64,000 nt of DNA from Faecalicatena sp. Marseille-Q4148 (lineage in GTDB: Bacteria; Bacillota; Clostridia; Lachnospirales; Lachnospiraceae). The notes under the pieces were generated by a model. The model was not told where the DNA came from, made no database searches, and saw only the letters and a list, made by a program, of their open reading frames with translations. The stretch spans positions 2,058,046 to 2,122,045 of the forward strand of contig CP073692.1 of the NCBI GenBank assembly GCA_018228665.1, in the 5' to 3' direction. The position numbers and the translations under genes were made by a program. Of this stretch, positions 1-64,000 are shown piece by piece; position 1 is the stretch's first letter, and every line of letters begins with the position of its first letter.

Positions 1-1124
1 TTGGTGCACGGGCACCTTACGGTTACAGGAAAGACCCTGATAATTGCCATAAACTTCTGATTGATGAAAATACTGCCCCTGTGGTAAAACAGATTTTTGA
101 ATGGGCACATGAGCATGTGTCTCTGAACCGGATTGTCCGCAATCTAAATGAGATGGGGATTCCGGCACCGAGCCATTATAAAAAGGCCACTGGCGAGATT
201 ACCAGTCCGGGCCTGATCGGAAGCGGCAAATGGCAGACCCGTACAGTGATGAAAATTTTAGAAAGCGAAGTCTATACAGGCGATCTGGTGCAAGGAAAAA
301 CAAAGATTGTAGATCATCAGCAGGTCAAGGCTGGAGAAGATAATCTGATTATTGCCAAATGCACCCATGAACCGATCATTAGCTATGAATTGTTTAATGC
401 AGTTCAGGAATACAGAAAACAGATCTGTGAAGAAAGCAAAGCAACTCCAAAACGCCCCTACACGCCAAACATTTTCAAAGGCAAAGTGTTCTGTGCTGAT
501 TGTGGCAGAAGCCTTCACCGGCAACGTGCCGAGCGCCGGAAAGGCCCCGATACTTATTGGTTCCACTGCCTTACAAACAGCCGGGTAGAAAAAGATAGCT
601 GCAAAGGCGCAACGATGCAGGAAAAGGAACTGATTTCTACTGTTACGGCTATTCTTGAAAAAGAGCTGACAGTTGCGCTGGGAATGTCGCTGCCACTCTT
701 TCAGTTGGAGGCAAGACAAAAACAGGAAAAAGATAAGCTGAAAATTCAGATGTCGGCCAAACGGCAGGAAATTGAAAAAACACGCCGGCTGATCCGTGGT
801 CTATATGAAAATTTTGTGCAGGGTATTTTGACAAATGATGAATACTTTGAATTGAAGGCGGATTATGAATATGCTATCAATGCTCTGTCTGGTGAGATTG
901 AAGTATTTGAAAAATCTATGGACTCTCTGGACAACCAGCTTGCCCGATACCGTGCAATGGAAAAGGATGCAAAAACACTGGCACAGGATCATGTGCTGAC
1001 TGCAGAACTGATCGAACGGCTCATTGAACGAATTGAGATCGACCACGAGCGGAATATTCATGTAACCTTCCGTTTCAAAAATGAATTTCAGGGAAAGGCG
1101 GTGGAACCGTGCGCAACTATGTGA
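1..1124 (+). CDS. Large serine recombinase, C-terminal part (5' truncated by window edge)
   Basis: Site-specific DNA recombinase of the large serine (resolvase/invertase) family, used by integrative elements of Clostridia. The reading frame is open from base 3 (GARAPYGYRK...), so the N-terminal catalytic domain lies outside the window. The visible part holds the end of the recombinase domain, a zinc beta-ribbon with Cys pairs (FCADCGRSL near 480-520 and the later HC...C), then a charged coiled-coil region typical of these enzymes. The stop overlaps the start of the next recombinase by 16 bp, so the two are translated together and probably act together, as in elements with paired or triple serine recombinases. 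The family assignment is clear; the element it moves is not visible. Confidence 0.9.
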   Translation, partial: GARAPYGYRKDPDNCHKLLIDENTAPVVKQIFEWAHEHVSLNRIVRNLNEMGIPAPSHYKKATGEITSPGLIGSGKWQTRTVMKILESEVYTGDLVQGKTKIVDHQQVKAGEDNLIIAKCTHEPIISYELFNAVQEYRKQICEESKATPKRPYTPNIFKGKVFCADCGRSLHRQRAERRKGPDTYWFHCLTNSRVEKDSCKGATMQEKELISTVTAILEKELTVALGMSLPLFQLEARQKQEKDKLKIQMSAKRQEIEKTRRLIRGLYENFVQGILTNDEYFELKADYEYAINALSGEIEVFEKSMDSLDNQLARYRAMEKDAKTLAQDHVLTAELIERLIERIEIDHERNIHVTFRFKNEFQGKAVEPCATM

Positions 1125-2650
1125 TTGCCCTTTATATCCGTCTTTCTGTGGAAGATTTCAAAACCGAAAGTTTGAGTATACCAAATCAAAAACTGATTCT
1201 TCGTGAAAAAGCTATGTCTCTGCCGGAATGGGATAACAGTGAGATTTTGGAATTTATTGACAACGGTCATACAGGGACAAACTTTGAGCGTCCGGCGGTA
1301 CAGGAACTTTTAACAATGGTTCAGGCCGGAAAGATCAACTGTATTATTGTAAAAGACCTTTCCCGATTTGGACGTAACAGCATTGAAACCGGCTATTTTA
1401 TTGAGCGGGTATTTCCTCTTTACCACACCCGTTTTATTTCCGTCAGTGATGATTTTGACACGGCTAATTTCAAAGGTGATACCGGAGGGATTGATATTGC
1501 TTTCAAGTATCTTATTAGCGAGTGTTATAGCCGGGATATGTCCATGAAAACCAAAAGTGCAAAATACGCAAAGATGCGTCGTGGGGAATATCAGAGTGTC
1601 ATCTGTCCTTACGGCTATCGCAAGAGTGCAGACGGACGTATGGAACCGGACGAGGATGTTGCCCCGAATGTGCAGATGATATTTCAATGGGCGTCTGAAG
1701 GCAACACCGCAGCCGAGATCACAAGAAAACTGTATGCCATGAATATCCCCACCCCTGGGGAATATCGCAAACTTAAAGGCAAGGACTATTACAATGTTTC
1801 CCGAACAAACGGCGTTTGGAGTACATCAACGGTCCTGCGTATTTTAGAAGATCAAAGATATATCGGTACCTATGTAATTGGCAAGAGAAAGGTAAAAGAG
1901 ATTGGCAGCCGACATACACAGTTAAAGGATGAAAGTGAGTGGTTCAAAATACCGAACCATCATCCGGCTATTGTAAGTGTGGATCTATTTGAGAAAGCCA
2001 ATGCTTCAATTAAGCGTTTCTCTCTGTCAAATAAAAAGCCGCGTGATTATCTGCTCCGTGGTAAGGTGTTCTGTGGATGCTGCGATCATGCAATGTCTCT
2101 ACGAAATGGTGCGTGGTTTTATTGCCGTCATTCCGAGGTGGCTGAAACGCTTCCTTGTCATGGTGTGCGCATAAAGATGGCTGATCTAGAGCAGGTTGTA
2201 TTTGAAACAATTCGGGCTCAAATGTGTCCGACATTGGGAATTGATAGCAATAAGGATAAATTGGATTTGCAGACAGTCCAGCAGGCCGAACATGAAGAAA
2301 AACTCCGTTCTATTCAAGACAGCAAGCGGCATCTTTATGAGCAGTATGCACTCGGAGAGATTGATTTGGAAACCTATCGAACACGAAAAGCAGTTTATGA
2401 CACGGAACTGGTACAAGCCAAAAATGTTCATGCTATCATCACTGCACAGACAAAGCAGATAAAAAGTGATTATGAGATTAAGCTGAAACAACAGGAAATT
2501 GTGCAGGAAGTCGGAAACGCCAACATGCTAACAAAAGCTCTGATTGACCGGCTTATCAACAAAGTTTACGTCTTTCCAGGAGATCGGATTGAGATTGAAT
2601 ATGCAACACAGGATTTCTTAGAAACTAAGGAATCCGAAAAGGAGGTATAA
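1109..2650 (+). CDS. Large serine recombinase, full length (513 aa)
   Basis: Complete large serine recombinase that would catalyse integration and excision of the element to its left. The N-terminal resolvase domain carries the Y-x-R-x-S motif (YIRLS) with the predicted nucleophile Ser13, and the downstream KDLSRFGRN signature near residue 84. The recombinase domain starts around ICPYGYRKS (about residue 170). A zinc ribbon (FCGCCDHAM...FYC...C) lies near residues 325-360, followed by a coiled-coil tail. Length fits the family. GTG/ATG-initiated overlap with the preceding recombinase implies translational coupling. It is the last gene before the element edge, the normal position for such an integrase. 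Confidence 0.93.
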   Translation: MRNYVIALYIRLSVEDFKTESLSIPNQKLILREKAMSLPEWDNSEILEFIDNGHTGTNFERPAVQELLTMVQAGKINCIIVKDLSRFGRNSIETGYFIERVFPLYHTRFISVSDDFDTANFKGDTGGIDIAFKYLISECYSRDMSMKTKSAKYAKMRRGEYQSVICPYGYRKSADGRMEPDEDVAPNVQMIFQWASEGNTAAEITRKLYAMNIPTPGEYRKLKGKDYYNVSRTNGVWSTSTVLRILEDQRYIGTYVIGKRKVKEIGSRHTQLKDESEWFKIPNHHPAIVSVDLFEKANASIKRFSLSNKKPRDYLLRGKVFCGCCDHAMSLRNGAWFYCRHSEVAETLPCHGVRIKMADLEQVVFETIRAQMCPTLGIDSNKDKLDLQTVQQAEHEEKLRSIQDSKRHLYEQYALGEIDLETYRTRKAVYDTELVQAKNVHAIITAQTKQIKSDYEIKLKQQEIVQEVGNANMLTKALIDRLINKVYVFPGDRIEIEYATQDFLETKESEKEV

Positions 2651-2756
2651 CCGTGAACACCCATTTGAAACAGCTATGGGCAGCTATGAAGCTGCCCGAA
2701 AAACTTCAAAAAAAGTTATAAATTTTTTTGTCGTGGGCTTGACATACGGGTGCCGG
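2651..2756. other. Probable right boundary of the serine-recombinase element
   Basis: After the second recombinase comes a 22-codon GTG frame (2653-2721) of no known family, a perfect 8-bp hairpin GGGCAGCT-atga-AGCTGCCC (2678-2697) and an A/T-rich stretch. At about 2750 the sequence turns into the minus-strand integrase exactly after its conserved HDIRH motif. I read this as the element-chromosome junction. The exact crossover base cannot be fixed without the left junction or an empty site. Confidence 0.5.
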
Positions 2757-3646
2757 ATATCATGCACTCTGATTTGCTTCACACCGCTCTGCTTTTCATA
2801 TCTCTTGAGTCGTTTCTGCAGTGTTCTTGCCACGATTGGAAATAATCTCTGGTTTTCTGGAAATCCATAGCGTTTCTTCACATATTCCTGAACTTCTTCT
2901 TTCAGAAAATTAGGAATGTCAATGGTGCGGACTGAATTTTCCGTTTTGGGAGTATCGATCACATCTCGCTTCTGAATCCGGTTATAAGTCTTGTTGATAT
3001 GCAGCCTGTTCCCACTCATATCAAAGTCCGAAAGACTCAGTGCCAGAAGTTCCCCTTCTCTTATACCGGTCCAGAACAAAATTTCAAATATCAGATAATC
3101 CTCACTTTCCGGATCAATCACCGTAATAAAACGTTCATATTCTTCTTTCGTCCAGAATTCCAGCTTGTCTGCGTCCGATTTTCCCATACGCTTTACTTTC
3201 TTACATGGATTTTCCTTCAGATTGTAAATTTTCTGTGCATGATTGAATAATGCATTCAACTGGTTCTGAATCATGCGTTCATAAGTCTTGCTGTAACCTT
3301 TTTCCTGAATGGTATTCTGCCACTGGATAACATCTGCCGGTGTGATCTCATTCATTTTTCTTGTTCCAAAATACGGAACAATGTGCTTGTTCATCATGTG
3401 CTGCTTATTCCGGATTGAATTTTCTTTCAGTTCTTTTCTCTTGTCTTCAAAATAAACTTCGATGAAACTTCCCATCTCCATTTTCATATCCGCTGCAGTC
3501 TTTCTCATGAATTCCTTTTCATAATTCAATGCTTCTTTCTTTGTCTTGAACCCTCTTTTCAGCTTCTGTGTTTTCTTTCCTGTCCAGTCAATATAACGGA
3601 AGCTCACATACCAGGTTCCCTGTTTTGTGTCCTTGTAAGCTGACAT
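2684..3646 (-). pseudogene. Tyrosine recombinase (phage/ICE-type integrase), C-terminus lost
   Basis: Tyrosine site-specific integrase. From the start (AAGGAGGGG Shine-Dalgarno at 3651-3660 then ATG at 3646) it has an AP2-like N-terminal arm domain (GTWYVSFRYIDW), a SAM-like core-binding domain, and the beginning of the catalytic domain with the first Arg (TGIREGELLAL) and the H-x-x-R motif (VHDIRH). Directly after HDIRH the normal continuation (about 60-70 residues with the final His and the catalytic Tyr) is replaced by an unrelated A/T-rich tail of about 20 residues, so the enzyme should be inactive. The break coincides with the edge of the serine-recombinase element, which explains the truncation. 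The frame could also start at 3724, but the ribosome site favours 3646. Confidence 0.85.
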
Positions 3647-3659
3647 TCTAACCCCTCCT

Positions 3660-3851
3660 TCACATTGCTCTCTGAGAGCATCCATAAAATTTTGTTTCCC
3701 AATAGGGACGTGGAATCTTTCCACGAACTGCTACATATCCTTCCTTTTCCAATTCATCATTGAGTTGTTTCAGAATAGAATATGCCTTACTGCGTTTCAC
3801 GCCTAATTCTTCCATGACATCATCAACAGTCATCATATAATTAGTTCTCAT
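3660..3851 (-). CDS. Small excisionase-like HTH protein (63 aa)
   Basis: Small DNA-binding protein directly upstream of, and co-oriented with, the integrase, the usual place of an excisionase/directionality factor. The visible core is a helix-turn-helix of the MerR/Xis-like kind (MMTVDDVMEELGVKRSKAYS), followed by a basic C-terminal part. I chose the ATG at 3851 because AAAGGAGG lies just upstream; a longer frame to 3902 has no ribosome site. Its stop is about 13 bp from the integrase start, so the two are one unit. Function is inferred from position and fold. Without a working integrase its role may be lost. Confidence 0.7.
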   Translation of the reverse strand: MRTNYMMTVDDVMEELGVKRSKAYSILKQLNDELEKEGYVAVRGKIPRPYWETKFYGCSQRAM

Positions 3852-3867
3852 AGCGTCCTCCTTTCCA

Positions 3868-4015
3868 GTCACTTTTGTGACTCTTTTGGTATTTTCTATC
3901 ATAATTCACTTTTGTGGCTTTGTCAATAACCTTTTGCGAATTTAATTTTTATATTCCAAAGTGTTTTATAATCAGCTCTGAAAAAACAACCTCTTTCGCA
4001 TCATTCACTTTTGTG
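3868..4015. promoter_or_regulatory. Three operator-like repeats TCACTTTTGTG
   Basis: The divergent region between the xis/int pair and the XRE regulator contains three exact copies of TCACTTTTGTG at 3869-3879, 3906-3916 and 4005-4015. The first lies in a perfect palindrome GTCAC-tttt-GTGAC (3868-3881). They flank the starts of both transcription units, as expected for binding sites of the adjacent XRE regulator. Binding is inferred, not shown. Confidence 0.6.
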
Positions 4016-4055
4016 CTAGAATAGAAGCACAAATATAATTAAGGAGGCAGCCATA

Positions 4056-4589
4056 ATGGTAGGTAAAAAAATCCGGGCATTCCGGGAATTCAGAGGATAC
4101 AGTCAGATACAATTAGCCGAGCTGTCCGGCATTAATGTTGGTACGATAAGAAAATATGAACTGGGAATCAGGAATCCAAAGCCGGATCAGTTAGAAAAGA
4201 TTGCAACTGCACTGGGATTAAATGTCAGTGTTTTTCTTGATTTCAATATTGAGACAGTTGGAGATGTACTCTCCATCCTGTTTGCAATCGATGACTCTGT
4301 AAATCTTTCTCTCTCAGAGACGTCAAATCAGAAGATTGCAATGACATTTGATAATCCTACAATGCAGGATTTCTTTAAGAAATGGTGCCAGTTTAAAAAT
4401 GTCTATGAAAAGGAAAAAGCTGAAATATTAGCTATTGAAGATGAAAATAAAAGACAGGAAGAACTGGATAAACTGAACGCTACCCAGGAAGAATGGAAAT
4501 TGCGTGCTATGGGAACCACGATAGGATGCCATACTGTAATCAAAAAGGGAACCGAAGGAAATGAGATTAAAACATATGATCTAACTTAA
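4056..4589 (+). CDS. XRE-family transcriptional regulator (177 aa)
   Basis: Helix-turn-helix regulator. Residues 1-60 form a Cro/C1-type domain (IRAFREFRGYSQIQLAELSG...VGTIRKYELGIRNPKPDQLEKIATAL). The C-terminal two thirds are an acidic/lysine-rich helical region of unknown function with a likely coiled coil (YEKEKAEILAIEDENKRQEELDKL). AAGGAGG lies 9 bp before the ATG. It is divergent from the xis/int genes with three identical 11-bp repeats between, so it probably represses them and itself, like regulators of small integrative elements. Confidence 0.85.
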   Translation: MVGKKIRAFREFRGYSQIQLAELSGINVGTIRKYELGIRNPKPDQLEKIATALGLNVSVFLDFNIETVGDVLSILFAIDDSVNLSLSETSNQKIAMTFDNPTMQDFFKKWCQFKNVYEKEKAEILAIEDENKRQEELDKLNATQEEWKLRAMGTTIGCHTVIKKGTEGNEIKTYDLT

Positions 4590-4686
4590 TAATCCACATT
4601 CTTTTATTTTGCATGTGTATAACGGCACATAATCTGTTATCAAATCAGTAAAAATTAGAAATTTTGTTATCATTCTGTTATCACAA

Positions 4687-4726
4687 ACGGTTGTCAGGAT
4701 ACTCTCCCGGCAACCGCTTTTCTTTA
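4687..4726 (+). terminator. Terminator after the XRE gene
   Basis: Inverted repeat CGGTTG (4688-4693) / CAACCG (4711-4716) with a purine/pyrimidine-rich loop, followed by CTTTTCTTT on the plus strand. It is placed about 100 bp after the regulator stop. Moderate strength. Confidence 0.5.
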
Positions 4727-4770
4727 TCATTCGTTATTCTTTTCCGACTTATTTAACTTTTTTAAGCAAC

Positions 4771-4802
4771 AGAAAAACCCGTAGAACCGAAGTTCTACGG
4801 GT
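4771..4802 (-). terminator. Rho-independent terminator of the str operon (after tuf)
   Basis: Perfect 11-bp stem ACCCGTAGAAC / GTTCTACGGGT (4777-4787, 4792-4802). Read on the minus strand, the loop is the very stable TTCG tetraloop and the stem is followed by TTTTT. It lies 57 bp past the tuf stop. Confidence 0.92.
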
Positions 4803-4858
4803 ATCTTACGTTTGGACACAACGTTATCTTGCGATAACAAATCTATATTCAGATTGTA

Positions 4859-6052
4859 TTACTCGATGATTGTAGCAACTTTTCCTGATCCTACTGTACG
4901 TCCGCCTTCACGGATAGCGAAACGAAGACCCTGCTCCATAGCTACTGGGTGGATCAGTTCAACTGTCATTTCTACGTTATCACCAGGCATGCACATTTCG
5001 ATACCTTCTGGTAATTCGCAAACACCTGTAACGTCTGTTGTTCTGAAGTAGAACTGTGGACGGTAGTTGTTGAAGAATGGTGTATGACGTCCACCTTCAT
5101 CTTTTGTTAAAACGTAAACCTGAGCTGTAAATTTGTGGTGGCATGTTACACTGCCTGGTTTAACAAGAACCTGTCCTCTTTCGATTTCTGTTCTCTGAAC
5201 ACCACGAAGAAGTGCACCAATGTTGTCACCAGCCTGAGCTTCATCAAGAAGTTTACGGAACATCTCGATACCTGTTACAACTACTTTACGAGTATCTTCT
5301 TTGATACCAACGATTTCAACTTCGTCAGATACATGAAGTGTACCACGCTCTACTCTACCTGTAGCAACTGTACCACGTCCTGTGATAGAGAATACGTCCT
5401 CTACTGGCATAAGGAATGGTTTGTCTGTTGCACGTTCCGGATCTGGAATGTAGCTGTCAACAGCTGCCATAAGTTCCATGATCTTGTCGCCCCATTCGCT
5501 GTTAGGATCTTCAAGAGCTTTCAGAGCTGATCCCTGGATGATTGGAGTATCATCTCCTGGGAATTCATACTCGTCTAATAATTCACGGATTTCCATCTCT
5601 ACTAATTCAAGTAACTCTTCGTCGTCTACCATGTCACATTTGTTCATGAATACAACGATGTAAGGTACACCTACCTGACGAGAAAGCAGGATGTGCTCTC
5701 TTGTCTGAGCCATAACACCATCAGTAGCAGCTACAACAAGGATAGCACCATCCATCTGAGCAGCACCTGTGATCATGTTTTTAACGTAGTCAGCATGACC
5801 TGGGCAGTCAACGTGAGCGTAGTGACGGTTCTCTGTCTCGTACTCAACGTGAGAAGTAGAAATTGTGATACCACGTTCTCTTTCTTCCGGAGCTTTATCG
5901 ATGTTTTCGAAATCTACAGCAGCGTTACCTTCTACTCTTGCAGCAAGAGTTTTTGTGATAGCAGCTGTTAAAGTTGTTTTACCGTGGTCAACGTGTCCGA
6001 TTGTACCAATGTTACAATGTGGTTTGCTTCTTTCAAATTTAGCCTTTGCCAT
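4859..6052 (-). CDS. tuf: Elongation factor Tu
   Basis: GTPase that delivers aminoacyl-tRNA to the ribosomal A site in the cytoplasm. 397 aa, the usual bacterial length. G-domain motifs are all visible: GHVDHGKTT (P-loop, about residues 19-27), DCPGHADYV (about 81-89), NKCD (about 136-139) and the SALKA element. Domains 2 and 3 follow, ending VATIIE. AAGGAGG precedes the ATG. It is the last gene of rpsL-rpsG-fusA-tuf, separated from fusA by 214 bp containing a hairpin and followed by a strong terminator. Confidence 0.99.
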
Positions 6053-6199
6053 TTTGAATAATCCTCCTTAATATACCTGCTTATGAGCAGATAATAATTA
6101 CATTTTTGAATTTAATCAGCTAATTCTGATTATATTTCATCTTATACACTTTTTCAAGAGTTTTCTTGAATTTTGTATATTCAGACCTGCAAATGAGGC

Positions 6200-6258
6200 T
6201 GATCAAGGGATTTCGGTCAGCCTACGCTGACCGGCGCAAATGCTAATCCCTGTTGATT
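6200..6258. repeat. Nested hairpin between fusA and tuf
   Basis: An inner perfect stem GGTCAGC (6215-6221) / GCTGACC (6226-6232) with a CTAC loop sits inside an outer imperfect stem (ATCAAGGGATT at 6202-6212 against AATCCCTGTTGAT at 6245-6257). There is no T-run of terminator type. It may be an RNA processing or attenuation structure for the fusA-tuf transcript, or a REP-like repeat; sequence alone does not decide. Confidence 0.5.
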
Positions 6259-6266
6259 ATAATTTA

Positions 6267-8384
6267 TTAAGCGTTCTTATTAGATAACACTTTTTCCTGA
6301 ACAGACTTCGGAACCGGCTCATATTTCTCGAAGAACATTGAGTAGTTACCACGTCCCTGTGTTCTGGAACGTAAGTCTGTTGAGTAACCGAACATTTCAG
6401 AAAGCGGTACAAAACCACGAACGATCTTTCCGCCGCCTAAATCATCCATACCTTCGATACGTCCACGACGAGAGTTGATATCACCGATAACATCTCCCAT
6501 GTATTCTTCAGGCATTGTTACTTCTACTTTCATGATTGGCTCAAGAAGTACCGGATCTGCTTTCTTCATAGCATCTTTGAATGCAAGAGAACCTGCAATG
6601 TGGAATGCCATTTCAGAAGAGTCGACTTCATGGTAAGAACCATCATATACGTTAGCGTGTACACCAACAACCGGGAATCCGCCAAGGATACCAGCTTTCA
6701 TAGCTTCTTCGATACCTTCTCCAACTGCCGGGATGTATTCTTTCGGAATAGCTCCACCAACAACTGTAGATTCAAACTTGTAAGTTTCCTCACCGTTTGC
6801 ATCCATTGGCTCGAATTTAACTTTACAGTGTCCGTACTGTCCACGTCCACCTGACTGTTTAGCGTATTTGCTGTCAATATCAACTGGTTTTGTGATTGCT
6901 TCTTTGTAAGCAACCTGAGGAGCACCTACGTTAGCCTCTACTTTGAATTCACGAAGCAGACGGTCAACGATAACTTCAAGGTGAAGCTCACCCATACCAG
7001 CGATGATTGTCTGACCAGTTTCCTGATCTGTATGAGCACGGAATGTCGGGTCTTCTTCTGCAAGTTTTGCAAGAGATTCACCAAGTTTGCCCTGAGAAGC
7101 TTTTGTCTTAGGCTCGATAGCCAGCTCAATAACTGGTTCCGGGAATTCCATAGACTCTAAGATTACCGGATGCTGCTCGTCACAGATTGTATCACCTGTT
7201 GAAGTGAATTTGAATCCGATCGCTGCAGCGATATCTCCTGAGTAAACTTTGTCAAGTTCCTGTCTCTTGTTAGCATGCATCTGAAGGATACGTCCAACAC
7301 GCTCTTTTTTGCCTTTTGTTGCATTTAATACATAAGAACCTGAGTTCAATGTACCAGAGTATACTCTGAAGTATGCCAGCTTACCTACGAATGGGTCTGT
7401 CATAATCTTGAATGCAAGAGCTGCGAAAGGCTCTTCATCAGAAGATTTTCTTTCAACTTCATTTCCGTCTTCATCAATACCTGTGATCGGCGGGATGTCT
7501 AACGGAGATGGCATAAATTCGATTACAGCATCCAGAAGTTTCTGAACACCTTTGTTTCTGTAAGCTGTACCACAGCATACCGGAACACATGCACATGTAC
7601 ATGTTCCTTTTCTTAAAGCTGCTTTCAGAGCATCTACTGAAGGTTCTTCACCTTCCAGATATTCCATCATTAAATCGTCGTCTAATTCGCAGATTTTCTC
7701 TACTAATTCTGTACGATATAATTCAGCATCTTCTTTCATATCTTCCGGAATATCAACGATAGAAATGTCATCGCCCTTATCATCATTGTAGATGTAAGCT
7801 TTCATTTCAAATAAGTCGATAATTCCCTGGAAAGAATCTTCTTTACCGATTGGAAGCTGAATGCAGATTGCATTCTTTCCTAATCTTGTTTTGATCTGTT
7901 CTACTGCGTTGTAGAAGTCAGCACCCAGGATGTCCATCTTGTTAATGAATGCCATACGAGGTACATTGTATGTGTCAGCCTGACGCCATACGTTTTCTGA
8001 CTGCGGTTCTACACCACCTTTAGCACAGAATACACCTACAGCACCATCAAGTACACGAAGGGAACGCTCAACTTCTACTGTGAAGTCAACGTGACCTGGA
8101 GTATCAATGATATTGATACGGTGTTCTAATGCACCAGCTTTTGGCTTGCAGTTTTCCTGAAGTGTCCAGTGACATGTAGTAGCGGCAGAAGTAATTGTGA
8201 TACCTCTTTCCTGCTCCTGCTCCATCCAGTCCATAGTTGCAGTACCTTCATGAGTGTCACCGATTTTATGGTTAACACCGGTATAGTAAAGAATACGCTC
8301 TGTTGTTGTTGTTTTACCAGCATCAATATGAGCCATAATACCGATATTTCTGGTTCTCTCTAATGGATATTCTCTTCCAGCCAA
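6267..8384 (-). CDS. fusA: Elongation factor G
   Basis: Ribosomal translocase GTPase, 705 aa, full length. Motifs: [15 protein letters not shown] (P-loop), [12 protein letters not shown], then domains II-V with the RGRIEGM segment near the C-terminus. The start is a TTG (8382-8384) with AGGAGGA at 8392-8398; no in-frame ATG is near, so TTG initiation is real. It follows rpsG by about 100 bp and precedes tuf in the classical str operon. Confidence 0.99.
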
Positions 8385-8486
8385 GGTTTTTTCCTCCTAT
8401 AATCGATACGTCTCTATATGAGTATTTCCCTCTGATATAGAGTAATTCCACGGCTGCACGCAGCCGGGAATTCTGTAACACAAAAT

Positions 8487-9158
<672 letters not shown>

Positions 9159-9179
9159 TTACCGAAAATCAGTGATTTT

Positions 9180-9602
9180 CTATTTCTTAGCGTCTTTCGG
9201 TCTCTTAGCACCGTATTTGGAACGAGCCTGTCTTCTCTTAGCAACACCTGCTGTGTCAAGTGTTCCACGAACGATGTGGTATCTTGTACCTGGTAAGTCT
9301 TTAACCCTTCCACCACGGATAAGAACAACGCTATGTTCCTGAAGGTTGTGTCCTTCACCCGGGATGTAACTTGTTACTTCGATTCCGTTAGACAGACGAA
9401 CTCTGGCGATCTTTCTAAGAGCTGAGTTAGGCTTCTTAGGTGTAGCTGTCTTAACTGCTGTACATACACCTCTCTTCTGTGGTGATGATGTGTCAGTTGA
9501 TTTCTTCTTCAGAGAGTTGTATCCTTTCTGAAGTGCCGGAGCTGTAGATTTCTTAACTGCTGTCTGACGTCCTTTTCTTACTAACTGGTTAAATGTTGGC
9601 AT
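9180..9602 (-). CDS. rpsL: 30S ribosomal protein S12
   Basis: Decoding-centre protein of the small subunit, 140 aa from the ATG at 9602 ([12 protein letters not shown]), with GGAGGTGA just upstream. The conserved [18 protein letters not shown] block and the loop around [25 protein letters not shown] are present. Lys in TPKKPNS corresponds to the classical streptomycin-resistance site and is the wild-type residue. First gene of the operon; its promoter is at 9701-9729. Confidence 0.99.
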
Positions 9603-9700
9603 TCTTTTCACCTCCTATGGTTCTTCTGTTGGTTGCCTGGCAAAATCTAATTTTGCTTCGCACACAAAAATGACGCAACATTCCTGTGCACGCTTTTCTT

Positions 9701-9729
9701 ATTGTAGTATGGTTTTCCCAAACTGTCAA
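9701..9729 (-). promoter_or_regulatory. Promoter of rpsL-rpsG-fusA-tuf
   Basis: On the minus strand TTGACA (9724-9729) and TACAAT (9701-9706) are separated by exactly 17 bp, a near-consensus sigma-A promoter about 100 bp before the rpsL start. Confidence 0.88.
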
Positions 9730-9771
9730 GTGGGGAAAATCACTTTTTTTCTCAATATTTTCGGATAAATT

Positions 9772-9802
9772 TAGCCATATAGCTCAATTCGCTACATGGC
9801 TA
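9772..9802 (-). terminator. Possible terminator of the opp operon
   Basis: Stem TAGCCATATAGC / GCTACATGGCTA with one mismatch and a 7-nt loop, 17 bp after the last ABC gene. Only a weak T-rich tail follows on the minus strand, so termination efficiency is doubtful. Confidence 0.45.
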
Positions 9803-9818
9803 AACATCCATTTATTAT

Positions 9819-10799
9819 CTATGAAATTTTCTCCGCCAGATGACAGGCAACAAAATGACCTTTTTCAATTTCACGCAGTTTTGGACACACTTCCCGGCAT
9901 TGATCTGTCGCATACGGACAGCGCGGTGAAAAATGGCAACCTTCCGGAACATTCATCGGACTTGGCAGCTCACCTTTTAATTTAATCCGCTCTCTTTTCT
10001 TCGCTTTTCGTGGATCTGCTACCGGAATTGCTGACAGCAATGCCTGTGTATACGGATGAAGCGGATTGTCATAAAGCTCATTACTTGTTGTCACTTCCAC
10101 AAGATTTCCAAGATACATGACACCAATACGTGTACTAATATAGCGTACCATAGACAAATCATGTGCCGCAAACAGATATGTCAGCCCAAATTCGTTTTGG
10201 AGATCTTCCAGCATATTTACAACCTGTGCCTGAATAGAAACATCAAGCGCTGCAATCGGTTCATCACACATAATGAATTCCGGATTCACGGTCAATGCTC
10301 TCGCAATTCCAATCCTCTGGCGTTGCCCGCCGGAAAATTCATACGGAAATTTAATCAGATCATCTGTCTTCATTCCTACTTTATTCAACAAATATTCCAT
10401 TCGTTCTTTTCGTTCTGCTTCCGGCATTCCAATCTGTTTCAAAGGTTCATTTAAAATTTCTTCTACATTCCAGAATGGATTCAGTGCAGAATACGGATCC
10501 TGAAAAATAATCTGCATCTTGTTCTGAAATTCCTTCATTTCAGACGGTTTTGCATTTGTAATATCTTTTCCTTTATAGCTAAGCTTTCCTCCGGTAACAT
10601 CATACATGCGGATCAATGTTCGTCCAAGCGTAGATTTACCACAACCGGATTCACCAACAAGACCAAATGTTTCTCCTTTATAAATATCAAGGTTAACACC
10701 GTCTACCGCCTTTACATACTGCGTCTTTCCTCCAAGCAGCTTTTTGACAGGAAAGTATTTTTTTAAATCTTCTGCTGATATCAAAATTTCCTGATTCAT
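9819..10799 (-). CDS. oppF: Oligopeptide ABC transporter ATP-binding protein, OppF/DppF type
   Basis: One of the two ATPases that power a peptide importer at the inner face of the membrane. Walker [13 protein letters not shown], signature [15 protein letters not shown] and Walker [14 protein letters not shown] are present. The C-terminal oligopeptide/dipeptide extension with Cys residues ([14 protein letters not shown]...C) can hold an iron-sulfur cluster in relatives. The start at ATG 10799 is chosen because AGGAGGA lies just upstream; it overlaps the end of the oppD-like gene. Fifth and last gene of the operon. Substrate (peptide, nickel, other) cannot be told from sequence. Confidence 0.92.
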
Positions 10800-10810
10800 C
10801 GTCCGTCCTC

Positions 10811-11785
10811 CTATTCCTGTCCGTTCAGGAAACACATTGCACGGTGTGTTTCACTGAATTGTTTGTATTCCGGCATGGCTGTCCGGCATCTTTCGGTTGC
10901 AAATTCACATCGCTCCGCAAACGGGCATCCCTTTGGCGGATTTACAAGTGACGGAGGCAATCCATCAATTGACTGCAGCCGCTCTCCCTCTTTCAGATCA
11001 AGTGACGGAATTGCACGAAGCAGCGCTTTTGTATATGGATGTTTTGGATCATAGAATATCTCTTCTGCCGTTCCTGCCTCCATAATCAGCCCTCCATACA
11101 TAATCGCAATCTTACTGCAAACCGTTGCCACAACGCCCATATCATGTGTAATCAAAACGATAGAGGTATGATACTCTCCTTCCAGTTCTTTTAGCAGATC
11201 AAGAATCTGTGCCTGAATCGTTACATCCAGCGCTGTAGTAGGCTCATCGGCAATCAGGAGTTTCGGCTCACATGCCAGCGCCATAGCGATCAGCACCCTC
11301 TGTCTCATACCGCCTGAGAACTCATGCGGATACTGTTTTACGCGCTGTTCCGGAGTTGGGATTCCAACCTTATCCAGCATTTCTACTGCTTTTTTCTTTG
11401 CCTCAGCCTTACTGCAATTACTATGTCTAAGAATGACTTCTTCCAGCTGTTTGCCAACTTTCACAAGCGGATTCAGCGCAGTCATTGGATCCTGGAAGAT
11501 CATTGTCATATCCTTCCCTCTCATTTTACGGTATTCATCTTCACTCAACTTTGAGAGGTCCACTCCATTTAACATCAGACTGTCACTGGAAATTTCAGCA
11601 TTCTCCGGCAGAATGCCAAGCACTGCTTTCATTGTAACAGATTTCCCGCTTCCGGATTCTCCTACTAAGCCGACAATCTCTCCTTCTCCTACAGAAAAAC
11701 TCACGCCGCGGACTGCCTGCACTTCCTGTCCTCTGCTCTTAAAAACCGTTTTTAAATTATTGATTTCTAATACATTTTTACTCAT
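10811..11785 (-). CDS. oppD: Oligopeptide ABC transporter ATP-binding protein, OppD/DppD type
   Basis: Partner ATPase of the peptide importer. Walker A GESGSGKSVTMK, signature FSGGMRQRVLIAMAL, Walker B KLLIADEPTTALDV, and the family C-terminal tail with a Cys pattern (GCPFAERCEFATERC). ATG 11785 is preferred; a GTG nine bases upstream is possible. The start overlaps the permease gene before it by 8 bp, showing translational coupling. Confidence 0.92.
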   Translation of the reverse strand: MSKNVLEINNLKTVFKSRGQEVQAVRGVSFSVGEGEIVGLVGESGSGKSVTMKAVLGILPENAEISSDSLMLNGVDLSKLSEDEYRKMRGKDMTMIFQDPMTALNPLVKVGKQLEEVILRHSNCSKAEAKKKAVEMLDKVGIPTPEQRVKQYPHEFSGGMRQRVLIAMALACEPKLLIADEPTTALDVTIQAQILDLLKELEGEYHTSIVLITHDMGVVATVCSKIAIMYGGLIMEAGTAEEIFYDPKHPYTKALLRAIPSLDLKEGERLQSIDGLPPSLVNPPKGCPFAERCEFATERCRTAMPEYKQFSETHRAMCFLNGQE

Positions 11786-12638
11786 TTTTCTCACCTGCCG
11801 TTATCTTCGGTTCTACAAATACTCTTAGCACATCTCCAAGCTTATTGAAAGAATATACTGTCAAAATGATCAGCACACCTGGAAGAATCGCCATATATGG
11901 CGCCTTTTGAAGATACTGCTGAGAACTCTGCAGGAGACTTCCCCAACTTGACATTGGAGCTGCAACACCAAGTCCCAGGAAGCTCAATGAGCTTTCTACC
12001 ATGATCGCACTTGCGATTGCTGCTGTCGCTGCTGTAATAATTGTAGGAAAGACAGAAGGAAGCACATGTTTGACCATAATTTCAACTGCATTTACCCCAA
12101 TAAATTTAGAATATTGTACATACTCTCTCTCCTTCGCTGAAAGTACCTCTGAACGCACAAGTCTCGCAATCTCCATCCAGCTGAACAGACCAATTACAAT
12201 AATGATAGAAACAATTCCCCGTTTAAACAACAGTCCTACTACAGTAACCATAATGATCCACGGAATAGATGAAAATACATCAACAATTCTCATAAGGATA
12301 TTATCTACTATGCCTCCAAAATATCCGGCTGACATCCCAACTGCAATCCCTATGAGAATGGATGTCAGCATTGCAAGTACTCCTACTACAAGAGAAACTC
12401 TTCCGCCGTACAGTACACGCATCAGATAATCGCGTCCCATTTCATCTGTTCCAAACCAATGTTCTGATGACGGCGGCTGAAGTTTATGCACTACATCTAT
12501 AGCGTCCGGATCAATATTGATAAACACTACAAAAATACTAACAAGAATGATCACCACAAGATATATCGCTGCGAAAATAGCCTGTTTATTATTTTTAAAT
12601 TCATATTTGACATTTTCCAGTCTTCTATTTTTCTTCAT
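11778..12638 (-). CDS. oppC: Oligopeptide ABC transporter permease, OppC/DppC type
   Basis: Inner-membrane permease, 286 aa, with an N-terminal membrane segment (AIFAAIYLVVIILVSIFVVF) and a BPD-transporter-1 domain of five to six helices. The EAA loop is visible near SLSFLGLGVAAPMSSWG. The upstream HWFGTDEMGRDYLMRVLYG block is diagnostic of the OppC/DppC subfamily. It pairs with the OppB-type protein encoded 13 bp upstream. Confidence 0.92.
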   Translation of the reverse strand: MKKNRRLENVKYEFKNNKQAIFAAIYLVVIILVSIFVVFINIDPDAIDVVHKLQPPSSEHWFGTDEMGRDYLMRVLYGGRVSLVVGVLAMLTSILIGIAVGMSAGYFGGIVDNILMRIVDVFSSIPWIIMVTVVGLLFKRGIVSIIIVIGLFSWMEIARLVRSEVLSAKEREYVQYSKFIGVNAVEIMVKHVLPSVFPTIITAATAAIASAIMVESSLSFLGLGVAAPMSSWGSLLQSSQQYLQKAPYMAILPGVLIILTVYSFNKLGDVLRVFVEPKITAGEKNE

Positions 12639-12651
12639 ACTCTTCTCCCAC

Positions 12652-13605
12652 CTATTTCATCGATTTAATTCTCGGATCTACCAGACAATATAAAATATCT
12701 GACAGTAAATTTCCAAGAATGACCAATGTTCCTGAAAGCACAAGCACACTCATAACAATCGGATAATCCATTGCCTGAATTGCCTTCACGAAATAAGGTC
12801 CGATTCCCGGCCAAGAAAAGATTGTTTCTGTGATTACTGCCCCTGTCACAAGCATCGGAAGCGCCATTCCAAGTTTCGTAATTAGCGGAATCAGTACATT
12901 TTTTCCTACATGTTTCAAAAGGATCTCTGCTTTTTTAGCACCAAATGCCTGCTGTACAATGACATAATCTTCTTTCAGCTGTCCAATTGTAGAACCCCTT
13001 ACATATCTTGTCAGATCCGGAAGGAAACCAATCGTCAGCACAATGTATGGCATTGCAAAATGTCTGAAATAGTCTGCAATAGAATGTTCCAAACCAATGG
13101 TATGCATCCCCATAATCGGGAAAATTTTAAATTTATAGCCCAGGAAATACATAAGAATCATTGCAAACCAAAACGTCGGCATAGAAATTCCCACAGAACA
13201 AAGTCCGTCAATCACTTTATCCTGCCATTTATTTTTATGACTTCCTGCAACCAGTCCAAGCACAATTGCCAGAAAATATGCTGTTAAATATGCCGGCAGC
13301 ACAAGCTGGATCGTTGCCGGAATACGGATTTTTAAGTCATATTTAATACTTGTATGAGATAACAGAGAATAACCAAAATCTCCCTGCATAATGTTCCCAA
13401 GCCAACGTCCATACTGAACGATCATCGGGTCATTTAATCCATAGGCTTCCTTTTTTGCCTCTATTTCTGCCTGCGTCATATCCGGTGTTGTGATGGAATC
13501 AATCGCATCATACGGTGCCAGATTGATCAATGTAAAACAGATCACGGTAATCAGGAGCAATAACGGTATCGCCTGCAGAATTCGTTTTCCAATGTATTTT
13601 AACAT
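12652..13605 (-). CDS. oppB: Oligopeptide ABC transporter permease, OppB/DppB type
   Basis: Second inner-membrane permease, 317 aa. It begins with the typical MLKYIGKRILQAIPLLLLIT helix, followed by a periplasm-facing loop (the DPMIVQYGRWLGNIMQGDFG block seen in DppB/OppB) and the transport domain with its EAA region. It lies 104 bp after the binding-protein gene; that spacer holds two hairpins that could lower permease expression relative to the binding protein. Confidence 0.92.
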   Translation of the reverse strand: MLKYIGKRILQAIPLLLLITVICFTLINLAPYDAIDSITTPDMTQAEIEAKKEAYGLNDPMIVQYGRWLGNIMQGDFGYSLLSHTSIKYDLKIRIPATIQLVLPAYLTAYFLAIVLGLVAGSHKNKWQDKVIDGLCSVGISMPTFWFAMILMYFLGYKFKIFPIMGMHTIGLEHSIADYFRHFAMPYIVLTIGFLPDLTRYVRGSTIGQLKEDYVIVQQAFGAKKAEILLKHVGKNVLIPLITKLGMALPMLVTGAVITETIFSWPGIGPYFVKAIQAMDYPIVMSVLVLSGTLVILGNLLSDILYCLVDPRIKSMK

Positions 13606-13620
13606 GTTCTTCTCCTTTTC

Positions 13621-13699
13621 CTGACAGAAGCGCCTGCGCTTTCCTGTCAGCTACTCTTAATCATAAATAGAAGGGAGGCCACTTTGTGCTTCCCTTCTA
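13621..13699 (-). promoter_or_regulatory. Intercistronic hairpins between oppA and oppB
   Basis: Two stems in tandem: CTGACAG (13621-13627) / CTGTCAG (13644-13650), and TAGAAGGGA (13668-13676) / TCCCTTCTA (13691-13699). Neither has a long T-run. This arrangement after a highly expressed binding-protein gene usually protects the upstream mRNA and partly terminates; that role is inferred. Confidence 0.6.
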
Positions 13700-13709
13700 C
13701 TGTCTGCCT

Positions 13710-15302
13710 CTATTTTAATTTCAGCTTCGCCATATCTCCGAATGTATAGATCGGAACAAGTCCGGCATCTTCAACACCTTCTACACGAGCAGATGTAACA
13801 AGTGTTCTTAAGTTTGTTCCAAATGGATAGAAAATAGCTTCTTCAGAAACCTTTTTCTGTACTTCTGTGTAGATTTCTTTTCTTTCTGCCTCATCTAATG
13901 TGGCATTTCCTTTTGCAAACAACTCATCAATCTCAGGACTTGTATAGTTGATCATATCATCTTTTGTAGATACAAACAGCATAGAGTACATGTCTGGATC
14001 AACTCCCATAACATATCCGCCAAAGAAGATATCGTAATCTGTATTTGTACGGTCATAAGCAGCTTTCATATATGCAGCCTGGTTCATTCCGCAAAGTTCA
14101 ACCTGAATACCTACTTCTTTTAACTGTGCCTGAACTGTCAGCGCCATTCTCTGCTGGATGGAATCTTCCTCTACGAAGCAGAGTTTAAGAGCTTTTGCAC
14201 CATTGGCTGTCAATTCTTTTGCTTTTTCCACATCCTGATCCCATTTTTCAACATCATCTGTGTAGTAAGCGTTGTTATATGGAAGGAAAGAGTATCCAAG
14301 TTCAAAGAACTCTTTATCGCTGTATGCTGCAAGCATGATCTCTTCACGATCCAATGCTCTTAACACACCTTCTCTGTAGCTCTTATCTTTCATGCTCTCC
14401 GCAACCGGGTTAAGACGCATATAAGCTACACGACCTTCACTGTAGTTTGTGATATTAAAATTCTCATTGTCTGCAAACGGGTCCAGAAGATCCGGAAGTG
14501 CGATCCATGCATCAACTTCTCCATTCTGAAGAGCGAGTGTTGCTGTATCATCTTTCTCAATAACTCTGTAAACAACTGTATCAATATTAGCTTCTCCGCC
14601 TGCATAATTCGGATTCTTTTTAAACTTTAAGTACTGTCCTGTCTTATATTCTTCTAATACATACGGACCAGCTCCTACAACTTCTTCTTCAAGCATATTA
14701 ATATCAAATGTATTCTTTCCTTCAAAAATATGTTTCGGAAGAATGCTTGCCTCAGAAGACATAATTTCAAATGCACTTGCACAAACTGCCGGAAGTTTAA
14801 ATTCCAATGTGAGATCATCCACTTTTGTTACTTCAATCGGTTTTCCTTCAATATACATATTCTGGCTGTTTTCATTCTGTGTATCGTAAGTATATTTCAC
14901 ATCATCCGCAGTTAATGGTTCGCCATCACTCCATTTCAAATCCGGTTTCAGCTTCATTGTGTATGTCAGGCCATCCTCAGATGCCTCCATACTTTCTGCT
15001 AAAATGTATTCTACCTTTCCATCCGGATAGATATAATACGCCGGTGAGTATAACAGATGACATGTCATCAGACCAAAACGGTCATCTGCTGTCAGTGGAT
15101 TCAATGTATTTCCTGTATCACCACCGATTGCATAAGTAAAAATTCCATCTGTTCCTTTTGTTCCCTCTGAAGATGCAGTTGTCTCACCCTGAGCTGCTGC
15201 TTTTGATTTCGCTTCTTCCTCTGGGTCTGCTTTTCCGCATCCTGCCAAAGCTGATACAGCCATCACTGTACAAAGCAATAAACTTACCAGTTTCTTTTTC
15301 AT
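13710..15302 (-). CDS. oppA: Peptide ABC transporter substrate-binding lipoprotein, OppA/DppA type
   Basis: Extracytoplasmic solute-binding protein (family 5), 530 aa, captures peptides or similar ligands for the OppBCDF importer. The signal peptide ends in the lipobox LAGC (Cys22), so it is a membrane-anchored lipoprotein. The SBP_bac_5 fold is indicated by LKPDLKWSDGEPLTADDVKY and the VGAGPYVLEEYKTGQYLKFKKNP region. First gene of the operon, with AAGGAGG before the ATG and a promoter about 60 bp upstream. Confidence 0.93.
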   Translation of the reverse strand: MKKKLVSLLLCTVMAVSALAGCGKADPEEEAKSKAAAQGETTASSEGTKGTDGIFTYAIGGDTGNTLNPLTADDRFGLMTCHLLYSPAYYIYPDGKVEYILAESMEASEDGLTYTMKLKPDLKWSDGEPLTADDVKYTYDTQNENSQNMYIEGKPIEVTKVDDLTLEFKLPAVCASAFEIMSSEASILPKHIFEGKNTFDINMLEEEVVGAGPYVLEEYKTGQYLKFKKNPNYAGGEANIDTVVYRVIEKDDTATLALQNGEVDAWIALPDLLDPFADNENFNITNYSEGRVAYMRLNPVAESMKDKSYREGVLRALDREEIMLAAYSDKEFFELGYSFLPYNNAYYTDDVEKWDQDVEKAKELTANGAKALKLCFVEEDSIQQRMALTVQAQLKEVGIQVELCGMNQAAYMKAAYDRTNTDYDIFFGGYVMGVDPDMYSMLFVSTKDDMINYTSPEIDELFAKGNATLDEAERKEIYTEVQKKVSEEAIFYPFGTNLRTLVTSARVEGVEDAGLVPIYTFGDMAKLKLK

Positions 15303-15354
15303 GACGTTCCTCCTTATAATATAGGCTTTATGCCCATGTATTTGTTACGCTCAT

Positions 15355-15384
15355 ATTATATTAAATGTTTGTCAGAACGTCCAA
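15355..15384 (-). promoter_or_regulatory. Likely promoter of the opp operon
   Basis: Minus strand TTGGAC (15379-15384) - 18 bp - TATAAT (15355-15360), about 55 bp before the oppA start. Good -10, moderate -35. Confidence 0.6.
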
Positions 15385-15493
15385 TTGCTATATTTAATAT
15401 ATTATAATCCAATTATTGACTTTTTCTATTTGCCAAATTTTCTGTATTTTTCACCAAAAATATCGCTTTATATTTACTCTAATTTCTATAAAA

Positions 15494-16603
15494 TCACATG
15501 ATTGTATCTTCATTTTGGGAATCGAAGAAATGCATTTTCTCAGGATCCATAGCGATCTTTACCACATCTCCTCTTTTCACTTCAATAGAAGCGGAAATCT
15601 TTGCCGTAAGATGGAATTCACCATGTTCGAAATAGAGAAGCGACTCTGCACCGAGCAATTCTACCACTTCTACCGTTTCTTCAATGACAGAAGAGGCAAA
15701 ACACTCTTCGTGCTCACGATCCACATATAAATCTTCCGGACGTATTCCCATAATGACTTTTCGTCCTATATAATTACCTGCCTGAAGGCGGAATGCGTCC
15801 CGCGGATCCATTTTTATTTTCTGAGCGTCAAAATATAACCACACTCCATCTTCCTCTTCCATACAGATTCCTTCTATAAAGTTCATTTGCGGTGTCCCGA
15901 TAAATCCTGCCACAAACCGATTCACTGGATGCTCATAAAGTTCTGATGGTGTACCTACCTGCTGAATCACTCCGTCTTTTAATACAACAATCTTTGTCCC
16001 CAATGTCATTGCTTCAACCTGATCATGGGTTACATAAATAAATGTCGTATCCAATTCTTTATGAAGCCGTTTAATCTCAACTCTCATTTCCGCCCGAAGC
16101 TTAGCATCCAAATTTGACAGCGGTTCATCCATTAAAAATACTTTTGGATGACGCACAATCGTTCTTCCGATTGCAACTCTTTGCTTCTGCCCACCTGACA
16201 ACTGTCCCGGTTTTCGTTTCAACACACTCTCCAGTCCAAGTACCTGCGCCGCCTCGCGTACTTTCTCATCAATCTCTTTTTTCGGCAGGCCCGCTAATTT
16301 CAAACTATAGCCAATATTATCATAGACGGTCATATGCGGATACAGCGCATAGTTTTGAAATACCATGGCCATATTCCGTTCATAAGACGGCACATCATTC
16401 ATTAATTCGCCATCCACATAAAGATTTCCTTCTGTGATTTCTTCCAGACCGGCAATCATTCTTAACGTGGTCGATTTCCCGCATCCGGAAGGCCCTACAA
16501 AAATAATGAACTCTTTATCCGGTATTGTTAAATTAAAATCTTTTACAACCTGAACATGATTATCATATACTTTACCTACATGTTCTAATACAATTTCTGA
16601 CAT
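15494..16603 (-). CDS. Carbohydrate ABC transporter ATP-binding protein (UgpC/MsmK/MalK type)
   Basis: ATPase of a CUT1-class importer, 369 aa. Walker A GPSGCGKSTTLR, Q-loop MVFQNYALYPHMTV, signature LSGGQKQRVAIGRTI, Walker B VFLMDEPLSNLD. A C-terminal TOBE regulatory domain follows (GIRPEDLYVD...). The start overlaps the HAD gene by 19 bp. It is the last gene of the operon whose permeases and binding protein lie upstream. Family members are often shared among several sugar importers, so it may serve others too. Confidence 0.92.
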   Translation of the reverse strand: MSEIVLEHVGKVYDNHVQVVKDFNLTIPDKEFIIFVGPSGCGKSTTLRMIAGLEEITEGNLYVDGELMNDVPSYERNMAMVFQNYALYPHMTVYDNIGYSLKLAGLPKKEIDEKVREAAQVLGLESVLKRKPGQLSGGQKQRVAIGRTIVRHPKVFLMDEPLSNLDAKLRAEMRVEIKRLHKELDTTFIYVTHDQVEAMTLGTKIVVLKDGVIQQVGTPSELYEHPVNRFVAGFIGTPQMNFIEGICMEEEDGVWLYFDAQKIKMDPRDAFRLQAGNYIGRKVIMGIRPEDLYVDREHEECFASSVIEETVEVVELLGAESLLYFEHGEFHLTAKISASIEVKRGDVVKIAMDPEKMHFFDSQNEDTIM

Positions 16604-17340
16604 TTCATCTCCTCCTCAAGCAGCGGCAGCAAGTATTCAACCGAATCAATCACATAATCTGCACCTCGCAGCTCCTTCTTTCCGCTTACGCCGCTTAATA
16701 CACCAATCGATACTGCCTCGCATTGCTTAGCAAATCGGATATCATTTGCCGTATCTCCGACGATCGCAACTTCTTTCGGTGTAATTGCAAAACGCTCTGC
16801 AAATTGTTCCAACATATCCGGGGCCGGTTTCGGTCTTACGATTCCATTATCTGCTCCGAGATAATCAAGATATTCTAATACTCCAAGGCGCTTCATGCAT
16901 GTCTTCGCCGATTCATAGGTATCCGCTGTTGCAAGACCGATGTAAATCTTCTTCTCTTTCAGTTCCTGAAATAACTCTTTCAGGTTTCCCAGAGGTATAT
17001 ATTCCTGATTTTTCTCAGTAACAATTCTCTGAAAAATCTTTTCCAGACGCTTTCCAAGTTCTGAATCTGAGTGTTCAATCAAGACTCCCATACGCGCAAA
17101 CACAGCACGGATATCTGCTGCAATTTCTCTGTAAGATTTATATGCTAATGCTCCACATGGATCTACTTTCCCATCACAAACACCAATAGCCTCCATCACA
17201 TAGCTGATTGTTTCCTCATCATGCGGTAATTCCTGCTCCGCAAGAAACTCTGGAATTGCACGCTCTGCAGCCGTCAGCCATAACGAAAAGAAATCAATCA
17301 GTGTTCCATCTTTATCAAATAAAATCCCTTTAATCTTCAT
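16585..17340 (-). CDS. HAD-superfamily hydrolase (phosphatase-like)
   Basis: 251-aa haloacid-dehalogenase-type hydrolase, subfamily I as in phosphoglycolate phosphatases. Motif I is LFDKDGTLIDF with both catalytic aspartates. Motif II lies around IGLATADTYESAK, the motif III Lys in RPKPAPDM, and motif IV IVGDTANDI. Placed between a PHP esterase and the transporter ATPase, it probably removes phosphate from the imported compound or a breakdown product; that is inference. Four bases separate it from the PHP gene. Confidence 0.88.
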   Translation of the reverse strand: MKIKGILFDKDGTLIDFFSLWLTAAERAIPEFLAEQELPHDEETISYVMEAIGVCDGKVDPCGALAYKSYREIAADIRAVFARMGVLIEHSDSELGKRLEKIFQRIVTEKNQEYIPLGNLKELFQELKEKKIYIGLATADTYESAKTCMKRLGVLEYLDYLGADNGIVRPKPAPDMLEQFAERFAITPKEVAIVGDTANDIRFAKQCEAVSIGVLSGVSGKKELRGADYVIDSVEYLLPLLEEEMKCQKLY

Positions 17341-17343
17341 TCT

Positions 17344-18888
17344 TTATCTTCCCTCAAATTTTTTCACTGCCTCAGCAAAAGTCATACATTCATGAGTTTT
17401 CCTTCCATGATACACCGGATTTACATAAGCCAGCAGTTCTCCTGCCTCATTTCTTACTTCCGCACGCATATAAGACCATTCTCCCTGCCTGAATTCTGCT
17501 TTTGCTTCCGCTGTCACGTTGCCATCTGCTTCTTCTGTCTGTCTAAGCAGTTCACGTCTTCCATCCCGAATCATATATAGACAAATACGTTCCGTTGTGG
17601 CATACACACGAATATGATACTCAACCGAAACCGTATCTTCTTCAAACTGCAGCTCATCTCCCGGCAAATAACAGTTTCCATTGCAGAAAATCTCAAACGC
17701 TCCCATACAGAAACGGCTTACATACATATTTCCACAGCGCACCCGTTTCATCAGTTCTTTGGCAGACAATCCTTCACAAAACACAAATGTTCCCGGATCT
17801 CCGGCAATGGATGGAAGTTCTGCACCGTCATAGCGCTCTTCTAAAAGATTGTGGGAATCACTTCCTCCCACTCCCCATATGTTCCATCCGTCTTCCCAAA
17901 GCAGGTCAAGAAATGCCACCGCCTGTTCATTTGCTTCTTTCGCATACGGATAAGTAGGATCATTGATCACCTCAAGGCAGTCCATATCCTGCAGCGCAAG
18001 ACCGCCGTGTTTCCATTTCCAGATATGAAGAAATGGATGATTCACGCTGACAATCCAATTTCTTTCTTTTGCCTCCGCAATTGCTTCATACATGAATTGC
18101 TCAGAACTTTCATCTCCCACATGTTCCAGTAATTGTGGAAGCACTTTAGGCATCCGGTCGATACCAAAGAAATTACAGTGCCCCTGTTCTGTCGTAATTT
18201 CAATTCCCGGCAAAATCAAGAGTGACGTATCCACCCAGCCGGTATGAATCGCATTATGTTCTGTCGGAACATAAAAATCCAGTTCTGTCAGTTTCGCCTT
18301 CTCCATTGCAGATGCTGTTGTTTCTTTCCCATCAGAAAGTGTTGTGTGTGTATGAAAGTCTCCTTTATACCACATCGTTTCCCGACAGACTTCACGCTTC
18401 CAATCATAATGATCCAGCACCGGAAGCATTTGCTTTCTTCCTGATGTCTTCGAAATCCACTCCTGCTCTCCAATTACATCTGAAACCTGAAATGGCATTT
18501 TGCCGTCTTCCTCAGCAGTTTCATCATCAAAAGTCTCTAGCTCAATCACAAAATTTACCACCGCTTCTCCAAGAAACTGTGCAATGTACTCTGTAAACAA
18601 AAATAATTCTATTTTCCAGTTTCCAGCTTCGATTGATCCCGGCACTCCTCCTACAGATGTATCTTTTCCTCCCGAACCAATCAGTAATTCCCGCTCTCCA
18701 TGCCCAAGAAGATGCCAAAGTCTTACCCTTCCTTCCGGATCATACACAACAAGATATCCCATGCCGGAATATTCCTTTTCTAATCTGACACGCAGTAACA
18801 TCTGACTCGTAGCAAAAGGAATCCTTACGGATTCCTCGCTTCGTACTGCGGTAGATTTACTAATTTGAAATATGAATTCTTTCTTCAT
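17344..18888 (-). CDS. PHP-domain metallohydrolase (CehA/McbA-like), 514 aa
   Basis: Predicted metal-dependent phosphoesterase. An N-terminal beta-rich domain (residues about 1-170) precedes a PHP domain with the H-x-H metal site (YKGDFHTHTTLSDGK), EHNAIH, the GIEITTEQGH block, VNHPFLH and GGSDSHN. A C-terminal beta domain follows. Start at ATG 18888 is supported by GAGGAGA upstream. No signal peptide is visible, so it should act in the cytoplasm on what the neighbouring ABC system imports. With the UgpC-like ATPase and a HAD phosphatase this suggests a phosphodiester or phosphosugar pathway; the substrate is not known. Confidence 0.85.
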   Translation of the reverse strand: MKKEFIFQISKSTAVRSEESVRIPFATSQMLLRVRLEKEYSGMGYLVVYDPEGRVRLWHLLGHGERELLIGSGGKDTSVGGVPGSIEAGNWKIELFLFTEYIAQFLGEAVVNFVIELETFDDETAEEDGKMPFQVSDVIGEQEWISKTSGRKQMLPVLDHYDWKREVCRETMWYKGDFHTHTTLSDGKETTASAMEKAKLTELDFYVPTEHNAIHTGWVDTSLLILPGIEITTEQGHCNFFGIDRMPKVLPQLLEHVGDESSEQFMYEAIAEAKERNWIVSVNHPFLHIWKWKHGGLALQDMDCLEVINDPTYPYAKEANEQAVAFLDLLWEDGWNIWGVGGSDSHNLLEERYDGAELPSIAGDPGTFVFCEGLSAKELMKRVRCGNMYVSRFCMGAFEIFCNGNCYLPGDELQFEEDTVSVEYHIRVYATTERICLYMIRDGRRELLRQTEEADGNVTAEAKAEFRQGEWSYMRAEVRNEAGELLAYVNPVYHGRKTHECMTFAEAVKKFEGR

Positions 18889-18915
18889 GTTACAATCTCC
18901 TCGTACATCCAAACA

Positions 18916-20223
18916 CTATTTCGCAACACTATCCAGTGCCTTCTGAGCTGTAGCAGCCGCCTCTTCAAGAGCTTCTTTCGCTGAAATCCCTTCAATTTCC
19001 ACTTTATCAGCCGCAATCGTCAGCGCATCAAAAATCTTACCTCCTGTTGGGTCTTCCGGAAGAATAGATCCATGCATTGCCTGCTGCAGCGGCACAAGGA
19101 TCTGTGGGTTGCCTTCTGCATAATCTGCAAACTCCGGAACTTCCTGCGTGGATTCACGCACTGCAACATAACCTGTATTCATTGACCACTTCGCCTGATT
19201 TTCCGGAGTGGTAAAGAATTTCATAAATTCATATACACCCTGTTTTGCTTCATCAGAAGCACTGTCAAGCATAACATACTGAAGCGCGTCTGCTGTTGGT
19301 GCAGATTCATTTTCGCCCCATCCCGGCTGTTCCATCGCTGCTACAATGTTAAAATCAAGATCAGCCTGGTCTCCTGAAGAACCTGTGTATCCGCCTGCTT
19401 TATTTTGAAGCACATCATCAATTGTCTTATACCAGTATTCCCATCCCTGACCGCCGGAGTGAATTCTCATTGTTTTATCTTCATGAATCCATTTGCGGAA
19501 GCTTTCCCAGACTTCAACCCATTCATCAGAATTGATTAAAACCTTCTTTCCGTCATCACTCAGGATTTTCGCTCCGTTACTTAAAGCCGCATCTACAAGA
19601 TTTCCTGACCCCCACATTGGCTCCCATCCATAAAATGCTTCACCTTTTGACATGGTTTTCGCTGCCTTCTCAAGATCCTGCCATGTCTTAATATCTTCTG
19701 CTTTAATTCCTGCCTCTTCAAATGCCGCTTTATTATAGTACATTACCTGTGTTGTTCCGTATGCAGGCATTGCAAACATATCATCATCATATTTTCCCTG
19801 ATCAAAGAATACCGGAATATAATCATCTTCTTCAAAGCTGTCATCTTTTTCTATAAACTCATTCAGATCAGCCAGCAAATCTTTCTTGTAGAGATTCCGT
19901 GATTTATCCACATCAAGCAATGCCATATCCGGAGCATTTTTCCCTGCAATTCCTGCCTGAAGCTTCTCATACGTCTCTGTGTAATCCGCCTGTGTCGTAC
20001 CAACAATCTCATAAGTATCTTGTGAATCATTAAATTCTTCTATCATATCGCCAAGTACATTTACTGCTGTCTTTCCGCCAGAATACCAGAAATCAATCTG
20101 TACTTTTCCGTCCTCTGTTTTCTGAACTTCTTCTGCATTTGCCGTTTTCTTTCCACATCCCGTAAATACTCCTGCTGCCAGAACAGCTGCCATACAAAGT
20201 GCAATCACTCTTTTCTGTTTCAT
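18916..20223 (-). CDS. Carbohydrate ABC transporter substrate-binding lipoprotein
   Basis: Family 1 extracellular solute-binding protein, 435 aa. The signal peptide ends with lipobox FTGC (Cys23). The mature part has the typical IDFWYSGGKTAVNVLGDMIEEFN start, and YGTTQVMYYNKAAFEEAGI and TWQDLEKAAKTM blocks, closest in pattern to glycerol-3-phosphate/sugar binders of the UgpB/MalE group. It delivers ligand to the two permeases encoded just upstream. GGAGG precedes the ATG. Confidence 0.92.
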   Translation of the reverse strand: MKQKRVIALCMAAVLAAGVFTGCGKKTANAEEVQKTEDGKVQIDFWYSGGKTAVNVLGDMIEEFNDSQDTYEIVGTTQADYTETYEKLQAGIAGKNAPDMALLDVDKSRNLYKKDLLADLNEFIEKDDSFEEDDYIPVFFDQGKYDDDMFAMPAYGTTQVMYYNKAAFEEAGIKAEDIKTWQDLEKAAKTMSKGEAFYGWEPMWGSGNLVDAALSNGAKILSDDGKKVLINSDEWVEVWESFRKWIHEDKTMRIHSGGQGWEYWYKTIDDVLQNKAGGYTGSSGDQADLDFNIVAAMEQPGWGENESAPTADALQYVMLDSASDEAKQGVYEFMKFFTTPENQAKWSMNTGYVAVRESTQEVPEFADYAEGNPQILVPLQQAMHGSILPEDPTGGKIFDALTIAADKVEIEGISAKEALEEAAATAQKALDSVAK

Positions 20224-20279
20224 GATTCATTTCCTCCAAATTTTCTATTAAATTTACTTTCTTAATTACTTTTTTGATA

Positions 20280-21188
20280 TTAGCCTTTCATTCCCGTATC
20301 GCCGCCGATTCCATTGATAAACCATTTCTGCGTAAATCCAAATAATACAAGGAGCGGAACAATAATCAATGCGCTTCCTGCCATTACCAGCGGCCAGTTT
20401 GTTCCATAAGCGCCGCCTTCAATAAAGAAACGACGAAGTCCCTGAGATACCAGACTCATTTCCGGATCATCGGTAATTAATGACGGCCACATATAATTGT
20501 TATAACATGCGATAAAATTCATCAGCCCAAAGGTAATAAACGAAGACTTTGTCATCGGCGTAATAATTCTCCACAAAATCTGCCAGTGAGAGGCGCCGTC
20601 AATTCTCGCCGCTTCTACAAGCCCTTTTGGCACTTGCATAAAAGCCTGCCTTAGAAGAAAAATTCCGAAAATGCTGACCGCATTAGAAATAATCAGCCCC
20701 GTATATGTATTCAGCAGTCCCATATTTGCCAAAATAATATACGACGGAACATATGTGGCTGCGCTTGGCAGCATGTAAGTCCCCATAATAATCGTAAAGA
20801 GAAGATGCTTCCCTTTAAATTCCAGAAATACAATCGCATATGCAATCATTGCTCCTGTTACAATCTGGATCAGCAGCGTTACTGCTGAGACAAACAAACT
20901 GTTGCCGATATATCTGATAAGCGGAGATTCCGTAAACACATTTACAAAATTTTCCCACTGGGGATCTGACGGAAAAAATGCTGTCACATCCATAATCTCT
21001 GCTTTTGTTTTTAATGCACTGAGTATCATCCATATAAACGGGAATACCGTAAAAATACTAACTGCTGCTAGAACAATCGTTTTGCCTGCGAAGCTGATCC
21101 CTCGAAATACTTTTGTCTTCACAGCCAGATGCCCTGACTTTTCCTTCGGAAGACGATTCGGTGTCAGTGCAATTTTCTGACTTTCCAT
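20280..21188 (-). CDS. Carbohydrate ABC transporter permease (UgpE/MalG type)
   Basis: Inner-membrane permease, 302 aa, six predicted helices. The EAA loop reads LVEAARIDGASHWQILWRIITPM, characteristic of CUT1 MalG/UgpE proteins. The N-terminal cytoplasmic tail of about 30 residues is basic. It pairs with the upstream MalF/UgpA-like protein; 36 bp separate the two. Confidence 0.92.
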   Translation of the reverse strand: MESQKIALTPNRLPKEKSGHLAVKTKVFRGISFAGKTIVLAAVSIFTVFPFIWMILSALKTKAEIMDVTAFFPSDPQWENFVNVFTESPLIRYIGNSLFVSAVTLLIQIVTGAMIAYAIVFLEFKGKHLLFTIIMGTYMLPSAATYVPSYIILANMGLLNTYTGLIISNAVSIFGIFLLRQAFMQVPKGLVEAARIDGASHWQILWRIITPMTKSSFITFGLMNFIACYNNYMWPSLITDDPEMSLVSQGLRRFFIEGGAYGTNWPLVMAGSALIIVPLLVLFGFTQKWFINGIGGDTGMKG

Positions 21189-21224
21189 AATTTTCTTTCC
21201 TTTCCAAATAAACTCTTTTTACAA

Positions 21225-22112
21225 CTAATAATGAACCCACTTCTTGGATGCAACAAACTGTATCGCAGACAATCCTGCTGTAATCAAAATCATCACAACT
21301 GCTACCGCTGTTGCCTGTCCCATATCAAATTCTTCAAATCCAAGCTGATAATACATATAAAGAAGGGTTCTTGTACTTCCCGATGGTCCTCCCTGCGTCA
21401 GAATCTGGATCTGATCATAAGCTTGCAGAGAATTAATCATCGTAATAATCATTAAGAAAAATGTTGTCGGCGAAATGCACGGAATTGTAATATCCCGGAA
21501 CTGATGCCACCGATGTCCTCCGTCCATACCGCATGCCTCATACAATTCTGTCGGAACCTTTTCTAATGCTGATAAATAAAAAATCATCGAATATCCAATA
21601 CTTTTCCATACGGTCACAAGAATTACCGCAAGCATCGCTGTATCTGAACTCTGAATCCACGGAAGCCCCGGCAGGTGGAAGAAATTTAACACCGCATTCG
21701 CCATACCGCTTCCCGGTTCAAAGATCCACGTCCACACAATAGATACTGCTACTGTTGGTGTAATCCACGGGGAAAATAAAATAAACTTATAAAATCCACT
21801 TCCACGGAAATTCTTCCTCAACAAGAGCGCTAACAAAAGCCCTCCTACAAGTGTTGGTACAAGTGTTCCGATCGTAAATACAAGCGTATTGATTACCGCC
21901 TCATAGAACCGGCTGTCCTGAAACAACATCTTAAAATTATCAAGAAACACAAAATCATACTGTGGGCTCATATAGTCCCAGTTCGTAAAGCTGATCATAA
22001 TCGAACGACAGATTGGATATATCCAAAATACGACCAGCGGAATCAATGCAGGCATTACAAACAGAAATACATTTCCCGTATATCTGAGTTTCTGCAGTCT
22101 TTTCTCCTTCAT
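21225..22112 (-). CDS. Carbohydrate ABC transporter permease (UgpA/MalF type)
   Basis: Inner-membrane permease, 295 aa, first gene of the six-gene import operon (permease, permease, binding protein, PHP, HAD, ATPase). EAA region: VPTELYEACGMDGGHRWHQF. AAAGGAGAG precedes the ATG. The leader upstream holds an inverted repeat (22196-22220) that could regulate the operon. Confidence 0.92.
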   Translation of the reverse strand: MKEKRLQKLRYTGNVFLFVMPALIPLVVFWIYPICRSIMISFTNWDYMSPQYDFVFLDNFKMLFQDSRFYEAVINTLVFTIGTLVPTLVGGLLLALLLRKNFRGSGFYKFILFSPWITPTVAVSIVWTWIFEPGSGMANAVLNFFHLPGLPWIQSSDTAMLAVILVTVWKSIGYSMIFYLSALEKVPTELYEACGMDGGHRWHQFRDITIPCISPTTFFLMIITMINSLQAYDQIQILTQGGPSGSTRTLLYMYYQLGFEEFDMGQATAVAVVMILITAGLSAIQFVASKKWVHY

Positions 22113-22195
22113 CCTTAACTCTCCTTTCGAAAATGCATTCTACCGTACGAACATCAAATTCCAATGTAGAAAACTTAAAATCTGTGTAAAAAAAT

Positions 22196-22220
22196 AGACA
22201 GGTCAATATATAACCTGCCT
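22196..22220 (-). promoter_or_regulatory. Inverted repeat in the leader of the sugar ABC operon
   Basis: AGACAGGT (22196-22203) and ACCTGCCT (22213-22220) pair with one wobble. On the minus strand the stem is followed by a run of seven T (22188-22194). This looks like a terminator/attenuator before the first permease gene, or it may be a repressor site. It is also the spacer to the divergent RNA-abiF locus. No convincing minus-strand promoter was found. Confidence 0.5.
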
Positions 22221-22231
22221 CAAAAATTTGT

Positions 22232-22260
22232 TTGACAACTTTTTACTTTAATGATATATT
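22232..22260 (+). promoter_or_regulatory. Promoter of the small RNA upstream of the AbiF-like gene
   Basis: TTGACA (22232-22237) and TATATT (22255-22260) spaced by 17 bp: near-consensus sigma-A promoter. Transcription should begin at about 22267, directly before the structured RNA. Confidence 0.85.
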
Positions 22261-22266
22261 GATTTT

Positions 22267-22336
22267 AGTGGTTGCGCTGCGGAAACTTGCGATGCCCGCA
22301 GCCGGTGGAGTTCCATGCGTGGGCTCCACTTTTTTA
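22267..22336 (+). ncRNA. Structured ~70-nt RNA upstream of the AbiF-like gene, candidate RNA antitoxin
   Basis: Between a strong promoter and a terminator lies a compact GC-rich RNA in an otherwise AT-rich region. Stem 1: GCTGCGG (22276-22282) / CCGCAGC (22296-22302) with a 13-nt loop. Stem 2: GTGGAG (22305-22310) / CTCCAC (22324-22329), extendable by two G-U and one C-G pair, followed by six T (22330-22335), i.e. a rho-independent terminator. The AbiF-like coding region and its AAAGGAGG follow at once. AbiF-type HEPN proteins have been linked to adjacent small RNAs acting as antitoxins (my recollection, not checked). That role here is inferred from layout and structure. Confidence 0.7.
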
Positions 22337-22359
22337 ATAAACAAAGGAGGTTTCCCAAC

Positions 22360-23283
22360 ATAGAAAATACAATTTTTTTCACATATGATGAACAAATTCA
22401 AAAACTCATAAACGAAAAACAGCTTATTATTTCCGACCTTGAAACTACAAAAAGTATACTGCAAAAATTGAGTTATTTCTCATTAGTTGATAATTATAAA
22501 GATATATTTACACACAAACCATCCGGAAAATATTTGCACGGTGTCACTTTTGAAGAGATTACAGCTTTTTATTACTTTGATGAAGAATTGAGAATCCTTT
22601 TTCTAAAATATATATTACATGTCGAACAATATTTAAAATCTATGCTAGCCTACTATTTTTGTGAAAAACACGGCACACAACAATCCGCATATTTATCTGT
22701 TAAAAATTATAATTGTACCCCAAAAAATTTAAACCAAATAAATCATCTAATCACAACTTTGGTAAAAACCATTTCTTTACCCAGCCACTACCGCTATATT
22801 ATCCATTATGCAAAAACATATGACAATGTACCTTTATGGATAACTGTCAACGCACTTACATTCGGTCAAATTTCTAAAATGTATCAATATACTACTTCTG
22901 ATATTCGCAGTAAAATAAGTCTTAATTTTTCTAATATATCAGAAAGTCAACTACATCAGCTCATTCGTATTCTCGCAAACTGTCGAAATATATGCGCTCA
23001 TAATGAATGTCTTTATTCTTTTCAGATAAATGAAGCAATCCCTGATATGCCCTTACACAAAGAATTAAAATTACCACAGAAAAACGGACAATACTCAATT
23101 GGTAAAAAAGACTTATTTGCAGTAGTAATTGCCTTACGTTATCTAATTGACACCAAAGATTTTAAACAATTCAAAAAAGAACTTAACCAATTAATCCTTT
23201 CTGCTTTCAAAAATTGCCCGCATCTTACTCCGCAAGTACTATTTTCCAAAATGGGATTTCCAACAAATTGGAAAAATGTATAA
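22360..23283 (+). CDS. AbiF/AbiD-like (Abi_2 family) HEPN protein, about 307 aa
   Basis: Abortive-infection-type protein with a HEPN RNase fold. The family start FFTYDEQIQKLINEKQL, the mid-protein VPLWITVNALTFGQISKMY block and the catalytic-type R-x4-H motif RNICAHNE (residues about 209-214) are visible. AAAGGAGG (22343-22350) is ideally spaced for initiation at 22360, but that codon is ATA. The only upstream in-frame ATG (22315) falls in the loop of the RNA terminator hairpin. Translation from a near-cognate start, hence at low level, or a mutated start are the alternatives. It is alone on the plus strand between two minus-strand operons, AT-richer than its neighbours, which suggests acquisition as a defence/toxin islet. 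Likely role: RNA cleavage that arrests phage-infected cells. Confidence 0.82.
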   Translation: MENTIFFTYDEQIQKLINEKQLIISDLETTKSILQKLSYFSLVDNYKDIFTHKPSGKYLHGVTFEEITAFYYFDEELRILFLKYILHVEQYLKSMLAYYFCEKHGTQQSAYLSVKNYNCTPKNLNQINHLITTLVKTISLPSHYRYIIHYAKTYDNVPLWITVNALTFGQISKMYQYTTSDIRSKISLNFSNISESQLHQLIRILANCRNICAHNECLYSFQINEAIPDMPLHKELKLPQKNGQYSIGKKDLFAVVIALRYLIDTKDFKQFKKELNQLILSAFKNCPHLTPQVLFSKMGFPTNWKNV

Positions 23284-23287
23284 AATA

Positions 23288-23331
23288 AGAGCATTCCTCT
23301 ATAATCGTTTCCGATCATTTCGTAATGCTCT
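23288..23331. terminator. Terminator between convergent abiF-like and M24 genes
   Basis: Perfect 8-bp stem AGAGCATT (23288-23295) / AATGCTCT (23324-23331) with a 28-nt loop, between two convergent stops. T-runs are modest on both sides. Confidence 0.5.
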
Positions 23332-23359
23332 CATCTTTCAAATTCATTATATTACTTTT

Positions 23360-24442
23360 CTATACTTCTACTTCAATCAAGTCTTTTGTATAATGATTCA
23401 ATACTTCGCATCCATCCTCGGTAATCAATACTAAGTCTTCGATACGAACTCCTGCAACTCCCGGAATATAAATTCCCGGTTCTACAGAGAAACACATACC
23501 CGGTTTCAGTACATTTTCATTCGTAAAAGATACATCCCCATACTCATGTACTTCCATACCGATATTATGTCCTGTGCGATGTGTAAAGTATGCGCCGTAA
23601 CCCTGCTCTTCAATATAGTCTCTGGCTGCACGGTCTACATCGCAGAAACGCGCTCCCGGTTTCGCCGCCTCAATCCCTCTGCGGTTTGCTTCTTTTACCA
23701 CTTCGTAAATTTCTTTTGCCTTATCAGAAGCTTTTCCGATAAACACAGTTCTTGTCATATCCGCGCAATATCCATCTTTCATGCATCCAATATCCAACAC
23801 AACAGCGTTCCCGTACACCCCTTTTGAGTCATTCGGCTCATGGTGCGGATCAGCAGCATTATCTCCATAGGCTACAATCGGATCAAACGAATGTCCCTGA
23901 GCGCCGTTCTTCAGATAAATCTTCAGGAGTTCTTCTCCCATTTCTTTCTCTGTCATACCTTTTACAACAAGAGGAATCAATTCACCCATGCTCTTATCAT
24001 TGCACGCAGACGCAGCCCGCATCTTCTCCTGCTCGTCAGCAGTCTTAATCTGACGGATATGATCAATGATATAAGATGCATTCACAAACTTTGCAGATGG
24101 CATCTTATCCATAAGCGCCAGAAGGAAACGTGCCGGCCATACTTTATCTACACCGATAACTCCATCTTCTGACATTTCACTAGCCAGCATTCCTACATAA
24201 TCATCCGTATCTTCAAAATAGATTACTTTTGTTCCAAGAGTTTCTTCGTCCTGCGGAAATAATTTACCAATGATAAGCTTTGGTTCTTTTCCCTCTGCTA
24301 AAAGAAGAACCATCATTCGTTCGCCGCAATTTAGCATCGCGCCTGTCAGATAATATACTGCCATTGGATCTGTCACAAGAAACTGTCCGACGCCCTCTGC
24401 CTTCATCGATTCATATACTTTCGCTAATCTCTCCTGATTCAT
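23360..24442 (-). CDS. M24-family Xaa-Pro aminopeptidase
   Basis: Metallopeptidase of the pita-bread fold, 360 aa from ATG 24442 (GAGGT upstream; an open extension to 24511 is not convincing). A creatinase-like N-terminal domain occupies residues 1-125. The catalytic domain shows the metal ligands VLDIGCMKDGYCADMTRT (two Asp), HRTGHNIGMEVHE (His), SVEPGIYIP (Glu) and VRIEDLVLIT (Glu). It would remove N-terminal residues before proline, or a related dipeptide, in the cytoplasm. It follows two oxidoreductase genes; the 77-bp gap allows co-transcription. Confidence 0.9.
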   Translation of the reverse strand: MNQERLAKVYESMKAEGVGQFLVTDPMAVYYLTGAMLNCGERMMVLLLAEGKEPKLIIGKLFPQDEETLGTKVIYFEDTDDYVGMLASEMSEDGVIGVDKVWPARFLLALMDKMPSAKFVNASYIIDHIRQIKTADEQEKMRAASACNDKSMGELIPLVVKGMTEKEMGEELLKIYLKNGAQGHSFDPIVAYGDNAADPHHEPNDSKGVYGNAVVLDIGCMKDGYCADMTRTVFIGKASDKAKEIYEVVKEANRRGIEAAKPGARFCDVDRAARDYIEEQGYGAYFTHRTGHNIGMEVHEYGDVSFTNENVLKPGMCFSVEPGIYIPGVAGVRIEDLVLITEDGCEVLNHYTKDLIEVEV

Positions 24443-24518
24443 TGCAATTACCTCACTTTGCTCAAATAAAATCACTGAGAATATTATAAACTTCCAGATA
24501 GTAGAAGTCAATTTCCTC

Positions 24519-25715
24519 TTATCTTCTAATCCACTCTCCGTTTGTGAAATCCGGAATTGCTACCGGATGTCCGCCCATTGCAATAGATTCCTCTGACAGT
24601 GCAGAAATACACATCCATGATGCAGCATCATATACATCAATTGGACACGGTTCTCCATTGCGGATGCTTTCAAAAAACGCTTCAAATACAAGCCAGTCCA
24701 TTCCGCCATGTCCGCCCTGAACTCCATCGTTCAAAAACTTCTGCCAGATTGGATGCTCATAATCTTTTTCATAGTCTTTTGCATTTCCCCAGTTGGCTTT
24801 GAAATCCCATTCTTCTTCTGCAGTATATTTCTTATCTACAAATACGGTATCATTTTCTTCTTCATACATTCCCTTTGTTCCGCAAACTGTGAAATCTCTG
24901 CTGTAGAAACGCGGAAGAGATGTATTCAGTGTAAGAAGGATTGTTTCTCCGCCCGCACATTTGATCATTGTATTTACAACATCGCCCTGTGCGAATCTTG
25001 TATTCATTAATTTCTCATCATCACTCATGCGATCTTTGATGTATTCCTGGATACCTGCAGATCTTGACGCCATAGATGTCAGAGTAAGCATACGGTTTCC
25101 ATGATTAATATTAAGAATTCTCGCAATCGGTCCTAATTCATGTGTCGGATAGTTTTCACAGTTACGGTGAATATAGTTTCTCAGACGGTAGTGACGGTTC
25201 TTCTCACCTTCGCTGACTTCTTCACGCAGGTCATGCATATATCCTCCGCGGCAATGAACGATATCACCGAATAATCCCTGTTTTACCATATTCAGAGCCA
25301 TCAATTCACGGCGTCCATAGCAGCAATTTTCTAAGAACATAAACGGTGTCTGTGTTGCCTCATATGTATCAACAAGATCCCAGCATTCTTTTACGCTGTA
25401 AGAACCACCAACTTCCATTCCGACAGGTTTTCCGGCTTTCATAGCATCAATGGCAACTTTAATATGACTTTCCCATGCGCAGGAAACTACTACTACATCC
25501 ACGTCATCTCTTGCGATCAGTTTTTTGTAATCTGTCTCAGTTGCCGGTACATGTCCGCAAACTTCTTCTGTCAGCTTGGCAGCTCTTTCATTTCTGTCTT
25601 CATAAACGTCACAGACAGCAGTTACTTTTACTCCCGGCATCAGCAGAATAACATCCTTCATTAACCAATAGCCTCTCACTCCCAGTCCAACAATACCTAC
25701 ATTCAAATTCTTCAT
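24519..25715 (-). CDS. Gfo/Idh/MocA-family oxidoreductase (398 aa)
   Basis: NAD(P)-dependent sugar or cyclitol dehydrogenase-like enzyme. N-terminal Rossmann fold GIVGLGVRGYWLM; the C-terminal alpha/beta domain carries ENCCYGRRELMALNMVKQG and the CRGGYMHDLREE segment, a pattern seen in glycosidase-associated members. AGGAGA precedes the ATG. It lies 39 bp downstream of a second, divergent member of the same family, suggesting a two-step oxidation-reduction on one substrate. Substrate unknown. Confidence 0.88.
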   Translation of the reverse strand: MKNLNVGIVGLGVRGYWLMKDVILLMPGVKVTAVCDVYEDRNERAAKLTEEVCGHVPATETDYKKLIARDDVDVVVVSCAWESHIKVAIDAMKAGKPVGMEVGGSYSVKECWDLVDTYEATQTPFMFLENCCYGRRELMALNMVKQGLFGDIVHCRGGYMHDLREEVSEGEKNRHYRLRNYIHRNCENYPTHELGPIARILNINHGNRMLTLTSMASRSAGIQEYIKDRMSDDEKLMNTRFAQGDVVNTMIKCAGGETILLTLNTSLPRFYSRDFTVCGTKGMYEEENDTVFVDKKYTAEEEWDFKANWGNAKDYEKDYEHPIWQKFLNDGVQGGHGGMDWLVFEAFFESIRNGEPCPIDVYDAASWMCISALSEESIAMGGHPVAIPDFTNGEWIRR

Positions 25716-25754
25716 TTCTAATTTCTCCTGACTCTTTATTATTATAATAAAATA

Positions 25755-27065
25755 TTACTCTTCACAGTTCTGAACAAAATTCTCAAGATCCACACTTTCT
25801 CCGCCATGGCATCTGGAATATTCTGCTGCGATCGCTATCACATGACTCTCAATCGAAGCATCAATTCCTGTTCTCAGACTGCTCTCGCTCATTTCTTCCT
25901 GCACTGCACTGACGAAATCATGAATCAACCGGTTATCCCCGCCTGCATGTCCGCTCATGTCTCCTTCTGTCGCACAGATCATTTGAGGTTCTTTCCCATA
26001 AGGAGTTACCGTAATCTCGTTGGTACTCAAATCCCCGATAATATCCCCAAGTGTTCCGCAGATTTTAATTGTACGGCCACCCTTGCTTGTAAATGCAGTC
26101 ATTGTAAATGAAACTGTCACATGATCTTCAAATTCCATGTTCACGACTTGATGATCCACAACATCATTGTCGCAGGCATATACACACCTTCCATATGGTC
26201 CCTCTTGAATCGCCTGGTAAATGGCTTCCTCACTCAGATCATTTGGCGACAAAATACAGACCGGCCACTTATCACGCTCCGGATCAGCCTGCAGTCCTCG
26301 GATACCCGTTTCCGGATTTGTAATATAAATCTTCTCCGCATCATACGGGCACTGTTCTTTTACCTTACAGCCGTCCATACAGCGTTTTGCCGCTCCCTCA
26401 GGTGCATTCTCCGGTTTAAAAAGATACAGATCGCCATAAGAAGATACACGTTTGCATTTTTTTCCCAGCAGCCATGCAAACATATCAAGATCATGACAGC
26501 TCTTCGCCATGATCATTGGGCTTGTCTCCTCACTTTTTCTCCAATTTCCACGCACATAGCTGTGAGCCTGATGCCAGTATGTTACATTTTCCATTGCCTG
26601 AATCGTCACAACATTTCCAATCACTCCAGAATCAAGCAGTTCTTTTATTCTGCTGTAAAACGGCGTATAGCGCAGCACATGTCCGACTGCAACCATCTTC
26701 TTATGTTCATGAGCTGTCTTCTGCAAATGCAGGCACTCCTGAAGTGACGGCGAAATCGGCTTCTCACAGATAACATGATAGCCCTGCTCAATCGCTTTTA
26801 CCGCCTGAGCTACATGCTGTTTATCCTGCGTCGCAATTACGCAAATGTCTGCAAGCTGCGGCTGCGCCAACATTTCTTCTGCACTCTCAAAACAGTTTTC
26901 CGGCGCTATGCCATACGTACGCTGCGCCTCTTCTCTCTTCGCCGCAATAGGATCTGCAACAGCAGTAACCTTCACTTCCTCCGGAGCCACAAGCTGATAG
27001 TGTGCATAAATATCATTCCCGCGGTTTCCAAGTCCCGCGATCGCCATGGTAACTACCTTGCTCAT
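25755..27065 (-). CDS. Gfo/Idh/MocA-family oxidoreductase (436 aa)
   Basis: Second family member, N-terminal Rossmann fold (AIAGLGNRGNDIYAHYQ), VICEKPISPSLQEC carrying the conserved Lys, and a C-terminal domain with an unusual Cys cluster (CMDGCKVKEQCPYDAEK) that could bind metal. AAGGAGGAG precedes the ATG. First gene of the probable three-gene unit with the other oxidoreductase and the M24 peptidase. Confidence 0.88.
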   Translation of the reverse strand: MSKVVTMAIAGLGNRGNDIYAHYQLVAPEEVKVTAVADPIAAKREEAQRTYGIAPENCFESAEEMLAQPQLADICVIATQDKQHVAQAVKAIEQGYHVICEKPISPSLQECLHLQKTAHEHKKMVAVGHVLRYTPFYSRIKELLDSGVIGNVVTIQAMENVTYWHQAHSYVRGNWRKSEETSPMIMAKSCHDLDMFAWLLGKKCKRVSSYGDLYLFKPENAPEGAAKRCMDGCKVKEQCPYDAEKIYITNPETGIRGLQADPERDKWPVCILSPNDLSEEAIYQAIQEGPYGRCVYACDNDVVDHQVVNMEFEDHVTVSFTMTAFTSKGGRTIKICGTLGDIIGDLSTNEITVTPYGKEPQMICATEGDMSGHAGGDNRLIHDFVSAVQEEMSESSLRTGIDASIESHVIAIAAEYSRCHGGESVDLENFVQNCEE

Positions 27066-27219
27066 AGGATTCTCCTCCTTGTCTTTGTTTCTGATACAGT
27101 AACATATTACTCGTTCTATATTATTTTTAACATATCTGAAAACAAATTACTATACAATTTCAGAGATATAATCTTTGATTTTAGCTACCACAAATCACAA
27201 TCCTCTATTTTCTGCGACT

Positions 27220-28230
27220 CTATTTCCCGCGAAAGATTCTTCCAAGAGCAATCACAACTCCGTAAAATACTCCTGCTACCGGCCAGATAATCCATGTCCG
27301 TTCCCAGTCCATCGTCAAGAAACTCCATCCGAGATAAATCGCTGTCACCGTGCACCAGTAAATCGTGTTAAGAATATCATTTCTCTTATTTTCTAACTTC
27401 TTTGCCCGCGTATAATCTCCTTCTTCAAGCAGACGCTGAAAACTTCCATACAAAATACAAGTCCGTACAATCATAAATACTCCCACAGCTACTAGCACAA
27501 TACAGAAATCAAACCCTATAACTGCAGCCATTCCCTCTTCATCAATCGCTCCAAGTACCATGAGGGGAATCGCGCTTAAAATACACAGCACAACACCAAG
27601 TACAAGCCGGCGTCCATGTGTTCCTTCATATTTTGACTTCTGCTTTTCTACCATTCCACTTACACCGTACTCCAGTTCAATCACTTCTTTTTCAAGAAAT
27701 TCATATGCTTCCAACTGTCTTCCGTAGAAAACAAAAATCGCTACCGCTGATGCTACAAGCAACAACAAAACAGTCATTCCAACTCCCGCCGCAGTCGCTT
27801 CTGAAATCATATAACCGCCTTCTGCATCCGACAAGCCTCCAAGCAAAATAAGAAGCACCGGAGACAAAATACAAAGCAGAACACCAAACGCAATTTTCCC
27901 GGCAGTCATTTGCACCATTTCCAAATAGCAGTTCGCCTCTTCCATAGAAATACTTCTTATCGGTTCTTCTGCATACGAATAGATTTTCGACTCCGGCAGA
28001 TCTCCTATCTCATCGTTCAATTCTATCCTTTCAATGGCATCTTTCAATAAATAATCCGTGCTGACATCAAACACTTCACTCATCTTAATAATCTTATTCA
28101 AATCCGGCACCGATGCTGCGCTTTCCCATTTAGACACCGCCTGTCGGGACACTCCAAGCTGATTTGCCAGTTCTTCCTGTGACCATCCATTTCTCTTTCT
28201 CAAATCCATAATCTTATCCGCTAAAATCAT
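27220..28230 (-). CDS. XRE-family regulator with membrane domain (336 aa)
   Basis: Residues 1-65 are a Cro/C1-type helix-turn-helix (MDLRKRNGWSQEELANQLGVSRQAVSKWE...). The rest contains about six hydrophobic segments in pairs (for example KIAFGVLLCILSPVLLILLGGL, shortened here in function not sequence). This hybrid type is common in Clostridia and may sense membrane or envelope state. The ATG at 28230 is chosen because AAGGAGG is too close to the ATG six bases upstream. It is a single gene; targets unknown. Confidence 0.82.
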   Translation of the reverse strand: MILADKIMDLRKRNGWSQEELANQLGVSRQAVSKWESAASVPDLNKIIKMSEVFDVSTDYLLKDAIERIELNDEIGDLPESKIYSYAEEPIRSISMEEANCYLEMVQMTAGKIAFGVLLCILSPVLLILLGGLSDAEGGYMISEATAAGVGMTVLLLLVASAVAIFVFYGRQLEAYEFLEKEVIELEYGVSGMVEKQKSKYEGTHGRRLVLGVVLCILSAIPLMVLGAIDEEGMAAVIGFDFCIVLVAVGVFMIVRTCILYGSFQRLLEEGDYTRAKKLENKRNDILNTIYWCTVTAIYLGWSFLTMDWERTWIIWPVAGVFYGVVIALGRIFRGK

Positions 28231-28367
28231 CTTCATTCCTCCTTAAGTCATTTTCTCTCGCTTAAGCATCTTTAGCATAGCAGATTTAACAGTTGCAGAC
28301 TACCATTTTCACATGGAAATGCGTCAACCGGCAGTTGCAAAAGCAGTTTTCGCCCCAATAACTGCCA

Positions 28368-28410
28368 AAAGTGCCGTCCAACCACCACATGAGTGATCAG
28401 ACGACACTTT
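28368..28410 (-). terminator. Possible terminator downstream of the short-chain dehydrogenase
   Basis: Stem AAAGTGCCGTC (28368-28378) / GACGACACTTT (28400-28410) with one mismatch, then CTTTT on the minus strand, about 70 bp after the dehydrogenase stop. The 250-bp gap around it also contains repeated GCAGTT/AACTGC motifs of unknown meaning; no gene is seen. Confidence 0.45.
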
Positions 28411-28481
28411 CAAAATCTTTCTTATAAAATCTCTCTTATAAATAATTTTTCGAAACAGTGTCCGAAAATATATACCGGCAA

Positions 28482-29225
28482 TTAGCTTCTTGCAGCTCCG
28501 TCTACGGATAAGATCTCACCTGTTACATAGCTTGCCATATCACTTGCAAGGAACAGGAATGCATTTGCAACATCTTCCGGTTCTCCAACTCTTCCAAGAG
28601 GAATTGTTGCAATCAGAGGCTTAATCATTTCATCCGGAAGCGCTGCAACCATATCTGTCTTTGTAACTCCCGGCGCAACTGCATTGACACGGATATTATC
28701 ACGGCCCAGCTCTCTTGCAAGAGATTTTGTCATACCATTTACCGCAAACTTAGATGCCGGATAGCCGCATCCTGAAGGCTGACCATAAAGACTTACCATG
28801 GAACTTGTATTTAAAATAACACCGCCGCCCTGCTCTTTCATAATCTTTGCTGCTGCCTGTGCACAGTTAAATACAGATGTAATATTCAAATCAACAATCT
28901 TCTGGAACTCTTCCGCTGTATAATTGTAAAGCGGTGTGCTCTGAGAAATTCCCGCATTATTCACAAGAATATCAACTGCACCAAATTCTTCCTTTACCTG
29001 AGCCATCGTCTCCGCAACCTGTGCAGCATCTTTCAGATTCGGACATTTGCCGCTCACCTTTGCATCCGGATATAACTCCTTCAGCTGTGCCAGTGCTTTA
29101 TCGACTGTCTCCTGACGAGATCCCCATACAGAAACGGCAGCTCCATTCTCAACAAATTTCTTCACAACAGCAAAACCGATTCCACGAGTTCCCCCTGTAA
29201 CAATTGCAACTTTATTCTTTAACAT
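28482..29225 (-). CDS. Short-chain dehydrogenase/reductase, BaiA/HSDH-like
   Basis: Classical SDR, 247 aa. Cofactor motif TGGTRGIG (10-17), NNAG (89-92), catalytic Ser (141/142), Tyr155 and Lys159 (GYPASK), and an NIRVNAVAPG segment. From memory, the run FVENGAAVSVWG...VDKALAQLKELYPDAKVSG closely resembles the BaiA 3-alpha-hydroxysteroid dehydrogenases of bile-acid-converting Clostridia, including the LAQLKELYP block, so a hydroxysteroid (bile acid) substrate is plausible. FabG-like 3-oxoacyl-ACP or sugar reductase activity is the alternative. It is monocistronic, with its own promoter and a palindromic operator-like site. Confidence 0.85.
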   Translation of the reverse strand: MLKNKVAIVTGGTRGIGFAVVKKFVENGAAVSVWGSRQETVDKALAQLKELYPDAKVSGKCPNLKDAAQVAETMAQVKEEFGAVDILVNNAGISQSTPLYNYTAEEFQKIVDLNITSVFNCAQAAAKIMKEQGGGVILNTSSMVSLYGQPSGCGYPASKFAVNGMTKSLARELGRDNIRVNAVAPGVTKTDMVAALPDEMIKPLIATIPLGRVGEPEDVANAFLFLASDMASYVTGEILSVDGAARS

Positions 29226-29270
29226 CGTAAACTTCCTTTCTTCTGCCCCTTAAGCAGATTCCAAATTAGT

Positions 29271-29316
29271 AATATACTGCTTTAACAAACTTTTAACAAA
29301 TCAGTAATTATTACTG
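29271..29316 (-). promoter_or_regulatory. Promoter and palindromic operator of the dehydrogenase gene
   Basis: Minus strand TTGTTA (29294-29299) - 17 bp - TATATT (29271-29276). Directly upstream of the -35 is a perfect palindrome CAGTAAT-T-ATTACTG (29302-29316), a likely regulator binding site. The regulator is not identified. Confidence 0.6.
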
Positions 29317-29388
29317 TTTTAGTTTACTCTTATTTTTTTGTTTTGTCAATAAAACGAATAGTTTTTAGAAGAAATATTCTTCCAACAA

Positions 29389-29925
29389 TTACTCCCAGGC
29401 AATATCATTAATTTCATATACGGTTACAGTTTCATTTTCATCTCGTTTTACAACCATCTGCATCGTATATTTCTTTTCAAATGCTGTACCGCTTACCGTG
29501 CCTCTGATCGTTGTTTCACAGGATACAACACCCACATTTTCTTTCTCATATTCTGCCTGTTTTGTATCTGTTAATACAGTAGTAGCCTCATCTACAACTA
29601 TTACTCCACTACTATAAAAAGCATCCCTATCGCTTTTTAGCGCTTCCTTCTGCGCTTCATTTGTTACGCTCTGATAGAGTATCTTATCAGCTAACTCTTT
29701 ATCTTCTTCGGTACTATTAACTGCAAGAAAACCTTTTACCCAGTTGTTTATACCATTTTCAATTACATTTGAGTCATCATCAGAAAGAGGTGTATCTTTT
29801 ATCGTCAACTGCTCATAAATTGTTAATGGCTTCTTTTCTTCTTTCTTTTTCTCTTTACCACATCCACCAATCAATATTCCTATCAAACAAATCATTATGA
29901 TCAATAGTGTTCTGCCTTTTTTCAT
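29389..29925 (-). CDS. Small lipoprotein, paralogue 1 (178 aa)
   Basis: Secreted lipoprotein: basic N-terminus, hydrophobic stretch, lipobox IGGC (Cys22), then a Lys/Glu-rich linker. The body is a cystatin/NTF2-like-looking alpha+beta domain of unknown function with the motif FLAVNS and an aromatic end (YEINDIAWE). A clear paralogue lies at 37328-37867 in the same position relative to a repeat-rich surface protein gene, so the lipoprotein probably assists or accompanies that protein at the membrane. I do not recognise a named family. Confidence 0.75.
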   Translation of the reverse strand: MKKGRTLLIIMICLIGILIGGCGKEKKKEEKKPLTIYEQLTIKDTPLSDDDSNVIENGINNWVKGFLAVNSTEEDKELADKILYQSVTNEAQKEALKSDRDAFYSSGVIVVDEATTVLTDTKQAEYEKENVGVVSCETTIRGTVSGTAFEKKYTMQMVVKRDENETVTVYEINDIAWE

Positions 29926-29959
29926 TCCAATCTCTTATCCTTTCGCTTGTTTCAAAAAA

Positions 29960-29994
29960 ATATTGCCAAAAATGCTAAGCATTTTTGGCAATAT
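29960..29994 (-). terminator. Strong hairpin downstream of surface protein 1
   Basis: Perfect 16-bp stem (29960-29975 / 29979-29994) with the loop TAA, core TTGCCAAAAATGC. It lies between the surface protein stop and the lipoprotein start, followed by T-rich sequence on the minus strand. A near-identical hairpin (one mismatch) is at 37921-37955 in the second cassette. Confidence 0.8.
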
Positions 29995-30037
29995 TCTGAT
30001 TTTTCACAAAAGACTACACTGTAAATCCTACGGTAAA

Positions 30038-32050
30038 CTATTTACGTTTCTTTAACAGTGCAAGAATTGCTGCAAGACTGATACCTGCCGGTAAAACTGC
30101 TGCGATCGGATTCGTCTCATCGCCTGTCTTAGCAGATGTTTTCTTGTCATCTTTTTTATCGTCTTTCTTCTTATCGTCAGTTGTAGTTCCTTCGTTCTTG
30201 TCCGGATTTGCCGGTTTGGATGGCTCTACTGGCTTAGATGGTTCTACCGGTGTAGATGGCTGAATTTCTTCCATATCTGTTGCTGCATATACATATACTG
30301 TTGCTGCCCCATTTTCAATCGGCATATCACCAACATCTGCAAGTACATATCCCTCTGGAATATCTGTTAATCTAGATGTATTGAAATATGTTTCATTCTT
30401 ATATGCATTCAGTTTACCATAACCAACTACAGCACCTGTTGTTTTATGTACATATGTGATTGTTACTTCCTGTACATTATCAATCTTACGAACCTTAACA
30501 ATTGCTTCACCATTAGCAATTGGCATATCACCAACTTCTGCAATCTCATATCCGTAAGGTACATCTGTTAAGATAGATGTATTGAAGTATGTTGCTCCTT
30601 TTTCTACCTTAGCTGTTCCATAACCTACTACATATTCACCATTATCAGCATCTACATATGTTACTTTTACATATTCTGGTGCTTCTTCTTTGACTTTTCT
30701 TACTCCTACTTCTGCTACTCCATCAACAATTGATACGTCACCGAGTGTTGCAAGTTCATAACCATATGGAAGATCATTTAAGATAGATGTATTGAAGTAT
30801 GTTGCTCCTTTTTCTACTTTAGCTGTTCCATAACCTACTACAAAACCACCATCTGCATCTACATATGTTACTTTTGCATATTCGAATTCAGATGCTTTCT
30901 TTACAAGACATTCCATTGATGATGCTGTACCTTCTGCAACTTCAATATCACCATAATTTACAGCTACTTCATAGCCTGCCGGAATATTAAAGTCAATATC
31001 GGCATTAAAAATATAATTTCCTTCTTCATTCTGGCGTCCACCTGTTAAAGTTTCTTCACCAACAACTTCCTGTGTTGCCTCATCTCGATAAACAACTCTT
31101 AAAACAGTTGCCTTAACTGTCTCGACTTTTCTTACAGTAACTGTTACTGCATCTGCTTCTCCCACATATACATCGCCTACGCTGCACAGTTCATAGCCTG
31201 CCGGCAATTTCATAAGCTTATCTGTATGGAATGTTGTTCCGCTTACCTTAATCGGCAGCACATCATCAAGCAGCTTTCCATCTTCTGTCTCAAATTTAAC
31301 GTATACTGTTCTTTCTTCAACAGCTTTCTCTCTTACCGTAACCGTTACTGCATCTGCTTCGCCTACATATACATCGCCTACGCTGCACAGTTCATAGCCT
31401 GCCGGCAGTTTCGTAAGCTTACTTGTATGGAATGTTGTTCCGCTTACTTTAATCGGCAGCACATCATCAAGCAGCTTTCCATCTTCTGTCTCAAATTTAA
31501 CGTATACTGTTCTTTCTTCAACAGCTTTCTCTCTTACCGTAACTGTTACTGCATCTGCTTCGCCTACATATACATCGCCTACGCTGCACAGTTCATAGCC
31601 TGCCGGCAATTTCGTAAGCTTATCTGTATGGAATGTTGTTCCGCTTACTTGAATCGGTAATACATCATCACTTACCTTAACACCATCTTCTGTTGCAAAG
31701 CTTACATATACCGTTCTTTCCTCAGCTGCCTTCTTTCTTACTGTAACCGTTACTGCATCTGCTTCTCCCACGTATACATCGCCTACGCTGCACAGTTCAT
31801 AGCCTGCCGGCAGTTTCGTAAGCTTACTTGTATGGAATGTTGTTCCGCTTACTTGAATCGGTAATACATCATCACTTACCTTAACACCATCTTCTGTTGC
31901 AAAGCTTACATATACGGTTCTTTCCTCCTGCACAGTTTCTTCCTGTGCTGCTCCCTCTGGTTCTGCCGCATATGCTGGTACACTTGACCCTACTACTGTA
32001 GCAGCCATAATTCCTGCTAAACAAGCACGCATTAATTTTTTCCTATACAT
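30038..32050 (-). CDS. Repeat-rich sortase-anchored surface protein 1 (670 aa)
   Basis: Exported cell-wall protein. The signal peptide (MYRKKLMRACLAG...VPAYAAE) is followed by four tandem ~67-residue repeats (TVYVSFATEDG...LPAGYELCSVGD...VTVTVRK), a divergent spacer domain, then three further related units (KVTYVDAD...VVGYGTAKVEKG...PYGYE). A Pro/Lys/Asp-rich wall-spanning linker leads to SAKTGDE, a hydrophobic helix and KKRK: a sortase signal of the non-LPXTG clostridial kind. The repeats look like small beta-grasp/MucBP-like modules, suggesting a stalk or adhesin; that is inference. GGGAGGA supports ATG 32050. Signal peptide and C-terminal third are nearly identical to the 1361-aa protein at 37999. 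Confidence 0.85.
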   Translation of the reverse strand: MYRKKLMRACLAGIMAATVVGSSVPAYAAEPEGAAQEETVQEERTVYVSFATEDGVKVSDDVLPIQVSGTTFHTSKLTKLPAGYELCSVGDVYVGEADAVTVTVRKKAAEERTVYVSFATEDGVKVSDDVLPIQVSGTTFHTDKLTKLPAGYELCSVGDVYVGEADAVTVTVREKAVEERTVYVKFETEDGKLLDDVLPIKVSGTTFHTSKLTKLPAGYELCSVGDVYVGEADAVTVTVREKAVEERTVYVKFETEDGKLLDDVLPIKVSGTTFHTDKLMKLPAGYELCSVGDVYVGEADAVTVTVRKVETVKATVLRVVYRDEATQEVVGEETLTGGRQNEEGNYIFNADIDFNIPAGYEVAVNYGDIEVAEGTASSMECLVKKASEFEYAKVTYVDADGGFVVGYGTAKVEKGATYFNTSILNDLPYGYELATLGDVSIVDGVAEVGVRKVKEEAPEYVKVTYVDADNGEYVVGYGTAKVEKGATYFNTSILTDVPYGYEIAEVGDMPIANGEAIVKVRKIDNVQEVTITYVHKTTGAVVGYGKLNAYKNETYFNTSRLTDIPEGYVLADVGDMPIENGAATVYVYAATDMEEIQPSTPVEPSKPVEPSKPANPDKNEGTTTDDKKKDDKKDDKKTSAKTGDETNPIAAVLPAGISLAAILALLKKRK
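31125..31925 (-). repeat. Four tandem ~201-204 bp coding repeats in surface protein 1
   Basis: Four units with very high DNA identity (for example the block encoding LPAGYELCSVGDVYVGEAD is nearly unchanged in all). Units 1-2 and 3-4 form two subtypes (SFATEDG versus KFETEDG), suggesting duplication of a pair. Such arrays can change copy number by recombination. Confidence 0.85.
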
Positions 32051-32120
32051 CGTTATTTCCTCCCACATTTTGAAATATTTTTCAATAGCAGATAACGCAC
32101 TTCTATTGTTGCTACTATTA

Positions 32121-32149
32121 ATGCTATCACTTTAAATATTGTTTGTCAA
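32121..32149 (-). promoter_or_regulatory. Promoter of surface protein 1
   Basis: Minus strand TTGACA (32144-32149) - 17 bp - TAGCAT (32121-32126), about 70 bp before the start codon. The promoter of surface protein 2 has the same design with a shared GTGATAG before the -10. Confidence 0.75.
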
Positions 32150-32228
32150 TTACATATAATGCACTAAAATAATCTAAAAATTACACTTTATAAAAAAAGA
32201 AAATTTGTTTTCTACGAATTGCACAATG

Positions 32229-32383
32229 CTACATAATTTTGAGTGGATCCTTCAGTTCTTTTATTGGATGTTTTGCAACAACGGAAAGCCTGTGCATTAA
32301 CATTTGGAACTGCTTTAGAGCAATCTCCATAGTCTCTTCCTTTGTGCGTGGCCAACTAAATGCTCCTAAAAGATTTTTGAGAA
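32229..32383 (-). pseudogene. Short decayed coding remnant
   Basis: The minus strand reads a protein-like stretch of about 50 residues (FSWPRTKEETMEIALKQF... to KDPLKIM and a stop at 32229) without a usable start or ribosome site. It lies between the promoter of surface protein 1 and a broken transposase, so it is probably debris of an earlier insertion. Family not recognised. The rest of 32150-32445 holds nothing I can identify. Confidence 0.35.
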
Positions 32384-32445
32384 TTCATAGTCTAACTTCT
32401 TTCTGGTATAAAAAGTTGAGTACTATACTTTTTAGACTAAAACGT

Positions 32446-33278
32446 TGTTGATCGTTTATCTAGACACCTTGAAAAAGGTGTGTCTGCATCTGCTACTTCC
32501 GCTTACCTACAACAAGTTAAAAAATGGAGTTCTTCTGAACCTATCATTTACATTGATGATAGTGATGTTGTTAAGCCAGATGGCTATAAATTTGAATCAC
32601 TTGGAATTGTCCGCGATGGTTCAGAAAGTACATCCTCTAAAAGCGTTTATAAAAAAGGGTATCATGTAACCGAGGCTTGCATTCTTACTTCCGGCGATCA
32701 TCCTGTTAGTATTTTTTCTAAAATACATTCGTCTCATGAAAAAGATTATAAATCTGCAAATACAATTACTTTCCAAGCAATTGAACAGGGAAAATCTCTC
32801 TTTGACAAAGCCACTTTTATCATGGACAGAGGCTACAGAACTTCGTAATCGCAGGAAAGGCAAGGTGAAAACAAATGTTTTTTACAAGGGCAAAGACCAT
32901 GAAGCCTACCTTTCACATGTCAAAGTACAGATTACTGCATCCAGAAAGGACATTTATCTTGTGCTTGTTTACGGCATTATCGAACATCCGATGATGCTTG
33001 TTACTAATAAAGAAATCAAATCGAAAGACGATGTAATCCGGGTGGCAAGAACTTACTTTTCCCGCTGTAAAATCGAAGAATATTTCCGCTGTAAAAAGCA
33101 GATGTTCCAGTTCGAGAACTTTCGTGTGCGTAAGCTGAAGGCAATCAACGCGCTTAATTTTTATATCACCTTATGCATGGCATTTCTTGCAATGACTTCA
33201 ATGGAATCAGTAACCAATGCCCTTAAGGTTTCCCTCATAAAGGCAGCAAATCCTGTATGTTCTAACGGGGCTTATTAA
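32446..33278 (+). pseudogene. IS4-type transposase remnant, copy 1
   Basis: Broken DDE transposase. Two frames carry it: a middle part to 32848 (YIDDSDVVKPDGYKFESLG with the first catalytic Asp region) and a C-terminal part from about 32840 (ATELRNRRKGKVK...). The latter includes the IS4-family signature Y-x2-R-x3-E-x6-K (YFSRCKIEEYFRCKK). The N-terminal third is missing, and about 50 residues are deleted at the frame change (the DRGY...ATELRN join), as comparison with copy 2 shows. Not functional. Confidence 0.85.
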
Positions 33279-33559
33279 AGTGCCTCTATTCACGGAACTA
33301 CCTTTCTTAAAATTTCAAGAATCGGCAGATTGACACTTTAGGAGATTCTATTCATTTTGAAATTACATTTTGCGGAAACTCAAGAAAATAACTAAATAAT
33401 ATTCTACATTTTTTGAAATAGGAGAAGCAGACCTAAGTGAGGTGGATAACTTTTAAAAATTTTAGAGAAATGTGAATAAACAATAAAATGCGTAAATGGT
33501 GAAGAATAAGATAAAAATAAAATATTTTATTCCTCATCGCTGTCAAGAAAGGCTATATC
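33279..33559. other. 3' end of IS4 copy 1 and spacer
   Basis: 33270-33385 is homologous to the region after copy 2 (35290-35412): both contain GGCTTATTAAAGT, ATTGGCAGATT-like and TTTGCGGAAACTCAAGA. The shared sequence ends at GCGGAAACTCAAGA, which probably marks the IS end. 33386-33559 is AT-rich with no gene seen. Confidence 0.5.
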
Positions 33560-33588
33560 TTGTCAAAACAAAACAACTCTGGTAAAAT
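33560..33588 (+). promoter_or_regulatory. Promoter of the small membrane toxin gene
   Basis: TTGTCA (33560-33565) - 17 bp - TAAAAT (33583-33588), giving a leader of about 105 nt before the toxin start codon. Confidence 0.75.
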
Positions 33589-33701
33589 GATTGTGGGCAC
33601 TACTTGAAAACGGTAGGCGGTTAGTCCTTCAACAGAGGGACTGGATCCTCTGATTACATAGAAATCCTTTATGGGAAATCTGGGAAAGGAGGGCAAACTT
33701 T

Positions 33702-33794
33702 ATGACTGATTTTGAACTGCTCTCTATCGTACTGATGATACTTGGTATCGTAGTATCGATTTTGATTGCATACATAGATCATACAAAAAAGTAA
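33702..33794 (+). CDS. Small hydrophobic peptide, probable type I (holin-like) toxin, 30 aa
   Basis: MTDFELLSIVLMILGIVV... ends in IDHTKK: an acidic N-terminus, one transmembrane helix, and a basic tail. This is the build of the putative holin-like/TxpA-type toxins of Firmicutes. GGAGGGC at 33688-33694 gives a good ribosome site. The gene has its own promoter, a long structured leader and a terminator overlapping its stop codon, and a convergent antisense promoter lies just downstream. The expected action is membrane damage when unrepressed. Too short for most gene finders. Confidence 0.75.
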   Translation: MTDFELLSIVLMILGIVVSILIAYIDHTKK

Positions 33795-33877
33795 CCGCCC
33801 CGGCCAAGGAAACGGTTACTTTTTAAAAAGTATACATACATCTTTGGACTAACCGCTTATCGGTAGTGCCTTTTTCT
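33785..33877 (-). ncRNA. Antisense RNA, probable antitoxin of the type I system
   Basis: A minus-strand promoter, TTGACA (33907-33912) - 17 bp - TAGAAT (33884-33889), starts a transcript at about 33877 that runs into the toxin gene. It can end at the shared hairpin (33791-33819), which on this strand is followed by six T. It overlaps the last toxin codons and 3' end by about 40 nt. Its 5' part contains GCGGTTA, complementary to TAACCGC at the toxin stop codon. Both elements match known type I antitoxin design. Confidence 0.68.
33791..33824. terminator. Bidirectional terminator at the toxin stop codon
   Basis: Stem GTAACCG (33791-33797) / CGGTTAC (33813-33819), T5 on the plus side and A6 (T6 on the minus strand) on the other. 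The stop codon TAA is inside the stem. Confidence 0.75.
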
Positions 33878-33980
33878 ATTTTCATTCTATCAGAGATAGA
33901 GGAAGTTGTCAAATTCCTTTTTGATGTAAAATTTAATCACCACAAAAAATCGTACTAAACAAAAAAGAGGAGGATTCCTT

Positions 33981-35233
33981 ATGGTCAATTTTACATCAAA
34001 AACATACCAAATGAAACGGGAAATTCTAAATTTTTCCAATAAAATTTCCAGAAAGCTTCCCAAACCCGATAGAAAATTTATAGCTGACATGAATTATGGC
34101 ATTCTTGCTTCCAACGGTTGTCTGCTTACAGACATTGTTGACCAGCTACATGAGCCATCTAAAAAGATCAACAGTGTTGACCGTCTTTCCAGACATTTGT
34201 CAAAAGGCACACCAAAAGACGCATTGAATACCTACTTAGCCTGCTTAAAAAAATGGTGTCCCGCTCACCCTGTCATTCATATCGACGGTAGTAACATTGT
34301 AAAACCGGATGGACATAAATTTGAATCTCTTGGCTAGGTACGGGATGGTTCTGAAAGTACAGCTACAAAAAAGGTTTATCAAAAAGGATATCATATAACA
34401 GAAGCTACGGTTCTTACTAACAGCAATCAGCCGGTCAGTCTTTTTCCGAGTTCCATTCTTCAACTGAAAAAAATTTCACTTCCATTAATAATATTACTTT
34501 TTCAGCCATGGAACGGGCAACTGCACTCTTTGGAAAAGCAACCTTTGTCATGAATCGTGGCTATGATGATAACAAGATGTTTCTCAAACTGGATTCCATG
34601 AATCAGGATTATGTCATCCGTCTGACTGCAAAGCGCAAGCTCCTGTACCATAATAAGTGGGTATTTGCCACTGAACTGCGTAACCGCAGGAAGGGCAAAG
34701 TAAAACTTCCTCTGTACTATAAAGGAAAGGCACATGAAGCTTATCTTTCCCATGTGAAAGTACAGATAACCGCATCCAGAAAAGACATTTATTTAGTCCT
34801 TGTTTATGGGATCACGGATCATCCTATGATGCTTGCAACAAACAAAGAGATCAAATCGAAAGATGATGTGATAAAAGTTGCAAAGCTTTATTTTTCCAGA
34901 TGGCGTATTGAGGAATATTTTCGTTGTAAAAAACAGGTGTTTCGATTCGAAAATTTCCGGGTACGCAAGCTGAAAGCAATCAATGCCCTGAATTTTTATA
35001 TCACTTTATGCATGGCTTTTCTGGCTCACATTTCCATGAAACCTGAAACAAATACCCTTAAAGTTGCTATTATAACGACAGCAAATCCAATAAAAGAAAA
35101 AATATCTTTCTTCTATTACCGGCCGGCAAAAGGCATCTCTGGCATACTGTCCTATGCAAAAGAAGGCATCAGGCTATGGTTCAGATCAAAGCGTCCTGCA
35201 TACCTTCAACTCTGCCTTGAGCTTGCTGTTTGA
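33981..35233 (+). pseudogene. IS4-type transposase, copy 2, broken
   Basis: Nearly full-length DDE transposase of about 415 codons, disabled by an in-frame TAG at 34335-34337 (after KFESLG) and a frameshift near 34440. The start is intact (GAGGAGG then ATG 33981; MVNFTSKTYQMKREIL). The C-terminal part carries the IS4 signature YFSRWRIEEYFRCKKQ with the catalytic Glu and a normal end (LCLELAV). Copy 1 at 32446 is the same family but more decayed. Confidence 0.88.
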
Positions 35234-35405
35234 ATAGATATCGTGCCATATGGATATAAAGGAATAGGTCTTCCCAAAGTCCGGTTCCGGCGGGGCTTAT
35301 TAAAGTACCTCTAATCACATAACTGCCATTCTGAAATTTTCAAAAGATTGGCAGATTGGTACTCTGGACAGACATATTCATGTTTTAATTACAGTTTGCG
35401 GAAAC

Positions 35406-35510
35406 TCAAGATTTTTGCACACCGATAATCTTATTGAACAGCTCTAACAGCACATCTTTCACACCGCCAGCATTGAATACCAGCAGTAAGTCCTTAACTA
35501 ATTTCCACAT
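35406..35510 (-). CDS. 34-aa amphipathic peptide gene
   Basis: MWKLVKDLLLVFNAGG... to NKIIGVQKS, then TGA. GAGGAG lies 10 bp before the ATG. The peptide has no signal sequence and would form an amphipathic helix with Lys/Asp/Glu on one face and Leu/Val/Ile/Phe on the other, reminiscent in build of phenol-soluble modulins or small membrane-active peptides. The stop lies in the sequence shared by the ends of both IS4 copies, so its last codons come from the IS. Function unknown; it could be a chance frame. Confidence 0.45.
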   Translation of the reverse strand: MWKLVKDLLLVFNAGGVKDVLLELFNKIIGVQKS

Positions 35511-35601
35511 TGTTTCATCACTCCTCAATCAAATCTTCTGTAGGTGTTGTCTGATTTTCTATTTTCCATCTCCCTCTGTCTGTGAATAATCCGGGCTCCG
35601 T

Positions 35602-37179
35602 GGTTCTTCCGTAATTATCCGTTTCTGAATTTCCACGCATATCTAAGTTTTGCCTCTAGTAAACGTTTTCTACAGCGTCCATACATTGTTCGTTTTATCA
35701 TTTTTAACCGACTATTTGTCCCTTCTACAAAACCATTACTATAGTCATAGGCTACCGCATTTTCAACCGCATCTATGTCTCTTTTTAATCCTTCAGCAAA
35801 ACTCTTTATTGCTTTAATCTCGCTTTTGCAATATTTTTCTATAAACAAGTTGTTCTGTATTTTAATCCTTCTGTCATTGTTCGGATATATGGTTGCACTT
35901 CAAAATATTTGTTTTCTTTTTGTTCTATCTTACACAAATAGTCAAAGGCATTACTCTTTGAACCTGTATATCCTTTTGCATAAATTTCTTTTATTGTTTT
36001 ACTTTTACTCCACCCGGAATCCAAACATTGAATAATGAAATCATAAAATATATCCAATTTACTCTGCCGGATTCCGTACATACTTAGTTCTTTCGGATCT
36101 CCTTCACGATATTTTGCAATCGTATTTCGTCCTACCCCCATCCGTTTTGCTATCTCACGATAGCTACAGCCTTCACTTAAAAATTTCTGTATTTGACAGA
36201 CCATTTTATACCGTTTTTCTGAAAAAATAGAAGAGTTATCCACAATAGATTCGATTTTTTTTACACGGTTCTTCTATAACTGTGGACTGCTCAACATGAG
36301 GAATACTTACTGTTGCCGGAAGTACATGATTTAGCGCCTTTTTGATTGTCTCCAATAAATTCTGATGTAAATGAAACCGGTCTGCCACCTGCATAACATC
36401 GGGTAAGTCTTCCGATATTACTTTTGCATATGCACTCGCCCGGTCACGAGTGACTACTTTTATATGTTTACTATTCTTAAGCCAATTTCTTAGTGCATCT
36501 CCATTTCTTCCATCCAACAGCGCAATTGGTTCATGATTTTCTTCATTTACAATAATAGTTCCATATGTATGTCGTTTTTTATATGCAAAATCATCCACGC
36601 CAATTACATCACCCACCTCTGGTCCGGGAAGAGATTCATACCTTCTTAAAAGCAGTCTTATAACAGTATCCCCACTAATTTTAATGCCAAGTGCCTTACA
36701 AATACGGGCGCAGCCTTCACAGCTGGATTCCATTGCTAATGTACAGATAAAATCAGCACATCGTTCTGTCATACGACTATAAGCATTAAGAAAACCATCA
36801 AATGTTTCAGCAAACGTTGTTGCTTCACAGCCATCGTTCATACATTCATATTCATGAGAACAAATTTCAAGTTGAGTCATCTTCCCTAAAATAGGGAGAT
36901 CCTGTACTTTACGAATATACGTTCCATGATATTTATCTGTTATACAGCCACATTTCGGGCACCTACAATTCTTTGAAATTGATTTCATTCGTATTAATAT
37001 CTGTTTTTCATATTCCCTGATCTCCGTTATATTTAATTCAGTTTCAGGATAAAAACTATTTATACATAATGTATTGTGTGAACCTGACATCTGACTGCCT
37101 CCTCATATCTTTTGATATGTTAATTATACTATATTTCCAATAATATAAAAAGGTAAAAACGGATAATTGCGGAAGAACC
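35602..37179 (-). mobile_element. ISL3-family insertion sequence, inactive
   Basis: Terminal inverted repeats of 23 bp with one mismatch: GGTTCTTCCGTAATTATC... at 35602-35624 and its complement at 37157-37179. The element of 1578 bp contains one transposase gene broken into three frames. I could not find a matching 8-bp target duplication, so flanks may have rearranged. Confidence 0.85.
35615..37090 (-). pseudogene. ISL3-family transposase, two frameshifts
   Basis: Three consecutive pieces together make one transposase: 36236-37090 with the N-terminal zinc finger (CRCPKCG...CMNDGC), HTH and the DDE start (VGDVIGVDDFAYKKRHTYGTIIV, VTRDRASAYA); 35839-36243 with a middle helix-turn-helix insert (SYREIAKRMGVGRNTIAKYREG); and 35615-35848 with the C-terminal catalytic Glu region (NGFVEGTNSRLKMIKRTMYG). 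Frames change near 36240 and 35845. Otherwise well preserved, so decay is recent. Confidence 0.88.
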
Positions 37180-37327
37180 TATTGCATTGGAATACTCATC
37201 AAGCACCCCAACTATTGACATAGAACCTTTATTTTAACACAAAATACCGTACAACCACTATATCGAATGATTGAACGGCATTTTCTATAATATTTCATAT
37301 AAAACTAATTTTCCAAACATAACTATT

Positions 37328-37867
37328 TTACCAGGTAATACTTTCTATTTCATACACAGACACTATATCGCCTATATAATCTACAACAAATTCTATTACA
37401 TATTTTTCATTAAATTTATTATCATTTTTTTTCCCGTTCACTTCGGCTATGCATTCCACAATCCCCACTTCTCTTTTATCATATATAGCTTTTTTAGTGT
37501 CTCCTACTTCTACCCTAATTTCTTCAATCACTACTGTGCTATCTTTATAAAATTCTGTTCTTTTTTCTTCTAATTTTTCCCTTTGATGTTCATCAACTAT
37601 ACTGTTATATAGAGCATCATCCTTTAATTCTCGATTTCCTGTATCACTGTTTACTGCCAAAAAAGCTGAAATCCAATCACGAATTCCTTTTTCTACATTA
37701 CTAACATCTTCTTCTGCTAAGGGTTCCTTTAATACTTCTAAATTTCCTGCCACTGTACCTATATACTTTTCTGTCTCTTTCTTTTGTTCTTCTTTTTGCT
37801 TTCCGCAACCTATCAGCACGGTCATTATTAAACACATCAACATTAAATAACCTATAATTTTTTTCAT
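37328..37867 (-). CDS. Small lipoprotein, paralogue 2 (179 aa)
   Basis: Lipobox LIGC (Cys21), Lys/Glu-rich linker, and the same core as the protein at 29389 (GI-DW-AFLAVNS, ending SVYEIESITW). Overall similarity is clearly lower than between the C-termini of the two surface proteins, so the lipoproteins diverged faster or are older. It again sits directly downstream of the surface protein gene, supporting a functional link. Function not recognised. Confidence 0.75.
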   Translation of the reverse strand: MKKIIGYLMLMCLIMTVLIGCGKQKEEQKKETEKYIGTVAGNLEVLKEPLAEEDVSNVEKGIRDWISAFLAVNSDTGNRELKDDALYNSIVDEHQREKLEEKRTEFYKDSTVVIEEIRVEVGDTKKAIYDKREVGIVECIAEVNGKKNDNKFNEKYVIEFVVDYIGDIVSVYEIESITW

Positions 37868-37920
37868 AATTTTTCCCTTTCACCCAACGCACTCGTATAA
37901 AAAGAAGTTTTATCCAAAAA

Positions 37921-37955
37921 ATATTGCCAAAAACGCTAAGCATTTTTGGCAATAT
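37921..37955 (-). terminator. Hairpin downstream of surface protein 2
   Basis: Copy of the hairpin at 29960, stem starting ATATTGCCAAAAACGC with one mismatch, followed by T-rich sequence on the minus strand. Same position between surface protein and lipoprotein genes. Confidence 0.78.
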
Positions 37956-37998
37956 TCTGATTTTTTACAAAAGACTATTTTACAAATCCTGCAAAAAA

Positions 37999-40900
37999 CT
38001 ATTTACGTTTCTTTAACAGTGCAAGAATTGCTGCAAGACTGATACCTGCTGGTAAAACTGCTGCGATTGGATTCGTCTCATCGCCTGTCTTAGCAGATGT
38101 TTTCTTGTCATCTTTTTTATCATCTTTCTTGTTATCATCAGTTGTAGTTTCTTCATTCTTGTCCGGATTTTCCGGTTTAGATGGTTCTACCGGTTTGGAT
38201 GGCTCTACTGGTGTAGATGGCTGAAGTTCTTCCATATCTGTTGCTGCATATACATATACTGTTGCTGCTCCATTTTCAATCGGCATATCACCAACATCTG
38301 CAAGTACATATCCTTCTGGGATATCTGTCAATCTTGATGTATTGAAATATGTTTCATCTTTGTATGCATTCAGCTTGCCATATCCAACTACATCTCCTGT
38401 TGTTTTATGCACATATGTAATTGTAACTTCCTGTACATTATCAATCTTACGAACTTTAACTGTTGCTTCACCATTAGCGATAACCATATCTCCAGCTTCT
38501 GCAATTTCATATCCATAAGGTACATCTGTCAAAGTAGATGTGTTGAAGTATGCTGCTCCTTTTTCAACTTTAGCTGTTCCATATCCTACTACGAATTCAC
38601 CGTTGTCTGCATCTACATATGTTACTTTTACATATTCGAAGTTAACTACTTTACGTACTTCTACATTTAATGAATCTCCCTCAAATGCAATATCTCCTAC
38701 TACACAGAGTTCGTATCCTGCCGGTACGTTCTTTAAGATGCTTGTGTTGAATGAATTTGCATCTGCCGGTACTTTGATCTCTTCAATTCCATTTTCAAAT
38801 GGCATCTTTGTTTCTTCATCAATGTATGATACGTATACTGTCTTTTCAGCTTTACGTACTTCTACGTTTAATGAATCTCCCTCAAATGTAACATCTCCTA
38901 CTACACAGAGTTCGTATCCTGCCGGTACGTTCTTTAAGATGCTTGTGTTGAATGAGTTTGCATCTGCTGCTAATTTGATCTCTTCGATTCCATTTTCAAA
39001 TGGCATCTTTGTTTCTTCATCAATGTATGATACGTATACTGTTTTTTCAGCTTTACGTACTTCTACGTTTAATGAATCTCCCTCAAATGTAACATCTCCT
39101 ACTACACAGAGTTCGTATCCTGTCGGTACGTTCTTTAAGATGCTTGTGTTGAATGAGTTTGCATCTGCCGGTACTTTGATCTCTTCGATTCCATTTTCAA
39201 ATGGCATCTTTGTTTCTTCATCAATGTATGATACATATACTGTCTTTTCAGCTTTGCGTACTTCTACATTTACTGTATCATTATTTCCAACAAATACATC
39301 ACCTGCTACTGCAAGTGTATATCCTTCTGGAATTGCTTTTAACATATTTGTATTAAAATATGTTACATTTGCTGCTAATTTAATTGTTTCAATTGCATTT
39401 TCAAGCGGCATTTTTGTATCTGCATCAATGTATGATACATATACTGTCTTTTCAGCTTTGCGTACTTCTACATTTACTGTATCATTATTTCCAACAAATA
39501 CATCACCTGTTGTTACAAGTTCATATCCTTCTGGAATTGCTTTTAATACACTTGCATTGAAATATGTCGCTCCTGCCTCTAATTTCAATGTTTCAATTGC
39601 ATTCTCAAGCGGCATTTTTGTATCTGCATCAATGTATGACACATATACTGTTTTTGCAACTTTACGTACTTCTACATTTATTGTGTCGCCTTCAAATGCA
39701 ACATCTCCTGTTACACATACTTCGTATCCTGCCGGTACGTTCTTTAAGATGCTTGTGTTGAATGAGTTTGCATCTGCTGCTAATTTAATCTCTTCGATTC
39801 CATTCTCAAGCGGCATCTTTGTTTCTTCATCGATGTAAGATACATATACTGTTTTTTCAGCTTTACGTACTTCTACATTTACTGTGTCGCCTTCAAATGT
39901 AACATCCCCTGTTACACATACTTCGTATCCTGCCGGTACGTTCTTTAAGATGCTTGTGTTGAATGAGTTTGCATCTGCTGCTAATTTGATCTCTTCAATT
40001 CCATTTTCAAGCGGCATCTTTGTTTCTTCATCGATGTAGGATACATATACTGTTTTTGCAACTTTACGTACTTCTACATTTATTGTGTCGCCTTCAAATG
40101 CAACATCTCCTGTTACACATACTTCGTATCCTGCCGGTACGTTCTTTAAGATGCTTGTGTTGAATGAGTTTGCATCTGCTGCTAATTTGATCTCTTCAAT
40201 TCCATTTTCAAGCGGCATCTTTGTTTCTTCATCGATGTAGGATACATATACTGTTTTTTCAGCTTTACGTACTTCTACATTTACTGTGTCGCCTTCAAAT
40301 GCAACATCTCCTGTTACACATACTTCGTATCCTGCCGGTACGTTCTTTAAGATGCTTGTGTTGAATGAGTTTGCATCTGCTGCTAATTTGATCTCTTCGA
40401 TTCCATTCTCAAGCGGCATTTTTGTTTCTTCATCGATGTAGGATACATATACTGTTTTTTCAGCTTTACGTACTTCTACATTTACTGTGTCGCCTTCAAA
40501 TGTAACATCCCCTGTTACACATACTTCGTATCCTGCCGGTACGTTCTTTAAGATGCTTGTGTTGAATGAGTTTGCATCTGCTGCTAATTTGATCTCTTCA
40601 ATTCCATTTTCAAGCGGCATTTTTGTTTCTTCATCGATGTAGGATACATATACTGTTTTTTCAGCTTTACGTACTTCTACATTTACTGTGTCGCCTTCAA
40701 ATGTAACATCTCCTGTTACACATACTTCGTATCCTGCCGGTACGTTCTTTAAGATGCTTGTGTTGAATGAGTTTGCATCTGCTGCTAATTTGATCTCTTC
40801 AATTCCATTTTCAAGTGGCATTTTTGTTTCTTCATCGATGTAGGATACATATACTGTTTTTACATTAACAATTTTTTCCACAACAATTGTAGCTGCAGAA

Positions 40901-42084
40901 GTAGCTCCGAACGGAACTTCAAACTGTGTTGCCTCACCTTCAGCTAATTTATAGCTATCTGGAAGATAAAAGTCTGTTCCGAGCATAAATGTCCAGTTAT
41001 CATTAGAAGAACCTTGTACTGTAGATCTTACAACTTCAGATCCAACTTCTTCTCCATCTTTTGTCACAAAAGTAACATTAAGAACTGTTTCTTTTATAAC
41101 CTCTTCTTTTTTTACGATATTGACAGAAACTTTTCCACCTTCTTCTGCATACCAATCACCTGTCTGGCTAATCTTATATCCATCCGGCACGTGGCTCTCT
41201 AATTCGCTATAGCTGTGAGTTCCTTCTGTGAAATACAGCCACTCGCCTTTAACAACTATTCCATTTTCATTAACAAACTCAACTCCAACTTTTACATTAG
41301 CTGCTGGTTTCTCTGGCTCTTCTTCTTTTTTCACGATATTGACAGAAACTTTTCCACCTTCTTCTGCATACCAATCACCTGTCTGGCTAATCTTATATCC
41401 ATCCGGCACGTGGCTCTCTAATTCGCTATAGCTGTGAGTTCCTTCTGTGAAATACAGCCACTCACCTTTAACAACTATTCCATTTTCATTAACAAACTCA
41501 ACTCCAACTTTTACATTAGCTGCTGGTTTCTCTGGCTCTTCTTCTTTTTTCACGATATTGACAGAAACTTTTCCACCTTCTTCTGCATACCAATCACCTG
41601 TCTGGCTAATCTTATATCCATCCGGCACGTGGCTCTCTAATTCGCTATAGCTGTGAGTTCCTTCTGTGAAATACAGCCACTCACCTTTAACAACTATTCC
41701 ATTTTCATTAACAAACTCAACTCCAACTTTTACATTAGCTGCTGGTTTCTCTGGCTCTTCTTCTTTTTTCACGATATTGACAGAAACTTTTCCACCTTCT
41801 TCTGCATACCAATCACCTGTCTGGCTGATCTCATATCCATCCGGTACGTGGCTCTCTAATTCACTATAACTATGAGTTCCTTCTGTGAAATACAGCCACT
41901 GACCTTTTACAACTATTCCATTTTCATTAACAAACTCAACTCCAACTTTTACATTGGCTGCTTTGTCTGTTGCTTCCTGCTTTGCCTGATTTGGCTCTGC
42001 CGCATACACTGGAACGCTCTGTGTGACAACTGTAGCAGCCATAATTCCAGCCAGGCATGCACGCATTAACTTTTTCCTGTACAT
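37999..42084 (-). CDS. Repeat-rich sortase-anchored surface protein 2 (1361 aa)
   Basis: Large cell-wall protein. The signal peptide is almost the same as in protein 1. Then come four near-identical 73-residue repeats (VKVGVEFVNENGIVVKG...GDWYAEEGGKVSVNIVKKEE), a unique spacer (VLNVTFVTKDGEEVGSEVV...), eleven 67-residue repeats (KTVYVSYIDEETKMPLENG...VPAGYEVCVTGD...VNVEVRKAE) of which units 7 and 8 are a variant (IDADTKMPLENAIET), and two C-terminal modules shared with protein 1. The end is a Pro/Lys/Asp-rich linker, SAKTGDE, hydrophobic helix and KKRK. AGGAGGA precedes the ATG. Probably an extended adhesin or stalk anchored by a sortase; ligand unknown. Confidence 0.88.
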   Translation of the reverse strand: MYRKKLMRACLAGIMAATVVTQSVPVYAAEPNQAKQEATDKAANVKVGVEFVNENGIVVKGQWLYFTEGTHSYSELESHVPDGYEISQTGDWYAEEGGKVSVNIVKKEEEPEKPAANVKVGVEFVNENGIVVKGEWLYFTEGTHSYSELESHVPDGYKISQTGDWYAEEGGKVSVNIVKKEEEPEKPAANVKVGVEFVNENGIVVKGEWLYFTEGTHSYSELESHVPDGYKISQTGDWYAEEGGKVSVNIVKKEEEPEKPAANVKVGVEFVNENGIVVKGEWLYFTEGTHSYSELESHVPDGYKISQTGDWYAEEGGKVSVNIVKKEEVIKETVLNVTFVTKDGEEVGSEVVRSTVQGSSNDNWTFMLGTDFYLPDSYKLAEGEATQFEVPFGATSAATIVVEKIVNVKTVYVSYIDEETKMPLENGIEEIKLAADANSFNTSILKNVPAGYEVCVTGDVTFEGDTVNVEVRKAEKTVYVSYIDEETKMPLENGIEEIKLAADANSFNTSILKNVPAGYEVCVTGDVTFEGDTVNVEVRKAEKTVYVSYIDEETKMPLENGIEEIKLAADANSFNTSILKNVPAGYEVCVTGDVAFEGDTVNVEVRKAEKTVYVSYIDEETKMPLENGIEEIKLAADANSFNTSILKNVPAGYEVCVTGDVAFEGDTINVEVRKVAKTVYVSYIDEETKMPLENGIEEIKLAADANSFNTSILKNVPAGYEVCVTGDVTFEGDTVNVEVRKAEKTVYVSYIDEETKMPLENGIEEIKLAADANSFNTSILKNVPAGYEVCVTGDVAFEGDTINVEVRKVAKTVYVSYIDADTKMPLENAIETLKLEAGATYFNASVLKAIPEGYELVTTGDVFVGNNDTVNVEVRKAEKTVYVSYIDADTKMPLENAIETIKLAANVTYFNTNMLKAIPEGYTLAVAGDVFVGNNDTVNVEVRKAEKTVYVSYIDEETKMPFENGIEEIKVPADANSFNTSILKNVPTGYELCVVGDVTFEGDSLNVEVRKAEKTVYVSYIDEETKMPFENGIEEIKLAADANSFNTSILKNVPAGYELCVVGDVTFEGDSLNVEVRKAEKTVYVSYIDEETKMPFENGIEEIKVPADANSFNTSILKNVPAGYELCVVGDIAFEGDSLNVEVRKVVNFEYVKVTYVDADNGEFVVGYGTAKVEKGAAYFNTSTLTDVPYGYEIAEAGDMVIANGEATVKVRKIDNVQEVTITYVHKTTGDVVGYGKLNAYKDETYFNTSRLTDIPEGYVLADVGDMPIENGAATVYVYAATDMEELQPSTPVEPSKPVEPSKPENPDKNEETTTDDNKKDDKKDDKKTSAKTGDETNPIAAVLPAGISLAAILALLKKRK
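38651..40862 (-). repeat. Eleven tandem 201-bp coding repeats
   Basis: Units of 67 codons. Units 1-6 are almost identical at DNA level, 7-8 are a diverged pair, 9-11 a third subtype with PFENG/ELCVVGD. Repeated alternation of VTFEGDTV and VAFEGDTI subtypes (units 3-6) points to duplication by unequal crossing-over. Confidence 0.92.
41098..41958 (-). repeat. Four tandem 219-bp coding repeats
   Basis: Units of 73 codons, encoding the GVEFVNENGIVVKG domain. The three C-terminal units are almost base-identical; the first differs at a few codons (KGQWLYF, DGYEIS). Confidence 0.92.
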
Positions 42085-42252
42085 TGTTCTTTCCTCCTAA
42101 ACAATACATTTTTAATAATATTCGCAATAGTCAGATAATGTACTCTACCCTTTTTATTTATGCATTCACCCTTACAAGTCCATTTATTACTAGTAACTTA
42201 CTATAATAATTATAAGGATAGATGGCATTCCCCTCCCATTGTTAGTACCTTA

Positions 42253-42281
42253 ATACTATCACCCTATATATCCTTTGTCAA
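42253..42281 (-). promoter_or_regulatory. Promoter of surface protein 2
   Basis: Minus strand TTGACA (42276-42281) - 17 bp - TAGTAT (42253-42258). It shares the GTGATAG context with the promoter of surface protein 1. Confidence 0.78.
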
Positions 42282-42429
42282 TCTTGCCCAAGTACATATT
42301 GTGCCGCTTTTCGTACTATTTTTGCACATTTCAAGAAGTAATTTTAGTTTTCCCTACTGCAGTCATACTGGGCAATTGGCATATCTACTCATATCAATCC
42401 TTTCGATAATAAATTAACCAATATATTCT

Positions 42430-42468
42430 GACCCCACCAAAAACATATACTATGTCTAGGGCAGGGTC
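42430..42468 (-). terminator. Hairpin after rplA
   Basis: GACCCCACC (42430-42438) pairs over 9 bp, including two G-U pairs, with GGCAGGGTC (42460-42468), 24 bp after the rplA stop. There is no T-run, so it is at best a weak terminator. Confidence 0.4.
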
Positions 42469-42491
42469 GGTAATTTCTTTATATACTTTTA

Positions 42492-43184
42492 TTAAGCTAA
42501 TTTAGCCGGGTTGATTTTTACACCAGGTCCCATTGTAGAAGTAAGTGTTACACTTCTTAAATACTGACCTTTTACAGCTGCCGGTTTAGCTTTCATAAGA
42601 GCATCGATAAGCGTCTGGAAGTTGTCCGCTAACTGTTCTTCTGTGAAGGAAGCTTTTCCAATCGGCACATGGATAATGTTTGTTTTATCTAATCTGTACT
42701 CAATCTTACCAGCTTTGATATCGTTGATCGCTTTTGTAACGTCCATTGTTACTGTACCAGCTTTCGGGTTTGGCATTAACCCTTTCGGTCCAAGTACACG
42801 TCCAAGACGTCCAACAACACCCATCATATCTGGTGTAGCTACAACTACATCATAATCGAACCATCCTTCGTTCTGGATTCTCGGGATCAGGTCTTCTGCT
42901 CCTACGTAATCTGCTCCTGCTGCTTTTGCTTCTTCAGCTTTAGCATCTTTAGCAAATACTAAGATACGAACTTTTTTACCTGTTCCGTGTGGAAGAACTA
43001 CAGCACCACGGATCTGCTGGTCAGCGTGACGTCCGTCACAACCTGTTCTGATATGAGCTTCGATTGTTTCATCAAATTTAGCTACTGCTGATTTTTTCAC
43101 TAATGCAACTGCTTCTTCTTTATCGTAAAGATTTCCTCTTTCGATTAATTTAGCAGCTTCGATATATTTTTTTCCTCGTTTCAT
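42492..43184 (-). CDS. rplA: 50S ribosomal protein L1
   Basis: 23S rRNA-binding protein of the L1 stalk and translational repressor of its own operon in many bacteria. 230 aa, normal length, with the [20 protein letters not shown] signature and the C-terminal [28 protein letters not shown] precedes ATG. Last ribosomal gene of rpmG-secE-nusG-rplK-rplA; rplJ and rplL, which normally follow, are absent from the window. Confidence 0.99.
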
Positions 43185-43255
43185 CTTAATAACCTCCTAG
43201 TGGTATTATCGGGAGAGCCCCTCCCACGTCTACTGTTCAAACAAAGTGTCTGCGA

Positions 43256-43681
43256 TTACTCTTCTACTTTGACACCCATACTTCTGCATGTTCCTGCTAC
43301 CATGCTCATAGCAGCTTCTACAGATGCAGCGTTTAAGTCTGGCATTTTTAACTCAGCGATTTCCTGTAACTGAGCTTTTGTAATTGTAGCAACTTTATTC
43401 TTGTTCGGAACGCCTGAACCAGATTTGATGTTACAAGCTTTCTTAATAAGAACTGCTGCCGGCGGTGTCTTTGTTATGAAGCTGAAACTTCTGTCATTAT
43501 ATACTGTAATTACAACCGGGATAATTAAATCTCCCTGATCTGCTGTTCTTGCGTTGAACTGTTTTGTAAATTCAACGATGTTTACACCGTGCTGTCCAAG
43601 AGCTGGACCAACCGGCGGAGCTGGAGTTGCCTTTCCAGCAGGGATCTGTAATTTAATATAACCTGTTACTTTTTTTGCCAT
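43256..43681 (-). CDS. rplK: 50S ribosomal protein L11
   Basis: Component of the GTPase-associated centre needed for the stringent response. 141 aa from ATG 43681 (AAGGAGG upstream), exactly the usual length. Conserved: [25 protein letters not shown] N-terminus, [16 protein letters not shown], and [24 protein letters not shown]. Confidence 0.99.
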
Positions 43682-43732
43682 TTTATTGTACCTCCTTGTG
43701 GTAATTGCGGGGATGTTCCCTCCCACTTACTG

Positions 43733-44248
43733 TTACATCTTCTTGACTTCTGCGAAACTGATTTCTACCGGTGTTTCGCGACCAAATAACTCAACATTGA
43801 TTGTCAGGCTCTGTTTCGGAACATTCATGCTCTGAATTACTCCGACTGTACCTTCCCAGGCACCGCCTGTTACTGTAACTGCATCGCCTTCCGCGAAATC
43901 TACTACGATATCCTCTTTCTGGATTCCAAGATTCATCATCTCAGCATCTGTAAGCGGTACCGGTTTCGATCCAGGTCCAACGAAACCTGTCACACCTCTT
44001 GTATTTCTTACGACATACCAGGTATCATCATTCATAATCATATGAATCAGGACATATCCAGGAAACATTTTCTTCTGAACCGCTTTCTGAGTGCCTCCGC
44101 GCATCTCGACAACGTCCTGCATCGGTACTCGTACCTCAAGGATCTGATCCTCAAGATGACGGTTCTCAATTGTCTTATCAATGTTGGCTTTTACTTTGTT
44201 TTCATACCCTGAATAAGTATGAACTACATACCATTTTGCCTCTGACAT
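43733..44248 (-). CDS. nusG: Transcription termination/antitermination protein NusG
   Basis: RNA polymerase elongation factor, 171 aa. NGN domain WYVVHTYSGYENKVKANIDK at the N-terminus and a C-terminal KOW domain (FAEGDAVTVTGGAWEGTVG). The ATG at 44248 has AAAGGTGA upstream. Between secE and rplK, the conserved bacterial position. Confidence 0.98.
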   Translation of the reverse strand: MSEAKWYVVHTYSGYENKVKANIDKTIENRHLEDQILEVRVPMQDVVEMRGGTQKAVQKKMFPGYVLIHMIMNDDTWYVVRNTRGVTGFVGPGSKPVPLTDAEMMNLGIQKEDIVVDFAEGDAVTVTGGAWEGTVGVIQSMNVPKQSLTINVELFGRETPVEISFAEVKKM

Positions 44249-44286
44249 AAAATCACCTTTCATAATTGCCCTTGTTTATCAGTTTC

Positions 44287-44490
44287 TTATTTTACTAATA
44301 AATCAATTCCGTACTGTGCAATGATATCCACTATTGTGATAACTGCTCCAAGTACTACGGAAACAAAAACAACTGCAGCCGTCTGCTTTCCAAGTGTTTT
44401 CTTGTCTGGCCAAACAATTTTCTTAAACTCTGCCTTCAAGCCCTTGAACCAGCTTGTCTTCGGAGCATTGTTTTTTGTTTTTTCGCCCAT
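44287..44490 (-). CDS. secE: Preprotein translocase subunit SecE
   Basis: Small essential subunit of the SecYEG channel in the membrane, 67 aa from ATG 44490 (GAGGTGA upstream). One C-terminal transmembrane helix (AAVVFVSVVLGAVITIVDII) preceded by the conserved amphipathic LKAEFKKIVWPDKKTLGKQT segment. Single-helix type, as in Firmicutes. Confidence 0.97.
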   Translation of the reverse strand: MGEKTKNNAPKTSWFKGLKAEFKKIVWPDKKTLGKQTAAVVFVSVVLGAVITIVDIIAQYGIDLLVK

Positions 44491-44508
44491 AACATTCACC
44501 TCAGACAA

Positions 44509-44658
44509 CTACTTTGTTTCTTTGTGCATTGTGTGTGATTTACAGAACTTACAATATTTCTTTGTTTCCATACGTTCAGGATGTGCTTTCTTATCCTTCA
44601 TCATATTGTAGTTACGCTGTTTACATTCTGTACATTCCAATGTGATTCTTGTGCGCAC
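44509..44658 (-). CDS. rpmG: 50S ribosomal protein L33
   Basis: 49-aa zinc-ribbon form of L33, start GTG (44656-44658) with GAGGTGG upstream. Sequence begins [17 protein letters not shown]; Cys pairs CTEC and CKFC bind zinc, so this is the zinc-dependent (C+) version. It is followed at 18 bp by secE. First gene of the rpmG-secE-nusG-rplK-rplA unit. Confidence 0.97.
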
Positions 44659-44730
44659 AACTTCCACCTCGCTTCATGTTTAATTTCATGTTTCGTGTTA
44701 CATGGCAGCTTGCGAGACTGCCCATTTTTA

Positions 44731-44796
44731 GGCATAAAAAAAAGACCTACTTCCATTCGCCTGTCTAGTATAGCATGGCGAATGGAGGTACGTCAA
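44731..44796 (-). promoter_or_regulatory. Promoter of rpmG-rplA embedded in a terminator-like hairpin
   Basis: Minus strand TTGACG (44791-44796) - 18 bp - TATACT (44767-44772). The same DNA forms an inverted repeat (CTTCCATTCGCC with GGCGAATGGAG) whose loop carries the -10, with a T8 run after the left arm on the minus strand and T8 on the plus side. It probably both ends the EPS transcript and starts the ribosomal one. Confidence 0.75.
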
Positions 44797-44822
44797 GTTT
44801 TTTTTGCAAAGTGAAAATTCTT

Positions 44823-46184
44823 CTATTTTTCTAAAATAATTGCCTGAATTTCGATGCCGCACTGCTGCAACTTGGAAACCTCTTCACATAATTTTTTATG
44901 ACTGGATTTTTCACATACTTCATACAAAATGACATTAGCGATGTCTGCTGATTTTTTCATGGAATCTGCATCACCTAAGATACTGTTTAGCATGATAACT
45001 TCCAGATTGTATTTAGCAAATAGGTCTTTCACTTTCTGAATCATTTCGATGTTTCCACCAGTATGTTCTGCACTGAATAATGTTCCGGTCAGACAAACAC
45101 CTGTGATATTTTTTTTGATTGCTGACATAATTACTGGAAGTAGCGCCATTTCTGCTGAGGTTGTCGGAATGTTTCCCGTCTTTTTCTCTAATTTATCAAT
45201 CCACCGGTCAACAAAACATTTGAATGCTTTATTTTCATCTGTGATTGTTACAACAGGTACTTCCTGCAGCCCGCCAATGTCTTCTTTTGCATGAATGCGA
45301 TCGCTGAATAAATATTTTATTCCAAAATATATGATTCCTAATATGCCTCCACCAATGAGTCCAAATACAACATAGAGTATATTAAACTGGCTGTTTTGTG
45401 TGTTAATTTCTATAGGTGCGGTTTGGTAAGACATTTTTAAATTCTCTCTGTCCGCTTCAACTTGCTTTAGCTTATCATAGTAATTCCATTTTAATCCATA
45501 ATATGTATCTTGCTCTGTTGCAAGTGCAAATTTATTTGTTTCAACAACAGAAGCCCCCATGATCTCACACAGGCTGTTTTCTAATTGAATATTTTGAAGT
45601 TCAGTTTTCAAGATGTCAATGATTGACTGACATGAATCCTCATCAAAATGAATAACCGTGAACTCTAATAGCCCTGATGCCTCTTCATACATATTAAAGG
45701 ATAATGACACTATTTCACGAATATAATCGTCTTCAATATCTGTATTTAACTTTTCTCTTACTTTATCACAAAAATCTGTCTGTTTTACAATTTCTTCACA
45801 TGCATTTTTTACACGCAAAACTTCTTTCTGGTCAATTCCGCTCAACAGACATTCTACTTTTCCCTCAAATACATGATCCGGATTAACCTGCATTTTAATA
45901 GAATTTTCCAGATAATCTTTATACATATTGTAGAACTCTTTATTTCGCTCTAATGCTTCTTCTTGCCTGTCATATATTTTTTGATCATGAGCTGAGTAAC
46001 TTATCTTTTTTGTTTCAGCATCAGTCTCTGGCACACTGTTATTATTGCGCGCTTTCAAGAAACTGACTGTAGCAACAGCTCCCATAAGAAGTCCGAACAC
46101 AAGAACAAACATAATGATCTTTTTCCACTGCTTTAATATTCTTATCATCAAATCTGATATGTTTAATTTTCTTATTTCATTCAT
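44823..46184 (-). CDS. Polysaccharide chain-length/export protein (Wzz-like), 453 aa
   Basis: Membrane protein with helices near both ends of a large extracytoplasmic region: IIMFVLVFGLLMGAVATVSF at about residue 30 and ILYVVFGLIGGGILGIIYFG near residue 285. The ectodomain is rich in predicted coiled coil, and a cytoplasmic C-terminal domain follows that resembles the nucleotide-binding fold of BY-kinases (EVPVVTI...GVCLTGTL) but lacks a Walker A motif. Its start overlaps the flippase stop as TAATG. Last gene of the EPS operon; probably modulates length or export together with the CpsC-like protein at 59322. Confidence 0.75.
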   Translation of the reverse strand: MNEIRKLNISDLMIRILKQWKKIIMFVLVFGLLMGAVATVSFLKARNNNSVPETDAETKKISYSAHDQKIYDRQEEALERNKEFYNMYKDYLENSIKMQVNPDHVFEGKVECLLSGIDQKEVLRVKNACEEIVKQTDFCDKVREKLNTDIEDDYIREIVSLSFNMYEEASGLLEFTVIHFDEDSCQSIIDILKTELQNIQLENSLCEIMGASVVETNKFALATEQDTYYGLKWNYYDKLKQVEADRENLKMSYQTAPIEINTQNSQFNILYVVFGLIGGGILGIIYFGIKYLFSDRIHAKEDIGGLQEVPVVTITDENKAFKCFVDRWIDKLEKKTGNIPTTSAEMALLPVIMSAIKKNITGVCLTGTLFSAEHTGGNIEMIQKVKDLFAKYNLEVIMLNSILGDADSMKKSADIANVILYEVCEKSSHKKLCEEVSKLQQCGIEIQAIILEK

Positions 46185-47578
46185 TATTTTTCTTTTCTCC
46201 ATTTATTTATGCACAAACTAATTACCTCTCTGATATCAAATAGCGCAAGTACGATTAAGACGAATAAAATACCGATCAGGAATACAGTATTTGATATCAA
46301 ATAAAATAAGATTACACTGATAATTAATGCAGTCAGTGCGTACAGAAAGTCTATTCCTAGTTTAATTCCCTGTAGTTTTACCATAGACCATATTCTTAAA
46401 ACAAGTAATATGACAAAAGAAATCATTAATGTAACTACAACGCCCTGAATTCCAAATCTTTTTGCACTGAAAATGGCAAACACTACGTTAAAAACGGATG
46501 CAATCACTGTACTCGTCATAATAAACGATGTCTGCTTTTCTGTCATAAAAAGTGTACTGATAAATGCGGCCACCGCATTAGCTGAAACTCCGATGATAGT
46601 TGCCGGAATGATCCAGACTGCATCCTGATACTCCGGTCCGATATAGAACGGAAATACAATTCTGATAAAAATAATCAGCATTGCAATAATCCAACACATT
46701 GTTTTTAGCAGGATATCGACAAACGACTTGTATACTTTTTTTCGTTCCTCATCCTGGGCCATCAGGTATGCCGCCTCGTTCCATGCAAACTGGAAAATAG
46801 ACATCACAACAGTTACGATACTTGCCAGTCTGTTGGCGACAGCGTATAATCCCACTTCAACTCCTCCGACATATTTGTCGAGAATGATACGGGAGTAACC
46901 ACTCAAAAGCCAGTAGGATACGGTTGCAATACATAACGGAATCGAGAATTTTACCATCCGCTCTACCACTTTAAAGTTAATATCTTTTATACTAAAGTTT
47001 TTAATGAGCTTTAGTTTCCATTCAATCACAAGTATCTGGAGCAGAATTCCTATAATCGCAGATACATACAGCGATTTTACATCCCAATGGAAGTTTACGA
47101 TTAAAATGACATTTAATACAACCGATACAATCGTATTTAATACCCCTGAAAAAACATATAACGTATTGTTTAAAAATACACGGGCAGAATACGCATATAC
47201 ATATTGGAAGGCAAACGCTAATCCATAGACTGCTACATATGGATAATAGTCAAATTTCATAAATGCATTTACAGCCGTCATTAATATAATGTATACCCCC
47301 ACTCCTATGATACTCACAACGAATGTATTCGAAATTAAAGCATATTTGTCTTTTGTTTTTTCAGAATCAAAGGAAAAGCGAAAGACCGCATCCCATATCT
47401 GGACAAATGCGATCGGTGCAATTAAGTTTATGATAGAACATGCCAAATCATAGTTTCCATACTGCACCGGATCGATATAAACGGTATATAGTGGAAATAA
47501 AATAAAAATAACTAATTTGGATAATACATTCCCTGCAAAATAGACGAAAGCAGTTTTTGCAGCTCTTCTTAAATTCAC
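46184..47578 (-). CDS. Polysaccharide flippase (Wzx/oligosaccharide transporter family)
   Basis: 464 aa with about 12-14 predicted membrane helices, N-terminal AAKTAFVYFAGNVLSKLVIF and LFPLYTVYIDPVQYG typical of MOP-superfamily repeat-unit exporters. It would flip undecaprenyl-linked repeat units to the outer face. Start is GTG (47576-47578), with AAGGGG upstream. Lies between a glycosyltransferase and the Wzz-like gene. Confidence 0.9.
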   Translation of the reverse strand: MNLRRAAKTAFVYFAGNVLSKLVIFILFPLYTVYIDPVQYGNYDLACSIINLIAPIAFVQIWDAVFRFSFDSEKTKDKYALISNTFVVSIIGVGVYIILMTAVNAFMKFDYYPYVAVYGLAFAFQYVYAYSARVFLNNTLYVFSGVLNTIVSVVLNVILIVNFHWDVKSLYVSAIIGILLQILVIEWKLKLIKNFSIKDINFKVVERMVKFSIPLCIATVSYWLLSGYSRIILDKYVGGVEVGLYAVANRLASIVTVVMSIFQFAWNEAAYLMAQDEERKKVYKSFVDILLKTMCWIIAMLIIFIRIVFPFYIGPEYQDAVWIIPATIIGVSANAVAAFISTLFMTEKQTSFIMTSTVIASVFNVVFAIFSAKRFGIQGVVVTLMISFVILLVLRIWSMVKLQGIKLGIDFLYALTALIISVILFYLISNTVFLIGILFVLIVLALFDIREVISLCINKWRKEK

Positions 47579-47596
47579 TACACAACACCCCTTTTT

Positions 47597-48283
47597 CTAT
47601 TTTTGCCAACCAATTAATCTTGCAACTGAACATTTTATTTTTGTTGAGAGCGGTTGCCAGCTCCCATCATAATGATGGATCGATACTGTCTGATCCGTGA
47701 TATGCAATTTCCCTGTTTTAAAATCTTTCGGGCAAAGGTATTCGCTTGACAGTATCTGTGCTCCATTGATAACCTGACATCTATCCTGAGAATCGTAACC
47801 GTATTTTTTGAATACAAGCGTATTTCTATCCGGACATGGTGTCATATCATACTGACCATCCCCCAGTTTAAACTTAAGGTCCGAATACTGATCCAGGATT
47901 TCTTTTACCATCGGATTCTCTTTTTCAGCTCCAAAACCGATTCCCGTTGCAATACATTTATTTGGTGTTGCTTCAATACCAAAGAATGCTTCATTCTCTA
48001 ACAAATCATCCAAAGGTTTTATCAGTTCCACATCTGTGTCAAGATAAATGCCTCCATAGTGATAGACGATATACAATCTGGCATAATCTGTGATAAATGC
48101 CCATTTCTTTGCCTCATACGCCTCACGGACATATTGATTCATGTTTAAATCAAAATTACTCTCATTCCACAGTTTTATTTCATAATCCGGACAATATTTT
48201 TTCCAGCTTTTGATACACTTTTCTGCCAGTTTCGGCAATTTCTTTTCGCCAAACCAACAATAATGAATTGTCTTTGGTATCAT
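47597..48283 (-). CDS. Glycosyltransferase, GT32-type (DXD sugar-binding)
   Basis: 228-aa cytoplasmic glycosyltransferase. IPKTIHYCWFGEKKLPK at the N-terminus, WAFITDYARLYIVYHYGG and the nucleotide-sugar DXD site YLDTDVELI are diagnostic of the capsular GT32/OCH1-like family. Adds one sugar to the repeat unit; specificity unknown. GAGGAAAAG precedes ATG. Confidence 0.9.
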   Translation of the reverse strand: MIPKTIHYCWFGEKKLPKLAEKCIKSWKKYCPDYEIKLWNESNFDLNMNQYVREAYEAKKWAFITDYARLYIVYHYGGIYLDTDVELIKPLDDLLENEAFFGIEATPNKCIATGIGFGAEKENPMVKEILDQYSDLKFKLGDGQYDMTPCPDRNTLVFKKYGYDSQDRCQVINGAQILSSEYLCPKDFKTGKLHITDQTVSIHHYDGSWQPLSTKIKCSVARLIGWQK

Positions 48284-48293
48284 AACTTTTCCT

Positions 48294-49289
48294 CTAACCT
48301 TTCATATTTTTTCTCATTTTCGTAAACAGTGCAAGGAGCCACTCACTCCACACACCACACACAAAAACAATTTTATGCAGCCTGTCAATGTGATCTGAGG
48401 CTATATACAGACTCCTGTATTCTTTCATCATTTTTCTGATCTTTACAACTTCATTGTGATACTGCCTCCGATCTGTATTCATAATATTGATCAGAACAGA
48501 GAGCATCTGATTTGCATATTGAACTTTCTGTAAATCAATCGTTTCCGAAGTGAAGTGATTTTTCTCAAGCAATGTGACAATCCCTGAATAAGCATCCAGC
48601 ACCGTCATTTTTCCCGTATTAAATTTGCTCCTTGTAATGCTGACAGAATCCTGTCGATAATAATACAGCGGAATATCCTGATAAACAACTTTGTCACATT
48701 TTGAAATATACTCACATGTAAACGGAGAATCTTCTCCTTTTCGAATCGTCTCATCATACAGCATATCTTTCAAAATGGTTTTGCGGTACATTTTATTCCA
48801 CGCAAATCCATAATATTTTTCCGGCAGGATTGCATACTGCATCGCCTGTTCTCTATTTAAGACTTCTGTTTTTCCTGAAAACTTTTTCGTACTTTCCGGT
48901 CCATTTTCTTCCTTGATCTCAAAATTGCAGACAGACATATCCGCATCATATTTTACCAGATTATCAAACATTGTCTGGATCATATCTTCATGAATCCAGT
49001 CATCCGAATCTACACAGACGATGATTTCCCCTTTTGCTATTTTCAGTCCTGCGTTGCGTGCAGACGACAAGCCACCATTTTTTTTGTGTATTACGATGAT
49101 TCTTGAATCTATTTTTCTATACTTTTCACAAATTTCCGGCGAATCATCCGGTGAACCATCATTGACTAAAATGATTTCCAGATTTTTATATGATTGTTTT
49201 TGAATACTTTCGATACATGTTTCCAAATATTTTTCCACATTATATATTGGAACGATTACGGAGATTAAAGGCTCATTTCCCATTTCCAT
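48294..49289 (-). CDS. Family 2 glycosyltransferase (331 aa)
   Basis: GT-A fold enzyme: SVIVPIYNVEKYLETCIESI, VNDGSPDDS, LSSARNAGL and metal site VDSDDWI are all present. The C-terminal 100 residues are helical, ending with a hydrophobic/basic patch (LLALFTKMRKNMKG) for membrane association. Member of the EPS operon, 10 bp before the GT32 gene. Confidence 0.92.
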   Translation of the reverse strand: MEMGNEPLISVIVPIYNVEKYLETCIESIQKQSYKNLEIILVNDGSPDDSPEICEKYRKIDSRIIVIHKKNGGLSSARNAGLKIAKGEIIVCVDSDDWIHEDMIQTMFDNLVKYDADMSVCNFEIKEENGPESTKKFSGKTEVLNREQAMQYAILPEKYYGFAWNKMYRKTILKDMLYDETIRKGEDSPFTCEYISKCDKVVYQDIPLYYYRQDSVSITRSKFNTGKMTVLDAYSGIVTLLEKNHFTSETIDLQKVQYANQMLSVLINIMNTDRRQYHNEVVKIRKMMKEYRSLYIASDHIDRLHKIVFVCGVWSEWLLALFTKMRKNMKG

Positions 49290-49312
49290 CCACCTTCCTT
49301 TCTAAAACTTCT

Positions 49313-50368
49313 CTACCATTTAACAAAAAAGGTATCAAGATCAACACCTCTTGACAAAGCAACCATCATAAAAGCGATATTTATGAGTGTAAACAGAACA
49401 AACAATATCCGCTTATTCTTCCAGGACATCTCATCTTCTACCAGTGCAAATACCATAAACAGCATCATATTAAACAAACGATAGGTTCTGTTGAATTCGT
49501 TTAAAAACAATAAAAATCCTGAACAGCTTACACTGAATAATGTATAGCGGTATAAATAATTTACCGCTTTTTTATTTATCTCGGGAACAGAGAGATTATC
49601 GACAGACAAAACATTTCTTACGCCGAAATACCAAAGCAGTACCATAAGAAACACAGTGGAACCTGCCCAGATAATTAGTGAATCATACCCGTTATCTGCT
49701 GATAAGTATCCGTAGATTCTGTGAAAAAACGGTCCCTGGGCTGCCAGAAATAATAATATCTTCCTCCCGAACACAATAATAAAAATTCCACCGAATGCAT
49801 GCAAGCCGATTTCAAATTTTGAGATCTCATAATTGTCCTTTTGTCTCACAAATACAACATACAGGAGCATAAGGGCAAAAAGTGCAGAAAAACTATGAAA
49901 AAGCACCGCAATCATACATACGATAATCATTTCCACTTTTTTATCATACAGACTCAGATAAAGTCCGTACAGAATCAGAAAGGTGGCAATTGTATTTCTA
50001 ATCTGGATACAGTCATAATACATAATCATGAGCGCATAGAGGAACAATACATGATTGATATACGGGATTAGTTTTCCCCACTTCCAAAAGACAAATGCAA
50101 TCAGAGCCATAACAAGAACTAGAAAGTATGTGTAACTTTCTAATCCAATCCCACGCAGGATAGAAGATACAAACCGAATCCCGATTTCTGAACCCATTTC
50201 CCCATTGTAAATCAACAAATAGTTAGAATAATCAGAATTATTTACGGAAAAGATCAAAAAGATTGCCTCTACAAGCAATAGCACATAATTCAAACCTTCA
50301 TGTTTTTTATTATTTTGTTGTACAAATAAAAATATTGCAAAACATAAAATCAATATATATGTATACAT
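49313..50368 (-). CDS. EpsG-family polysaccharide polymerase (Wzy-like)
   Basis: 351 aa, about ten predicted membrane helices, YTYILILCFAIFLF start and SNNSDYSNYLLIYN-like EpsG motif (VNNSDYSNYLLIYNG), large loop before the C-terminus. It probably joins lipid-linked repeat units outside the membrane. Family placement rests on this motif and topology; Wzy proteins are otherwise poorly conserved. Confidence 0.8.
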   Translation of the reverse strand: MYTYILILCFAIFLFVQQNNKKHEGLNYVLLLVEAIFLIFSVNNSDYSNYLLIYNGEMGSEIGIRFVSSILRGIGLESYTYFLVLVMALIAFVFWKWGKLIPYINHVLFLYALMIMYYDCIQIRNTIATFLILYGLYLSLYDKKVEMIIVCMIAVLFHSFSALFALMLLYVVFVRQKDNYEISKFEIGLHAFGGIFIIVFGRKILLFLAAQGPFFHRIYGYLSADNGYDSLIIWAGSTVFLMVLLWYFGVRNVLSVDNLSVPEINKKAVNYLYRYTLFSVSCSGFLLFLNEFNRTYRLFNMMLFMVFALVEDEMSWKNKRILFVLFTLINIAFMMVALSRGVDLDTFFVKW

Positions 50369-50397
50369 TTCAACCTCTCTCTTAATCTACCGTAATA

Positions 50398-51846
50398 TTA
50401 AAACTTGCCATAAATAAACGCAACCTGACCTACATATCCGAGTATCATCGTGATTCCTACAAATAAGAAAAAGAAAAATAATCCTGTGACCTTATTCAGA
50501 TCAAACATTGGATATGACAATTCCAGGCGCCCCTTTACATCGCGTTTGTTTTTGATTATCGAATAGATAATTTCCCAGCATGCAAATGCAATCGCCAAAA
50601 ATGTCCAAGAATATATTTGCTGTACTCCATCCTGGAACGTAACTGTTCTTACCAATATTTCAATTGCCTGTGAGAATGTATTTGCTCTAAAAAATATCCA
50701 TGTAATACAGACAAAAATATAAGTTAGCACGATTGACCAGTATCCTTTCCGGTTCTTTTGCTCTGTTTTTTCAGAAGCAATCCGGCTTCTCACATTCATA
50801 AATTCTTTGTGAACAACCAGGGCTGCCCCATGAATACCGCCCCAGATAATAAAATTCCAGGAAGCGCCATGCCATAATCCGCCTATCAGCATCGTTGTAA
50901 TCAGGTTTAAGTATCTACGGACCTTCCCTCTGCGGCTTCCTCCCATAGAAATGTAGAGATAATCCTGAAGCCAGGAAGATAAACTTATATGCCATCTTTT
51001 CCAAAATTCTGTTATATTACGGGAAATATACGGCAAATCAAAGTTCTTATCGATATGAATTCCGAGCATTTTTGAAAAACCGATCGCCATATCTGAGTAT
51101 CCGGAAAAATCAAAATAGATCTGCAAAGAATAGCTAATGACTGCCCACACGCAGGTTGCCGAATGAAATGCTGTCGGAACATGAAACACTTCATCCACAA
51201 ACACTGCCAAGTGATCTGCCAGCACCATTTTTTTGAACATTCCCATCACGACATATTGAATTCCAATCTGAAGATTCTGCAAATTGACAGAAGTATATCC
51301 ATGTTTTACCTGCTCGAGGAACTTATTTGCCCTAACAATCGGACCTGATACAAACTTAGGGAAAAAAGCCAGATACAACGCCAGATCAGCAAAATTTTCC
51401 ATGGGTTCATATTTATTGCGGTATAAGTCAATCAGATAACCAACAGCTGAAAACGTAAAGAAAGATATGCCAAGCGGAATAAATGGAATGATGCGCCTGT
51501 CAGAAGGAAACACCGTATGCACAAAAAAGTCACAGTACTTATAAACAATCAGCTGTCCTACAGAGAAAATAATCCCCACTGCAAAAAACTTTACGCACAC
51601 TTGCTTGTTATTTTTATATTTCTTCATTGCCTTTGCTGCAAAATAAACAATGATCGTCTGAAGAAATAATACAATTGCCGTTTTCCAATCGGATACAAGA
51701 ATAAACATATAGCTCTCAACTAAGAGGATTACGCTATATGTTTTGTAAGATGACTTCTTCAATTTGCGACAACTGCTTACATAACCCCAGTTAAAAATAA
51801 AGATTGCTATAAAAAATAAAAGATATCGGATACTTATAAATGCCAT
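50398..51846 (-). CDS. MBOAT-family membrane O-acyltransferase
   Basis: 482-aa polytopic membrane enzyme of the AlgI/DltB type. Recognisable: FPKFVSGPIVRANKFL, YSLQIYFDFSGYSDMAIG, NITEFWKRWHISLSSWLQDYLYI and GLWHGASWNFIIWG with the catalytic His. Transfers an acyl group (often acetate) across the membrane to polysaccharide. Its start overlaps the stop of the SGNH protein gene (TAATG), indicating a functional pair. Confidence 0.93.
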   Translation of the reverse strand: MAFISIRYLLFFIAIFIFNWGYVSSCRKLKKSSYKTYSVILLVESYMFILVSDWKTAIVLFLQTIIVYFAAKAMKKYKNNKQVCVKFFAVGIIFSVGQLIVYKYCDFFVHTVFPSDRRIIPFIPLGISFFTFSAVGYLIDLYRNKYEPMENFADLALYLAFFPKFVSGPIVRANKFLEQVKHGYTSVNLQNLQIGIQYVVMGMFKKMVLADHLAVFVDEVFHVPTAFHSATCVWAVISYSLQIYFDFSGYSDMAIGFSKMLGIHIDKNFDLPYISRNITEFWKRWHISLSSWLQDYLYISMGGSRRGKVRRYLNLITTMLIGGLWHGASWNFIIWGGIHGAALVVHKEFMNVRSRIASEKTEQKNRKGYWSIVLTYIFVCITWIFFRANTFSQAIEILVRTVTFQDGVQQIYSWTFLAIAFACWEIIYSIIKNKRDVKGRLELSYPMFDLNKVTGLFFFFLFVGITMILGYVGQVAFIYGKF

Positions 51847-52877
51847 TATTCAGCCTCCAACTTTTGAATTTCAGATACAATTGCTTCAGAAATTAATTTG
51901 TGTCCATACTTATTCAAATGTCCACCTGCAGCCTGTGTATTGCTAAATCCATGAGCAACAAGGTGTTCTTCTTCGTAAAGTTTTGTAAAATCATCTGTCA
52001 TATCATGAAAAGAAATCCCTTGTGCAGCACATTCCTTTTGAAATAGTTCTAATTTTTCCTCTGAATGGGTATAGGCAATGCTGCCGTCTTCCTCTATCAT
52101 CTGCGGCGGCTGATATACGATGATTAGAGGAATTTCCTGCTCCTTTACTAGCTTAGACGCCTGATTCAAAAATTCTTTTAGCACAGCAGTGTATGCATCT
52201 GTATTCTCTTTTTCACTGTCATCATTATCAGAACTCTCCTGAGAGGAACTTCCTCCCTGCATATAAATCCAGTCCGATATTTGTTTATAAATGACTTTCA
52301 CTGCTGGAATCTTTTGCAAATGATACATCAGTCCACTGTCATAAGATGGAATCGGTTCTGCTTCTTTATCTATAACTTTCTGCATCTCTTCTATGGATAA
52401 ATCCACACTGTCAGTTACAAGGACAACACACTTTTGTGGAGAATGAGTTTTTAATGCCTTCTCCAGATTATCCACGCAGCGATAAAGTGTATGGCCAGAC
52501 ATACCGATATTATAAGTCTTATATTCTGGCAGCATCTGGTTCAACAAAGCCCCTGCATTTTCGCTTGCCTTTACCTGAGCACCCTCCATATTTGAACTTC
52601 CCATCAACAAAACATCCGGCTCATGATAAGCATTCTCTTCCTGATTATTAAATCCATAAGAATCCATTGTAAACCAGGCAAATCCTTCTTTCATATTTGA
52701 TTTTAATTGATTCTTTTCCCACGTATAATCCGTTGCACCTGTCTGATTTGTGATGTGTACTCCGTCATACGAATATACGAGACAAAACAGTGACAGTACT
52801 ATAAGCGCGCCAATGCCTGCAGCAATCGCCTTCCCTATCCAACAAACAACTTTTTTCATCTTATCTTTCAACTTCAT
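51846..52877 (-). CDS. SGNH-hydrolase-like secreted partner of the MBOAT (DltD/AlgX-like)
   Basis: 343 aa with one N-terminal membrane anchor (AIAAGIGALIVLSLFCLVYS) and an extracytoplasmic SGNH-type domain: LLMGSSNMEGAQV (Ser block), NIGMSGHT (Gly/Asn), and a C-terminal GGHLNKYGHKLISE (His block). Such proteins complete acyl transfer started by an MBOAT protein. Together with the MBOAT gene it indicates O-acylation of the exopolysaccharide. Confidence 0.82.
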   Translation of the reverse strand: MKLKDKMKKVVCWIGKAIAAGIGALIVLSLFCLVYSYDGVHITNQTGATDYTWEKNQLKSNMKEGFAWFTMDSYGFNNQEENAYHEPDVLLMGSSNMEGAQVKASENAGALLNQMLPEYKTYNIGMSGHTLYRCVDNLEKALKTHSPQKCVVLVTDSVDLSIEEMQKVIDKEAEPIPSYDSGLMYHLQKIPAVKVIYKQISDWIYMQGGSSSQESSDNDDSEKENTDAYTAVLKEFLNQASKLVKEQEIPLIIVYQPPQMIEEDGSIAYTHSEEKLELFQKECAAQGISFHDMTDDFTKLYEEEHLVAHGFSNTQAAGGHLNKYGHKLISEAIVSEIQKLEAE

Positions 52878-52903
52878 TTATGACTTCTTTCTGTCCTGAA
52901 CTA

Positions 52904-53995
52904 CTACTTTACATTATTGCTCCAATATGTTTTGATCTGATCATAAGAATACTTCTGATCCCATTCCTTTTTTGCATTTTGAGAACAGGATTCCCAATAC
53001 TTATAATCTGTTGCCAACTTTATGATTGCATGGCTCCACTCTTCTTCACCTGTCACTAAAAAACCAAAGTGATCTTTCACAACTTCTTTATTAAACCCAA
53101 CATTCGATGCCACGACAGGAATGGATGCAGACATATACTGGATCAGCTTAAAACCGCCTTTTCCGCGAGTGAACTCATTATCCTCCAGCGGCATAATTCC
53201 AATGTGACTTTCATGCATGATATCCAATGCTTTCTCCCGCTCCCACGTTACATTTCTGAGCACCAGATATTTTGTCTGAACGTTCACTTCTTTATTACAG
53301 ACACAGGTGAGTACCAACCTTTTGTTATACTGCTCTTCTAATACTTGCGCCACCTTTTCTAAATACGGAATACACTTCTCCAAGTATGGAATATTCGTTA
53401 CCGTAGCAAGCCATATGATTCGTATTTCCTTCTCATAAACCTCTTTTCGCATATCTGGCTTCCGAAACTCTTTCTTTATGTAATCTCCGTCTGTCGTTGG
53501 AATATAATCTACTTTTGACCAGTTATCCTCTGATAACATGTTCTTCAAATATTCACTCAAAAGTGATATTTTATTCGACTCATTTTCCAATAATTCCCAC
53601 TCGCTTTTGCTAATTTCTCCATTGAGTAAAATCGCGTCATCGATATCCCAGATCACATATGCCTTTTTCAGTAATTTTTTCTCAAGGAGGTAATGGATTT
53701 TCGTTTGAAATTTCGGACAAATCTCCCGATTTATAATCACAATATCCGGTTTATAAATAAACACGTCACATAATAGATCAAATATACTTTTGAAAACAAT
53801 TACAATACTATAGATAAATTTGTTTAATAGATTATAATTAAAAAAATAATTTCTGTATACAGAATCCGGAACCAGTTCTCTGTACTTCATGGCCACAGAA
53901 TCCATCTCCCGGAAATATTGGTAAATCCTATAATATCCGGAAGGATGAATCTTACAGTTCCGCAAATAGATCGATACCTTTTTTTTCACCTTCAC
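52904..53995 (-). CDS. Glycosyltransferase, GT4-like (363 aa)
   Basis: GT-B fold enzyme; the C-terminal half shows ALDIMHESHIGIMPLEDNEFTRGKGGFKLIQYMSASIPVVASNVG-type donor-site sequence (E/D-containing, GFKLIQYM). The N-terminal half is divergent. Start is GTG 53995 within ATGTGA, overlapping the upstream gene by 4 bp. Probably adds one sugar in repeat-unit assembly. Confidence 0.85.
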   Translation of the reverse strand: MKVKKKVSIYLRNCKIHPSGYYRIYQYFREMDSVAMKYRELVPDSVYRNYFFNYNLLNKFIYSIVIVFKSIFDLLCDVFIYKPDIVIINREICPKFQTKIHYLLEKKLLKKAYVIWDIDDAILLNGEISKSEWELLENESNKISLLSEYLKNMLSEDNWSKVDYIPTTDGDYIKKEFRKPDMRKEVYEKEIRIIWLATVTNIPYLEKCIPYLEKVAQVLEEQYNKRLVLTCVCNKEVNVQTKYLVLRNVTWEREKALDIMHESHIGIMPLEDNEFTRGKGGFKLIQYMSASIPVVASNVGFNKEVVKDHFGFLVTGEEEWSHAIIKLATDYKYWESCSQNAKKEWDQKYSYDQIKTYWSNNVK

Positions 53996-55161
53996 ATCTT
54001 CCCTTCGCCTTCAGACGTATAAATCTCTCTCATATCCTTTTCGATATTTCTTCTGTCTATCTTATCGAGTACTTTGTTCTGAACCTCTTCATCAAAACAT
54101 ACTCCCTTTCTTTCAATTTCCTGAATGAGGTCATAGATTTCCTGTGCCGCACGCTCATCTGCATCAAACAAAAATCCATTTTCTCTATCATAGATTAAAT
54201 CTGTATTTCCTCTGATGCGAGAGGCAAGACAAGTTGCATTACATACCAATGCTTCCATCAGAGCAACAGATAATCCTTCTCTTTTAGAAGGAAATACGAA
54301 ATAGTCGCATGATTTTACAATCGAGATCACATCTCTCCGGTAATTTAACAGATGCAGCCTGTCCCCACATTGCAAACTATCAGCCAATACTGACAATTCT
54401 TCCCGCAGATCGCCCTGCCCACAAATAAGATAATGGAAGTTCTCCGGGAGCCAACTTAAAGCTTCTACAACAACAGCGTGATTTTTATTTTTATTTAACT
54501 CACCCACAGAGACTATCAGTCTCGTATCAGCGCTCAGTCCTAATTCGTTACATAACTGCTCTCGTTTCGGTTCGATCTCCTGGATACTCTTTAAATCCAT
54601 TCCAATCCCCGGTACATATTTTATGCATCCTTGTTTCTTTAATCGAAACTTCTTCGCTGCTTCATAATCTTCGAGATTAATTGTGAGCAATACATCTGTA
54701 AAATGTGCACCCAATCGCTCTACCGTTCCAAATATCAGATTCTTCAGCGGATGATTCCCCTTAAAGAAATGGAATCCGTGAGCTGTGTAGATCATTTTAC
54801 AATGTTGATAATTGGAGCTCCGTCTGTTCGCCATCCGGCAAATGATTCCGCCAATCGGAGAATGACAATGAATTAAGTCATACTTCTGCTCATTCATTAA
54901 CTTCAATGACATACGGTATGACTTCATAATTCCTTTTACATCTTGTATTTTTCTTGGAACCGGTATATGGTAATAACCAACATGCAGTTCCTCCAATGTC
55001 TTCTTAAGCTCCCGAATCTTCTCATCAGATATGGAGCTTCCGAACTTAAAGTTACATGCAACGTCTACCTGATATCCCAACTCTTGCAGCAATCTAATAT
55101 TATTCATATTAAATTGCTGAATCATTGATGCGACCGAAGCAAATACTAACGCTTTTTTCAT
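53992..55161 (-). CDS. Family 4 glycosyltransferase (389 aa)
   Basis: GT-B glycosyltransferase: N-terminal acceptor domain (VDVACNFKFG...LIHCHSPIGGIICR), C-terminal donor domain with VSVGELNKNKNH, LICGQGDLREEL and the E-x7-E-like FVFPSKREGLSVALMEAL. AAGGATAAGGG precedes ATG; 4-bp ATGA overlap with the epimerase gene upstream. Confidence 0.92.
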   Translation of the reverse strand: MKKALVFASVASMIQQFNMNNIRLLQELGYQVDVACNFKFGSSISDEKIRELKKTLEELHVGYYHIPVPRKIQDVKGIMKSYRMSLKLMNEQKYDLIHCHSPIGGIICRMANRRSSNYQHCKMIYTAHGFHFFKGNHPLKNLIFGTVERLGAHFTDVLLTINLEDYEAAKKFRLKKQGCIKYVPGIGMDLKSIQEIEPKREQLCNELGLSADTRLIVSVGELNKNKNHAVVVEALSWLPENFHYLICGQGDLREELSVLADSLQCGDRLHLLNYRRDVISIVKSCDYFVFPSKREGLSVALMEALVCNATCLASRIRGNTDLIYDRENGFLFDADERAAQEIYDLIQEIERKGVCFDEEVQNKVLDKIDRRNIEKDMREIYTSEGEGKM

Positions 55162-56027
55162 TCCCTTATCCTTTCAGTAAGTCTAATGGATTCTTCAAAA
55201 GAATACTTATTATAATCTTCTCTATAAGCGGACAATTCCTTATCAATCGTAAAATTGCCAAATACTTTATTAACATAAGTATTTTTCCCGCACAACATAA
55301 TCAACGGGTTGAACAGCTTTGTAAACATAATCTTATGTTGATAGAGCTTTGCAATTGTATGTACTAACTGACTGGTACATACGTATTCTTTGTTCTGCGG
55401 CAGAAAAATCCCCGACTCTTCATTGTCAATCATTAATTTGACAAACTCCAACAGATTCCCCAAATACAACATACTTCGCTCATTCTTAATATTGGGAAAT
55501 ACCGGCGTCTTTTTGGCAAACTTTGCTAACATTGGATAATTCCCCTTTGAATCTCTTCCGTACACCATCGGCGGTCTTAGGATCACTACTTTAAACTGTT
55601 CATCTGCCAATGGCGCAATCTTTTGTTCAGCCTGCTTCTTACTGTCTCCATAAAAATTATCCGGTGTTAATGGCGTATTCTTTGTAATAATTCTGTCCTG
55701 TCCAATCTCTCCACTGCCATATACAATGATGGAACTCATAAAAATAAATTGCTTTACTCCAGACTGCTTCGCCTTCTTCGCAACTTCGTGAGTTAGATCT
55801 GTATTGACACGATAATACAACTCACGCTCACTTTCCTTTGGCGTAGAATGCGCCAATCCCGCAACATGATATACAACATCGTATCCAGAGAAATCATACG
55901 CATGCCAACCATCATTCTGCATATCTAGTTCATCTATAATATAATGTTCTTGATCTTGTTCCAGGTATGCACGGAAATTACTTCCGATGTAGCTTCCTTT
56001 TCCAGTAATCAATATTTTCTTCTTCAT
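55158..56027 (-). CDS. NAD-dependent sugar epimerase/dehydratase family protein
   Basis: 289-aa extended SDR: Rossmann motif ITGKGSYIGSNF (GxGxxIG variant), DVVYHVAGLAHSTP, active-site YGDSKKQAE (Y-x3-K) and RPPMVYGRDSKGN. Resembles UDP-glucose 4-epimerase-like enzymes in EPS clusters that make the sugar for the priming transferase encoded next to it. Substrate uncertain. Weak ribosome site (GAAGAAG). Confidence 0.88.
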   Translation of the reverse strand: MKKKILITGKGSYIGSNFRAYLEQDQEHYIIDELDMQNDGWHAYDFSGYDVVYHVAGLAHSTPKESERELYYRVNTDLTHEVAKKAKQSGVKQFIFMSSIIVYGSGEIGQDRIITKNTPLTPDNFYGDSKKQAEQKIAPLADEQFKVVILRPPMVYGRDSKGNYPMLAKFAKKTPVFPNIKNERSMLYLGNLLEFVKLMIDNEESGIFLPQNKEYVCTSQLVHTIAKLYQHKIMFTKLFNPLIMLCGKNTYVNKVFGNFTIDKELSAYREDYNKYSFEESIRLTERIRE

Positions 56028-56038
56028 ACTTCTTCAAA

Positions 56039-56653
56039 TTATTCCTTTTTATTTAGTTTGCCGGTTCCGCCCTCTATGACACCGTCTGATTTCAACACTG
56101 AGAAAAATGTAAGCACAAAGCATTTCAGATCAAACAAGAAAGAAAGCTTTCTCACATATTCCCCATCCAGTCTTGCCTTTTCTTCAATCTCCAACTCATC
56201 ACGGCCATTAATCTGCGCCCATCCAGTCAAGCCCGGTCTCACATCGTTGGCGCCATATTTATCTCTCTCTTCGATTAAATCATACTGATTCCACAGAGCA
56301 GGACGCGGTCCTACAATACTCATCTTGCCAAGCAGAATATCCCATATTTGCGGAAGTTCATCCAAACTTGTCTTCCTTAAGATTTTCCCGACCGCTGTAA
56401 TATACTGTTCCGGATTCTCAAGAAGATGTGTCGGCATATCCTTCGGCGTACTCATCTTCATGGAACGGAACTTATGTATCATAAACAATTTCTTGTTCTT
56501 TCCCACACGCTTCTGTGAAAAAAATACCGGTCCCGGATCGGTTACATAGATTAAAATAGATACTATTAGAAATACCGGCGCTAATATAATTAAACCGCAG
56601 AGCGCCAAAACAAAATCAATACACGGCTTTACAACTCTCTCATATACCTTCAT
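56039..56653 (-). CDS. Undecaprenyl-phosphate sugar phosphotransferase (priming enzyme)
   Basis: 204-aa short-form bacterial sugar transferase (PF02397 type): one N-terminal membrane helix (IDFVLALCGLIILAPVFLIV), then FSQKRVGKNKKLFMIHKFRSM, the DELPQIWDILLGKMSIVGPRPAL catalytic block (written here in part) and RPGLTGWAQINGRDELE. It moves the first sugar-phosphate onto undecaprenyl phosphate and starts repeat-unit synthesis. Confidence 0.95.
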   Translation of the reverse strand: MKVYERVVKPCIDFVLALCGLIILAPVFLIVSILIYVTDPGPVFFSQKRVGKNKKLFMIHKFRSMKMSTPKDMPTHLLENPEQYITAVGKILRKTSLDELPQIWDILLGKMSIVGPRPALWNQYDLIEERDKYGANDVRPGLTGWAQINGRDELEIEEKARLDGEYVRKLSFLFDLKCFVLTFFSVLKSDGVIEGGTGKLNKKE

Positions 56654-56870
56654 TCTCCGCTTTCCCTCTCATCTCAAATGTTTTTGCCAACAACAAAAAG
56701 GACTCCCGAATCTGGAAATCCTATATGCTGCCCTTCTATGAAATTAATCGATCTATTCTTTTATAAGACTTCATTATCATTCTCGTATACCTTGATCTTC
56801 ATTTTCAAAAATCAGTTATCTCAAATTCTTCTTTATGACATTATATGCCACCTCTTACCATAAGTCAACA

Positions 56871-56903
56871 AAAAACTCCAGAACCATCGGCTCTGGAGTT
56901 TTT
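56871..56903. terminator. Bidirectional-looking terminator after the SPQTG surface protein gene
   Basis: 12-bp stem AAAAACTCCAGA / TCTGGAGTTTTT with a 9-nt loop, giving T5 on either strand. It lies 18 bp after the surface protein stop, so the EPS operon is probably partly terminated here, with the biosynthetic genes downstream expressed by read-through or a further promoter in 56654-56870 that I could not identify. Confidence 0.8.
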
Positions 56904-56920
56904 CTTCTGATTATTTAGTT

Positions 56921-57538
56921 TTATTTTCTTCTCTTAGCAGTTACGCCCATTCCTACTGCTCCTGCGCAGATTGCAAGACCTGCCAGCGCCAGTGTGATTG
57001 GCTCACCTGTCTGAGGAGAAGTTGCGCCGTTTGCTGCTGCATCTTTATCAACAACAAATGCTACCGGAGAAAGTGAAGTAAAGGTTGCTGTGATCGTTCC
57101 CTCTCCCGCTTTACTCTCTACTACTTCCCAAGCTCCTTTTGCTGTGTCAAAGTGGAGCACTGCTACTCTTGAATTTGCTGTTACGCCTGCAACTTTAAAA
57201 GTAATTGTCACAGGGAACTCGGTTCCTTCTGGTGCGATAACATTCTTAATGTCAACTACCTGCATGCCTTCTTCAAATGTCACACCTGCAACTTCCATCA
57301 CTTCTTTTACTTTGTCGATATTCTTGATTTCCTCTACGGCTGCTGTTTCCTCAGCTGTAAAGTTTGTCTCAGAAACATTCTCAACTTTAATAGCAACTTC
57401 GTTGCCACTCTTGTCTGTTGCGGACTGAATCCCTGAAACAACTCCTGATACGGTTACGCTTGGCGCTGCAAATGCTGTTGTCACTGTTGCTGCTGCAAGC
57501 ACAACTGCGCTTACCAAAGCTATCAGTTTTTTCCTCAT
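56921..57538 (-). CDS. Small sortase-anchored surface protein (SPQTG), 205 aa
   Basis: Exported wall protein. Signal peptide ends AAFA-type (TTAFA/APSV), the mature part is a compact beta-rich domain of about 140 residues without a known name, then SPQTGEP, hydrophobic helix (LALAGLAICAGAVGMG) and AKRRK: a sortase sorting signal close to the S/P-P-x-T-G motif known for clostridial class B sortases. It is encoded inside the EPS operon, 1 kb from a class B sortase gene, so it is that sortase's likely substrate. AAAGGAGGA precedes ATG. Confidence 0.85.
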   Translation of the reverse strand: MRKKLIALVSAVVLAAATVTTAFAAPSVTVSGVVSGIQSATDKSGNEVAIKVENVSETNFTAEETAAVEEIKNIDKVKEVMEVAGVTFEEGMQVVDIKNVIAPEGTEFPVTITFKVAGVTANSRVAVLHFDTAKGAWEVVESKAGEGTITATFTSLSPVAFVVDKDAAANGATSPQTGEPITLALAGLAICAGAVGMGVTAKRRK

Positions 57539-57588
57539 GATAAGTTCCTCCTTTCTTACTTACTCATTTAAATATAATAAATACATGT

Positions 57589-58578
57589 CTATCTGTCAGC
57601 AGTTTCCACCGGCCGATAAAACATATTTATTACCATCTCATACAGTTCATCGTCATTTACAATAAACTCATCGTGTTCTGCCCCGGCCTGAACTTCTCCC
57701 GGTACTGTGTAGATGTCCTCAGATGCCAGTCCATATTCTGCCAGTTCATTTACGTCTTTTGCCGACATGTCCAAAACCATATAAGGCTCTAATATGCTGG
57801 AAAATGTCTCGTAATAGTTTCCATTCTCTCCCGCTATGGCTCTTACAGCTTTCAAAAGCTCCGGCACGAACTGTGTCTGACGCTTCATGCGGTCATTATT
57901 GCTGCCTGTCTCATCTGTGTTGCGGTATCTGATATATTTTTCCGCCTGCTCACCATTCAGCGTTACCGTTGCTCCCGCTGTAAATGCCGGATCAATCACA
58001 GTATAATCTTCCGGAATCGTCAGCGTAACACCGCCTACGGCATCCGTAACAGCCCGAATTCCTTCCATGTTCATGGCAACAGTTCCATCAATCGGGAGCT
58101 CGTAAAACAGCCTTGATACTGCTTTCTTCATAGCCCAGTTACTGCTCTTGCCGCCATTGGCGTAGGCATACTGGGTTGCGATCTGCTTGCGGATTGTTTT
58201 GGAATAATTCCCCGACACATCGTAGAGATCTACGTCCGTCATCGTATCTCTGGAAACTTGGATTACTTTCGCAGTTTTAGAAGTACGATCCATAGATACC
58301 AAGAGAATACAGTCTGCCTGTCCCGCCGTTCCCGGCGTCTCCTGTTCTGTCAGCATATCTGTCTTATCAATTCCTACGAAAAGAATATTTTTCAGATCAG
58401 AATTATATTCATATTCTTTGCCCTGATACAAAACTGTATTGCTCAGATCCTGTGCCGGAACCGAAGTTTCCTCTGTCTTCTTCTGATCCAATGTGGTCCA
58501 CAGCCAATATCCTGCGATTAACAATACTGCCACACAGATCCCTGCAAAAATGATTTTAACTATCTTATTATTTTTCAT
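57589..58578 (-). CDS. LCP-family (LytR-CpsA-Psr) glycopolymer ligase
   Basis: 329-aa membrane-anchored enzyme: one N-terminal helix, then the LCP domain with NILFVGIDKTDM, DCILLVSMDRTSKTAKVIQVSRDT (Asp/Arg residues that hold the polyprenyl pyrophosphate) and YIRYRNTDETGSNNDRMKRQ. These proteins attach capsule or wall polymers to peptidoglycan. Overlaps the sortase gene stop by 11 bp. Its presence implies a wall-bound polysaccharide. Confidence 0.93.
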   Translation of the reverse strand: MKNNKIVKIIFAGICVAVLLIAGYWLWTTLDQKKTEETSVPAQDLSNTVLYQGKEYEYNSDLKNILFVGIDKTDMLTEQETPGTAGQADCILLVSMDRTSKTAKVIQVSRDTMTDVDLYDVSGNYSKTIRKQIATQYAYANGGKSSNWAMKKAVSRLFYELPIDGTVAMNMEGIRAVTDAVGGVTLTIPEDYTVIDPAFTAGATVTLNGEQAEKYIRYRNTDETGSNNDRMKRQTQFVPELLKAVRAIAGENGNYYETFSSILEPYMVLDMSAKDVNELAEYGLASEDIYTVPGEVQAGAEHDEFIVNDDELYEMVINMFYRPVETADR

Positions 58579-59329
58579 CGATCAGTACTGCCTCCACAAG
58601 AAACCTCTGTTGTTCATTGCCCGTGCAAGTAGACAATGTTAAGATTCTGTCCTCGATCGTCACTGGGCGCTCTTTATTAATATAAGTATTCATATTCCGC
58701 ATTTGAGAGAGGGAATCAAGAAATGTCTGATAATCCTCTGTATTGTTGAAATCATAGGAAAGCAGCAAATGTCTGTCATCGTAAGTCACTGCACCAAACA
58801 CTTCATATGTATAAATATGCTCCGGTGTATAAATATAAATCTGCTTATGTTCTTCCATGTAAGCGCTGTCAGCATAATACTTCAAGCCGCCAAACATGGA
58901 CTTGTCCCGCATATTATGTCCATACACAACGGTATTCTTATCTTGAAATGTCGTCGTATTCAGATTCTCTGTGTAAATGGAGCCCGGAAGTCCCTCTGCT
59001 CCTTCAATGGTATGATCCAGATAGTATTCCCGGTCATTGGCGCTCTGGACAATTGGGTAGTTCACTTCTGTTCCCGGAATTTCAATCCAGGCATAAATAT
59101 CGGGATTCATTGCCTGCAGTTCCTGAAAGTTCACCGGAATCTCCACCGGCTCCGGAACTGCTTCCGGCTCCTCGGTCGGCTCTTTTTTGGGAATCTCTTT
59201 CTTCTCTTCCCGAACCTTCTCGTAAATGTTCTGATTGTCCTTCTGCTTCAGGAGATAGCTGCCTCCTACTGCAAAACCGCCTACAACGAGAAGCAGGCAG
59301 AACCAAAAAAGTATTTTACTTTTATTCAT
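58568..59329 (-). CDS. srtB: Class B sortase
   Basis: 253-aa membrane-anchored transpeptidase. N-terminal helix (ILFWFCLLLVVGGFAVGGSYLL), then the sortase barrel with PEIYAW-like PDIYAWIEIPGTEVNYPIVQ, VVYGHNMRD (His), ILTLSTCTG (Cys) and QQRFLV (Arg), all class B hallmarks. It would anchor SPQTG/SAKTG-tailed proteins to the wall; three such substrates are encoded in this window (30038, 37999, 56921). Embedded between the LCP and chain-length genes of the EPS operon, overlapping both. Confidence 0.92.
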   Translation of the reverse strand: MNKSKILFWFCLLLVVGGFAVGGSYLLKQKDNQNIYEKVREEKKEIPKKEPTEEPEAVPEPVEIPVNFQELQAMNPDIYAWIEIPGTEVNYPIVQSANDREYYLDHTIEGAEGLPGSIYTENLNTTTFQDKNTVVYGHNMRDKSMFGGLKYYADSAYMEEHKQIYIYTPEHIYTYEVFGAVTYDDRHLLLSYDFNNTEDYQTFLDSLSQMRNMNTYINKERPVTIEDRILTLSTCTGNEQQRFLVEAVLIDEK

Positions 59330-60062
59330 TCGAACCACTCTCTGTCCGCTGTCTGCGTGAAGCCTTCTCCATCGGAATCACAACAAGTGTCTTCAATCCA
59401 AGTGCGCGCTCAATATCCTCTTCTGTACGGATATTGTCATTCATAAGATGTTTCACTGTGATTAACCCTGCTACAAGCACAAAACCAAGAAGACATCCAA
59501 GCATGGTATTCTTCTTTGTATTCGGTCCACTCGGCGCTGTTGACACTTCTGCCTTTTCCACGATAGACGGCGGATCTGTCTTTGTAATCTCCGAAATTCT
59601 TGTTACCGATTCTTCTGCCACCGCATTAGCCACATCGCAGGCATCTTCCGGATCTTCTGCCACGGTTGTCAGCGTCAACATACGTGTCGCCGTATTAGAA
59701 ACTGACAGCATCCCCATAATCTGCCCTCTCGTAAAGCTCTTTCCGTTCTCTCGCTTTAATCGCTCCGCCGCTCTGTCCACAACGGTCTTACTCGTCACAA
59801 TCTTTCCAAAATCCTCTGCCAGCGCGCTTCCCAGCTGTAAGTCCGCCATAGAACTAATTGTTACCGTGGAAGACACCATATAGAGGGTTGCGCTGGACTG
59901 ATAGGTCGGTGTAATCAGCTGCCAGGTTACAACAAAAGCCACTGCTCCTCCAGCAACAAATCCTATCAATAGTAACCACCATTTCTTTAACAGGGCGTAC
60001 ATTAAGGCAAGCAGATCGATCTCGCCGCCGTCCATCTCTCTTCTATTCTCTTCATTCATCAT
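59322..60062 (-). CDS. Capsular polysaccharide chain-length regulator (CpsC/YveK type)
   Basis: Two membrane helices (KKWWLLLIGFVAGGAVAFVV near the N-terminus and MLGCLLGFVLVAGLITV near the C-terminus) flank an outer Wzz-type domain (QSSATLYMVSSTV...). The short cytoplasmic C-tail activates the BY-kinase encoded next to it. Start is probably ATG 60062; a GTG at 60077 directly after the kinase stop is possible. Confidence 0.9.
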   Translation of the reverse strand: MMNEENRREMDGGEIDLLALMYALLKKWWLLLIGFVAGGAVAFVVTWQLITPTYQSSATLYMVSSTVTISSMADLQLGSALAEDFGKIVTSKTVVDRAAERLKRENGKSFTRGQIMGMLSVSNTATRMLTLTTVAEDPEDACDVANAVAEESVTRISEITKTDPPSIVEKAEVSTAPSGPNTKKNTMLGCLLGFVLVAGLITVKHLMNDNIRTEEDIERALGLKTLVVIPMEKASRRQRTESGSNE

Positions 60063-60077
60063 CTTTCCTGTACCCAC

Positions 60078-60785
60078 CTATTTCTTCCTCTTTTCATCCT
60101 CATAGTAGTTCTTCTGATAATAGTTCTTATAGTTCTTTGCATAATAAGAACCACGTCCAATCTCTACTTTATTCAGCACCACCCCAAGAATGTTCGGATT
60201 CGCTGTCCGCATCTGCTCCACGGCCCGGCGGGCTTCCATTCTGGATGCCTTATCTTCTGCAAGGACAAGAATGGAGCCATCACAGTGCTTAGCAATGACA
60301 GCTGCATCTACAACGCTGCCAATCGGCGGTGTATCAATAATGATGTACTCAAACGTGTTTCGTACCGCCGCAATCAGTGTTTCGAAGCGATTATTCCCAA
60401 GCAGTTCTGTCGGATTCACCGGAAATACTCCTGTCGGAATCATATATAGATTGTGGATGTCTGTGGAATAGACAATCTCCTGCACTCCGGCATATCCGGA
60501 AAGGAAATGGCTTAATCCCTGTTCCATCCCCGTGGCATCCAAGCGATTAGCAAGGACAGACTTTCTCATATCTGCATCGACAAGTAAAGTCTTATACCCT
60601 GCATCAACAAACGTCTTTGCCATCTGAAAGGATACAGTTGTCTTCCCGTCTCCAGGCAGACAGCTTGTCACCGCAATAACCCGGTTCTCAATCCCTGTAA
60701 ACTCGATATTCGTTCGCAGAGTACGATATGCTTCACGGATACGCGTGCTTCTCTCTAATTTATTATTAATAACGATACGATTCAC
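60078..60785 (-). CDS. BY-type tyrosine kinase of capsule synthesis (CpsD/YwqD type)
   Basis: 235 aa from GTG 60785, chosen because AGGAGGG lies just upstream; the frame stays open to 60872. Walker A SCLPGDGKTTVSF, Walker A' LLVDADMRKS, Walker B YIIIDTPPIGSV. The C-terminal tail is a tyrosine cluster (SYYAKNYKNYYQKNYYED) of the kind that is autophosphorylated. It works with the CpsC-like protein to control polymer length and export. Confidence 0.93.
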   Translation of the reverse strand: MNRIVINNKLERSTRIREAYRTLRTNIEFTGIENRVIAVTSCLPGDGKTTVSFQMAKTFVDAGYKTLLVDADMRKSVLANRLDATGMEQGLSHFLSGYAGVQEIVYSTDIHNLYMIPTGVFPVNPTELLGNNRFETLIAAVRNTFEYIIIDTPPIGSVVDAAVIAKHCDGSILVLAEDKASRMEARRAVEQMRTANPNILGVVLNKVEIGRGSYYAKNYKNYYQKNYYEDEKRKK

Positions 60786-60900
60786 AATTACCCTCCTGAT
60801 TTCTTCTTTCTTATCACATAGTTCCCCTATTTTCACATCATTTAAACTATCATACTTTTTCCCCGTTCGCAAGGCAAATGTAATAATTGGTAACTATCTC

Positions 60901-62523
60901 CTATAGATATGTCTTCAAAATGCGGTTCATCTCGTCAAATTGCTCTTCCATCTCTTCCACAAGGCGGAACTGAGTTCTGGCACGAACGAGATTGTGTTCC
61001 GGATATGCCGTCTTAAAATACACATCTCCCTGAAGGAAGTCTGCCAGGAACCGCATACCACATTCTAATGTCATCAGTCTTGCTCCCCATGGAAGGCTTG
61101 CAATCTCTTCCGGAGTCAGAACGTCCTTGGCTGTCTCAAGATACCCCTTAACATACATTTCATAAAGATTGATATCAAAATGTACTTTCTCCAGATCTTT
61201 CTCATCTTCCTCTGCAGTTGACGCACCAAACCGGATGGAATCTCCAAAATCATTGGCTGCAAGTCCCGGCATGATTGTATCCAGATCAATAATGCACAAG
61301 CCTTTTCCTGTATCCGCATCGAAAAGAATATTGTTCAGTTTCGTATCATTGTGAGTTACCCGAAGCGGAAGCAATCCTTCTCCCAGCTGCTGCATGAGCA
61401 CACCGCAGTCATTTTCACGTTTTAATACAAACTCAATTTCCGGACGGCAATGACGTGCCCTATTCTTCACATCTTTTCTCTGGGCATCGTCAAAATCCCG
61501 GAACCGTTTCACTGTATCATGGAACTGCGGAATGGTCTCATAGAGACTTTCTGCCGGATAATCACCCAACTGCTTCAGAAAATGCCCAAAACTGAGAGCT
61601 GACTGATAGAACTGTTCTGGCCGTTCCACCTGCTGATAGCATACGGAATTCGGAACATAATGAAGGCAGCGCCATGGCTGTCCATTATCATCTTCAAAAT
61701 AGCTTTCTCCGTCTTTCGTCTTAATATAGGATAAAGTCTCCCGATCTAAGTCTCCACCGTCCTGACGGATGACATTTCTCAAATACTCCGTTACTCCAAA
61801 AATATTGTCCATGACCTGATCCGGGTTCTTAAACACATTTGTATTAATTCGCTGAAGCACGTAGCGCGGTACGTCCTGACCATCCTGCTCCGGCATATAT
61901 ACTGCATATGTCTCATTAATATGTCCTTCGCCAAACGGCTTCACATAGCTGCAGTTCGTTCCAAAGCCAAAGGCATATACCGCATCTTCCAGACTTCTGC
62001 TATCTGCTCCCTCAATCTTCCTCCTCGTAGAGAAAATCACTTCTCCTGCTTCCACCTTATGACCTTCCTTAATGGTGCAATGGGCCTTTACCACACTTCC
62101 AAGCCCGACATGAGCCCCTTTCTCGACAACGGAATCATGGTCTACAACAGCTCCACTGTTGATCAAAACAGCCTTCTCGATCCTTGTATTCGTATTCACA
62201 ACGGCTCTCTGCATAATGAAACAACCCGGTTCGAACACTGCACTAAGACTTACGATAGCTGACGGATGTATGATCACCGGCACTTCATATCCTTCTTCCA
62301 ACAGCTTCTCTGTCCAGAACAAACGAGTCTTATTGTTGCCAAAGGCAGCTACCGCAGCCGGATATTCGGAATGTTTTAACACATAGTCACAGCACATTCC
62401 GATGACATCCTCTGCTTTCGCTGCATCGTCTAAAAATACTACGTTCTCATAGCCAAGTGCTAAGGCCGTCTCCTTCACCATCTGGCCGAAACCGCCTGCA
62501 CCAAGAATTAATAAACTTTTCAT
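60901..62523 (-). CDS. Fusion: PglD-like acyltransferase + N-acetylhexosamine 1-kinase (NahK)-like kinase, 540 aa
   Basis: First gene of the EPS operon. Residues 1-185 are a sugar O/N-acyltransferase of the PglD/NeuD type: a Rossmann-like start (LLILGAGGFGQMVKETA), then left-handed beta-helix hexapeptide repeats (IHPSAIVSLSAVFEPGC, NSGAVVDHDSVVEKGAHVGLG). Residues about 195-540 are an APH/choline-kinase-fold phosphotransferase: FGEGHINETYAVY, YVLQRINTNVF, catalytic VTHNDTKLNNILFD, CIIDLDTIMPGLAANDFGDSIRFGA, the last block characteristic of NahK. Likely makes acylated and/or 1-phosphorylated HexNAc for a UDP-sugar precursor. AAAGGAGTG precedes ATG. The join has no stop or frameshift, so the fusion is real in this sequence. 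Confidence 0.9.
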   Translation of the reverse strand: MKSLLILGAGGFGQMVKETALALGYENVVFLDDAAKAEDVIGMCCDYVLKHSEYPAAVAAFGNNKTRLFWTEKLLEEGYEVPVIIHPSAIVSLSAVFEPGCFIMQRAVVNTNTRIEKAVLINSGAVVDHDSVVEKGAHVGLGSVVKAHCTIKEGHKVEAGEVIFSTRRKIEGADSRSLEDAVYAFGFGTNCSYVKPFGEGHINETYAVYMPEQDGQDVPRYVLQRINTNVFKNPDQVMDNIFGVTEYLRNVIRQDGGDLDRETLSYIKTKDGESYFEDDNGQPWRCLHYVPNSVCYQQVERPEQFYQSALSFGHFLKQLGDYPAESLYETIPQFHDTVKRFRDFDDAQRKDVKNRARHCRPEIEFVLKRENDCGVLMQQLGEGLLPLRVTHNDTKLNNILFDADTGKGLCIIDLDTIMPGLAANDFGDSIRFGASTAEEDEKDLEKVHFDINLYEMYVKGYLETAKDVLTPEEIASLPWGARLMTLECGMRFLADFLQGDVYFKTAYPEHNLVRARTQFRLVEEMEEQFDEMNRILKTYL

Positions 62524-62793
62524 CTTTTGTTCACTCCTTTTGCTAATGTATCTTTAATTTTCCATAGTACTCCAATTAACTCCAGATATTTATTTTTTCT
62601 TTTCATTTTTAAAGTTCTCTATTAGTCTTTCTGTTTAGTCTCTTCCGACCTTCAGAAGCATTATCTTGTCAAATAGTATTATAAGCCAAATTAATATTTT
62701 TGACTGACTCTCTTACTATAGCGCCGGTTTAAACATTCCCAAGATATTGAACAATCTATCATTTAAATCCATTATAAATATCTTTTCTCAATG

Positions 62794-62997
62794 TTACTGC
62801 GCAAAACCGTCATGATATTCATCATGGTAATATGAATTATCTCCATAATCTTGATATGTATCATGATATTCATCATGATAATATGAATCATTATAAGAAT
62901 CCCAATGACTATCGTTATATGCATCAATGTATTCATCTAAACTCTTTTTCTTCATATGTTCAATAATTTCTTTTACTCTTGAATTTTCTTTTGCCAT
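62794..62997 (-). CDS. Tyr/His/Asp-rich small protein (67 aa), unknown
   Basis: GGAGGAAGTGG before ATG 62997 supports the start. Residues 1-25 are ordinary and charged (MAKENSRVKEIIEHMKKKS); the rest is low-complexity and made almost only of Tyr, His, Asp, Glu, Ser and Asn, with SYYHDEYHD occurring twice, encoded by two 27-bp DNA repeats (62811-62837, 62862-62888; one mismatch). The composition suggests metal binding or a sticky disordered tail. No signal peptide, no family recognised. Lies directly upstream of the EPS operon on the same strand. Confidence 0.6.
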   Translation of the reverse strand: MAKENSRVKEIIEHMKKKSLDEYIDAYNDSHWDSYNDSYYHDEYHDTYQDYGDNSYYHDEYHDGFAQ

Positions 62998-63012
62998 ATA
63001 ACCACTTCCTCC

Positions 63013-63045
63013 ATATATTAAATAATTTATAACAGTTCTTGTGCT
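63013..63045 (-). promoter_or_regulatory. Promoter of the Tyr/His/Asp-rich gene, possibly also feeding the EPS operon
   Basis: Minus strand TTGCAA - 16 bp - TATAAA with an extended TG before the -10, shortly before the small gene and inside the inverted-repeat segment. Between this gene and the EPS start (62524-62793) I see a TATAAT at 62678-62683 whose -35 would fall in the inverted repeat and is poor; no other gene is present there. Confidence 0.5.
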
Positions 63046-63186
63046 ACTTGCAAAAATCACGCCTTTTGAAAATGAGAGTCAGTCAAAACTACCGATTTTC
63101 CAATAATCTTAAACTTATAATAGCTTTATACAATCGGATTTATAATCTTAATTGTACCGCACCAAGATCCCAGCATAAATATAAAG

Positions 63187-64000
63187 CTAACTTTTTTCCT
63201 CTTCTAAAAATCCTTCAAAAACTTTTTTATATTGATTTCTTTCAGCTTCATATAATTTTACATATTCTTCTATTCTTTTACTTGACATAATGACATGCAT
63301 GCACTGCTCTTTTTTTAAAGGAGTATTAACACCTTTTAATTTTTTATTTAAAAATTTATCTTTCTCTTTTATAAAATTAAAAAGCTTTCCTTTTTCTAAA
63401 ATTTCTACAACAAGACCAATACTCTCCAATTCATTTTTAGTAATCGGATACTGATGGGAACTAACATGATTTAACATATAATCAATAACTCGCCTCGCTC
63501 TTTCTCCCTCTAAATATTTCAAACATAATTCTTTAAAATAGTTCCTTGAGGCAAAATAATTTGCAAGTACCTCCCAGTCAATATTTTTCATAAGATGTTC
63601 TACACTGTTTTTCTGCTCTAACAAGTTTCTTATAACGGTTATTGATATTCTCTTGTCATTCCATTCTAGCTGTGGTTCTGCGGGAGTCACTATTGCATTT
63701 CGCGTACATATTAATCTTCTCGCTCCCATTGCCACAAATGTGGCCGCAGAACTACATCTAGTACATACAATAATATCATATGACTTATAATGTAATCTTA
63801 ATAGTTGAACCAATTTCGCGGCAGCTGCAAGATTCCCCCCTTTTGAGTTGAGCGCTAATATCATATGATCATATTCATGTAATTCTGAAAAAATATCTTC
63901 CATTTTATTCACAAATTCATATCCCAGAAAAGACTTTTCACCCATATTTAAATGATTATATGCAAAAACGATATGACTTTTTAATTCTCTTTCATACTCT
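63187..64000 (-). CDS. Clp-fold serine protease-like protein (SDH/SppA type), 5' truncated by window edge
   Basis: The frame is open to base 63999 on the minus strand (EYERELKSHIVFAYNHLNMG...), so the protein begins outside the window; the ATG at 63945 is probably internal. The crotonase/Clp-type core is visible: ILALNSKGGNLAAAAKLVQLL (oxyanion Gly-Gly region), CTRCSSAATFVAMGARRLIC with the predicted nucleophile Ser, then TPAEPQLEW. This matches the serine dehydrogenase-proteinase/SppA class of cytoplasmic or membrane-associated proteases. The C-terminal 100 residues are charged and helical. Role unknown. Confidence 0.78.
   Translation of the reverse strand, partial: EYERELKSHIVFAYNHLNMGEKSFLGYEFVNKMEDIFSELHEYDHMILALNSKGGNLAAAAKLVQLLRLHYKSYDIIVCTRCSSAATFVAMGARRLICTRNAIVTPAEPQLEWNDKRISITVIRNLLEQKNSVEHLMKNIDWEVLANYFASRNYFKELCLKYLEGERARRVIDYMLNHVSSHQYPITKNELESIGLVVEILEKGKLFNFIKEKDKFLNKKLKGVNTPLKKEQCMHVIMSSKRIEEYVKLYEAERNQYKKVFEGFLEEEKS

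What the first reader, a model, noticed from the sequence alone, without database searches (positions are those of the whole stretch)
22232..23283. AbiF-like HEPN protein with a private, promoter- and terminator-bounded RNA: candidate RNA-antitoxin defence islet
Directly upstream of an Abi_2/HEPN gene (R-x4-H motif RNICAH) lies a ~70-nt RNA with a TTGACA-17-TATATT promoter, a 7-bp GC stem and a terminator stem with T6. It is the most GC-rich and structured part of an AT-rich islet. HEPN RNases in this family are toxic, and an adjacent structured RNA is the expected antitoxin; AbiF-type proteins have been proposed as relatives of the Cas13 ancestor (recollection). This single-gene plus-strand islet between two minus-strand operons fits a transferred defence module.
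Basis: partly seen in the sequence, partly recalled or inferred. Interest (0 to 1): 0.8.

Follow-up and report, generated by a model that had tools for sequence, protein, structure and literature searches.

The report
Toxin gene with private RNA antitoxin
A bacterium, probably of the gut family Lachnospiraceae, carries a gene for an RNA-cutting toxin preceded by a small folded RNA that very probably keeps it in check; the pair is a new branch of a known phage-defence system, and look-alike copies of the RNA, without the toxin, sit in several phage genomes, where they could disarm it.

Summary
At 22232-22335 there is a sigma-70-type promoter, a 69-nt RNA and a terminator, followed by a ribosome site and an Abi_2/HEPN gene (Pfam 152 bits; the only PDB fold match below E 0.001 is PbAbiF bound to its ncRNA). 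The RNA is conserved upstream of relatives (matches in 43 of 45 genome loci found by protein) with strong compensatory changes (42 distinct sequences, 97.0% of cells paired, 12 of 16 pairs double-changed). It works like, and by position and protein family is, an AbiF RNA toxin-antitoxin module, a kind already described (C. difficile AbiF/RCd22; PbAbiF). The RNA does not match Rfam abiF (RF03085) and looks like a separate class centred on one family. New here: (a) 23 of 73 strong genome matches have no Abi_2 gene beside them, yet those examined stay paired; (b) seven loci carry a second copy behind the gene; (c) six phage lineages carry the RNA with no Abi_2 gene found, two of them (related phages) inside a tRNA array with pair-preserving changes. 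Phage-borne antitoxin mimics of AbiF are the most novel reading. Toxicity, binding and transcription remain untested.

The parts
22232..22260 (+). sigma-70-type promoter, -35 TTGACA and -10 TATATT, spacer 17; probably shared by RNA and gene
   Evidence: a promoter of this kind ending 4-9 nt before the RNA start in 43 of 44 distinct upstream regions
22267..22335 (+). AbiF-associated RNA (69 nt, predicted transcript AGUGGUUG...U6), the inferred antitoxin
   Evidence: covariance model hit 88.0 bits (the window is in the training set); identical in L005 and L013, whose proteins are 71% identical to the window's
22276..22302 (+). hairpin 1: 7-bp stem with invariant inner C-G pair and loop core CUYGNGA (22286-22292)
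   Evidence: 7 stem pairs, 5 with changes on both sides, 97.2% of cells paired
22304..22335 (+). hairpin 2 with UGCG loop plus U6: intrinsic terminator, and probably part of the antitoxin, since stem and loop persist in phage copies without a U-run
22345..22350 (+). Shine-Dalgarno AGGAGG
22360..23283 (+). abiF-like gene, 307 codons from the ATA at 22360 (a longer frame from ATG 22315 overlaps the terminator)
   Evidence: PF07751 E 2.2e-44; PADLOC AbiD 5.2e-61; fold match 8vz6 E 5.8e-11; all three searches used the longer frame
22984..23001 (+). HEPN R-x4-H motif RNICAH, expected RNase active site

Best explanation
This is an AbiF-type (type III-like) RNA toxin-antitoxin module. One promoter makes mostly the short RNA, because transcription stops at hairpin 2. 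Occasional read-through gives the mRNA of the HEPN RNase toxin, translated from a site just behind the terminator. The accumulated RNA binds the toxin dimer through hairpin 1 (loop CUYGNGA) and probably hairpin 2, and holds it inactive. When a phage stops host transcription or degrades the RNA, free toxin would cut RNA and halt the cell. Shown here: gene family, fold, order, RNA conservation and covariation. Inferred from relatives: read-through, toxicity, binding, neutralisation, phage trigger.
For: Abi_2 at 152.4 bits against a cut-off of 25.6; the only PDB fold match below E 0.001 is 'PbAbiF dimer bound to ncRNA'. RNA structure: 97.0% of 665 cells paired, 12 of 16 pairs with double changes, 0 of 500 shuffles as high on any of five measures. 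In 30 loci found with the RNA model that have an open Abi_2 frame: 97.1% of 491 cells paired. Searching 299 genomes of the family with the RNA alone gave matches in 58; of 81 matches examined, 34 have an open Abi_2 frame downstream (33 genes, since L150 has two RNA copies), 11 a broken one, and 2 run off the contig inside one. The same layout (SigA promoter, ncRNA, terminator, read-through, SD, AbiF) was mapped by RACE in C. difficile, and that RNA neutralises its toxin (PMC12373285).
Against: No transcript, toxicity or binding data for this subfamily. The RNA is not RF03085 (control). The window has one RNA copy, whereas RCd22 has two motifs. The window gene lacks ATG/GTG/TTG at the homologous start, so it may be weakly translated or dead. 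30 of 81 genome matches have no Abi_2 gene beside them (23 of them at 40 bits or more), so the RNA may have other roles. All 17 more distant Abi_2 loci given to lack this RNA, so it belongs to a part of the family only.
Confidence: 0.85

Rival explanations
1. The RNA is only a cis-acting attenuator (riboswitch-like leader) of the gene and has no antitoxin role in trans.
For: It lies between promoter and gene and ends in a terminator.
Against: Copies persist with paired stems where no Abi_2 gene follows and behind the gene. Hairpin 2 keeps its stem and UGCG loop in phage copies without a U-run. The C. difficile counterpart acts in trans by binding the protein (PMC12373285).
Confidence: 0.08
2. 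The window's copy is a decaying remnant: the start codon is lost (ATA) and the gene is silent, while the RNA lingers.
For: No ATG/GTG/TTG in frame after the RNA in 4 of 69 typed loci, the window among them. Broken copies are common, 11 of 81.
Against: The 307-codon frame is open, with the HEPN residues and a perfect SD at normal spacing. Two relatives, L007 and L010, have ATC and ATT at the same place, also behind AGGAGG, and single-segment protein matches to the gene's end, which looks like tolerated near-cognate starts rather than decay. A 99% identical protein cluster has 21 member sequences.
Confidence: 0.12
3. The RNA is a guide that directs the HEPN nuclease to targets, as in Cas13.
For: AbiD/F is placed at the root of Cas13, and RNA-guided ability was suggested (PMC12165695, passages).
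Against: No variable guide region was seen: the RNA is conserved or covaries along its length, and the loop core is present in 56 of 57 matches listed (missing in L168).
Confidence: 0.03

Closest known systems
C. difficile AbiF(Cd)/RCd22 (PMC12373285: abstract, sections 7 and 12, first part of 13, passages)
   Same: Abi_2 protein with RNxCAH, upstream ncRNA with SigA promoter and terminator, read-through mRNA
   Different: RCd22 carries two RF03085 motifs; here one RNA copy of another structure; the window protein is about 27% identical to three listed Clostridioides phage relatives (phiCDKH02, phiC2, CD2301)
PbAbiF-AbiFr (PDB 8vz6; Zilberzwige-Tal et al., Cell 2025: not read, known through PMC12373285 and PMC12737573)
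   Same: fold (E 5.8e-11, TM 0.65-0.70); HEPN RNase; one ncRNA per monomer reported
   Different: 18% identity in the structural alignment; the RNA of 8vz6 was not available here, so RNA structures were not compared
Rfam RF03085 abiF RNA
   Same: small hairpin RNA upstream of Abi_2 genes
   Different: stem with 3' bulge CAAAUC; no match in the window even at E 10, while a Clostridioides phage control gives 26.6 and 19.5 bits
phiTE RNA mimicry against ToxIN (PMC3475682, search listing) and Racr RNA anti-CRISPRs (PMC10651486, search listing)
   Same: a phage RNA that copies a host defence RNA
   Different: other toxin or CRISPR families; here the target would be AbiF
abiF sRNA in cyanophage S-CREM1 (PMC9964418, passages)
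   Same: an abiF-class RNA in a tRNA-rich phage
   Different: RF03085 class; the passages I read give no decoy interpretation

Membership tests
Abi_2 / AbiD-AbiF protein family | PF07751 above curated cut-off | tested here: met
   152.4 vs 25.6 bits; PADLOC AbiD 204.8 bits
Abi_2 / AbiD-AbiF protein family | HEPN R-x4-H motif | tested here: met
   RNICAH; R224, N225, C227, A228, H229 invariant in 26 sequences
Abi_2 / AbiD-AbiF protein family | PbAbiF fold | tested here: met
   8vz6 the only match with E <= 0.001; model pLDDT 84.9
Abi_2 / AbiD-AbiF protein family | toxic RNase activity | not testable with these tools
   needs expression
AbiF-type RNA toxin-antitoxin (type III-like) | conserved structured RNA directly upstream of the toxin gene | tested here: met
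AbiF-type RNA toxin-antitoxin (type III-like) | RNA binds and neutralises the protein | not testable with these tools
   needs co-purification and rescue
AbiF-type RNA toxin-antitoxin (type III-like) | repeated antitoxin units (named a key type III feature in PMC12373285) | tested here: not met
   one copy in the window; the only adjacent tandem pair seen is in L150
Rfam RF03085 (abiF RNA) | match to the covariance model | tested here: not met
   no hit at gathering or E<=10; positive control L002
Phage-borne antitoxin mimic | structured antitoxin-like RNA in a phage without the toxin gene | tested here: met
   11 viral records (6 lineages) with matches >= 49.7 bits and no Abi_2; records may be fragments
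Phage-borne antitoxin mimic | relieves AbiF during infection | not testable with these tools
   needs a plating assay

The most novel reading that the evidence does not exclude
Phages carry solitary copies of this antitoxin RNA, some placed between tRNA genes and thus probably expressed and processed with them, as RNA decoys that keep host AbiF toxins asleep; bacteria also keep solitary or second copies that could blunt incoming AbiF modules.
Probability: 0.5. Interest if true: 0.82.

Novelty: new variant of a known kind. Interest (0 to 1): 0.62.

Why it matters
AbiF is reported as the ancestor of Cas13, and how its RNA changed from antitoxin to guide is named as an open question (PMC12737573, passage). 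A second, structurally distinct class of AbiF RNA would show that the antitoxin role does not depend on one fold, and gives a covariation-defined minimal RNA for structural work. If phages mimic it from tRNA arrays, that is a new RNA-based counter-defence, directly testable with two plasmids.

Tried and rejected
Alternative 5' stem (GGUUGYG/CRCAGCC), the choice of single-sequence folding: 92.9% of cells paired (6 of 500 shuffles as high), but pairs and cells with double changes are no more than in shuffles (325 and 251 of 500 as high), so not adopted. Rfam rteR and D12-methyl (17.0 and 13.1 bits, gathering 72 and 57) are taken as chance. An empty site was sought through the neighbouring peptidase gene in 397 genomes; the nearest (G255, 78% DNA identity) and the next three show none of three other window genes within the about 1.5 kb held on each side, so transfer could not be tested. 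Two searches of named phages with phage RNAs gave no match and one weak 28-nt match. A scan for the GUUGC-type core found no convincing RNA, best 17.7 bits. A pattern with the full 5' part found nothing. Weak genome matches L174-L180 (26-36 bits) were left out of the argument; L175, L176 and L180 look like an unrelated GC-rich repeat. Weak viral matches L183, L184, L204 and L226 (26-32 bits) are not counted among the six lineages; none of the four records has Abi_2 either.

Full report
WHAT IS THERE. The window holds, on the plus strand between minus-strand transport genes (the nearest begins at 22112) and a minus-strand M24 peptidase gene, a short islet of 31% GC (window 39.5%). In order: promoter TTGACA-17-TATATT (22232-22260), a 69-nt RNA (22267-22335) ending in a GC hairpin and six T's, AGGAGG (22345-22350), and an Abi_2 reading frame to 23283. 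The scan shows no promoter-like site between the RNA and the gene start, so RNA and gene probably share one promoter. The source is probably an unnamed Lachnospiraceae: named Abi relatives are Frisingicoccus, Tyzzerella, Eubacteriales and Lachnospiraceae bacterium, and the few organism-named peptidase relatives (56-60% identical) are of the same groups. No whole genome is held.

THE PROTEIN. Pfam Abi_2 152.4 bits, PADLOC AbiD 204.8 bits, no NCBIfam family. Of 1644 candidate proteins 1166 are related at E<=0.001; the 120 listed all carry PF07751. HEPN residues R224, N225, C227, A228 and H229 are invariant in 26 sequences. By sequence the only credible solved relative is 8vz6 (E 2.9e-12); by fold the AlphaFold2 model (pLDDT 84.9) has one match below E 0.001, 8vz6 'PbAbiF dimer bound to ncRNA'. 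In the C. difficile relative the R and H of this motif are needed for toxicity (PMC12373285, section 12).

THE START. The tool-listed ATG (22315) lies inside the terminator hairpin. Most close relatives have ATG where the window has ATA (22360), 9 nt behind AGGAGG. Of 82 downstream regions, 13 without the N-terminal motif were dropped; of the 69 typed (some loci come in twice, such as L006/L146, L014/L105, L037/L107), 63 have ATG/GTG/TTG with an SD, 2 without a recognised SD, and 4 have none: window ATA, L007 ATC, L010 ATT, L152 CTG. Near-cognate starts at an exact position behind a perfect SD suggest deliberately weak translation, but mutation cannot be excluded.

THE RNA. Protein searches gave 45 genome and 30 viral loci; their upstream DNA is listed (five loci skipped, the start of the gene not being matched). 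An RNA of this type was extracted from the window and 49 loci at 38% protein identity or more, 42 of the 50 sequences being distinct. In that alignment 97.0% of 665 cells form standard pairs, 12 of 16 pairs have changes on both sides, 77 cells have double changes (shuffled mean 15.2), and 0 of 500 shuffles reach any of the five measures; sliding the partners by 1-3 columns drops pairing to 32-48%. The structure was read off these sequences, so the slide control favours it. Hairpin 1: 5 of 7 stem pairs double-changed; in its loop C, U, G and G are invariant (CUYGNGA). A covariance model matches one copy in the window, 88.0 bits, and 52 of the 56 sources made up of the window and L001-L055, including 43 of the 45 genome loci; the misses are L002, L004, L040 and L048. 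All 17 other, more distant Abi_2 loci given to the same call have no match at E<=5, so this RNA marks one part of the family. In 30 loci with an open Abi_2 frame found through the RNA model (30 of 34 such matches; the four left out lie in loci with a second copy) pairing is 97.1%. At least four rows (L105, L106, L107, L121) repeat training sequences, and that alignment was fitted to the model, so this is only partly independent. The RNA is more conserved than the protein in the one case measured: L005 and L013 have the identical 69 nt with a 71% identical protein. The promoter layout holds in 43 of 44 distinct upstream regions.

NOT RF03085. The window gives no abiF hit at gathering or at E 10. 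A Clostridioides phage that PMC12373285 names as carrying RCd22 gives two (26.6 and 19.5 bits) in the same test, although neither it nor 19 other loci passes the gathering score. So this is a separate class by that test; a very distant common origin is not excluded.

ASSOCIATION AND SOLITARY COPIES. The RNA model alone hit 58 of 299 genomes drawn from the family of a Blautia genome (Lachnospiraceae by recalled taxonomy). In a draw of 398 from the phylum it hit 5: three strong, all three already in the family draw, and two weak (both searches used stricter filters that lose weak matches). Of the family matches, 81 were re-found and examined (the L081 match, beside an Abi_2 gene, was not carried over): 34 with an open Abi_2 frame of at least 250 codons downstream (at least one, L144, looks frameshifted near its start), 11 broken, 2 running off the contig, 3 with Abi_2 upstream only, 1 at a contig end, 30 with none (23 of the 73 at 40 bits or more; 7 weaker). 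Of the 23, L131 is the downstream copy of an Abi_2 locus cut off by an insertion sequence, and L116 is followed by what reads by eye as a truncated start of such a gene. The 20 genomes holding the other such copies (L131's left out): 11 have Abi_2 above cut-off somewhere, 9 do not, one of these with a weak broken trace; genomes may be incomplete. Solitary copies are not visibly decayed: in 27 (21 of the 23 genome copies plus 6 viral; 26 distinct) hairpin 1 is 100% paired, and all cells 96.6%, against 97.1% beside open frames; the loop core is missing in one, L168. Because they were picked by a structure model, decayed copies would be under-represented. Seven loci have a second copy behind the gene, all seven beginning UAUGGUUG, four without a U-run; L005 and L013 are two contigs of one genome.

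PHAGES. Seven pattern scans of IMG/VR returned 47 contigs; the model matches 19 at 46.9 bits or more, 4 at 26-32 bits, and the rest at 20.4 bits or less or not at all. Of the 19, eight carry Abi_2: five tested, and three contigs already found by protein. Eleven do not, including records of 163.5, 170.1 and 112.8 kb. Records may be fragments, and the scans select for one core sequence, so these are not prevalences. The eleven are six lineages: L196/L198, L247/L249/L250, L207/L213, L185, L248, L222/L223; the first two are related phages, and L222/L223 were not compared with the others. Phage genes near the RNA: terminase and portal (L196), terminase and exonuclease (L249), integrase and endolysin (L248), dUTPase and phosphoesterase (L185), phosphoesterase and an adenylosuccinate-synthetase-like protein (L207); L222/L223 rest on IMG/VR and on tail-like genes read by eye. 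In L198 and in L247, L249 and L250 the RNA sits between tRNA-Met and tRNA-Arg of an eight-tRNA array; L196 shows the cut end of the same array. These two phages are about 72% identical over 1.9 kb around the array, yet the RNA is 61 of 67 identical, more than six of the eight tRNA slots and the next gene part (67%). Of its six differences, two make one A-U to G-C double change, two are one-sided pair-preserving changes, one is in the loop and one in the tail. There hairpin 2 keeps an unbroken stem and UGCG loop but no U-run, so it is kept for something other than termination. The simplest reading is selection on the RNA in phages without the toxin: a decoy antitoxin, as known for ToxIN (PMC3475682, listing only). 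Alternatives: a remnant of a lost module, a regulatory role in the phage, or protection of the phage from a prophage-borne AbiF. The hosts of these phages are unknown here.

NOVELTY. The module kind is known (PMC12373285; the Cell 2025 paper was not read, only PMC12373285 and PMC12737573 about it). I found no description of this RNA class or of AbiF decoys in the held library (searches); subscription papers are mostly missing, and the Cell 2025 survey may include this class. Hence 'new variant of a known kind'. Words such as zeta-like, Phd-like and MNT/HEPN in the passing notes are readings by eye, not searches.

Noticed in passing
window 22360-22362; L007, L010, L152: Near-cognate start codons (ATA, ATC, ATT, CTG) at the homologous start of the toxin gene in 4 of 69 typed loci, with a perfect AGGAGG in the window, L007 and L010.
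   Followed up: partly
L001 1322, L005 1249, L006 3972, L013 1267, L019 2959, L030 3982, L031 5564: Second RNA copy behind the abiF gene (in L031 an insertion sequence lies between), with promoter-like sequence ahead of it in some, all seven starting UAUGG.
   Followed up: partly
39-70 nt ahead of the RNA start (regions): A CCACT box ahead of the -35, complementary to AGTGG at the RNA start, in 23 of 44 distinct regions (background about 2% per 32 nt; the loci are related, so not independent); not in the window. Possible operator; unexplained.
   Followed up: partly
L141, L108/L113, L155/L222/L223: Solitary RNA copies ahead of other toxin-antitoxin-like genes (by eye: MNT/HEPN pair, zeta-like P-loop kinase, Phd-like antitoxin).
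   Followed up: no
L150 248-308 and 316-382: Two RNA copies in tandem before an Abi_2 gene, like the repeats of type III antitoxins.
   Followed up: no
L184 ~230-340, L204 ~3840-3970: Two phage contigs share a longer similar stretch that ends in an RNA-like hairpin with the same loop core (26 and 32 bits).
   Followed up: no
L226 7477-7528: Weak solitary copy (27.5 bits) 13 nt behind a tRNA-Ser gene in a phage contig with terminase and portal genes.
   Followed up: partly
L081/L031, L098, L099, L101 (one Blautia genome, G008): Four separate abiF-RNA modules in one genome, proteins 38-57% identical to the window's; one (L099/L144) looks frameshifted near its start.
   Followed up: partly
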